DNA from: Verrucomicrobiia bacterium
Lineage (GTDB): Bacteria > Verrucomicrobiota > Verrucomicrobiia > Limisphaerales > UBA11358
Assembly (NCBI GenBank): GCA_025451535.1
Contig: JANWKE010000127.1
Location: 1 to 38,273 of the forward strand
DNA: 38,273 nt
Direction: 5' to 3'
The notes below the pieces were generated by a model. It ran no database searches. It had not been told where the DNA came from and worked only from the letters and a program-made list of their open reading frames with translations. Both the position numbers and the translations under genes were made by a program. Shown here piece by piece: positions 1 to 38,273 of the stretch. The stretch's first letter is position 1. Each line of letters begins with the position of its first letter.

Positions 1-816
1 AGGCCGCGCGCCGAGGCGGAAGCGGCGGGCATGAAGTTTGTGGCATCGGCTTTTGGGACAAACTCGCTCGAGGCGTTGCGGGCCGTGCCCGCCCAAAAGT
101 TGCTGGCGGCGGCATTACAACTGCCGTGGGAATATTTCAAACCGGACATTGACGGTTACTTTCTGCCGACCAACTGTCCGGCGATCTACGCTGCCGGCCG
201 ACAAAGCCACGTCCCGCTGCTGGCGGGATGGAACCGGGACGAAGGGAGTTTCAAGTCCTATTTTACCAATGACGCGCCGACCGTCGAGAATTACACCGCG
301 CGCGCCAGGGCGCATTTCGGTACCAACGCGGAAACCTTCCTCAAACTCTATCCGGCGGCGACGGATGCCGAAGTCGAGCGGGCGGCGCAGGATTTTGCCG
401 GGGACCAGTTCATTGCTTATTCCACCTGGAAGTGGCTGGAAATGCAGCTGCAGACCGGTGAAGCTCCGGTTTACCGGTACGAGTTTGATCAGACGTTGCC
501 GTTGCCCACCGACGCCGGACCGGGCACGGAGCCGACTGCGCCACACGCCTCGGAAATCGAGTTCGTCTTCCGGGTGTTGTCCTCGAAACAACTGCCGTGG
601 CGGCCGGAAGACCGGAAAGTGTCGGAATTGATGGCAGCGTACTGGACCAACTTTGCGAAGACAGGCAATCCCAACGCCCCGCGCCTGCCGCCGTGGCCGG
701 CGTACAACCGCCAGGACGGCTATCCAGTAATGCATTTCAGCGCCAACTCCAGCGCTGTGCCCGACGCGCACCGGGCCCGGTACGAATTTCTCGACCAGCT
801 GAGTTCGCCGTGGTAA
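1..816 (+). CDS. Carboxylesterase type B family protein, C-terminal part (5' end outside the window)
   Basis: The reading frame is open from the first base, so the gene begins before the window and about 271 C-terminal residues are present. It shows the second half of an alpha/beta-hydrolase of the carboxylesterase type B family (COesterase). The stretch GWNRDEGS contains the acidic residue of the Ser-Glu-His triad, and HASEIEFVF carries the catalytic His in the same context as in cholinesterases. The Ser elbow (GESAG) must lie upstream and is not seen. Such enzymes hydrolyse carboxylic esters and in environmental bacteria are usually secreted or periplasmic; the signal peptide cannot be judged here. 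The gene converges on the O-methyltransferase on the opposite strand. Family assignment is firm; the substrate is unknown. Confidence 0.88.
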   Translation, partial: RPRAEAEAAGMKFVASAFGTNSLEALRAVPAQKLLAAALQLPWEYFKPDIDGYFLPTNCPAIYAAGRQSHVPLLAGWNRDEGSFKSYFTNDAPTVENYTARARAHFGTNAETFLKLYPAATDAEVERAAQDFAGDQFIAYSTWKWLEMQLQTGEAPVYRYEFDQTLPLPTDAGPGTEPTAPHASEIEFVFRVLSSKQLPWRPEDRKVSELMAAYWTNFAKTGNPNAPRLPPWPAYNRQDGYPVMHFSANSSAVPDAHRARYEFLDQLSSPW

Positions 817-973
817 CCGCGAAGCGCGGGAGTTGACCGCAAAGAACACTGACGATTTTGGGAACAGGACTCATTAAGCCCCGGTTTATAGATAAAACTT
901 TGTGAACAAGTTGAAAAATCCATTAAGATGAGCTAACTTGGCTGTGCTGAGTAAAACATAGCGTAATAAGTCC

Positions 974-1013
974 GGCGGGCGTGGTTTTTGGCAGTATGTT
1001 CCCCACGCCCGCC
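974..1013. terminator. Strong hairpin between convergent genes, possible bidirectional terminator
   Basis: GGCGGGCGTGG at 974-984 and CCACGCCCGCC at 1003-1013 are a perfect 11-bp inverted repeat with an 18-base loop. It lies between the 3' ends of the esterase and the methyltransferase, where a shared terminator is expected. No T-run follows the stem on either strand, so it is not a classical intrinsic terminator. The rest of 817-1087 shows no convincing gene. Confidence 0.4.
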
Positions 1014-1087
1014 GTGTTGCGTATCGGCTTTTTCCTCTCCGTGCTCTTTGCGCTCCTGGCGGTCAAATGGACGATAATTCGCCTGCG

Positions 1088-2192
1088 TTACTTGAGACCA
1101 ATCACCATGGAGTCGGGGCCACAGAGCGGTTCGACGCGGGTTTCCTTGAAGCCGGCGTCATGCATCCAGCCGCGACAATCCGCGCCGGTGTAATCGGAAC
1201 CGCCCTTGGTCTCAATCAGCATATTAAGACTCATGAGCAGGCCGAAGGCATTGCGTCGCCGGTCGTCATCAATGATGGCGTCGTAAACAACGAGCGCACC
1301 GCCCGGTGGCAAGGCGGCACAGGCCTTGGCGATAAGCTTCTGTTTCTGCTCCAGGTCCCAATCATGCAGGATGTGGCCCATGATGATAACTTCGGCGCCG
1401 GGCAGCGGGTCGTCGAAAAAGTTGCCCGGTTGAAAGCGCAATCTTTGGGCCAGACCAAAGGATTGGACGTACTCGTCAAAGATGGGGCCCACCACGGGCA
1501 GGTCAAATTCGCCGCCAGTCAGGTGCGGATGAGCCAGGGCCAGTTGGACGGCCACGCATCCTTGCGCGCCGCCCACGTCAATGAAGTTCTGGAATTTGTC
1601 CCAGGGAAATTGTTGCGCCAGGGACCGGGCCGCGCCCATGCTGATGCCGGTCATGGCGGACAGAAATTGTTTGAGCCGGGCCGGGTCCGCATAAAGCTCG
1701 GCAAAGGTGTCCCGGGCCTGTTTGCTCTCGTTTTGCGGTTCACCCGACGTCAGGGCCGTGGTCAGATCACCCCAAAACCGATAGAGCCGGGCATTGGCCA
1801 TCTCCAGCAGGCCGCCGATGTAACCGGGTTTGGCACGGTCCAGAAACAAATCGCCCGCGGGGGTGTTGCCATAATGCCCGTCCTTCCGCTCCAGCATTCC
1901 CAACGCGACCAGCGCGTCGAAGAAATCACTGGCGCCGCGCGGGTGCAGATTCAACCGGGTGCGCAGCGATTCCGCGTTTAGCGGCCCCCCTGGCGAGCTG
2001 GGTGAAGACACCGAGTTCGACGGCACTGAGCAGGGTTTTCGAACCCCAGAAACCGAGGCCGAGTTGCAGAATTTTATCCGGCGCGATTTCGCCCGGCACA
2101 TCGCCGGACGAAGGGCCGCGGCTGAGACGGGGAGCAACGAGTTCGCCGGCGTTCCCGGCATGCGCGGTGGTGGCAGAGGGGTTCGATGACAC
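1088..2192 (-). CDS. SAM-dependent O-methyltransferase (Methyltransf_2 family), apparently frameshifted
   Basis: The C-terminal two thirds is a class I SAM methyltransferase of the plant/CrtF/acetylserotonin O-methyltransferase type. FIDVGGAQG is the SAM-binding glycine loop, and GHILHDWD carries the family's catalytic His. The N-terminal winged-helix/dimerisation part ([14 protein letters not shown], then [15 protein letters not shown]) is read from a GTG at 2192 in a different frame. The two frames meet at a run of six G on the coding strand (six C at 1985-1990). Removing one G joins LARG directly to [11 protein letters not shown], the expected continuation. A single 379-residue open frame exists from 2227, but its first 80 residues look like out-of-frame translation. 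The gene is therefore either broken, phase-variable at the G-run, or affected by a sequencing error. The substrate is not predictable. Confidence 0.75.
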
Positions 2193-2319
2193 AGCGGCAA
2201 ATAAGTGCCATTACATAAAGAAGTCAAATGGATTTCGTAAGATACCTGAATATCCTAGACAGAAGATGAATGCCAGGTGGCCGGAGTGAAATTGATCCCG
2301 CACGTTAAGTTCCTTGGCG

Positions 2320-4359
2320 TCAGGGATTCGTGACGCGCAAACGGATGAACCGGGCAGTCGCCGCCGGCACGGGCGTGATATCTTGCACAACCAGTTGCGT
2401 GGCCAGGTTTGTGAGCGTGACGGTGTTCAACGGGCCGGAAACCCAACCGTCCAGCAGGTTGCTGGAAACTTCGACGACGTAAGTAACATCGGGGGGCTCC
2501 GTTGCGCGGTTGACGGTGAGAGTCAGAAAGTTCAAGGGACCGGCCGATTGGATGCTGCCGGAAGGCAACTGAGCGGGTGTGGCCGGGTTGGTTGGATTCA
2601 GGCCAAGCGCATATTTAATCAGGTTGGGCACACCATCGCCGGCCGGGCTGGCACGGTTGGCACCCGCCCCCACGTTTGACGGATTTCCAAAATAACTGTT
2701 CCGCCAGATTTGGAGTGGCGTCAGCGTGGACTGGTTGAGCAGGCCGAGCACGCCCACGCCGGTGGTGGTTCCGACATACACCCTCCCACTGGCGATCATC
2801 GGGGTGATGAATTTGTTGCCGGCCCCAAATCGGTCACGGCTACCGGCCTGGGTGCTGTTATAATACTCCGTGGCAAGATTGGTCGGCGCATAGGCATGCA
2901 AAATAGCCGGGGAAGTGTTTTCTGCAGCCCAAACAATGCCATTGGAATTTCCGTTGGCGGAAATGCCCGGGGTCGTGCCGGGGTACCCGAACGAGACAGC
3001 GGTTTGCGAGGAACTGCCGGCAAGTCGGGCATTCACAAACGTAAACGCCTGGAGGTTGTTTCCTACGGAGCCGTAATAAAGCGTGCCGTTGAAGTAAGCG
3101 GGCATGGCCCAGACACCACCCGGCAGAACACCGTCAAGTTCCTGGTAAATGGCGTTGTCGTTGGCCGGATTGAACTTGCCCAGGTTCGAACGATCCACAA
3201 GATAAAGATTGCTGTCCTTCCCGGCGCCGACGGCGAGTTGGCGGGTGTTCCCCTGCCCGTCAACCATGTCCGGCAACACGAGCGCGCCACCCGAACCGAG
3301 GTCCGCGTCGGCCGCACTCTCGTTCACGGTATTGAACATGGTGAAATAATCCACCACGGCGAGTTGGTTGCTGATGGTTGAGAGTTTCATGAAGGAATTG
3401 CCATAATCGCCCCGGTTGGGAAATCCGTTCGTGGTCAGCGTGGTTTCAAAGGTGCCATTACCGGCCAGGAAATAGAGGTTGCTGGCGGTGTCGGCCGCGA
3501 GCCCGGCGCCGCTCATCCAAAGGGCGGCGCCTTCTCCATTTGGCGTGATGTTCAACACGCTGGTTTGGGCCAGCGTGTGTTCATCATAGCCGATGATCCA
3601 GCCGGTGTAGGGTTGGATATCACAATGCGATGCCCAGGAGGTGTAAATCACGCCGTTCAAGAGCAGCAGTCCGCAGCGTTCCTTGTATTGGGCCGGATCG
3701 AATATCACGTTGGTGCCGTCCGTGTTGTCACCCGTGCCGGGATATTTGGCGGCAACAGTCACGGCGGGCAGGCGGTTGGTGCCGGTCGCCAGATCCAGCG
3801 CGTGCAGGCGTTGGAAGTAGGTGGTTGTACTGTTGGTCACCAGCTTGCTCATCGCCACGACGAAGATCGTGCCGTTGGGGCCGAGCTGGCGGTCAATGAC
3901 CGGCGTGGCGGTGATGCCGATCTCTGGAGTTACCTGGCTGCAGCCGCGATTGTCGGACGTTACTTCGTTGGGGCCGAGCAGGGAAACGTGCCAGAACAGA
4001 TTGGTGCTGTCGGCGTCGTAGGCATAAACGCTGTCATGTTCCGTGGCAACGAACACCGCGTTGTGCAGGCCTTTCTGCGGAATGGAAACACCCGCGGCAT
4101 ATAGCGGCTCGGCATCCACCAGGCCGTCCGCCGGCAGCACCCACAATTTGCCGAAGTGGTTGGTATTGACGCTGGCCGGCGTCAAAATCTCCTCGTTCAA
4201 ATTCTGTCCGGTGCGGCCGTTGTCGTCATGATAGGTCAAGACGTCGGTGGCCTGGGCCGGCGCGGCCGGTACGGCGAGCAGGAGAATAAAACACAACCAC
4301 ACGAACGTACCGCCGATCGCGCTCACCCTGTGCCGGTGTTCTACCAGATTGACAGCCAT
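2320..4359 (-). CDS. Secreted PQQ-type beta-propeller protein with Verrucomicrobial C-terminal module
   Basis: The protein has about 679 residues. The ATG at 4359 is preferred because it gives a signal peptide (basic start, then hydrophobic FVWLCFILLLAVPAAPAQA); the frame extends to 4452 upstream. After cleavage it begins with DVLTYHDDNGRTGQNLNE, typical of secreted pyrrolo-quinoline-quinone-like propeller proteins. Blade-like segments follow (VFVATEHDSVYAYDAD, GTIFVVAMSKLV, LYFLAGNGTFE, GTLYYGSVGNNLQAF, GRVYVGTTTGVGVLG). A linker of the type GDGVPNLIKYALGLNPTNP leads into a final ~70-residue domain with VEVSSNLLDGW and a terminal ARFIRLRV. Whether it binds a cofactor is unknown; many such propellers are structural or carbohydrate-related. 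It lies 111 bases after the subtilase stop on the same strand and may be cotranscribed with it. Confidence 0.8.
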   Translation of the reverse strand: MAVNLVEHRHRVSAIGGTFVWLCFILLLAVPAAPAQATDVLTYHDDNGRTGQNLNEEILTPASVNTNHFGKLWVLPADGLVDAEPLYAAGVSIPQKGLHNAVFVATEHDSVYAYDADSTNLFWHVSLLGPNEVTSDNRGCSQVTPEIGITATPVIDRQLGPNGTIFVVAMSKLVTNSTTTYFQRLHALDLATGTNRLPAVTVAAKYPGTGDNTDGTNVIFDPAQYKERCGLLLLNGVIYTSWASHCDIQPYTGWIIGYDEHTLAQTSVLNITPNGEGAALWMSGAGLAADTASNLYFLAGNGTFETTLTTNGFPNRGDYGNSFMKLSTISNQLAVVDYFTMFNTVNESAADADLGSGGALVLPDMVDGQGNTRQLAVGAGKDSNLYLVDRSNLGKFNPANDNAIYQELDGVLPGGVWAMPAYFNGTLYYGSVGNNLQAFTFVNARLAGSSSQTAVSFGYPGTTPGISANGNSNGIVWAAENTSPAILHAYAPTNLATEYYNSTQAGSRDRFGAGNKFITPMIASGRVYVGTTTGVGVLGLLNQSTLTPLQIWRNSYFGNPSNVGAGANRASPAGDGVPNLIKYALGLNPTNPATPAQLPSGSIQSAGPLNFLTLTVNRATEPPDVTYVVEVSSNLLDGWVSGPLNTVTLTNLATQLVVQDITPVPAATARFIRLRVTNP

Positions 4360-4470
4360 CCCCACGGGAGGAAATTCGTTCAATTTGGATAGAGTGCAAG
4401 TAACAAAGTGGAAGCGGAGAATACGCACCCGCTTCCCACGGCCGAGGATCAAGGTTTGCGTTTCGGGACG

Positions 4471-7400
4471 TTACGGCATCCGTACTCGATAAAAGCGCGG
4501 GCTGTGGTTTGTCATGCCGGGATCGGCAACGAGCAGCGAACCGCCGCCGGGAATGGTATTGGTCGCAATGGACCACCAGTTGAAAAGGTTGGAGGAGGCT
4601 TGCACGACGCAATTGCTCCCCGCCGGGCCGTTGAGAACAAAATGAAATATGCCATTGCTCAGGCCCATGCCGTTCAGGATGATCTGCGCCGGGCGAACGG
4701 TCTGCACATACACGCCATTGGGATACGGGCTTTGGTCGGCATCGTTGGAGGCAACCAGGAGACGAATCGTGGCTTGACCGGCCGGCGCCTGGTTCGTATC
4801 CACCACCACACTTACATCCTGATATCCCGGCGCCGGAATGTCGAACGGAACGGCCGGCACAAAGTGGATCCAGGGGGCATTGGTTGCCGGTGTAATCGAG
4901 GTCACCGTCAACTTTCCCGCGCCGTCGTTGTAGATGCGGAAGGTCTGGCTGCGGTCGGGCAGGCTCTGAATGGCGCGCTCAAGGTTCACGCGCGGCCTGG
5001 TAATCGCCACCTTGGTGTCGGTGACTGGATCGCCGCTCGCCTGCAAAAGATTTTTGACTTCCAGGGGCGTAAGGTAATTGCCCGTGCGCGCTTTCGCCGC
5101 GGACTGGAGGCACGCCACCGCGCCGGCGGCAAAGGGGCAGGCGGCCGAGGTTCCGCCAAAGGTAGCGTCGTAATCACCGCTCGAAAATCCGTCCGAGCCG
5201 ACGATGTCGAGCGTGTAAATTTGGTCTCCGGGAGCGAGCAGACCCAGGAAGTCCGCCATGTTCGAATAAGCAGTCACTTTGTCCGGTGCCGATACGTCAT
5301 CAACGTAGTAACCGCTCGCACAGCCGCTATTGGCAATTTTGGGCGCACAGGACGCAACATTCACGCAGGGAGTGTTATGACCAAAGGCCGCGTCATAGAC
5401 CGCCCCCACGGAAATCACGCTCGAAACGCACGCCGGAAAGGCCATGGAATCGCAGTAGCCGTCATTGCCGGAGGAGGCGAGGACGGTGATGCCCGCCGCG
5501 ACGGCGTTGCTGGCGGCGGCGGTCATGGACGGAAGCTCGTTGTCACACGGCGAAAAGTAGCGTCCACCGCCAAAGCTGGTGCTCATCACCATGATGGGGT
5601 AGTTGGGATTATCGTTCTGGTGGGCCACGCACCAGTCCCAGGACGCCACTTCCGCATCCGTGCTGGCGCCGCCGCCGGTATCGGAAGTCATTTTTAGGGC
5701 ATAGATCTTGGCATTGTACGCCACGCCTCCGATGTAGTCGCCGACCGTCCCGAGGTCGCCCGCGGCGATGCCGGCGCAAGCGGTGCCGTGCGCCTGATCG
5801 ACCGGCATGGGATCGGCATCATTGTCCCCAAAATCGTAGCCGCCGAGCACCTTGCTGTTGGGAAATCCTCCACCCCCGAGGCGCGGATGGTTGTAATCAA
5901 TCCCCGTGTCGCAAATGGCGATGGACATTCCCGCCCCGTTGTAGGCCGAGCGATAGGTCATTCCATGAGCGAGCGGGATGCTTTGCGCCAGATGAGGTTC
6001 CAATACGTAAACCGGCTCAATGGAAACAACGCGCGGATGCGCCTGCAGCGCTTGCAGTCCTTCCGCGGTGACTTCGGCGGAGAAACCGGCGATGTTTTCG
6101 AAGCGGTGGCGCAATTTCAGGTATTGTACCGGAACGTTGTCGAGCACTTCGCGCTGGACCGCCCTAACGTCGGTCTGCAGCTCTTTCAGCGATGCGACGG
6201 AAGCGAAATCCGTTGCGACGCGGGCGCTTCGGGGCAGGCTCAGGTTGACGGTGACAGCCACGGTCGGGCTCTTGTTGAAGCCGCTGGTGATTTGATCGGC
6301 ATAAAGGAGTTTTTGCTCCATCGGAAGCGCCGCGGGCAGTTCGGCGGCAGAGGCAGACTGCGCAACGGACGGAGAACCGGCAACGGAAGCAGAGCCGGAA
6401 CCCGGGCCGGCGATGGCGAAGGTGAGCGTGAGGGGTTCGATCCGGATTTGCGGGCCCAGCGTGATAAAGGCCACGTCTCCGCCGCGATTCGTGCCGCCGC
6501 CATTATAGGCGACGGCGCGGTAATGATAGGACGTTTCGGCGGTCAAACCGGTGAGATTGTAATGAATATTCGTGACTGCGGTTCCGAGTGATTGTTGTGA
6601 CGTGGTGCTGCCGTAGTTGGTGGTGGTTCCATAATCAAACCACGCGTACCCGACCCCCGAATGGGGATCGATCCTGGCTTGTAGCTGCGCTGAAATGTCC
6701 ACGATGGAAGTGGCCGCCAGGGTCTGGACCGTGGGCGGCGCCTGCACCACCGCTATCAGCTTGGTGTAATGATTATCACCCTCGTTGCTCTCAGGGACGG
6801 CCGAACCCGTGTCCGTTTCCACGGTAATGGTGTGCGTCCACTTGGAGTCGAGCGAACCGATGAGGTAATTCGTAACGGAAACGTAGTTGGAGGGCGCCAG
6901 CGGCGAGGCATTGGTCCAGGTGTTCCGTATCTCACCATCGACGGAGAGGGTGGTGGTAAAGGTATTCGTCACTGCGACGTTTCCGACGTTGGCCACGGTC
7001 CAAGCCGCATACAGCGTATCGGCGGTGGTAGGATTCGGGCTGTCGATGGTGACGTCCGTATTTGTCGAAATCACAATTTTGTCCGACCAGCCAGCGGGCT
7101 GATAGGGCGCCAGATTGGGTTGCGGCGGCGGGCTCACCGTAAACTGGCGGGTGTAGATGTTGTCCAGTTCGTTGGTCTCGGTGATAGTGGACGTCGAGTC
7201 GGTAATGAGCATGAGGGTGTGTGACCCCAGACTGAAAGAGCCGATGGAGTAATCGTTCACATGTACGTAGGAATTGGTTCCCAAGGGCGGGTCGGTGTAC
7301 CAGGACGTTTTCAATGACCCGTCCACGTAAAGGGCCGTGTAAAATCGCGCACCGGTGGCGCCGGAGCCGTTGTTGATAACCGCCCAGTCAACGTAGAGCG

Positions 7401-7962
7401 TGTCGGTCGGGGTAAGCACCGGGCTATTGGTCGTCGTGCCGACGACTGTTGAGACCACAATTTTGTCCGACCAACCGGGTGGCTGATAAGGAACCAGGTT
7501 GGGTTGGGCGGGCGGATTGACTACGATCGTTTTGGTGTAGCCGTTGTCGGCTTTGGTACTTTCGGTAATCATTCCTATCCAGTCGTTGGTGATGGTGAGC
7601 GTGTGCGTTCCGGCAGTAAGAGAGCCGAGGGCATAATCGGTGACCGTCGAATAAGTGTTTGCGTTCAACGCGCTGACGATCCAGAAAGTTTTATACACCC
7701 CGTCCACGTAGAGCGCGGTGTAAAAAGTGCCGCCGGTGCCTGCATCGCCATTGTTGACGACCGCCCAATCCAGGTACAACGAATCCGTGGTGGAGAATGA
7801 CGGGCTGTCCGTCGTGGTGCCGGTCGTCGTTGACACGACGATTTTGTCCGACCAACCGGCGGGTTGATAAGGAGCCAGGTTGGGCAGGCTGAGAACAGTA
7901 ACCGGATAGATCGTGGCCATCGTGACCACAGCCAGCTTCAAAATAAATTCATAAGTTTTCAT
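4471..7962 (-). CDS. Secreted subtilisin-like serine protease (S8) with three N-terminal CARDB repeats
   Basis: The 1163-residue protein starts with a signal peptide (about 1-25). Three CARDB-type repeats follow, each opening with PNL.PYQP.GWSDKIV (about residues 27-150, 153-278 and 281-405). The repetition is also visible in the DNA, with a similar ~40-base stretch near 7080, 7464 and 7846. A fibronectin-III-like domain (about 408-500), a low-complexity Ala/Ser linker and an inhibitor-I9-like propeptide (about 575-655) precede the peptidase S8 domain. The triad is Asp685 (ICDTGID), His725 (AHGTACAG) and Ser939 (GGTSAACP), with oxyanion Asn833 (SSGNDG). The C-terminus carries an SSNLFNWW ... 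PRFYRVRMP module. All catalytic residues are present, so it should be active. Putting adhesion-type repeats ahead of the propeptide is unusual. The likely place of action is the cell surface or medium. Confidence 0.9.
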   Translation of the reverse strand: MKTYEFILKLAVVTMATIYPVTVLSLPNLAPYQPAGWSDKIVVSTTTGTTTDSPSFSTTDSLYLDWAVVNNGDAGTGGTFYTALYVDGVYKTFWIVSALNANTYSTVTDYALGSLTAGTHTLTITNDWIGMITESTKADNGYTKTIVVNPPAQPNLVPYQPPGWSDKIVVSTVVGTTTNSPVLTPTDTLYVDWAVINNGSGATGARFYTALYVDGSLKTSWYTDPPLGTNSYVHVNDYSIGSFSLGSHTLMLITDSTSTITETNELDNIYTRQFTVSPPPQPNLAPYQPAGWSDKIVISTNTDVTIDSPNPTTADTLYAAWTVANVGNVAVTNTFTTTLSVDGEIRNTWTNASPLAPSNYVSVTNYLIGSLDSKWTHTITVETDTGSAVPESNEGDNHYTKLIAVVQAPPTVQTLAATSIVDISAQLQARIDPHSGVGYAWFDYGTTTNYGSTTSQQSLGTAVTNIHYNLTGLTAETSYHYRAVAYNGGGTNRGGDVAFITLGPQIRIEPLTLTFAIAGPGSGSASVAGSPSVAQSASAAELPAALPMEQKLLYADQITSGFNKSPTVAVTVNLSLPRSARVATDFASVASLKELQTDVRAVQREVLDNVPVQYLKLRHRFENIAGFSAEVTAEGLQALQAHPRVVSIEPVYVLEPHLAQSIPLAHGMTYRSAYNGAGMSIAICDTGIDYNHPRLGGGGFPNSKVLGGYDFGDNDADPMPVDQAHGTACAGIAAGDLGTVGDYIGGVAYNAKIYALKMTSDTGGGASTDAEVASWDWCVAHQNDNPNYPIMVMSTSFGGGRYFSPCDNELPSMTAAASNAVAAGITVLASSGNDGYCDSMAFPACVSSVISVGAVYDAAFGHNTPCVNVASCAPKIANSGCASGYYVDDVSAPDKVTAYSNMADFLGLLAPGDQIYTLDIVGSDGFSSGDYDATFGGTSAACPFAAGAVACLQSAAKARTGNYLTPLEVKNLLQASGDPVTDTKVAITRPRVNLERAIQSLPDRSQTFRIYNDGAGKLTVTSITPATNAPWIHFVPAVPFDIPAPGYQDVSVVVDTNQAPAGQATIRLLVASNDADQSPYPNGVYVQTVRPAQIILNGMGLSNGIFHFVLNGPAGSNCVVQASSNLFNWWSIATNTIPGGGSLLVADPGMTNHSPRFYRVRMP

Positions 7963-8556
7963 AGAAGTCGCAGATTGAGGGTTAGGGCGGCGCGCAAGAA
8001 GGTCCGGAAAACCGGTCCACGGGAAAGGGGTGGTGTCGAGGTTACAGGAGTCCCTTCAAGGAAGCTGGAACTGCTTGCTCCCGCTTCGAATGGACATCCC
8101 TGCGGGTATGATTGCCGGTTCACGTTGAAAGCGAAACGCTTTGTTTCCGATGTCAGTAACGCTTAACCAAGCAGACTTGACTATAAGATTACATGTTTTA
8201 AATGCAAGTGAATTTATTTTAAGTGGTCTCGGCCTATAAGCTGGAAACCTGCTAAGGGGTGGAATAACGACCGCCTCTTGATTGTCGTCCCGGAAGGAGC
8301 TGCTGGAAAATGGGTTATTGATCAATGCCACCCGCTAAACAATCACGACCATACGTTCCTGTAGTAACCCCTCTGGAAACCGGACCAATTCGATTGCCTC
8401 TCCTTCATGCCATCGCACCGAAGCTTAACCAAATTCCCCTCGGCGCCTTTTGCGGAAGGATTTAAGACGAAAGCTTACACCTCCGGCCGCCAAAGACTGA
8501 ATAGAAAAGTCCCGTGTTGCTTGTTTTGTGATGAACCCGGAAAGTTCAGCGCGAAT
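7963..8556. other. 594-base region without a convincing gene; long leader of the S8 protease
   Basis: Both neighbours are on the minus strand, so this holds the 3' end of the lipoprotein transcript and the promoter and leader of the protease. Short open frames here have no coding character. Small hairpins occur at 8128-8142 (AAAGCG-AAA-CGCTTT) and 8001-8018. I looked for riboswitch cores in the leader and found none I could support. Confidence 0.5.
8180..8207 (-). promoter_or_regulatory. Candidate sigma-70-type promoter for the S8 protease
   Basis: On the minus strand TTGCAT (-35, plus 8202-8207) is separated by 16 bases from TATAGT (-10, plus 8180-8185) in an AT-rich stretch. Transcription would start near 8173, giving a leader of about 210 bases before the protease start at 7962. 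Confidence 0.4.
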
Positions 8557-9291
8557 TCATCGCCAGTGTCCGGAACTCCGGTACCAGCCATGCGGCCCCC
8601 TGCCCCAATAGCCACGCACCCAGACCGCATGAGGATACGGCGGGTAAGACCAATAACCCGCCCGCCAAACCCAGCGACCGTTCCACACCCAATCGCCTCC
8701 AACCCATATGTAGCCCGGTCCGGGCGCAAGCACCACGGTTTCCGCCGGTGGCGGTGGGGGTGGTTCCGTGACCACCGTGGTGGTCTGGACCGCTGAATCA
8801 TCCCCGACCAGACCCGGCGTGTTGATCATGAAATTGATGACGTTCTCACTGACACCGGCGTTGTGCAGATCAATGATATCAGACGTGCTGAGATGAAAGA
8901 CGGTGTGCGAGTTGCGAATCTGGCTGATGATGACGTCATCACTCACATTCGCCGCGGCGAGCGCCTTGATGTCGGAAACACTCAGCGGCTGTCCCTGTTG
9001 GACGCGCACATAAGTCTGGGGGGCTTGGGCGCGAAGTTCCGCCGCCTGCTCCTGGTCCATTGAATTGCCAATGACGCTTCCCGTAATCGCGCCCGCCGCT
9101 GCGCCGATCAACGCGCCGGCGCCGCCGTTGCGGGGACCGCCAATCGCCGCGCCGGCGATGGCGCCCATCGCCCCGCCAATCAAAGCACCGGACGCCGTAT
9201 TATTCGGCTCGCCGTTGGGATACTGGCAGCCGGTCAGCAACACCGTCGAAACCACTGTGGCCAAAGCTAAAACTTTCAATTTTATATTCAT
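8557..9291 (-). CDS. Lipoprotein with glycine-zipper and YXWGXW-type repeat
   Basis: The protein has 244 residues. A lipoprotein signal peptide ends in the lipobox LLTGC, with Cys22 as the lipid-carrying residue. Residues about 33-77 are a glycine zipper (GALIGGAMGAIAGAAIGG, then GALIGAAAGAITGSVIG), which usually inserts into or packs on membranes. Residues about 100-160 form a small helical domain (SVSDIKALAAANVSDDVI and similar), followed by a proline linker (PPPPPP). The tail is rich in Trp and Tyr (GYIWVGGDWVWNGRWVWRAG), a YXWXGG.W repeat found in cell-envelope proteins of several phyla. It is probably anchored in the outer membrane facing the periplasm. The molecular role is unknown. It follows the recombinase gene on the same strand after a 93-base gap. 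Confidence 0.82.
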   Translation of the reverse strand: MNIKLKVLALATVVSTVLLTGCQYPNGEPNNTASGALIGGAMGAIAGAAIGGPRNGGAGALIGAAAGAITGSVIGNSMDQEQAAELRAQAPQTYVRVQQGQPLSVSDIKALAAANVSDDVIISQIRNSHTVFHLSTSDIIDLHNAGVSENVINFMINTPGLVGDDSAVQTTTVVTEPPPPPPAETVVLAPGPGYIWVGGDWVWNGRWVWRAGYWSYPPYPHAVWVRGYWGRGPHGWYRSSGHWR

Positions 9292-9384
9292 ATCTGGCTG
9301 ATTTTAACCGTGCTCACCGTTCGGTTATTTCGACAAATAATCATGCTCCTCCATTCAAGGAATTTCAATCAGAAACAGAAGCAC

Positions 9385-10356
9385 TTACGCCCGCGGATGC
9401 GCCGCGTCATAGGCTTTTTTCAGGCGTTCGGTGGTCACGTGCGTGTAAACCTGCGTCGTGACCAGGTGGGCGTGGCCGAGCAATTCCTGCACGCTCCGCA
9501 AGTCTGCCCCCGCGTCCAGCAGATGCGTGGCGTAACTGTGCCGCAGCTTGTGCGGCGTCAGGGCCGGATCGAGTCCGGCAATGACCAGATATTGTTTCAG
9601 GCGGCGGGAGAGTTGCAGTGGCTTGAGCGGCGCGACCTTCCTGGTCTCCGCAAAAAAAACCGATGACGGGCCGGAAGGCGGGTGTTTCAACACGCCCCAA
9701 TAATTTTGAATTGCCTTCCATGCCGGCTCGCCGATCGGCACCAGCCGCTCCTTTTTGCCCTTGCCGCGTACGCGGACCAGCCGCTCGCTCCAATCAATGT
9801 CCTCCGCGCGCAGGCCGCACAGTTCGCTGATGCGCAGGCCGCAGGAATAAATCGTCTCCAGCACCGCCACATCGCGCAGGCAGGCAACGGCAGAAACGGG
9901 GCGGCCTGGCCCCCCCTGATGTTTCCGGCCCGCCAACAATTTCACCGGGGCCTCCAGCAAATCCTTCATCTGTTGCACGGTCAGGAATTTCGGCAGGCGC
10001 TTTTCCAGTTTCGGCAACGAAAGGTTCTTGATCGGCAGGGTTTCCACGACACCGTGCCGCATGAGAAATTTGTAAAACGTCCGCAGCGCGGAGAAACGGA
10101 GCTGCGTCGCCGCGCGGCTCAAATTGTGCCGACCCAGGTGTCGCAAATAATTCCGGAAATCATCGCGCTGCAACTTCTCCCACGCCGGGAGCGCCTGGTG
10201 TTCGTCCCGATGCCAGCGTGCAAATTCCATCAGCGCCTGCCGGTAATTCCGCTGGGTGTAGGCCGACGCACCACGGTCCGTCGCCAGGTGCGCGAGGAAT
10301 TTGTGAATCCACTTGTCGTGAACTTCAGGGTTGGGCGGGCGGGATTCGGGTTTCAC
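9385..10356 (-). CDS. Tyrosine recombinase, XerC/XerD type
   Basis: The 323-residue protein is a site-specific recombinase of the phage-integrase family. The N-terminal SAM-like core-binding domain spans about residues 15-105 and the catalytic domain about 120-320. The full active set is visible: Arg175 (CGLRISEL), Lys199 (GKGKKERLVPI), His269 and Arg272 (HKLRHSYATHLL), His295 (LGHAH) and the nucleophile Tyr304 (TQVYTHV). The start is GTG at 10356. Length and motifs fit housekeeping XerC or XerD, which resolve chromosome dimers at dif, but which of the two cannot be decided from one gene. A stretch of about 18 residues before the first Arg (LAGRKHQGGPGRPVSAV) looks like a lineage-specific insertion. 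The neighbouring topoisomerase gene on the same strand also acts in chromosome separation. Confidence 0.9.
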   Translation of the reverse strand: MKPESRPPNPEVHDKWIHKFLAHLATDRGASAYTQRNYRQALMEFARWHRDEHQALPAWEKLQRDDFRNYLRHLGRHNLSRAATQLRFSALRTFYKFLMRHGVVETLPIKNLSLPKLEKRLPKFLTVQQMKDLLEAPVKLLAGRKHQGGPGRPVSAVACLRDVAVLETIYSCGLRISELCGLRAEDIDWSERLVRVRGKGKKERLVPIGEPAWKAIQNYWGVLKHPPSGPSSVFFAETRKVAPLKPLQLSRRLKQYLVIAGLDPALTPHKLRHSYATHLLDAGADLRSVQELLGHAHLVTTQVYTHVTTERLKKAYDAAHPRA

Positions 10357-10359
10357 TGG

Positions 10360-10378
10360 AACCGCAGATTACGCGGTT
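10360..10378. repeat. Small palindrome between topB and the recombinase gene
   Basis: AACCGC (10360-10365) and GCGGTT (10373-10378) are inverted with a short loop. The sequence is reminiscent of dispersed 'AACCGCAGATTACGC' type repeats of other genomes; that link is from memory and unverified. Confidence 0.3.
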
Positions 10379-10431
10379 TACATGAAGGATTCAATTCGTG
10401 TCATCGCACATTCGCGGTGATGTTCGCCCGC

Positions 10432-13266
10432 TTAGCGCTCTGGAAATTCAAACGTCACCTTGCCCTTGTCGTCCATCACCAGATACGCCGGAAATGGCTT
10501 GCCCGCCTTGGAAATGAATTTGTCGAGCAAATCAGTCTTGCGCGCGACCAGTAATTTCTGCGCCTGCGCCGGTTCAATCGGCTGTTGCAGGATTTCCCGG
10601 CTGATCTTGAACCTGCACGGCCTCTTCTCCGCCTGAGACTTTTCGCAAAGATAGCCCGCGTCCGTATCGAACACCCGCCCACCACATCGGGGACATTTCC
10701 CGATTTCGGTTTTGCCGGTGAAATCAATTTTCGGTAGCGGTTCCTTCGGCTTTTTATCCGTCCCCGCCCTGCCCTTCGACTCGCGCGGCAGGAACTCGAA
10801 ACCAACCTTGCCGTCCTTCCCGGCCGCCAGAAACGCCTTGAACGTGCGACCGTTTCGCTTGGACACAAACTTCGTCAACAAATCGGTTTTGCCCGTTTCC
10901 AGCAATTTTTTCATCTGCTCCGGGGGGATTTCCTGCTGCAGAATGATTTTGCCGGAACGGAAATCGCACGTTTTATCCGGACCCGTCGCCTTTTCACACA
11001 GGTAATTCATCCCGGCGTCAAAAACCCGCGCGCCGCACTTCGGACATTTGCCCAGCGGTTCCTTGCCGGTGAAATCCACGGGCGCGGCGGCTTCGCCATT
11101 CCCGTTTCTCTGGTCATTCCCGAAATCAAATTCCACCTTGAACTCGCCATTCATTTTCAGCACGGCGGCGAATGGCCTGCCCAGCTTGCTGCGGAAGCCC
11201 TGCAGCGGGCCGATTTGCTTTTCGGAAATGAGCCGCTCCACTTCCTCCATTTCGAACATGCGGCCGGCCACGGTTTTCCAGACCGCGAAGTCGCACTTCT
11301 CGCACTGAAACTGTTTGTATTTTTCGTGGACCTCGCCGCCACACTTGGGACAGGGAATTTTCAGAATGCCAAAATCGCCGGGAATCGTGTCATGCTCGTA
11401 TTTTTTGGCGCGTTCCACGATGTGCCGCGTCATGTCGGCAATTTCGGACATGAACTCGTCGCGGCTTTTCTGCCGGCGCTGAATCTGGTGCAGTTTGAAT
11501 TCCCAATCGCCAGTCAGTTCCGGCCGGGTCAATTCCGCAATGTCCAGACCGTTGAGCAGTTCCATCAAGGAAAACGCCTTGGCCGTCGCCTGCAGTTCGC
11601 GCCCGTTGCGATGCAGATACTGCTCGTAAATCAACCCTTCGATGATGGCGGCGCGCGTCGCCGGCGTGCCGAGGCCCTTTTCCCGCATGGCCTCGCGCAG
11701 CTCATCGTCTTCGACCAGTTTCCCGGCGCCTTCCATCGCCGAGAGCAGCGTTGCTTCCGTGTAACGCGGCGGGGGTTTGGTGACGTTCGGTTTCACCTCC
11801 ACGGCGCTGGTCTGAACGGTTTCGTTGGGCTGGACCGGCGCCAGATTCGCGGCATCTTCGTCCTGCGCCTCCTTCCCGTAAACCGCCAGCCAGCCGGGAT
11901 TCACCAATACCTTGCCGGTGCTTTTAAACGGCTCACTTTCGACGCGGGTAATGCGCGTCGTTTCCAGAAACTCGGCGGCAGGATAAAAAATCGCGAGAAA
12001 CCGTTTCATCACCAGGTCGTAGAGTTTCTGCTCCGGTTCCGACAGGCCTTTCGGCATTTGCGTCGTGGGAATGATCGCGAAGTGGTCCGAAACCTTGGCG
12101 TTATTGAAGATGCGTTTATTCGGACGAACCCAGCCCTGTTCCAATATGTTCGAGGCGAATGCGGCATAGCGGGTCAGGAAGGCGGTCCCGACACCGGGCA
12201 TGCGGCCTGATAAAATCTCCAAAGTCGTTTTCACCGTGCCAAGGTAATCCTCCGGCAAAGCGCGGGAATCGGTTCGGGGATACGTCAGCACCTTGTGTCG
12301 TTCGTAAAGCGCCTGGGCGAGGCCGAGCGTGTTCTTGGCGCTGAAACCGAACCGCGAGTTCGCGTCGCGCTGCAGACTGGTCAAATCGTAGAGCAACGGT
12401 GACAGCGATGTGCTCGGCTTGCTTTCCTCGGTCACGACGCCGGGCTTGCCCAGGCATTTGTCACGAATGGCCTCGGCTTGAGTCTTTTCCCAAAGGCGCT
12501 CCGCCTTGAGCTGGTCATCGCCGTCTTTGTCGGGTCTGGTGAACTTTTCGTCGAACCAGCGCCCGGTGTACTGGCCCGCCGCCGCGTCAAACGTGCCGAT
12601 GACTTCCCAGTAATCCCGGGGCACGAACTTGCGGATCTTCTGCTCGCGTTCGACCACGATGGCCAGCGTGGGGGTTTGCACCCGGCCCACGGTCGTCTTG
12701 TAAAAGCCCCCCGACTTCGAGTTGAAGGCCGTCATCGCCCGCGTTCCGTTGATGCCGACCAGCCAGTCCGCCTCCGACCGGCTGAACGCCGCGTCGGCCA
12801 GCGGGAGCATGGCGCCATCCTCGCGCAACCGCTCAAAACCCTCGCGGATTGCCGCCGGCGTCATGGATTGCAGCCAGAGGCGCTTGATGGGCTGCTTTGC
12901 CTTCGTGAACTTGACAATGTTCCGGAAGATTAATTCACCCTCGCGCCCGGCATCGCAGGCGTTGATGAGCGCGTCCACGTCGTCGCGTTTGATCAGCTTT
13001 TTGAGGACTTTCAACCGGTTTTCATTGCGCTCAATCGGTTGCAGATCGAAATGCGGTGGAATGACCGGCAGACATTTGAAGGTCCATTTGCCGCGCGCCG
13101 CCTCGACACCCTCGGGGGGAACGATCGTGAGCAGATGGCCGACGGCCGACGAGACGACATACTGGTCGTTCTCGTAGTAATCTTCGACTTTCTTGAACCC
13201 GCCCAGCGCCTTGGCGATGTCGCCGGCCACCGACGGTTTCTCTGCAATGATGAGGGCTTTGCCCAT
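10432..13266 (-). CDS. topB: DNA topoisomerase III (type IA) with three C-terminal zinc-finger repeats
   Basis: The 944-residue protein relaxes and decatenates DNA by transient single-strand cleavage. It begins with the TOPRIM domain (MGKALIIAEKPSVAGDIAKA, and DACDAGREGELIFR with the metal-binding acidic residues). The active Tyr329 lies in LTYPRTDSR, almost the same position as in E. coli TopB. VGRVQTPTLAIVVERE is the typical type IA cap region. From about residue 630 three similar units follow, each with a CPKC/CPRC ... C...C zinc site (near 636, 738 and 857) and a trailing F.A.L...GKV.FEF segment. E. coli TopB (653 residues) lacks such a tail, so this is the longer form. The gene is divergent from the helicase gene across 137 bases. 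Confidence 0.93.
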   Translation of the reverse strand: MGKALIIAEKPSVAGDIAKALGGFKKVEDYYENDQYVVSSAVGHLLTIVPPEGVEAARGKWTFKCLPVIPPHFDLQPIERNENRLKVLKKLIKRDDVDALINACDAGREGELIFRNIVKFTKAKQPIKRLWLQSMTPAAIREGFERLREDGAMLPLADAAFSRSEADWLVGINGTRAMTAFNSKSGGFYKTTVGRVQTPTLAIVVEREQKIRKFVPRDYWEVIGTFDAAAGQYTGRWFDEKFTRPDKDGDDQLKAERLWEKTQAEAIRDKCLGKPGVVTEESKPSTSLSPLLYDLTSLQRDANSRFGFSAKNTLGLAQALYERHKVLTYPRTDSRALPEDYLGTVKTTLEILSGRMPGVGTAFLTRYAAFASNILEQGWVRPNKRIFNNAKVSDHFAIIPTTQMPKGLSEPEQKLYDLVMKRFLAIFYPAAEFLETTRITRVESEPFKSTGKVLVNPGWLAVYGKEAQDEDAANLAPVQPNETVQTSAVEVKPNVTKPPPRYTEATLLSAMEGAGKLVEDDELREAMREKGLGTPATRAAIIEGLIYEQYLHRNGRELQATAKAFSLMELLNGLDIAELTRPELTGDWEFKLHQIQRRQKSRDEFMSEIADMTRHIVERAKKYEHDTIPGDFGILKIPCPKCGGEVHEKYKQFQCEKCDFAVWKTVAGRMFEMEEVERLISEKQIGPLQGFRSKLGRPFAAVLKMNGEFKVEFDFGNDQRNGNGEAAAPVDFTGKEPLGKCPKCGARVFDAGMNYLCEKATGPDKTCDFRSGKIILQQEIPPEQMKKLLETGKTDLLTKFVSKRNGRTFKAFLAAGKDGKVGFEFLPRESKGRAGTDKKPKEPLPKIDFTGKTEIGKCPRCGGRVFDTDAGYLCEKSQAEKRPCRFKISREILQQPIEPAQAQKLLVARKTDLLDKFISKAGKPFPAYLVMDDKGKVTFEFPER

Positions 13267-13319
13267 AGCGCGACAGATTCTTAAGCTGCGCCGCGTGGTT
13301 GGTGCAACCTATTTTTTAA

Positions 13320-13349
13320 TTTATACCGGCCGGATCTTGCCTTTCGCAA
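13320..13349 (-). promoter_or_regulatory. Candidate promoter of topB
   Basis: On the minus strand TTGCGA (-35, plus 13344-13349) and TATAAA (-10, plus 13320-13325) are 18 bases apart. The start of transcription would fall near 13313, about 47 bases before the topB ATG. Confidence 0.42.
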
Positions 13350-13403
13350 AAATGTTTCCTGCGCGCTTGCGTTGATTTCGTCACAAACTAAACTTCGCGC
13401 CCG

Positions 13404-15539
13404 ATGTTGAATTTGTCCACGCTCAATCCGCAGCAACGCCAGGCCGTCGAGACCCTGCGGGGACCGCTGCTCATTCTGGCGGGTGCCGGCACGGGCAAAA
13501 CGCGGGTCATCACCTTCCGCATCGCCCACCTGATCCGGCATGGCATTGCACCCGGCCACATCCTCGGCGTCACCTTCACCAACAAGGCCGCCCGGGAAAT
13601 GCAGGAACGTGTAGCACGCCTGGTGCCAAAGCCGGCCGAAAGCCGGGAAACGAGGGTCGCGGGCGAAAACTCTCGCTTCCCGCCCCCCGACTCCCAACCC
13701 ACCATCTGTACCTTTCATTCACTTTGTGTCCGGATTCTACGCCGGCACATCGAAATGCTCGGTTACAAACGTAACTTTGTCATCTATGACGAATCTGAAC
13801 AGCTCGGCACGGTCAAAAAAATCCTGAGCAGCATTTCGGCCAGGGGCGAAAAGGCCGATCCGGCGGCGGTGCTGGCGTTGTTGAGCAGGTTCAAAAACGG
13901 CGGCGAACGCGCAACGGTCTTCGCTGACGACAGCGTCCGCGCCCTGGCCGAACACATCCGCAAACGCTACGAATCCGCCCTGCACGCCTGCAACGCCGTG
14001 GATTTTGACGACCTGATCCTGCTCACCCTCCGGCTGTTCCGTGAACATCCCGACGCACTGGCGGCCTGCCGGGAAAAGTACCGCTACGTGATGGTGGATG
14101 AATACCAGGACACCAACGCCGCCCAGTTCCAACTGGTTCTGGCGTTGGCGCAGGAGCATCGCAACCTGTGCGTGGTCGGCGACGATGACCAGAGCATTTA
14201 CGGCTGGCGCGGCGCGGAAATCGCCAACCTGCTCGACCTGGAAAAATTCTTTCCCGAGGTCAAAGTCATCAAGCTTGAGCAAAACTACCGCAGCACCACG
14301 ACGATTCTCAATACGGCCAACGCCATCATCAAAAACAACGTCCGTCGGCGCGGCAAGACGCTCTGGTCCGGCAAGGGGATCGGCGCGAAAATCCGGCTGC
14401 AAACCCATGCTAACGACGAAGACGAGGCGCGTGAAGTCGTGGCGCAGGTTGAGTTCAAGCGGCTGGCGCAGCGCGTGCCGTGGCGCGATTGCGCCATCCT
14501 GTTCCGCACCAACCAGCAGTCGCGCCCGCTCGAAACCGCGCTGCGCTCCGCCGGTGTGCGGTATCACCTGATCGGCGGACAAAGCTTTTTCGATCGGCGA
14601 GAAGTGAAGGACTTTCTCGCTTATCTGATAGTTTTTCTGAATCCGCACGATGACATCAGCCTGTTGCGCATCGCCAACGTGCCCGCGCGCGGCCTGAGCG
14701 ACGTGACCATGGAACGGCTTCTCGCGGCGAGTCACGAACAAAAATGCTCCGTCTTCACGGCTATTAAGAATCCACTGGTGACGGCGGGGTTTCAGAGCAA
14801 CGCGCGCAAAAGCATCGAGGCTTTTGTGGAGTTTTTGGAACGGACGCGCGCCGCGTTGGCAGGTGACAAGTGGCAAGTGACAAGTGACAGGAATTCCGCG
14901 AACGGTGGCTTGTCAGTCTCGTCACCCGTCACCCGTCACTTGTCACTTTCCTTTTGGGCCGGCCGGTTTCTGGACGAAATCGGTTATTTTGCCGAACTGC
15001 GACGCCAGGAAAAAGATCCGGAGAACGCCGAAAGTCGCATCCGCAATTTGAAGGACTTACTGGCAACGATGGACTACCAGGCCGGTGGGGGCCAATCTGC
15101 CGCGACAGCCATGGAAAAGCTCCAGGCCTTTCTCGAGGAAATCACGCTCGATACCGAACGTGAGGAGGAGGAGGAAAACCAGGGCGATGCGATCACGCTC
15201 ATTACCATGCACTCGTGCAAAGGACTGGAATTCCGGCACGTGTTTATTGTCGGCCTGGAAGACGGCCTGTTGCCTCATTCACGGTCCAAGGCCGAGGGCA
15301 CATTGGACGAAGAACGCCGGCTGTTTTACGTGGCCATTACCCGCGCCATGGAGACGCTCACCCTCAGCCACTGCGGCGGTCGGAAGAAATACGGCCAGCT
15401 CCTGCCCTGCCATCCCTCGCCGTTCCTGAAGGAATTGCCGGCGGAACACGTCGAACACGTGGCCGACAAATCGAAGCAACCGGTTTCAACCAAAACCGGC
15501 AAAGACTTTTTCGCCGCCATGCGCCAGGCACTCGGTTGA
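13404..15539 (+). CDS. UvrD/PcrA-like superfamily 1 DNA helicase with an inserted repeat segment
   Basis: The 711-residue ATP-dependent 3'-5' DNA helicase belongs to the UvrD/Rep/PcrA group, used in repair and in clearing replication forks. Motif I (AGAGTGKT, Lys32), motif II (VDEYQDTN, Asp232-Glu233), motif III (GDDDQSIYGWRGA), motif IV (EQNYRSTTTILN) and the late motifs (ITLITMHSCKGLEF, EERRLFYVAITRA) are all present and in order. The start is ATG at 13404. Residues about 487-515 do not belong to the family. They are encoded by a palindromic array of 7-bp repeats (14862-14948) that keeps the frame, and helicase-like sequence resumes with FWAGRFLDEIGYF. The insertion lies in a variable helical region between motifs, so activity may be kept. 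The C-terminus is shorter than in PcrA and lacks an obvious RNA-polymerase-binding tail. Confidence 0.92.
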   Translation: MLNLSTLNPQQRQAVETLRGPLLILAGAGTGKTRVITFRIAHLIRHGIAPGHILGVTFTNKAAREMQERVARLVPKPAESRETRVAGENSRFPPPDSQPTICTFHSLCVRILRRHIEMLGYKRNFVIYDESEQLGTVKKILSSISARGEKADPAAVLALLSRFKNGGERATVFADDSVRALAEHIRKRYESALHACNAVDFDDLILLTLRLFREHPDALAACREKYRYVMVDEYQDTNAAQFQLVLALAQEHRNLCVVGDDDQSIYGWRGAEIANLLDLEKFFPEVKVIKLEQNYRSTTTILNTANAIIKNNVRRRGKTLWSGKGIGAKIRLQTHANDEDEAREVVAQVEFKRLAQRVPWRDCAILFRTNQQSRPLETALRSAGVRYHLIGGQSFFDRREVKDFLAYLIVFLNPHDDISLLRIANVPARGLSDVTMERLLAASHEQKCSVFTAIKNPLVTAGFQSNARKSIEAFVEFLERTRAALAGDKWQVTSDRNSANGGLSVSSPVTRHLSLSFWAGRFLDEIGYFAELRRQEKDPENAESRIRNLKDLLATMDYQAGGGQSAATAMEKLQAFLEEITLDTEREEEEENQGDAITLITMHSCKGLEFRHVFIVGLEDGLLPHSRSKAEGTLDEERRLFYVAITRAMETLTLSHCGGRKKYGQLLPCHPSPFLKELPAEHVEHVADKSKQPVSTKTGKDFFAAMRQALG
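14862..14948. repeat. Inverted arrays of heptamer repeats (GTGACAA / GTCACCC) inside the helicase gene
   Basis: The left arm has four 7-bp units: GTGACAA, GTGGCAA, GTGACAA and GTGACAG (14863-14890). The right arm has GTCACCC twice and GTCACTT twice (14921-14948). AAGTGACAAGTGAC (14875-14888) is perfectly complementary to GTCACTTGTCACTT (14935-14948), so a long hairpin is possible. The roughly 87-base insertion is a multiple of three and contains no stop codon in the helicase frame. Confidence 0.85.
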
Positions 15540-15638
15540 CGGGCAATCACTTGCAATTATCTTAATTCAGTCCATCAGCACGATTGACAGCGCAATTTAT
15601 TTTTGCAGAAATGCACGCAATCCATTTCGCAACGTAAC

Positions 15639-17615
15639 ATGAGTGACCAAGCCATTTCGACCGATTCGCTCTTGCAGGAAAGCCGCACCTTCCCGCCCCC
15701 ACCGGAAATCGCCCGGGACGCGCTCCTCAACGCCGCCAGGTACAATGCCATGTACGAACGTTCCATTCGCGAGCCGGAAGCTTTCTGGTTGGAACAGGCC
15801 GGCGTGCTGGACTGGTTCCAGAAGCCGACCGTGGCGCGAAAGTTCACCTGGGACACCGGCGCGCACATTATCCGGCACTCCTGGTTTGAAGACGGCCAGC
15901 TCAACGTGACCGTCAATTGCCTCGATCGCCATCTCAAAACCAATACGCGCGACAAAATCGCCATCCTCTGGCAGGGCGAACCGGAGGAGGAAGTGAAAAA
16001 AATCACCTATGCGGAACTGCACACGGAAGTCTGCAAATTTGCCAACGTCCTGAAATCGCAGGGTGTCCGGAAAGGTGATCGCGTGGCGATTTACATGCCG
16101 ATGGTCCCCGAAGCCGCCGTCGCCCTGCTCGCCTGCGCCCGCATCGGCGCGATTCATTCCGTGATTTTCGGCGGGTTCAGCGCGGATTCACTGGCCGACC
16201 GCATCAACGATTCCACCTGCAAGGTGCTCATCACCGCGAACGTGTCATTGCGCGGCGGCAAGAGCATTCCGCTCAAGGCCATCGCCGACGAAGCCTTGCA
16301 AAAAACTTCCAGCATTGAAAAGGTCGTCGTAGTCAAACGCAACGACGAGCCGTGCCATTTCGAGGCCAGCCGCGACGTCTGGTATCACGATTTGATGGCC
16401 AAGGCTTCCGCCGATTGTCCGCCGGAGAAAATGGGTGCGGAGGATTTTCTGTTCATCCTGTATACTTCCGGTTCCACCGGCAAACCCAAGGGCGTCGTCC
16501 ACAGCACCGCCGGTTATCTCTTGTGGATCGCGCTGACGCACAAATACGTCTTCGATATTCACGATGACGACATTTATTTCTGCACCGCGGACATTGGCTG
16601 GGTAACCGGCCACAGCTATGTCGTCTATGGCCCGCTGTGCAACGGCGCGACGACGTTGATGTTCGAAGGTGTGCCGACGTGGCCCGACGCCGGACGTTTC
16701 TGGAAAATTGTGGAGAAATTCAAAGTCACGGCGTTTTACACCGCGCCGACAGCCATCCGCGCGCTCATCCGGCTCGGTGATAAATGGCCGAATCAGTACG
16801 ATTTAGGTTCTTTGCGCGTGCTCGGCTCGGTCGGCGAACCCATCAACCCCGAGGCGTGGATGTGGTACCATCGCGTCATCGGCCAAGGCCGCCGTCCCAT
16901 TATGGACACGTGGTGGCAGACCGAGACCGGCGGATTCATGATCACTCCCCTGCCCGGCGTTCACACCCTCAAGCCCGGCAGCGCGAACCGGCCATTTTGG
17001 GGCGTTGAACCCGTGGTGTTGCGCGATGACAGCACGGAATGCGCGCCGAACGAAGGCGGCAAACTCTGCATCAAGAAACCGTGGCCGGGCATGATGCGCA
17101 CCACGTGGGGCGACCACGACCGTTTCATCAATACGTACTTCACCACGTACAAAAACATGTACTTCACCGGGGACGGCTGCCGGGTGGACGCCGACGGCGA
17201 TTACTGGCTGATGGGCCGCGTGGACGATGTGGTGAACGTCTCCGGTCATCGCATCGGCACCGCGGAAGTCGAGAGCGCGCTGGTGAGCCATCCCAAAGTG
17301 GCCGAGGCCGCCGTCGCGCCCATGCCGCACGACATCAAAGGCCAGGCGCTCTACGCCTTCGTGACGCTCAAGGACGGCATCAACGACGGTGACGAATTGA
17401 AGAAGGAACTCGCGCAGCATGTTCGCAAGGAAATCGGGGCGATTGCCGTACCGGACAAGATTCAATTTGCGCCCGCCCTGCCGAAAACGCGCTCGGGCAA
17501 AATCATGCGCCGCATCCTCCGCAAAATTGCGGAGGACCAGACCGACCAGATTGGCGACATCACCACGCTGACCGACTCGGCGGTAGTGGAAGCGCTGGTC
17601 AAAGGAAAGCAATAA
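15639..17615 (+). CDS. acs: Acetyl-CoA synthetase (AMP-forming)
   Basis: The enzyme converts acetate, ATP and CoA to acetyl-CoA through acetyl-AMP. The ATG at 15639 gives 658 residues, near the family's usual length (about 650); a TTG 36 bases upstream in frame is less likely. Motifs seen are the phosphate-binding loop [14 protein letters not shown], the acetate pocket and adenylate motif [10 protein letters not shown], the hinge region ([20 protein letters not shown]) and the C-terminal [11 protein letters not shown]. Lys621 in the last motif is the residue whose acetylation switches off Acs in other bacteria. No acetyltransferase gene is nearby. It acts in the cytoplasm in acetate assimilation. 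The gene lies 99 bases after the helicase stop, and no terminator is obvious between them. Confidence 0.97.
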
Positions 17616-17623
17616 TCGTTCGC

Positions 17624-17690
17624 GTAGCAGCGGGTGCGAATCCGCTCACTCTTTCGTTCCCGGGTCAGAGCCGACCACGTCGGCTGCTAC
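17624..17690. repeat. GTAGC-ended palindromic intergenic element
   Basis: GTAGCAGC at 17624-17631 and GCTGCTAC at 17683-17690 bound a 67-base element starting 8 bases after the acs stop. GACCACGTCGGCTGC inside allows further folding. A second element with the same GTAGC ends lies at 32424-32529, which suggests a dispersed REP-like family. Confidence 0.6.
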
Positions 17691-17761
17691 CATAAAGCGA
17701 CGCGCCGGTGCTGTTTATTGAACGGCTTGCACATTCCTGCAAAAAACTTATAATCACCGCA

Positions 17762-17917
17762 ATGAAACTGGCTTTGGCAGTTTTGGTTTATGTATTGATT
17801 GGCGTCGTTTTGGGCGCGGGCATTCTGCTGACCGTCGCCGGCAAGCCATGGTTCCTGATTGCCGCCATCATTGCCTACGTGGTCGCCTTCGGCCGCATCG
17901 GCTGCATGACGCATTGA
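17762..17917 (+). CDS. Small membrane protein of 51 residues, two transmembrane segments
   Basis: The ATG at 17762 gives MKLALAVLVYVLIGVVLGAG, a first transmembrane helix, and then KPWFLIAAIIAYVVAFGRIG, a second one, ending in CMTH. The frame continues upstream to 17708 but that part has no hydrophobic or coding logic. I do not recognise the family. The clear two-helix pattern, with Gly and Lys-Pro at the turn, supports a real inner-membrane peptide. It stands alone between acs and the convergent subtilase gene. Confidence 0.6.
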   Translation: MKLALAVLVYVLIGVVLGAGILLTVAGKPWFLIAAIIAYVVAFGRIGCMTH

Positions 17918-17976
17918 AATGTTTCCCCGGAGGGGCGAGTTATACGAGTCCCTGATTCATCGACAAATGAAGCTGG

Positions 17977-19332
17977 TTATTTTTGTGGAACGGGAAAAGA
18001 GTGCTTGAGGAAACTTTCGATCTGTGTCCAGCTTTGGCCCGTAGCGGTTTTGGTTCCGGCGGCAATGCCGGTCATATAAGCGCTGGACACGGAGGTGCCC
18101 TGAACCAGCCACGGCTGGTTGCCAAAATAAACAATGCTGTTTCCAGGCGCGGCTAAATCCACAAAGTTTCCGTAGTTCGCGTACGACGCAAGCAATCCCC
18201 GATCCACGGCAGTTACCGCCATGACACCGGGATCCGCAGCCGGATAAGTGGGTGAAGCAACCGGCTGATTGCCGGCCGCGGCAAAAATCTGAATGCCGTC
18301 GCCAATGGCCTGTTGGACCATGGCGTCCAAAATCGAACTGTCGCCGGAACTGCCGAGGCTCAAATTCAGAACGGTCGCGCCACCATTGACCGCTGCCTGA
18401 ATTCCCATCGCGACACTCCAGCTGGTGGTGGTCGCGCTCGAGCCGTAAACATCCACGGGCAGGATTTGTGCGGAGGTGGCGCCCTGCCCGCCGATGTCCA
18501 TCCCGTGCAATAAAGTATATGCCATGGCCGTGCCATGCGTAATATCACTTCCGGGCGAAGCGTCGCCGGCCACGGAAATTTGTTTGAGCAAAAATTGGTT
18601 GAGCGGGCCGTCGAGCGGCTGTACCGCCGTGTCGATCAAGCCGACAATAACCTTCCCTGAATTGCCCGGCGGATTGAGTTGCAGGTTTACCGGTGGCATG
18701 GACGCGGAGGCGAGCGCCTGCGCCGTCGGCGGCGGGTCGAAATAATAATCATGATCCACATCGGAGACATCGCTGTCGTTTTGGAGCTGGTTCAGCGCGG
18801 CGTCGGCGGAGGCGGCATCGGCAAATTGCAGTCGATAGATGCCAAACTTGTCCAGGTGGCCGGTGACTTTCGCGCCGAACATCCTGGCCAGGTCGTCGGG
18901 GTTCACGCCCGGCTTGATTTTCACGAGCAGTTCATTCGCCACGTGTTTGGCCCTGGCGGTTTTGGGCACGTGCACCAACTGCGTGGCATTTTCCATTTTG
19001 GTGGTAAAAACGTAGAGATGCGGTGCGGCATTGGTCTGTGGGACCAGGGCGAAATTGAGATCGCCGAATAACATCCGCAACGCCTCTCCGGTCGGAAGAT
19101 TTTTGAATTTGACGGAGGCGCTGTGCGTCGTGCCTGGTTCGACATAGACCCGCCAGCCGGTCTGGGCAGTGATGGCCACCAACAGATTCGACAGGCTCAA
19201 CGCATGCACGTCCGCGTCCACGCGGTCGGCGGCCTGGCGCCAGACCATCAAGTTGGTCTGCGCCCCCGCGCTAAAGTCGAACGCGAGCCACAAACAAAAA
19301 ACTATTATCGCAAATTTTCGCCACCCTTTCAC
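17977..19332 (-). CDS. Exported subtilisin-like protease with an N-terminal STN-like domain
   Basis: The 451-residue protein starts at a GTG and has a signal peptide (about 1-24). Residues about 44-110 (LSLSNLLVAITAQTGWRVYV, then LPTGEALRMLFGDLNFALV) match the secretin/TonB short N-terminal (STN) pattern. Residues about 133-198 look like a fervidolysin/I9-type propeptide (ELLVKIKPGVNPDDLARMFG ... DVSDVDHDYYF). The S8 domain follows with Asp234 (GLIDTAV), His266 (ITHGTAMA), Asn355 (AAAGNQP) and Ser414 (QGTSVSSAYMTG). The protein is short, ends with the catalytic domain and lacks the FYR-type tail of the other protease. STN domains normally occur in secretins and TonB receptors, so their fusion to a protease is unusual. 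It lies downstream of rmlB on the same strand but is separated from it by a heptamer-repeat hairpin. Confidence 0.85.
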   Translation of the reverse strand: MKGWRKFAIIVFCLWLAFDFSAGAQTNLMVWRQAADRVDADVHALSLSNLLVAITAQTGWRVYVEPGTTHSASVKFKNLPTGEALRMLFGDLNFALVPQTNAAPHLYVFTTKMENATQLVHVPKTARAKHVANELLVKIKPGVNPDDLARMFGAKVTGHLDKFGIYRLQFADAASADAALNQLQNDSDVSDVDHDYYFDPPPTAQALASASMPPVNLQLNPPGNSGKVIVGLIDTAVQPLDGPLNQFLLKQISVAGDASPGSDITHGTAMAYTLLHGMDIGGQGATSAQILPVDVYGSSATTTSWSVAMGIQAAVNGGATVLNLSLGSSGDSSILDAMVQQAIGDGIQIFAAAGNQPVASPTYPAADPGVMAVTAVDRGLLASYANYGNFVDLAAPGNSIVYFGNQPWLVQGTSVSSAYMTGIAAGTKTATGQSWTQIESFLKHSFPVPQK

Positions 19333-19338
19333 GTTTGT

Positions 19339-19406
19339 ATTTATGATTTATGATTTATGATTTTTCTCGGCTGTAACCATCATAAATCATAAATCGTAAA
19401 TCATCA
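19339..19406. repeat. Inverted heptamer arrays (TTTATGA / TCATAAA) after rmlB
   Basis: The left arm is a period-7 array of ATTTATG units (19339-19361). The right arm (19379-19406) is built of ATCATAA/ATCGTAA units. ATCATAAATCATAAAT at 19379-19394 pairs perfectly with the left arm, leaving a loop of about 17 bases. The rmlB stop codon (19404-19406) lies inside the right array. Confidence 0.85.
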
Positions 19407-20414
19407 ATGGCTTGTCACGGCCTTCACCCACGCTTGATTGTCAAGATACCATTGGATGGTTTCACGCAGGCCCTGTTCAAATTTGTGCGCGGGCGCCCAG
19501 CCCAGTTCGCGCTGAATCTTCGAAGCGTCAATGGCGTAACGCCGGTCATGGCCGGGCCGGTCCTTGACGAAGGAAATAAGCTTGCGTGAATCGCCGCCCG
19601 CCTTGGGCGCCAGTTCATCGATGAGGTCGCAGATCAATTCCACGATTCGGAGATTGGCCCATTCGTTGTGGCCGCCGATGTTGTAGGTTTCGCCGGGTTT
19701 CCCACGCGTGAACACCAGCCAGAGCGCTTCGGCGTGGTCGCGCACATAGAGCCAGTCGCGCACGTTCATGCCGTCGCCGTAGACGGGAACCGCCTTGCGC
19801 GCCAGGATGCTCTGAATGACGACTGGAATCAATTTTTCGGGAAATTGATACGGGCCGTAATTGTTCGAGCAATTTGTGATGACCGTCGGCAGGCCGTAGG
19901 TGTGATGATAGGCGCGCACGAGCATGTCGCTGGCAGCTTTGCTGGCGGAGTAAGGCGAATTTGGCGCGTGGGGAGTCGTTTCCAGGAAAAAGCCCGTCGG
20001 GCCGAGCGAACCATACACTTCAACCGTGGAAACGTGGTGGAACCGTTTATTGGTAAAATGGTTGCCCCAGATGGCACGGCACGCTTCAAGCAGGTTGAAG
20101 GTGCCGACGACGTTGGTGTGGATGAAATCACCCGGACCGGTGATGGAACGGTCCACATGCGATTCCGCCGCCAGATGCATGACGTGGGTGATGTCGTGCT
20201 GCTTGATGACCCGAAGCACGGCGGCCTTGTCGCGCAAATCCACTTTCTCGAAGATGTAATTCGGATGGCGCGAAACCTTCTTCAGGTTTTCCAGATGCCC
20301 GGCGTAGGTCAGGCAATCCAGATTCACCAGCCGCGCGACTTCGGGCCGGTCAATGGCGTGGTGGACCACGTTGGACCCGATAAACCCCGCGCCGCCGGTA
20401 ATCAGCAGATTCAT
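19404..20414 (-). CDS. rmlB: dTDP-glucose 4,6-dehydratase homologue with altered active-site motif
   Basis: The 336-residue protein is a short-chain dehydrogenase of the extended type that turns dTDP-glucose into the 4-keto-6-deoxy sugar. The ATG at 20414 is chosen because [15 protein letters not shown] is the normal start. GGAGFIG binds NAD, and Tyr155 and Lys159 form [23 protein letters not shown] and [15 protein letters not shown] are highly typical of RmlB. The motif that should read STDEVYG reads STVEVYG: the catalytic Asp is Val131, while the neighbouring Glu132 is kept. GTT instead of GAT is a one-base change. In studied RmlB enzymes this Asp helps the loss of water, so activity may be reduced or altered. 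It is the last of three sugar-nucleotide genes in the cluster. Confidence 0.93.
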
Positions 20415-20517
20415 TTTTGATTTATGATTGACGATCGATGATGGACGCGGCGATTTGACCAAAAGAGCGCGTCTTCAGTCGTCAAATCGTAAACCGCAAA
20501 TCGTAAATCGTAAATTC
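20415..20517. repeat. Paired heptamer arrays between rmlD-like gene and rmlB
   Basis: TTTGATTTATGATTGACGA and neighbouring bases (20416-20443) sit directly before the rmlB start. About 40 bases further, an array of AAATCGT units (20484-20515) is in the opposite sense and touches the stop of the preceding gene. The spacer itself carries GACGCG ... CGCGTC, which extends the possible hairpin. Confidence 0.75.
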
Positions 20518-21465
20518 TTATTCCGGTTGCCAATTCCTGAGCGAATCTTCAATAGCCTCGACGACGGGCCGGATTTTCACGCCGGTAGCCAGCAGCTTCG
20601 ACACATCGAGCACGCAATTGGAACGCAGCGTTTTGGCGGCCCGCCGGTAAAACTCAGTGTCATTCTGCCAAAATTCAAACCGCCTGGCCGGCTGCAAAAT
20701 CTTTTCCACCAGGTCCACCACCCGCCGGGTCGTTACAAAGCCGGGATTGGTCACGTTGTAAGTGCCGAACGGCGCGTGGCATTCCCACAAGTCCAGGCAC
20801 GCCCGCGCGAAATCGCCGCGATGCGAAATCGAATTCACATTGTCATAAACCTTCTCGTACCGCTGCACCTTGCTGAGGTAATTGCGCGTGTTGTCGAATT
20901 CATCGAACGGAATCCGCAACCGCCAGATGTAACTTTGTCCGACACCGGCGATGGCCTCTTCGCCCAGCGCCTTGGTGCCGCTGTAAAAGCTGCAAGGCGG
21001 ATCGCGAAAGGTGAAATTCTGCGGGTCAGTTTCGGTGAAACCGTGGATGGCATCCGGTGATTGCTCAACCAGTGAGCGCAAGTCAGGCCGGGTCAAATCC
21101 TTTTCCGCGCGCGTTTGGCCATTCAACGTCACTTTGGCTCCGGAAAAAACGCAACCGGAGGAAACGTGCCCCCACGGAATCGCGCAAATCGCACAGGCAT
21201 GGGCGATGGTTTGCGGCAACAGCGCGTTCCCCGCCAGGGTATCGGCCCTGGCGACCTCACAGGCGTCCACGTTCGGTTTGCCGGTGTAACCGGCGACGTT
21301 GACAAGGAACTCGGGCCTGGTCTTTTTCAAAAATTCCAGCAACACCTCGAACCGGCTGTAATCCACCTCCTTGCGCGACAGCGGCCGGAAAGCCCATTGG
21401 CGGCGTTGCAGTTCGCGCGCGAACGCCCCACCGATGTAACCAGATGCACCCAGAAGCAAAATCAC
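20518..21465 (-). CDS. Sugar-nucleotide 3,5-epimerase/4-reductase-like protein (NRS/ER or RmlD-related)
   Basis: The 315-residue protein starts at a GTG. The N-terminal GASGYIGG is the NAD(P)-binding loop, and Tyr161 and Lys165 (FYSGTK) are the SDR catalytic pair. It occupies the RmlD place in the cluster, but several stretches recall the plant bifunctional nucleotide-rhamnose synthase/epimerase-reductase: AGYTGKPNVDACE, SSGCVF, SFYSGTKALGEE, RNYLSKVQRYEKV, YNVTNPG and RSNCVLDVSKL. Normal RmlD has STDYVF where this protein has SSGCVF. Cys105 in that motif and Lys199 appear to match the Cys and Lys tied to epimerisation in the plant enzyme. If so, it would do both the 3,5-epimerisation and 4-reduction and make rmlC unnecessary. 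The resemblance is from memory of family sequences and needs an alignment. Confidence 0.78.
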   Translation of the reverse strand: MILLLGASGYIGGAFARELQRRQWAFRPLSRKEVDYSRFEVLLEFLKKTRPEFLVNVAGYTGKPNVDACEVARADTLAGNALLPQTIAHACAICAIPWGHVSSGCVFSGAKVTLNGQTRAEKDLTRPDLRSLVEQSPDAIHGFTETDPQNFTFRDPPCSFYSGTKALGEEAIAGVGQSYIWRLRIPFDEFDNTRNYLSKVQRYEKVYDNVNSISHRGDFARACLDLWECHAPFGTYNVTNPGFVTTRRVVDLVEKILQPARRFEFWQNDTEFYRRAAKTLRSNCVLDVSKLLATGVKIRPVVEAIEDSLRNWQPE

Positions 21466-21469
21466 ACAA

Positions 21470-21573
21470 TTGATGATTGATGATTGATGATTGATGATTG
21501 ACCGGCCAGTCGGAAGCAGGTTCGTGAGCGATACGTCGCAGCAATCGTAAATCGTAAATCGTAAATCATAAAT
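21470..21573. repeat. Paired heptamer arrays (TTGATGA and AATCGTA) between rmlA and the rmlD-like gene
   Basis: Four exact copies of TTGATGA (21470-21497, with a partial fifth) lie just upstream of the GTG start of the epimerase/reductase-like gene. After a spacer of about 41 bases, three exact AATCGTA units and one AATCATA (21543-21570) follow in the opposite sense. The rmlA stop codon lies inside this second array. Confidence 0.85.
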
Positions 21574-22450
21574 TTTTTTCCAGCCTTTTCGCTTCCGCGA
21601 CGACTTCGTTCAGGTAGGCGCGGTATTCGCAGTTTGGCATCCGGCCCGTGAGTTCCTCCAGCTGGGTCAGTTTGAGAAAGCCGGCGCGAAACGCGGCTTC
21701 CTCCGGGCAGCCGATTTTTATGCCGGCGCGTTTTTCAATCGCCTGCACGTAAGCCGAAGCGTCGTGGAGGCTGCTGCTGGTGCCGGCGTCCAGCCACGCA
21801 AAACCGCGGCTGAGCCGGTGGACATGGAGTTGCCTGCGTTTCAGATACGCAACATTCAGGTCGGAGATTTCCAACTCACCGCGCGCAGAGGGTTTTAGCG
21901 ATTTCGCGATGGCTACAGCGTTATTGTCGTAGAGGTAAAGACCCGGCACGGCATAGTCACTCTTGGGGTGTTTTGGTTTTTCCTCGATGGAAATGGCCCG
22001 GCCCTCGCCGTCAAATTCGACGACGCCATAACGCTCCGGATCATTGACGTGATAGCCGAAAATCATCGCGCCGTTCTTGAACTCGGCAATCTTGCGATAA
22101 AACACATCGCTGCCGTAGAAAATATTGTCGCCGAGAATCAGCGCGATGTTGTCCCTGCCCATGAATGATTCCGCAATCAGAAAAGCCTGGGCAATCCCCT
22201 GCGGTTTGGGCTGTTCGCGGTATTCAATGGAAATGCCAAACCGGCTGCCATCGCCGAGCATCTGTTTGAAACGCGGCAAATCGTGCGGCGTGGAGATGAG
22301 GCACAAATCACGAATCCCGCCTTCAATCAGCGTCGTCAGCGGATAATACACCATCGGCTTGTCATAGACCGGCTGAAGTTGTTTGCTCGCGACCAGCGTC
22401 AATGGATACAGCCGTGAACCGGCGCCCCCGGCCAGAATGATGCCTTTCAT
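21566..22450 (-). CDS. rmlA: Glucose-1-phosphate thymidylyltransferase
   Basis: The 294-residue enzyme couples glucose-1-phosphate with dTTP to give dTDP-glucose, the first step of the rhamnose pathway. GIILAGGAGSRLYPLT is the nucleotide-binding signature (usual form GGSGTRL), followed by SKQLQPVYDKPMVYYPL, EQPKPQGIAQAF (normally QP.P.GLAQA) and LILGDNIFYG with the metal-binding Asp. WLDAGTSSSLHDAS near the C-terminus is typical of RmlA. Length and motifs are full. It is the first gene of the minus-strand sugar cluster and starts about 50 bases after the clpC terminator. No promoter stood out. Confidence 0.95.
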   Translation of the reverse strand: MKGIILAGGAGSRLYPLTLVASKQLQPVYDKPMVYYPLTTLIEGGIRDLCLISTPHDLPRFKQMLGDGSRFGISIEYREQPKPQGIAQAFLIAESFMGRDNIALILGDNIFYGSDVFYRKIAEFKNGAMIFGYHVNDPERYGVVEFDGEGRAISIEEKPKHPKSDYAVPGLYLYDNNAVAIAKSLKPSARGELEISDLNVAYLKRRQLHVHRLSRGFAWLDAGTSSSLHDASAYVQAIEKRAGIKIGCPEEAAFRAGFLKLTQLEELTGRMPNCEYRAYLNEVVAEAKRLEKNL

Positions 22451-22502
22451 TGGTCAAACCCTAATGACTTTTGGGTGCGATGAAAAGTCGAAGTTCACAA
22501 AC

Positions 22503-22535
22503 AAAAAAAACTGCGTCCCAAAATGAACGCAGTTT
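22503..22535 (-). terminator. Rho-independent terminator of the mcsA-mcsB-clpC unit
   Basis: On the minus strand AAACTGCGT and ACGCAGTTT form a 9-bp stem around a 10-base loop, directly followed by a run of T (plus-strand A-run 22503-22510). It begins 20 bases after the clpC stop and separates that unit from rmlA. Confidence 0.9.
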
Positions 22536-22554
22536 GTGATAAAAACCCGTCCCG

Positions 22555-25047
22555 TCAACTGGCCACCGCGCCGGTTGCGGCGGCCTTCTGGTTGAACACC
22601 AGCTTGTCATTCCCGACCGTGACCAGGATCAGCTCGCCCTCATGCAGGTTGCCCTTGAGGATCTCCTCGGCCAGGGGGTCTTCGAGGAAGCGTTCGACCG
22701 ACCGGCGCATCGGACGCGCGCCGTATTGCGGGTCGTAACCTTTTTCGACCAGCAAATCCTTTGCCGCGGCGTCCAGTTCGAGCTTGAGATTCTTGTGGCG
22801 CAGCCGCTCCAGAACCTTGTTGACCTCCAAATCCAGAATCTGGATGAGGTCGGGCTTGGTGAACGAACGGAAAACAATCACGTCGTCCAGCCGGTTCAGG
22901 AACTCGGGCCGGAAGGTCTTCTTCGATTCGTCGAGGATTTTCTCGCGCATCTTCTCGTAGCTGCTTTCGTCGGTGATGGGCGAAAAGCCGAGCGTGGATT
23001 GCCGGCGGATCAAATCCGAGCCGACGTTCGAAGTCATCAGCACGATGGTATTGCGGAAATTCACCACGCGGCCCACGTTGTCGGTCAGTTTCCCCTCTTC
23101 GAGAATCTGCAACAGCATGTTCCACACGTCCGGGTGCGCCTTTTCAATTTCGTCGAACAACACGACGGCATACGGATTGCGCCGCACCTTCTCGGTGAGC
23201 TGTCCGCCTTCCTCGTACCCGACGTATCCGGGTGGCGACCCGATGAGCCGCGAAACGTTGAACTTTTCCATGTACTCGCTCATGTCAAGATGCACGAGTG
23301 ATTTCGAATCGCCAAACATCTGTTCGGCCATGGTCTTGGCCAAAAGGGTCTTGCCTACGCCGGTCGGACCGAGCAGCAAAAAGGTGCCGATGGGCCGGCG
23401 GGGGTCCTTCAAATCCGCGCGCGACCGGCGCAGTGCCTTGCAAATTGCGGATACGGCTTCGCGCTGACCGACGACGACCTTCTCCATTTCCTGCTCAACC
23501 GTCAGCAGCCGTTGCATCTCGCCCTGCTCCATCCGTTGCAGCGGGATGCCCGTCCATTTGGAAACAACGTGCAAAATGTCTTCCTCGTCCACCACCACGT
23601 GCTTTTCCTCACGGGCGGCGCGCCAATCGCGCAAATGGGTCTCCAGTTTTTCCTTGGCCTGTTTTTCCTTGTCGCGCATCTGCGCCGCGCCTTCGAAATC
23701 CTGGTTTTTGATGGCGCGTTCCTTCTTTCCCTTGATGTCTTCAATCTCGACTTCCATCGCCTTGATTTCCGGCGGGCGCGTCATGGTGCCGATGCGCGCG
23801 CGCGAACCGGCCTCGTCCAGCACGTCAATCGCCTTGTCCGGCAGGAACCGGTCGGTGATGTAACGGTCGGACAACTTCACGGAAGCCTCCACCGCTTTGT
23901 CGGTAAACTCGGCCTTGTGGTGCTCCTCGTATTTGTGCCGGAGTCCCCGCAAAATCTGGATCGCCTCGTCAACCGAAGGCGCCTCAACCTTCACGGCCTG
24001 AAAGCGGCGTTCGAGCGCGGCGTCTTTTTCGATGTATTTGCGATATTCATTAAGCGTGGTCGCGCCGACGCATTGCATCTCCCCGCGCGAAAGCGCCGGC
24101 TTGATGATGTTCGAAGCGTCCATCGTGCCTTCCGCCGAACCCGCGCCGACGATGGTGTGCAGTTCGTCAATGAACAAAATAATGTTCTTCGCGCGGCGGA
24201 TTTCATCCATCACCGCCTTGATGCGCTCCTCAAACTGGCCGCGATATTTCGTGCCGGCGACCATGAGTGCCAGGTCGAGCGTGACCACGCGCTTGTCGCG
24301 CAACAGGTCGGGAACATTGCCCTTGGCGATTTCCTGTGCGAGCCCTTCAACGATGGCCGTTTTGCCCACGCCGGCTTCACCGAGCAACACCGGATTGTTT
24401 TTTGTCCGGCGGCAAAGAATCTGAATGACGCGCTCGATTTCGTCCTTGCGCCCGATGACCGGGTCCATGTCGCCCTTGCGCGCAATGTCCGTGAGGTCAC
24501 GGCCAAACGCCTTAAGCGCGGGCGTCTTGATTTCGCCTTTCTTCTCGGCCGGCCCTTTCTCGCCGGCTTCCGGAATGGATGATTCCTCGCCGGTGAAATT
24601 GGGATCCAGCTCCTTCAAAATTTCCTGGCGGGTCTGCTCGATGTCCACATCGAGGTTTCGCAAAATACGCGCCGCCACTCCGTCACCTTCGCGCAACAGG
24701 CCGAGCAAAATGTGCTCCGTGCCGATGTAGGTATGGTTCAGGTTCTTGGCCTCCCGTTTCGCCAGATCCAGAACCTTCTTCACCCGCGGCGTGTAAGGGA
24801 TGTTGCCGATCATCTTCTGGTCGGGCCCGGTGCCGACCTGTTTCTCGACTTCCATGCGGACGGTTTCAAGGTCCAGCCCCATTTTCTGGAGGACATTCAC
24901 CGCCACGCCCTGGCCCAATTTAATCAGGCCGAGCAAAAGATGCTCGGTGCCGAGAAAGTTGTGGTTAAACCGATCGGCTTCCTTGCGCGCCAGCGCAAGC
25001 ACTTGTTGCGCGCGTGGCGTAAAATTACTCATGGCTTCATCGCTCAT
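22555..25047 (-). CDS. clpC: ATP-dependent Clp protease ATP-binding subunit ClpC
   Basis: The 830-residue AAA+ unfoldase feeds substrates to ClpP. Two Clp-N repeats (about 8-70 and 85-148) are followed by AAA domain 1 with Walker A GEAGVGKT (223-230) and Walker B ILFIDE. A middle domain with a UVR-like helix pair (about 425-475, [19 protein letters not shown]) leads to AAA domain 2 with Walker A GPTGVGKT (560-567). LGF in QSTLGFSP corresponds to the ClpP-docking loop. The start at 25047 may be replaced by the second ATG five codons later ([10 protein letters not shown]), which is closer to other ClpC proteins. The gene follows mcsB by 15 bases and ends at a strong terminator. In Gram-positive bacteria the N-domain recognises arginine-phosphorylated proteins made by McsB, and the gene order here implies the same. 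No CtsR gene is present. Confidence 0.97.
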
Positions 25048-25062
25048 ACTCGCTTTATTGTG

Positions 25063-26169
25063 CTATGAATTGGCGGATTTGTCCAATCCCGCCCCGCCTT
25101 TTTTCGTATTTGGCCGGCTGACGTGCTTCAACCGGTCACGCAGCATGTCTGCTCGTAGCAAGTCGCGTTCCTCCGCCGACAATTTGTCCGAAAATTGCTT
25201 CTGCAAATGGGCCGGTTGCGTCACAATAAACAGTTCATCCACGATCGGACGTTCCTCGGCCGGGAACAGCCCCAAATCCACGCCCAAACGCATCAATGAC
25301 AACAAATTCATGGTTTCCTTGGAAGAAATGCTGTGGGCGTTGGCCAGGATGCCATAGGCGCGGCCAATGTGGTTAAAAACCACCTTCGGCTTCTTCTCCA
25401 GGAGGATTTGCCGGGCATTTTCCTCGTGCTCAATGATTTGGGACAAAACCTTGTCCAGACGCTCGACAATGGTCGTTTCGGTTTCGCCGAGCGTCATTTG
25501 ATTGGAAACCTGGAATACATTGCCCAGCGCCTCCGTTCCTTCGCCGTAGAGCCCGCGCACGGCCAGCCCCAGTTTGTTGACGGATTGAATGATAGGATTG
25601 ATCTGCTCGGCCAGCACCAGGCCGGGTAGATGCAACATTGCGCTGACCCGCACCGCCGTGCCGAGATTGGTCGGACAGGCGGTCAAATAGCCCAGGTCGT
25701 TGTTGAAGGCGTAATCGAGCTTTTTCTCCAGTTCGGAATCCAGATGGTCAATCGCGCTCCACGCCTGCCGCAATTGCAGGCCCGGACGCAACGCCTGCAT
25801 CCGCAAGTGGTCTTCCTCGTTGATCATGACACAAAAACTTTCCTCGCGGTTGAAGACCAGGCCGCTGCCCGAGCCTTTGGCGGCGTGCTCACGGCTGATG
25901 AGATGGCGCTCCACCAGAATCTGTTTGTCGAGCGTGGTGAGATTGTCCATCACCTCGGAAAAGGAATCGTTCATTTCCGGCAGGCTTTCGACCGCCGGCC
26001 GGATGGTTTCCAGGACCTTCAGCCGCTCCGGCTTTTTCGCCCAGCCGGGAAACGCCGCGTCCCGTAAATTGCGCGCCAGCCGGACACGGCTGGACATCAC
26101 AATCCGGTCGTGCGGACCGTGTCGGCGCGCCGTCTCGGCGGGAGAAATGAGAAACTCATCCAATTTCAT
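25063..26169 (-). CDS. mcsB: Protein-arginine kinase McsB
   Basis: The 368-residue protein belongs to the ATP:guanido phosphotransferase family and phosphorylates arginine side chains of proteins, marking them for ClpC-ClpP. Seen are SSRVRLARNL (nucleotide-binding arginines), the loop NEEDHLR (117-123) and TACPTNLGT with Cys165 at the position of the reactive Cys. The C-terminal part holds RDLLRA (335-340), which fits the RDXXRA element by which McsB binds phosphoarginine. Length is as in Bacillus (363). A single base separates its start from the mcsA stop, so translation is probably coupled. It acts in the cytoplasm with McsA as activator. Confidence 0.95.
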   Translation of the reverse strand: MKLDEFLISPAETARRHGPHDRIVMSSRVRLARNLRDAAFPGWAKKPERLKVLETIRPAVESLPEMNDSFSEVMDNLTTLDKQILVERHLISREHAAKGSGSGLVFNREESFCVMINEEDHLRMQALRPGLQLRQAWSAIDHLDSELEKKLDYAFNNDLGYLTACPTNLGTAVRVSAMLHLPGLVLAEQINPIIQSVNKLGLAVRGLYGEGTEALGNVFQVSNQMTLGETETTIVERLDKVLSQIIEHEENARQILLEKKPKVVFNHIGRAYGILANAHSISSKETMNLLSLMRLGVDLGLFPAEERPIVDELFIVTQPAHLQKQFSDKLSAEERDLLRADMLRDRLKHVSRPNTKKGGAGLDKSANS

Positions 26170-26170
26170 T

Positions 26171-26686
26171 TTACGTCACACCCAGGCCCGTCCCGCGCGG
26201 CGTGATTTGTTTGATTTCGTCGCGCAATTGGGCGGCCTGTTCAAAATTTTCGTCTTCGATGGCCTTGGCCAGTTTCTTTTGCAGCAATTTGAGGCGGTCG
26301 GACTGCTCGCGGTTGGCGCGGAGCGCCTCCGGCACCTTGCCCGCGTGGCGGGTGCCCTTGTGCATCGTCTTGAGCAACCCCTCCAGACCTTCGGCAAAAG
26401 TCTGGTAGCATTCCGGACAGCCAAGCCGGCCCGATTTTTTGAAATCCGCCTGCGAAAAACCGCAACGCGGGCATTTCGTCTCGACGCCGCCCCCGGACTG
26501 CTCGATTTCCTGCGACGCGCCGAGGCCGAACAGAACATCCGCGTCCGCCAGTGAAAAGGAGGTCGGGTCATTGATGCCCTTGGCCTTGGCGCAGTCCTCG
26601 CACAAATCCAGCTTCTGCATCTTGTCACCCACGATCTGGGTGAGATGCACGGTGGCCGGCTTTTCCTTGCAGATGGAACACAACAT
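26171..26686 (-). CDS. mcsA: McsA, zinc-finger activator of McsB
   Basis: The 171-residue protein has four CxxC pairs: Cys3/Cys6, Cys29/Cys32, Cys72/Cys75 and Cys90/Cys93, which build the zinc fingers of McsA. Residues about 130-163 (LQKKLAKAIEDENFEQAAQL) form a UVR helix pair, as in UvrB/UvrC and ClpC. In Bacillus, McsA stimulates McsB kinase activity and links it to ClpC. It is encoded just before mcsB (1-base gap) and 78 bases after ilvE. No CtsR operator or CIRCE element is visible upstream. The small palindrome CGCC-GAATT-GGCG near 26730 could be regulatory, but this is weak. Confidence 0.92.
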   Translation of the reverse strand: MLCSICKEKPATVHLTQIVGDKMQKLDLCEDCAKAKGINDPTSFSLADADVLFGLGASQEIEQSGGGVETKCPRCGFSQADFKKSGRLGCPECYQTFAEGLEGLLKTMHKGTRHAGKVPEALRANREQSDRLKLLQKKLAKAIEDENFEQAAQLRDEIKQITPRGTGLGVT

Positions 26687-26764
26687 GGTTACGTCACTGC
26701 TTAAATTGTTAAACCGCCAATTCGGCGTTTCCTGCTGATAAAATACACCGAATTTCCATTCACG

Positions 26765-27637
26765 TCACTTGTATATCGGCTCGCCGGAGTTTTTCGTCAA
26801 GGCGTGGTATTCGGTGACCAGCTTGCGCGTGATCGGTCCCGGTTTGCCCGTGCCAATCACCCGGCCGTCAATCTTCACCACCGGCACGATTTCGGCGCCG
26901 GTGCCCGTCAGGAAACATTCGTCCGCGTTGAATAAATCGTATCGGGTCAGGTTCGGTTCGGACACCGCCAGACCCTCCTCCTCGGCCAGTTCCATGACCA
27001 CACCGCGCGTGATGCCGTAAAGCGCGCCCGCCGAGAGCGGCGGCGTCAGCAGCTGGCCCTTTTTCACGATGAATAGATTGTCGCCCGTGCATTCGGCCAC
27101 GAAACCTTCCGCGTTCAACATCACCGCCTCCTCGCATCCAGCGTGGTTCGCCTCGATTTTAGCGAGGATGTTGTTGAGGTAATTCAGCGACTTGATGGCC
27201 GGGTTCAGCGCGCTGTGCAGACTGCGCACGGTCGGCACGGTGACGATCTCCATGCCTTTCTGGTACAACGCCGGCGGATAAAGCTGGATTTTGTCCGCGA
27301 TGATGACGACCGAGGGATTTTTGCAGCGGTTCGGATTCAAGCCGAGCGTGCCGATACCGCGCGTCACCACCAGCCGGATGTAACCGTCGCGGATTTTATT
27401 CATCCGGCAGGACTCGACCACCGCGCGCATGATATGGGCGTGCGACATCGGAATGTTGAGCAGGATCGCCTTGGCCGAACAGAACAGCCGGTCAATATGC
27501 TCGCGCAATTTGAACACGCGGCCATGGTAGGCGCGAATGCCTTCAAACACCCCGTCGCCATAAAGCAGGCCGTGGTCGAAGACTGAAATTTTCGCCGCGC
27601 GTTCGTCGTAGTATTTGCCGTCGATAAAAACTTTCAT
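26765..27637 (-). CDS. ilvE: Branched-chain amino acid aminotransferase (class IV)
   Basis: The 290-residue PLP enzyme transfers the amino group between glutamate and branched-chain keto acids. FDHGLLYGDGVFEGIRAY is the typical start of class IV aminotransferases, Lys149 in AIKSLNYLNN binds PLP, and EAVMLNAEGFVAECTGDNLF and GITRGVVMELA form the cofactor phosphate site. D-amino acid aminotransferases share the fold, but the GVFEGIRAY segment favours IlvE. It is the first gene of the minus-strand run ilvE-mcsA-mcsB-clpC. Functional linkage to proteolysis is not obvious, and the 78-base gap could hold a separate promoter. Confidence 0.9.
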   Translation of the reverse strand: MKVFIDGKYYDERAAKISVFDHGLLYGDGVFEGIRAYHGRVFKLREHIDRLFCSAKAILLNIPMSHAHIMRAVVESCRMNKIRDGYIRLVVTRGIGTLGLNPNRCKNPSVVIIADKIQLYPPALYQKGMEIVTVPTVRSLHSALNPAIKSLNYLNNILAKIEANHAGCEEAVMLNAEGFVAECTGDNLFIVKKGQLLTPPLSAGALYGITRGVVMELAEEEGLAVSEPNLTRYDLFNADECFLTGTGAEIVPVVKIDGRVIGTGKPGPITRKLVTEYHALTKNSGEPIYK

Positions 27638-27687
27638 GAACTCGCCACAGGTTACGGGAAAAGGCGGATGGGGGAAAGTGAATTTGC

Positions 27688-27715
27688 GTGACAGCGGGGA
27701 AACAACGATTATAGT
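27688..27715 (+). promoter_or_regulatory. Candidate promoter of the tRNA-Glu gene
   Basis: GTGACA (27688-27693) and TATAGT (27710-27715) are separated by 16 bases and end 13 bases before the tRNA, a normal arrangement for a tRNA promoter. Confidence 0.5.
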
Positions 27716-27728
27716 AGCGCACTCGGAC

Positions 27729-27803
27729 GACCCTATGGTCTAGCGGTTAGGACACCACCCTTTCACGGTGGTAGCCCGGGTTCGATTCCCGGTAGGGTCG
27801 CCA
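27729..27803 (+). tRNA. tRNA-Glu (anticodon UUC), CCA encoded
   Basis: The acceptor stem pairs GACCCTA (27729-27735) with TAGGGTC (27793-27799). A discriminator G and an encoded CCA follow. The anticodon stem CCACC/GGTGG encloses the loop CTTTCAC with anticodon TTC, and the T-arm has GGTTCGATTCC. All arms of the cloverleaf are present. Confidence 0.97.
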
Positions 27804-27842
27804 CTTCAAAATCATCAATAAAATCGATTATTTCCAATGTTA

Positions 27843-28145
27843 TCATGCTGCCCGTCTCCCATTGCATAACGGATTCGCTGACGTGTTGCCATGAGTTGTG
27901 CGTGTTTTGAAGAAGGCTTCCGTTACTGCGTCCACTGGGTCATCATGTTCAGGTTCAGAAAACGCCGACAGCTCATCCAAAAATTCCCGATTCCATCCGG
28001 CGCGAACAATCGCCAGCTTTCTCTGTTCCCAGCGTGCCACTGCAGGCAATGCCCGCGTCGTCTTGTCCGCGTGGACGGGTACCGGGCAAACGCCATCCCG
28101 GCGAGCAACGGGTCTGCCACCACCGCGTTTCGTCGATGGTCTCGA
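27843..28145 (-). pseudogene. Remnant resembling the C-terminus of a phage terminase large subunit
   Basis: The minus-strand frame between a stop at 28146-28148 and the stop at 27843 reads HADKTTRALPAVARWE, then KLAIVRAGWNREFLDELSAF and EPEHDDPVDAVTEAFFKT. This order (DK..RA.P, W...FLDEL.AF, HDD.VDA) is what I know from the nuclease end of large terminase subunits (TIGR01630-type). Only about 85 residues are left, with no start codon of its own, and upstream frames (to about 28300) are broken. It begins 40 bases from the 3' end of tRNA-Glu, a common phage integration site, so a decayed prophage is a reasonable reading. The remaining stretch 28146-28395 shows no gene. Confidence 0.5.
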
Positions 28146-28395
28146 TCAGGCTCCACCCGGGCTGCCCTCTCCGTTGATGGGCAACGTGATGGATGCGAGC
28201 GTCGATGCTGCGGCGGTTCCCCACGTCCACGACATTGCCAGCCAGATATAGCGTGACCCGTCCGGGACCGGGACCGGGACAGTAGCCATTTCATGCGACT
28301 GTCGAAAATGGGTTTTCAGTGTTAAACTTTTTTAGAATTAAAGAACTCTCAACATTTCTTTTGCCAAACCGGACAAGAAATCAGAGTACGGTATT

Positions 28396-29340
28396 ATGAA
28401 AATCAAATCAGCAACGAGAAGGCTGGCGACCGCGCTCGCCATGGCGTGTGGATTGACATTGGCCGGCTGGGCGCAGGCTCAAGACGTCTACTACTGGGAT
28501 AATTTCTATCCACCCTGGCCACCCCACAGTTCGCTGTACCCTAATTGGAACAACTACCCGGCCAACACTTCTGCGGTGAACTTTAACACCATATTTGCCT
28601 TTACCAATGCGGTGTTGGACGAACCGGCGGGCGGCCTGGAAGTAACTTCGACGATTGGTGGTTATGGCAGCGGTTATGCCGACCTGAACTCCGGCACGGG
28701 CGTTACCTTTGCCAACGGTAATTTTGCGCTCGCTACCAACGACACTACTTGCATCTTGGCTTTTACCGTGAATCCGACGCCGGGCATGGCGTCTTCGGGA
28801 ACATCGTTTTATACCAACTACAACTGGATCGGAATACAGTTCTACTTGAACCTCGACAGTGGTCCGTACACCAGTCTGCCTGTCCTTTACGGCGGGTGGA
28901 ACAATCCGGGTAACTCCAACGGCATCGTGTGGGTCGGCAGCAACGTCACGATGACGGTAAATTTGTCATCCTTGCCTAAATTTACGGCCTACACACAGGG
29001 AGGAACGAACCACTTTTACGGTTGCAACCTGGGAGTTAATCCGGCGGTCATATTTAATGACCCGAACGGGAGTTCCGGATTGCCTTACGATATTACGTTT
29101 AACTCCATCACATTTGCCTCGAACCTGACGCCGCCGCCGAACCTGGCCATCAGCCATATCGGCACCGATGTCATCGTCTCCTGGCCCGCCAGCGGCTCCT
29201 ACACCCTGCAACAAAGCGCCAACATGGCGAAATACAGTTGGTCGCCCTGGGGTTTTCCGCCCGCCTCGAATAATGGCATCTACAGCATCACCATCCCGGC
29301 ACCTCCGAACACTTTGTTTTTCCGCCTGAGCAATCCGTAA
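28396..29340 (+). CDS. Secreted protein of unknown function with Verrucomicrobial C-terminal module
   Basis: The 314-residue protein has a clear signal peptide (MKIKSATRRLATALAMACGL, cleavage after AQA near residue 29). The mature part is rich in Asn, Thr, Gly and aromatic residues, with beta-sandwich-like stretches (GGLEVTSTIGG, NWIGIQFYLNLD, NVTMTVNLSSL). The last ~65 residues (ISHIGTDVIVSWPASGSYTL, QQSANMAKYSW, NTLFFRLSNP) are the same kind of terminal module as in the other exported proteins of this window. I do not recognise the central domain. The gene stands alone on the plus strand between the phage remnant and the beta-barrel gene. It is probably extracellular or surface-bound. Confidence 0.75.
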   Translation: MKIKSATRRLATALAMACGLTLAGWAQAQDVYYWDNFYPPWPPHSSLYPNWNNYPANTSAVNFNTIFAFTNAVLDEPAGGLEVTSTIGGYGSGYADLNSGTGVTFANGNFALATNDTTCILAFTVNPTPGMASSGTSFYTNYNWIGIQFYLNLDSGPYTSLPVLYGGWNNPGNSNGIVWVGSNVTMTVNLSSLPKFTAYTQGGTNHFYGCNLGVNPAVIFNDPNGSSGLPYDITFNSITFASNLTPPPNLAISHIGTDVIVSWPASGSYTLQQSANMAKYSWSPWGFPPASNNGIYSITIPAPPNTLFFRLSNP

Positions 29341-29719
29341 CGGTAAATGGCAGATGATAAGTCCGGCGGGTGGCGCTCATGGACCGGGCAGTGCGCGCTG
29401 GAAGCGATAAGGGAAATTATCGGATAAGCCTGCGCGAACACTGCAGAGAATCGCCGGAGGCCGCGAGCCGCGTTTCGCACGTTTCTGCAAAGTGCCCATG
29501 AGCGCGCGGTTTTCGATTGATTGGGTCATGGCTGTTACACCTGGTGCTATTCAATAACACGAAGGGACCGTCAGGTAAGCGTAAAGCCCGCTGGTTGCGC
29601 GGTCCGGCGGAGTGACAATGTTACCATGCACGCCAGGGAGTCCGCAACCAATCGAATTCACGCGAGCATCCCGGAAGCTGATTCAACCTCGCACCGGTTT
29701 GGGTCGCCAGCCTTGCCAA
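29341..29719. other. 379-base gap between convergent genes with a long inverted repeat
   Basis: GCGCTCATGG (29373-29382) and CCATGAGCGC (29496-29505) are inverted with about 113 bases between them. No coding frame or RNA gene is convincing. The region lies between the 3' ends of two convergent genes and may serve termination. Confidence 0.4.
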
Positions 29720-30829
29720 TTAAAACGGCCAGTTGATGCCTACCGTAAAATAGACCTGCCCACCCAGATTGAGTCGCCCGGACCGGCCTTGCCCGCTGAT
29801 GGTGGCATCGCTCATCGGCATGAATTGTGCCCCAGCAAAAATGTCACCATTGTCCGTCACATGACACAACACCGTGGCGTTCACATAGCCGCCATAAACG
29901 AAATCCGTTCCGCCAATCCGCCCCGAATTGGAAGCAGGGCTGACGCCGCTGGCGGTAATCGTCTCGTCAAATTTATAGTCGCCCGACACCACGCCAACGG
30001 CGGGTCCGGCGCCCAGCGAAAGACTGATATGATCGGTCAAATCCCAATACATGGTCGGTCCCAATCGCAGCGTATAGAGCATGACATCCAGTTTTTGTGA
30101 ACCGGTGACCATTCCATTGGGAATGCTGTTCGTGCCACTCGGGGTGATATTGAAGGGGACCTGAATGGTTGGTTCACCGTCGCGATTGAAACCACCTTGA
30201 TAAGGCGCATTCGGCACCACGATGCCGCCGGTGTTGAAGGTATAGGATAACTGGTTGACGGACGCCGGCATGGACTCGTTGTCCGTGATGCTGATGGGCA
30301 ACAAACCAAATCCCAATTCCCAGCCCACGCGGGCGTGTTTCCAATACCAGAGATTACCGCCGTAAGCCATTTCGAATCCCGGGAACACACCTCCGCTCTC
30401 TTTAGCGCTATGGCTGGCGGAGAAGGAGGTGGCTGCGTCCATCGTCAGCGTTGAGCCGCTCACTTGCGATGGATACTTATAACCCCAGTAACCGGTCTGG
30501 CCGAAGGCATTGCCCGTGTTGTCCGTACGCACATAGCCGTTGTCGAAAAGCCCCTGGGACGGGTTGTTCCCGGAAATGCCGAACGTCCCGTTCATGCTGA
30601 AGTTGGCGCTGATGTTCATGCCGACGAGCGCGCCGATGCGGAAATGACGCGTCCAATCATCCGTGTCGGGTGGTATGCGAAGGAAGGCGCTGGTATCCGG
30701 ATTCCCGCCGAACAAGGTCGGCTGGGCTGAGACAACCGGTGCAAAACCCGTCAAGCCTGACAACAGGCAACACGCGAACACGTTTCGAAAACGCGCGTTG
30801 GCGATGAGGCAGCAAGGAAATGCACGCAT
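29720..30829 (-). CDS. Outer-membrane beta-barrel protein
   Basis: The ATG at 30829 gives 369 residues with a signal peptide ending in VVSAQP. This start lies 4 bases after the stop of the preceding gene, so translational coupling is likely; the frame reaches back to 30979. The mature protein shows alternating strands (HFRIGALVGMNISANFSMNG, VGWELGFGLLPISI, YTLRLGPTMYWDLTDHISLS, LNLGGQVYFTVGINWPF) and ends with a terminal Phe, the usual recognition mark for barrel assembly. No plug or TonB box is seen. It resembles OmpW/opacity-type small barrels only in general pattern. The pairing with the repeat protein upstream suggests the two work together at the outer membrane. Confidence 0.8.
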   Translation of the reverse strand: MRAFPCCLIANARFRNVFACCLLSGLTGFAPVVSAQPTLFGGNPDTSAFLRIPPDTDDWTRHFRIGALVGMNISANFSMNGTFGISGNNPSQGLFDNGYVRTDNTGNAFGQTGYWGYKYPSQVSGSTLTMDAATSFSASHSAKESGGVFPGFEMAYGGNLWYWKHARVGWELGFGLLPISITDNESMPASVNQLSYTFNTGGIVVPNAPYQGGFNRDGEPTIQVPFNITPSGTNSIPNGMVTGSQKLDVMLYTLRLGPTMYWDLTDHISLSLGAGPAVGVVSGDYKFDETITASGVSPASNSGRIGGTDFVYGGYVNATVLCHVTDNGDIFAGAQFMPMSDATISGQGRSGRLNLGGQVYFTVGINWPF

Positions 30830-30833
30830 GACG

Positions 30834-32207
30834 TCAGGGGTTTTGAAACACGCGATAAAAGCGCGCAGCGTTGGTCGGCACACTCCGCGTCGCCGGCGGG
30901 CCGTAATCAATCCATTGGGTCCGGTTTGCCGGCGCCACGATCGGCGGTGGCGCAATCGTGGCGTTGGAAAAAGAAACATTGTCGCTGTAAATCACCGTGT
31001 AGGTCTTCCCGGGGGTGGTTGGCCATTCGATCAACATATTGCCATTGGTCAGTTCCACGATGCGGCTGATGTCAAGATTTGTGCTCGTGCCGGTAGCGGA
31101 AGGTGGCGTCCAATCGGATGAGGGCACGGCGAAAGCGCGCAATTGCCCATTGGTAAAAGTAAAGTAGGCACTCGCGGAATACTGCAGCAGCAAATTGACG
31201 CTCTGGTTTGTATTCAGCGCGGCGCTATACACCACGAACGGATTGCCACTGTTGGTGCCGACGGCATTGAATAAGCGATTGGTCAAACCGGCGACGACGA
31301 CGCGCACGGCGGCGGCGTTATTGGTGTCGTTGTTCGTGACGGTAATGGACTGCTCCACCAACCCGTTCTGCGGATTGTAAGTCTCCGGGGAATTAGTAGT
31401 GACGGCCAGGGGACCGGAAAGATAGTTGAGGACCGTAATGTTGGTGGTGGCCGTGTTGTTGGTAATATTGGCGTCCTGCACTGTCGGTGAGCCGACGGAC
31501 GCGGTAAATGGCAGCACGCCTGCGTTGGTCGGTTCGACTGTGAACAGGAAACTCGCGGAGCCACCGTTTGTCAGCGTGCCCAGGCTAAAAGTCGTCTGGT
31601 TGGCCGGGGAAATTGGAATCACGCCCGGCGGCAAGGTATTGGTCAAAATAACATTGGGCGCGTCATTCGGTCCCAGGTTGGTGACCGTGACTCCGTAAGT
31701 CATCAAATCGTTGGTGATGACCGTCTGAAGCGGGCCGGTCATCGTCACGCCGAGATCGGACAGAACCGTCACGTTGGTGGCGTTCACCACCGCATTGGTG
31801 GAAGTGACATAGATTGTCCCGGGGACTGCCACCACAACGGAATTGGTGAACGCGCCGACTGCATTCGGCTGAACGGTCAGGAGGACCTGCACAATACCGC
31901 CGACGCCAACCGGGCCCAACTCAAACAAAACGTTAGTGGTGGTGTTGGTGGCGCCAACCAACTGAGAGGCAGTGGAAGTAATGTATTGAAACGGAGCTGA
32001 AAACGAATTGGTGATCCAAACATCGACAAGCCCTACGCCCGTCAGATTGGTCGCATTGATGGTGTAAGTCAGAGAATTGCTGACCAACAGGGAATTTGCA
32101 GAAGGGACAACCGAAAGGCCAAAGGCCTGTGCGCCAGCCCGCGAACAGGCGACAATCATCGCCAGCGCAAGCAGTCCCGATTTCAGGTAATTAGAGAAAC
32201 CCTTCAC
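30834..32207 (-). CDS. Secreted DUF11-type repeat protein
   Basis: The 457-residue protein starts at GTG 32207 with a signal peptide ending near SRAGAQA. Three to four repeats of about 110 residues of the DUF11 (conserved repeat, CARDB-like) type follow. Typical phrases are SNSLTYTINATNLTGVG, NDLMTYGVTVTNLGPNDAPN and LTNTLPPGVIPIS, with DANITNNTATTNITV as a repeat end. The protein is very rich in Asn and Thr. The C-terminus is the shared module (GKTYTVIYSDNVSF ... AARFYRVFQNP). Such proteins are surface stalks or adhesins. It is followed after 4 bases by the beta-barrel gene, and the two form a likely operon. Confidence 0.82.
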   Translation of the reverse strand: MKGFSNYLKSGLLALAMIVACSRAGAQAFGLSVVPSANSLLVSNSLTYTINATNLTGVGLVDVWITNSFSAPFQYITSTASQLVGATNTTTNVLFELGPVGVGGIVQVLLTVQPNAVGAFTNSVVVAVPGTIYVTSTNAVVNATNVTVLSDLGVTMTGPLQTVITNDLMTYGVTVTNLGPNDAPNVILTNTLPPGVIPISPANQTTFSLGTLTNGGSASFLFTVEPTNAGVLPFTASVGSPTVQDANITNNTATTNITVLNYLSGPLAVTTNSPETYNPQNGLVEQSITVTNNDTNNAAAVRVVVAGLTNRLFNAVGTNSGNPFVVYSAALNTNQSVNLLLQYSASAYFTFTNGQLRAFAVPSSDWTPPSATGTSTNLDISRIVELTNGNMLIEWPTTPGKTYTVIYSDNVSFSNATIAPPPIVAPANRTQWIDYGPPATRSVPTNAARFYRVFQNP

Positions 32208-32623
32208 ATTACAAAAAACCCAAGTCTATAATCACCGGCAGGATGCAAAAGTTTTGCCCTTTTGGCAATCTTTGCCTGGGACTGTGAGTGGTGCCTTTTG
32301 CCACTTTCGGTGGGGCGAGCGTACTCGCGAGCCGTCGCCATTTCGCTTTGACGCGCCAAGGCCGGCCCGTCAATAATTTCGCGTTCCTTTTAGAACTGTC
32401 CACGGAGCTTGAACTACATCGTTGTAGCGCAGGCGTCCTCGCCTGTGGGTTCACACGGCGTCCCGCCGGAGGAAGTTCCTTCAGACAGCGCGACGCTGTT
32501 GGAAGCCGCAGTCGGGACGACTGCGCTACGAACGGGTTCATGGAAAGCCTGGCCCCACCAAACGGTACCGTTAGCCGCGGTTTCCAAATTGACCTTTTTG
32601 TCTTCATCCCAAAGAATCTTTTT
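32208..32623. other. Intergenic region between divergent secreted-protein genes
   Basis: An open frame runs through this stretch into the glycosidase gene, but its residues have no protein-like pattern and it crosses a palindromic repeat. I take the region as non-coding, holding both promoters and the repeat element at 32424-32529. Confidence 0.6.
32424..32529. repeat. GTAGCGC-ended palindromic intergenic element
   Basis: GTAGCGCAGGCGTCC (32424-32438) and GGACGACTGCGCTAC (32515-32529) match as an inverted repeat in 14 of 15 positions. The interior holds further short stems (GGCGTCCCGCCGG). The form is like the element at 17624-17690. Confidence 0.75.
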
Positions 32624-34486
32624 GTGAAATCCCCGTTCCTTCTGCTCCTGACGGTTTTTCTCCTGAATTTCGACGCGGCCCGGGCCGAGGTGCATGTTTG
32701 GGAAAAGGTGGAATTGACCTTCCATGCGCAGAATCATTACGTCAATCCTTACACCAACGTCGAGGTCTGGGTGGATTTGAAAGGCCCCGGTTTCGACAAG
32801 CGTTGCTATGGCTTCTGGGATGGCGGCGATGTTTTCCGCGTACGTGTCCAGGCCACACAACCGGGCGAATGGACCTGGCAGAGCGGGTCGAACCAAAAAG
32901 ACGCCGGCCTGGACCATCAGCACGGCAGTTTCACCGCGGTCGTCTGGTCTGAAACTGAAAAGGAATCCGTGCCCACGCGGCGCGGCATGGTTGAGGCTAC
33001 GCCGAACGGGCATGCGCTTCAGTACGCCGACGGTACACCGTTCATCCTCCTGGGCGACACCTGGTACGCGGCGGCCACGTTCCGGTTCAAATGGTATGAC
33101 GACAACCGGGAACGCTCCATCGGGCCGGATGCCGGGTTCAAGGATTACGTGCGTCTGCGGAAGAGCCAGGGGTTTAACAGTGTGGCCATCATCGCTGCCT
33201 TTCCGAACTGGGCGAACGACTCGGCGTCGTGGGATGTGTGGTACGACAAAAATGCGAACATCGCGGTGCGCTCAGCGTGGGTGGATCAAGGCGACATTGC
33301 CAACCATGTGCCGCGCGACCAGTGGCACGCGAATGACATGTCCAACGAAGGCGGTCGCGCGTTCCTGTTCCCCGGCAAGGTTCCCGGTTACGGAAATGTT
33401 TTCCCGGACGTGGACCGCATCAACCCGGAATATTTCAAATATCTCGACCGGAAAATTGATTACTTGAATGCGCAAGGATTCACCCCGGCCATCGAAGTCG
33501 CCCGGCGCGATGTCACGTCGGCCTGGGCGAAGTTTTACCAGTGGCCGGAGTCGTACAGCCGTTACATTCAATATGTCTGGAGCCGTTACCAGGCGAACAA
33601 TTGCGTGTTCAGCCCCGTGCATTTCGATTACCCGGAGATGACGGCGCCGCCGCAACAACTCAACCAGGCCGCCAATGCTGTCATCGCAAAGTATGGCCGA
33701 CCGCCGTTTGGCACCCTCGTCTCGTGCAACGCGTCGGTGTCCAGCCTGCTGGACTTCGGCGGGTCGGATCAGAACCAATGGCTGACGCTCCATCAAATCG
33801 GAAACCTGCGGGAGCACGATGCCTACTGGTATCTGACCGAGATGTTCAACTCAACCCCGGCACGGCCCGCTCTGAACGGCGAGCCTTATTATTCCGGCAT
33901 CGCCGATAAGAGGTATCCGCTCTACCAATACGGTGCGCCGGGGAACACACCGGACGACGACCGCGACGTGCGCTCGGGCATGTACGGCAGTTTCCTCTCC
34001 GGCGGTCTGGCCGGTCATATTTACGGCTGTGAAGGTATCTGGGGTGCAGACATCGAGACCGGTTCGAATCCTTTCATGTGGCAGGCGTTTCAATGGAGTT
34101 CAGCCAATATGATGAAGTATCTGAAGACCTTCGCGCTGTGTGAGGGAACGCGTTACCAGGATTTGGTCTCCGACGCGAACCTGGCCTCACCGAGCGAGAC
34201 GCATTTGACCAAGGGTTTTGTCGGCTGGGCCTATTGCGCCCGGACACCGGACAAGACTTTCTTTCTCGTCTACTTTGAAAAGGATTGCCCAAACCACAGT
34301 ACAATTCGTGGCGCATCGCCAAATACGACTTACCAGGCGGAATGGTTCGACCCGCGCACCGGTCAATGGTCGAAAGCGGGCACCGGCCGGTTACAGGCCA
34401 ATGTCTGGGGTTGGATTGAATTGCCGAATTTTCCGGCCAACGACGACTGGGGCTTGAAGCTGACCGCCGTCACGAGAGAACACTAA
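32624..34486 (+). CDS. Secreted glycoside hydrolase, DUF5060/DUF4038 (GH140-like) type
   Basis: The GTG at 32624 gives 620 residues and a good signal peptide (VKSPFLLLLTVFLLNF, cleavage after ARA); longer starts would read through a palindromic repeat. Residues about 20-105 form a DUF5060 beta-sandwich (VHVWEKVELTFHAQNHYVNP, EWTWQSGS). Residues about 125-510 are a TIM-barrel of the DUF4038 group (GTPFILLGDTWYAA, LRKSQGFNSVAIIAAFPNW). Glu420 in LNGEPYYSG is the likely catalytic nucleophile by position. A C-terminal collagen-binding-like beta domain follows (TYQAEWFDPRTGQWSKAG, DWGLKL). Relatives act on pectin side chains (apiosidase) and other plant polysaccharides; the exact substrate is unknown. 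The fold assignment is firm. Confidence 0.82.
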   Translation: MKSPFLLLLTVFLLNFDAARAEVHVWEKVELTFHAQNHYVNPYTNVEVWVDLKGPGFDKRCYGFWDGGDVFRVRVQATQPGEWTWQSGSNQKDAGLDHQHGSFTAVVWSETEKESVPTRRGMVEATPNGHALQYADGTPFILLGDTWYAAATFRFKWYDDNRERSIGPDAGFKDYVRLRKSQGFNSVAIIAAFPNWANDSASWDVWYDKNANIAVRSAWVDQGDIANHVPRDQWHANDMSNEGGRAFLFPGKVPGYGNVFPDVDRINPEYFKYLDRKIDYLNAQGFTPAIEVARRDVTSAWAKFYQWPESYSRYIQYVWSRYQANNCVFSPVHFDYPEMTAPPQQLNQAANAVIAKYGRPPFGTLVSCNASVSSLLDFGGSDQNQWLTLHQIGNLREHDAYWYLTEMFNSTPARPALNGEPYYSGIADKRYPLYQYGAPGNTPDDDRDVRSGMYGSFLSGGLAGHIYGCEGIWGADIETGSNPFMWQAFQWSSANMMKYLKTFALCEGTRYQDLVSDANLASPSETHLTKGFVGWAYCARTPDKTFFLVYFEKDCPNHSTIRGASPNTTYQAEWFDPRTGQWSKAGTGRLQANVWGWIELPNFPANDDWGLKLTAVTREH

Positions 34487-34576
34487 TAATGGCGCACACC
34501 CCCATTGCTCTGACCGTGTAACAGCTTCTACCTCATAGAACTGGTAATTTTTTCAGGGAATTGTTAAGTTTTCATC

Positions 34577-37099
34577 ATGACCAGTCCCGCTGGGCAAAGC
34601 CGTTTGAATCAGAAGACTTGGCAACACTTCCTGCCTGACCGTTTCAAGTTTTTGCTCTGCCTTTGCGCGTTGATGGCAACGTTTACGAAGGCAGCGGGAC
34701 AATCAAACCTCGACACCACTTACCCGCTTGGTTTCTTCACAAATGTCGCTTCCCACCTGCTTTCGGCCCGGATGAATATCGATCTGTCGCATTTTCAAAT
34801 TTATCCGACAAACCAATACACTCCGGCCGTTCATCGGCTGCTTCAACTCGCCGCCAACATTTACGAGGCGACTTCGACCAATTCTTATCCGTCAGTTTTC
34901 CGGCCCATTTTCGTAAATGACGGCACGAATATTTGCATTACCGGTTATGAACAAGTGACATCAATAACCAATACCGCGGACCCTCAATTGGCATTGCCGG
35001 TGAATATCACAAGCCTGCCAGTCGGCATCAGCACTAACATGAACGTCTATGGCATTCCCTGGATTATTGGTGCCAGAAAAGGTTTTCCAAATTTCAATGA
35101 ATTTGCAGTGGAAAGTGCTTTTCAGTTAACACGCCGGTTGCAGGTGACTCGCCCCAACACCAATTCGCCAATCAGTTCGTACCAATACAACCAGAAGTTT
35201 CTACTCAGCCTAACCAATCAACTGGGTGTGGAATGTTGGAACTCCTACGCGAACGACTTTACGAACCCGGTGACGATTTACGTGACGGACGATCAAACAG
35301 TGTCATTGACGAATGACGAGGGATTTAACACCAACTTTGCCATGATCGCCTCCGGATCACTCCTGGTCCCAAATGGAACTAACAGTGCCTGGCCGGGTTA
35401 TACTCCTATGGTTGATCCTTTTAGGGCGCTGGCCTCGTTTCAAATCCCGCTGAACACGAGCGCCGTTTTCTTGCCGCTTTCGATTTATCGTTTTAATGCC
35501 GGTGGAAGCCCATATTTGACGAGCAATCTGGCATTGCCTTTTGAGACCAATGTTGTCATCAACGGAACCGGTTATCCGGAACCGCATTGGTGGCTGACCA
35601 CTTCGAACAACCTCCAGGTCGTCATAATGGACACTGCGGTCAGTCCTTATCGAATCATTGATTATGTCCAATTGAGCGGGCCAAACAGCAGCCGCGATTT
35701 AAGTTCCGAAATCATTTCCAATTATGACATTCCTCCAAGCCCGAGTGGAAACGATCTGTGGGACACGAATTTTGTAAATGGAGTGCCCATACCCATTGGG
35801 CTGATCAGTCAAATTGGCGTTTCACTGGGGAATTACGCCTCGGCTCTTGGCGGTGGTACTTGGGGTACGACGAGCGAAACTATCCGCGAGAATGAAATCG
35901 ACGGTTTCCGCGCGTTCTACCACTACTCCCCGATTTATCCTAACAACTCTGGAGACGCTCAAGCCGTTGCTCAAGCTCAAGCAACGAACGCCATGTTGGC
36001 TCCCTATATACCCATCGCAACCGTCGTCCAACATTTCTCATGGCAGGCGAACGACCCGCTGGTTCATTACCTGGCCAGCGATCTGAACTGGGCTGGCGCC
36101 AATTTATTGAATCGGAATGTGGATAACTTGACGAATGAAAATCTTGGTTTCTTGAATGTGCATTACATGCCTTGGGGCGGCAACCCTTTGTTACCCACCA
36201 TCGACCAGAATCCTTACAATCTTACTCTCAAAGATCCGTTGGTGCGGCACTCCGATGATTGGGATTTTCCGACGAATGAATCCCTGTCCGGCAGCTGGCT
36301 GGGACGTGTTCATCGCGGCACGCCGTGGCAAACGATTTATCTCAAGACCTCGGATATTCTCCAACAAATCCAGGTCAATGGTGGCGTTACAAATTATATT
36401 GGCACCAACACCTGGATGACCTGGACCGGAGACACGGATGCCGCCGATGCAGTAGCCATGGCGCCAGTACAGGATTGGCATCTGGCAAGCCTCCTGGCGT
36501 TTCTGATGAATACCAATGACCTCCAGTCGTTATTTTCCGTGAACAATCCAAATCCAACTGCCTGGTTGAACCTGTTCAATGGCTTGACGGCTATGACCAA
36601 CGACCTTTCCGACGCTCAGATTGCTTCGGGGATTGCGCCCGGATTCGATTCACTGGTCATTTCCTCAAACTCGTCACAAGCATCGTTCCTGGTAAACACC
36701 ATTCGATCGGCGCAAGCCGGTCAGTCTGGCGGCTATTTTCATGATGTCGGAGACATCCTGGCCATCTTCCAATTGACGCAACAATCGCCTTACCTGAATT
36801 GGAATGACAGCGTGCAGCAACAAGGTGGCATCAGCGATGCGGCTTACGAAATCATTCCCGGCCAGTTGTTGCCGTTGCTGCGTGCGGATTCCGTTGGTTC
36901 GCTCGTGTCAACGAATGGCCAAATCACTGCGCAGTTCTCCGGCTATGACAATCACACCTACGCCGTCGAAGCCTCTTCCAATCTCGTGGACTGGGCGAGG
37001 ATCAGCACCAACCGTTCGGTCAATGGAGGGTTTGGTTTCACAAACGTAACCCCGGCAAATGCCAGTCGGCAATTTTACCGGTCGGTATTGCTCCAGTGA
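34577..37099 (+). CDS. Large exported protein of unknown function with C-terminal module
   Basis: The 840-residue protein has an N-terminal extension of about 25 residues before a signal-like segment (FKFLLCLCALMATFTKAAGQ). I do not recognise a catalytic family. Characteristic parts are YGIPWIIGARKGFPNFNEFA near residue 155, RDLSSEIISNYDIPPSPSGN around 375 and WNMTN-type Asn/Thr-rich segments. Later come WQANDPLVHYLASDLNW and HSDDWDFPTNESLSGSWLGR, then GTPWQTIYLKT. The style recalls the very large exported proteins of Verrucomicrobial pseudopilin gene cassettes, but no prepilin genes lie nearby and I cannot confirm the link. The last ~60 residues (HTYAVEASSNLVDWARISTN ... RQFYRSVLLQ) are the shared module. 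Base composition is more AT-rich than its neighbours, so acquisition by transfer is possible. Confidence 0.7.
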   Translation: MTSPAGQSRLNQKTWQHFLPDRFKFLLCLCALMATFTKAAGQSNLDTTYPLGFFTNVASHLLSARMNIDLSHFQIYPTNQYTPAVHRLLQLAANIYEATSTNSYPSVFRPIFVNDGTNICITGYEQVTSITNTADPQLALPVNITSLPVGISTNMNVYGIPWIIGARKGFPNFNEFAVESAFQLTRRLQVTRPNTNSPISSYQYNQKFLLSLTNQLGVECWNSYANDFTNPVTIYVTDDQTVSLTNDEGFNTNFAMIASGSLLVPNGTNSAWPGYTPMVDPFRALASFQIPLNTSAVFLPLSIYRFNAGGSPYLTSNLALPFETNVVINGTGYPEPHWWLTTSNNLQVVIMDTAVSPYRIIDYVQLSGPNSSRDLSSEIISNYDIPPSPSGNDLWDTNFVNGVPIPIGLISQIGVSLGNYASALGGGTWGTTSETIRENEIDGFRAFYHYSPIYPNNSGDAQAVAQAQATNAMLAPYIPIATVVQHFSWQANDPLVHYLASDLNWAGANLLNRNVDNLTNENLGFLNVHYMPWGGNPLLPTIDQNPYNLTLKDPLVRHSDDWDFPTNESLSGSWLGRVHRGTPWQTIYLKTSDILQQIQVNGGVTNYIGTNTWMTWTGDTDAADAVAMAPVQDWHLASLLAFLMNTNDLQSLFSVNNPNPTAWLNLFNGLTAMTNDLSDAQIASGIAPGFDSLVISSNSSQASFLVNTIRSAQAGQSGGYFHDVGDILAIFQLTQQSPYLNWNDSVQQQGGISDAAYEIIPGQLLPLLRADSVGSLVSTNGQITAQFSGYDNHTYAVEASSNLVDWARISTNRSVNGGFGFTNVTPANASRQFYRSVLLQ

Positions 37100-37315
37100 G
37101 GTTGGCTGCCCACGCTGCCATCCTCCTGCTTTACCGGCCGGCACTGGCAAAATCCGGTGACTAAATCACAAAATGGAACAAGCCCCGCCCGGCATCGGAC
37201 ATTATGTTCTGTGCAACAAAAAAATTGAGCTTGCGTTCGTTGCGCCAAAACAGTTGATGTCTGTCTTTTAACCGGTTCAACGCCCAAGACTTAAGATGAT
37301 TGAGAATGATAAACT

Positions 37316-38273
37316 ATGAATGCTGAAATTGAGAAACTTTTGGCCGATTCCGCCCAAAACCTCCTGCAACACAAATGCAAAACGGTGGCGAAGGAACGGC
37401 TCCACCTGCCCGGACCGGATTTTGTGGACCGCATCTTCACGCTGTCCGACCGCAATCCGCAGACGCTCCGCAGCCTCCAAGCCATTTTCGACAACGGCCG
37501 GCTGGCGGGTACGGGTTACGTCTCCATCCTGCCGGTGGACCAGGGCATTGAACATTCCGGCGGCGCGAGCTTCGCGAAAAACCCCGATTGTTTCGATCCC
37601 GAAAATATCGTGAAACTGGCCGTGGAAGGCGGCTGCAACGCCGTCGCCTCCACGCTCGGCGTGCTCGGCGCGGTCTCGCGCAAATACGCACACAAAATTC
37701 CGTTCCTCGTGAAACTCAACCACAACGAGCTGCTCACCTATCCGAACAAGTTCGACCAGATTTATTTCGCGCAGGTCGAACAGGCCTGGAATATGGGCGC
37801 AGTCGCCGTGGGTGCGACCATTTATTTCGGCTCACCCGAATCCACGCGGCAGATTGTGGAGACGAGTCTCGCCTTCAAACGCGCGCACGAGCTCGGTCTG
37901 GCCACCGTGCTGTGGTGCTACCTGCGCAGCAGCGGCTTCAAGACGAAGGAAAAGGATTATCACGTGAGCGCCGACCTCACCGGCCAGGCGAACCACCTCG
38001 GCGTCACCATCGAGGCGGACATCATCAAGCAGAAACTGCCGGAAAACAACGGCGGCTACAAGGCGATGGCCGCCGCCGCCGGCAGCTACGGCAAAACCGA
38101 CGAGCGGGTCTATACGGAATTGACGAGCGACCATCCGATTGACCTCTGCCGGTATCAGGTCCTGAACTGTTACGCGGGCCGCGCCGGCCTCATCAATTCC
38201 GGTGGCGAATCCAAAGGCGCGGGCGACCTGGCGGCCGCGGTGAAAACCGCCGTCGTCAACAAACGCGCCGGCG
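37316..38273 (+). CDS. fbaB: Class I fructose-bisphosphate aldolase (DhnA/FbaB type), 3' end outside the window
   Basis: The frame from ATG 37316 is open to the window end, giving 319 residues of an enzyme normally about 350 long. It splits fructose-1,6-bisphosphate into two triose phosphates through a Schiff base. [17 protein letters not shown] near the N-terminus, [11 protein letters not shown], and [17 protein letters not shown] with Lys238 as the Schiff-base residue are typical of the bacterial/archaeal FbaB group. [19 protein letters not shown] forms the phosphate site. It belongs to glycolysis and gluconeogenesis in the cytoplasm. It stands alone after a 216-base gap in which I see no gene or terminator. 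Confidence 0.94.

Follow-up and report, generated by a model that had tools for sequence, protein, structure and literature searches.

Gene cluster in the window

Can a gene cluster that encodes RmlA and RmlB but no 3,5-epimerase lead to nucleotide-activated rhamnose, and which protein would then supply the epimerisation? The question is raised by three genes in the window, by which we mean the whole stretch of DNA analysed here (38,273 nucleotides from a Verrucomicrobiia bacterium). They lie on the same strand and are read, on the minus strand, in the order rmlA, a gene of the nucleotide-rhamnose epimerase-reductase (NRS/ER, below ER) type, and rmlB:

21566..22450, minus strand: rmlA, glucose-1-phosphate thymidylyltransferase (TIGR01207, 419 bits, cut-off 361)
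20518..21465, minus strand: gene of the proposed NRS/ER-type 3,5-epimerase/4-reductase (315 amino acids, GTG start)
19404..20462, minus strand: rmlB, dTDP-glucose 4,6-dehydratase (TIGR01181, 480 bits, cut-off 365; the likely start is the ATG at 20414)

The first-pass annotation of this DNA had described rmlA and rmlB without a 3,5-epimerase in the cluster, and had suggested that the gene between them resembles the bifunctional plant NRS/ER rather than RmlD. The first part was borne out by Pfam and NCBIfam scans of the window ORFs, in which both flanking genes score above their cut-offs and no rmlC was found in the rmlA/rmlB cluster. The protein encoded at 20518-21465 is a short-chain dehydrogenase/reductase (SDR) with a single domain. 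It matches the Pfam RmlD_sub_bind model at 6.5e-24, and it fails the RmlD equivalog TIGR01214 (75 bits against a cut-off of 224), so that the HMM comparison with RmlD suggested in the annotation places it below the equivalog level. The Pfam match would suit a second reading, in which the protein is a divergent RmlD that acts as a reductase only and 3,5-epimerisation is supplied by an RmlC-family protein elsewhere, namely a cupin on contig C75 of the same genome. The low equivalog score speaks against this reading, which we regard as quite unlikely on evidence given below.

Sequence and structural relatives

A phmmer search of PDB sequences with the window protein returned the Arabidopsis NRS/ER (4qqr, 8.6e-25) and the mimivirus UDP-L-rhamnose synthase (7jid, 3.7e-11) as top matches, with the first RmlD behind both at 5.1e-6; the distance between the Arabidopsis match and the best RmlD excludes chance similarity. 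The gap widened when a profile of 19 sequences was used (4qqr 7.1e-39, 7jid 1.2e-20, RmlD 2.3e-11). Homology of the window protein to NRS/ER is, in our judgement, close to certain.

An AlphaFold2 model, built from an alignment of 59 sequences, has a pLDDT of 95.2 and a pTM of 0.93. Its top structural match is 7jid, with a Foldseek TM of 0.89 (by target length) and a VIA Z of 34.5 (rmsd 1.9 over 280 residues). In the VIA comparison 4qqr (Z 30.2, rmsd 2.0) is level with the RmlDs (Z 30.7 to 30.2, rmsd 2.3 to 2.6), and when Foldseek matches are ordered by E-value it comes fifth, after two RmlDs, with a TM of 0.85 against their 0.83 and 0.80. Since 4qqr ties with the RmlDs behind 7jid, the fold favours the NRS/ER assignment without proving or deciding it, and the fold common to the window protein and RmlD is one of the points on the side of a divergent RmlD.

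Recurrence of the operon in bacterial and viral contigs

Three sets of relatives were used: the best 80 of 406 confirmed relatives in genome contigs, 11 loci from genomes of the same class, and the best 80 of at least 579 relatives in IMG/VR (L116-L195). Among the best 80 genome-contig relatives, 74 are labelled as Verrucomicrobiota and six only as 'bacterium'; their loci contain RmlA in 77/80, RmlB in 67/80, both in 66/80 and RmlC in 0/80, the flanking sequence reaching 1.2 kb in each direction in only 56 of them. RmlA lies at most 300 bp upstream in 75 and RmlB at most 300 bp downstream in 55 of these 80 loci. In all 11 same-class loci RmlB is found within 2 kb downstream of the ER gene, and RmlA follows in seven of them. 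A mis-drawn ORF or chance resemblance can be excluded, as all 80 genome-contig relatives match over most of the length of the protein and so many of their loci contain RmlA and RmlB.

The uncultivated viral loci (best 80 of at least 579) contain RmlA in 59 cases, RmlB in 44, both in 40 and RmlC in none. One of them (L174:3162-5825) carries rmlA, ER and rmlB tightly packed, the first two overlapping by 4 bases. In the 50 of the 80 viral records that were searched whole we found 28 terminase-family matches, two of them weak, and a single RmlC-family match, which is interrupted by stops. Because the terminase model also gave matches in 11 of the 14 control genomes from bacteria and archaea, it does not prove a viral origin, for which we rely on the IMG/VR classification. 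Among cultured phages there was no match at 1e-10 to two queries, the window protein and one viral ER, and a plasmid search gave one match (27%), annotated rfbD. The genes rmlA, ER and rmlB thus recur together in Verrucomicrobiota and in uncultivated viral contigs.

Other genes were recorded around the cluster. Directly upstream of rmlA (window 22555-26686) are a ClpC-like ATPase, recognised by eye, the protein arginine kinase McsB (406 bits, above the NF002194 cut-off of 385 and below the NF053707 cut-off of 500) and a McsA-like gene (136 bits, below its own cut-off of 210). Downstream of rmlB (window 17977-19332) is a subtilase-family protein with a fervidolysin-type prodomain. Homologues of the ClpC and subtilase-family proteins occur in 23/80 and 29/80, respectively, of the related loci (best 80 of 406).

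Phylogeny

A tree of 31 rows was rooted on five other SDRs and took 3/80 genome-contig, 2/11 same-class and 8/80 viral relatives, together with two RmlD-like rows (L210 and L213); its plant and mimivirus rows are partial and its branches are long. In this rooted tree the bacterial and viral ERs group with the enzymes of plants and mimivirus and apart from RmlD, with a support of 99/100, and the phylogenetic comparison suggested in the annotation thereby places the window protein with plant/mimivirus NRS/ER and outside RmlD. Constraining RmlD and the plant/mimivirus rows to one clade was rejected (AU p 0.0008), as was a clade of ER and RmlD without the plant/mimivirus rows (AU p 0.0007), the latter being the topology that a divergent RmlD would call for. 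Taken without the two RmlD-like rows, the RmlD rows do not form a single clade, and this may add to the AU rejections.

A larger tree took 12/80 genome-contig, 11/11 same-class and 33/80 viral relatives, with L210 and L213 left out. Holding all bacterial and viral ERs as one clade was not rejected (AU p 0.55); the plant/mimivirus branch may join inside or outside the bacterial and viral ERs, and no donor is named.

Proposed catalytic residues

The positions of interest in the window protein are encoded as follows:

21151..21153, minus strand: Cys105, proposed epimerisation acid/base, aligned with Arabidopsis Cys115; Cys in 171/171 relatives
20983..20985, minus strand: Tyr161 of the SDR YxxxK motif, in 171/171 aligned relatives
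20971..20973, minus strand: Lys165 of the SDR YxxxK motif, in 171/171 aligned relatives
20869..20871, minus strand: Lys199, proposed second acid/base, aligned with Arabidopsis Lys183; Lys in 171/171 relatives

All four residues are found in 80/80 genome-contig, 11/11 same-class and 80/80 viral relatives (the two sets of 80 being the best of 406 and of at least 579) and in the Arabidopsis and mimivirus enzymes. The viral relatives were scanned for with a pattern that contains the Cys, so the conservation of Cys105 among them is partly due to selection; Lys199 was part of no pattern. A glycine motif (G6/G9/G12) is present beside YxxxK in the window protein, and the family motifs TGxPNVD, RN..K, NPG and RSN are common to the Arabidopsis enzyme and, in part, to the mimivirus enzyme. 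The stretches to which the annotation had drawn attention (SSGCVF, TGKPNVDACE, RNYLSKVQRYEKV, YNVTNPG and RSNCVLD) were all found, and SSGCVF does stand where an STDYVF-type motif would be expected in RmlD: the two RmlDs aligned have Tyr at the Cys105 column, and Thr at the Lys199 column. Sequence, phylogeny and catalytic residues thus agree with the likeness to the plant bifunctional enzyme that the annotation had proposed.

The paper on the 4qqr structure reportedly named Arabidopsis Cys115 and Lys183 as the catalytic pair. We propose, from the alignment, that Cys105 and Lys199 would form the Cys-Lys pair of 3,5-epimerising SDRs; a reductase alone would leave the conservation of this pair unexplained, which is a further point against a divergent RmlD. 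SDRs that epimerise both C3 and C5 are described as sharing, at conserved positions in space, a catalytic Cys and a basic residue, the pairs being Cys145/Lys217 in GDP-mannose 3,5-epimerase and Cys109/His179 in GDP-fucose synthase (PMC2279256; PMC8787198).

The same genome encodes an ER paralogue on another contig (C120, L101:6669-7658), 58% identical to the window protein and adjoining a gene of the UDP-glucose/GDP-mannose dehydrogenase family. It keeps the Cys at position 105, but its residues at positions 199 and 184 are Arg and Gly, which suggests that its function may have changed.

RmlC and RmlD elsewhere in the genome

The genome is 97.9% complete with 4.8% contamination. A search with PF00908 found one marginal protein, the cupin on contig C75, at about 28 bits (27.9; 28.6) against a cut-off of 27. 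This protein has no NCBIfam match at E<=1e-8, TIGR01221 included, and in the alignment it keeps the RGxH histidine but has neither the Tyr nor the C-terminal Asp seen in the RmlCs aligned with it, residues whose roles in RmlC we take as given in judging it. In the same row of genes (L100:10637-14202) are, in order, a methyltransferase, an RmlD scoring above the equivalog cut-off (278 against 224 bits), the short RmlC-family cupin and a C-methyltransferase, perhaps a cluster for a C-methylated deoxysugar. The pairing of RmlD and cupin recurs in two members of the same genus (G034 and G113).

That an RmlC-family protein stands beside an RmlD on C75 is what gives the divergent-RmlD reading a candidate epimerase. 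However, we judged this cupin not to be a hidden canonical RmlC, given its lack of an NCBIfam match, the missing Tyr and Asp and its accompaniment by an RmlD and a C-methyltransferase of its own. Moreover, two other genomes of the genus (G087 and G102) have ER and RmlB yet no PF00908 match at E<=0.001. The statement in the annotation that rmlC is missing holds genome-wide for a canonical RmlC and has to be qualified by the divergent cupin. It had named an rmlC elsewhere, together with placement in the RmlD clade, as the combination that would contradict it; what the genome holds is the cupin and the RmlD of C75, with no canonical rmlC, and the window protein falls outside the RmlD clade.

Distribution of ER and RmlC among genomes

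We examined 116 genomes of the order (completeness at least 85) and found a full-scoring ER (>400 bits) in 43, of which 41 have an RmlB above cut-off, 33 of them within 3 kb of the ER. A canonical-score RmlC was defined as a match above 225 bits, 18 of the 22 such matches in the order lying beside RmlD. By this definition ER and RmlC have complementary distributions: RmlC is present in one of the 43 ER genomes (1/41 with RmlB) against 21 of the 42 other genomes with RmlB (Fisher p 5e-7, with shared descent ignored). The single exception is G044, the sole genome of the order with both, whose RmlC adjoins a response-regulator-like ORF and another long ORF (by eye), with no evident sugar cluster. 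Left out of these counts were PF00908 matches below 71 bits, ER-profile matches below 173 bits, RmlDs below cut-off, the RmlB of G014 (317 bits, likewise below cut-off) and the second fragments from four genomes that had entered the count once (G007, G062, G090 and G093).

The division between ER and RmlC has exceptions: six further genomes of the order have a lower-scoring or fragmentary ER, and RmlC and RmlD both occur in four of these six. Of the 42 RmlB genomes without a full-scoring ER, the 21 that have no canonical-score RmlC comprise two with a fragmentary ER (G062 and G090) and 19 with no counted ER (for example G013, G079 and G095); in these 19 there may be yet another route, or RmlB may serve some other purpose.

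A second score class of PF00908 matches, at 150-225 bits, has 39 members in the order, none of which lies within 3 kb of an above-cut-off RmlB or RmlD. Two members were scanned and both pass TIGR01221 (162 and 183 bits, cut-off 156), so NCBIfam would name them rmlC, dTDP-4-dehydrorhamnose 3,5-epimerase. Eight of the 39 neighbourhoods (L093-L099 and L102) contain a CDP-glucose 4,6-dehydratase homologue in 8/8 and an RfbF homologue in 6/8 cases, and from these eight we assign the class to the epimerases of CDP-deoxysugar pathways. A PF00908 protein above 150 bits occurs in 14 of the 43 ER genomes, some of which may therefore have an RmlC at their disposal, given the TIGR01221 scores of the two scanned members. 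If the CDP-sugar assignment is wrong, these 14 have RmlC, and the remaining 29 of the 43 still have none above 150 bits.

In a sample of 288 genomes from the phylum, ER was found in 35 (37 before G181 and G332, at about 52 bits, were left out), all with RmlB, most carriers having shorter ER homologues. With PF00908 at E<=2e-66 as a stand-in for the 225-bit class, RmlC is present in 0/35 ER genomes against 149/223 other genomes with RmlB, and within the class in 0/29 against 12/54 (p 0.006, with shared descent ignored). At a looser threshold of 1e-30 the counts are 6/35 against 170/223, and within the class 6/29 against 16/54 (p 0.44), where the contrast is gone; the PF00908 matches of the six ER genomes have E-values of 4e-51 to 2.9e-64. 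Thirteen of the 35 ER genomes are single contigs, and in nine of these PF00908 has no match at 1e-8, an absence of RmlC that cannot be put down to gaps in the assembly. The annotation had called a route with one combined enzyme unusual in bacteria, which does not hold within this phylum, where the frequencies given above (43/116 and 35/288) are not those of a rare gene. An ER homologue with an internal stop codon (G267:C1:26466-27352) occurs in a same-class genome that is a single contig of 2.2 Mb.

Proposed function

Taken together, these observations make it quite probable that the window gene encodes a bacterial epimerase-reductase of the NRS/ER type which would replace RmlC and RmlD together and give dTDP-L-rhamnose. 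Considered separately, a bifunctional epimerase/reductase activity appears highly probable, and dTDP-L-rhamnose is the likely product. We infer an activity and an order of steps in which RmlA would make dTDP-glucose, RmlB would convert it to dTDP-4-keto-6-deoxy-D-glucose, and the NAD(P)H-dependent SDR would use the Cys105/Lys199 acid-base pair to invert C3 and C5 and then Ser/Thr-Tyr161-Lys165 to reduce the C4 ketone. Rhamnose is the presumed sugar and dTDP the presumed nucleotide, because the RmlA and RmlB neighbours point to dTDP-rhamnose and not to the UDP-rhamnose of plants.

The stereochemistry of epimerisation and reduction is not readable from sequence, and the enzyme could instead be an epimerase/reductase, or a reductase, that makes another 6-deoxysugar nucleotide (of 6-deoxy-L-talose, 6-deoxy-L-gulose, D-fucose or quinovose). 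The Arg199 and Gly184 of the C120 paralogue raise the possibility of functional drift within the family, and related enzymes with partial epimerisation are described (PMC8787198). We nevertheless think such a product improbable, as the motifs are common to the Arabidopsis and in part the mimivirus enzymes, both named for rhamnose synthesis, and the RmlA and RmlB neighbours belong to the rhamnose pathway. Pathway calls that require RmlC and RmlD would, if the activity is true, miss dTDP-rhamnose synthesis in much of the phylum. Such ER genes are probably often named RmlD, to judge by the Pfam RmlD_sub_bind match.

Relation to earlier work

Four bacterial homologues of plant NRS/ER, all from Verrucomicrobia, were listed by Yin et al. 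in 2011, who suggested a donor that had perhaps already integrated both activities and called the origin unknown (PMC3220709). They checked in general terms whether genes for a 4,6-dehydratase, an epimerase and a reductase cluster, apparently with no description of an rmlA-ER-rmlB operon or of a lack of RmlC (PMC3220709). A 2022 review assigns these steps to two separate enzymes in bacteria and to one in plants and large DNA viruses (PMC8987622). In the open literature, subscription papers being mostly outside its scope, we found no paper on a bacterial or phage enzyme of the NRS/ER type beyond the 2011 homologues, and none on the rmlA-ER-rmlB operon or on viral copies.

The window would present an enzyme of the plant and giant-virus type, glimpsed as homologues in 2011, within what appears to be a bacterial dTDP-rhamnose operon. 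More tentatively, and with rather less than even confidence, we suggest that rmlA-ER-rmlB is a third prokaryotic rhamnose pathway in Verrucomicrobiota, that many uncultivated viruses carry it in operon form, and that this bacterial and viral pool is the kind of donor postulated for the rhamnose synthases of plants, fungi and giant viruses. The operon is a concrete, assayable candidate for a donor-type operon with both activities.

Comparison with known systems

RmlD has the same place in the cluster, the same fold and the same YxxxK motif as the window protein, but differs in the Tyr and Thr that the two aligned RmlDs have at the Cys105 and Lys199 columns, in its separate clade and in its match to TIGR01214. 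GDP-fucose synthase (GMER/WcaG) resembles the proposed enzyme in that one SDR with a catalytic Cys both epimerises C3 and C5 and reduces C4 (PMC8787198). Its basic residue is His (PMC2279256), whereas the window protein has Lys199, a position read from an alignment with 4qqr rather than with a GMER; the GMER substrate is derived from GDP-mannose, and the structural matches to GMER are weaker (8du0, E 7.4e-14; 1e7r, 9.5e-14). The RmlC-RmlD fusion described from Prymnesium is likewise one polypeptide instead of RmlC and RmlD (PMC6556577), but consists of an RmlC part fused to an RmlD part, while the window protein is a single SDR domain.

The mimivirus L780 UDP-L-rhamnose synthase (7jid) keeps the Cys and the Lys and is the best structural match, at 20-22% identity; viruses are reported to begin from UDP-glucose (PMC8987622), unlike the dTDP-sugar implied at the window cluster. 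The Arabidopsis NRS/ER (UER1; 4qqr) and the C-terminal domain of plant RHM are, like the window protein, single SDR domains, and the Arabidopsis enzyme shares with it the C105/K199/YxxxK positions and the TGxPNVDxCE, NPG and RSN motifs at about 25% identity. Plant NRS/ER is reported to favour UDP-sugars (PMC6556577), whereas the RmlA and RmlB encoded beside the window gene would imply dTDP.
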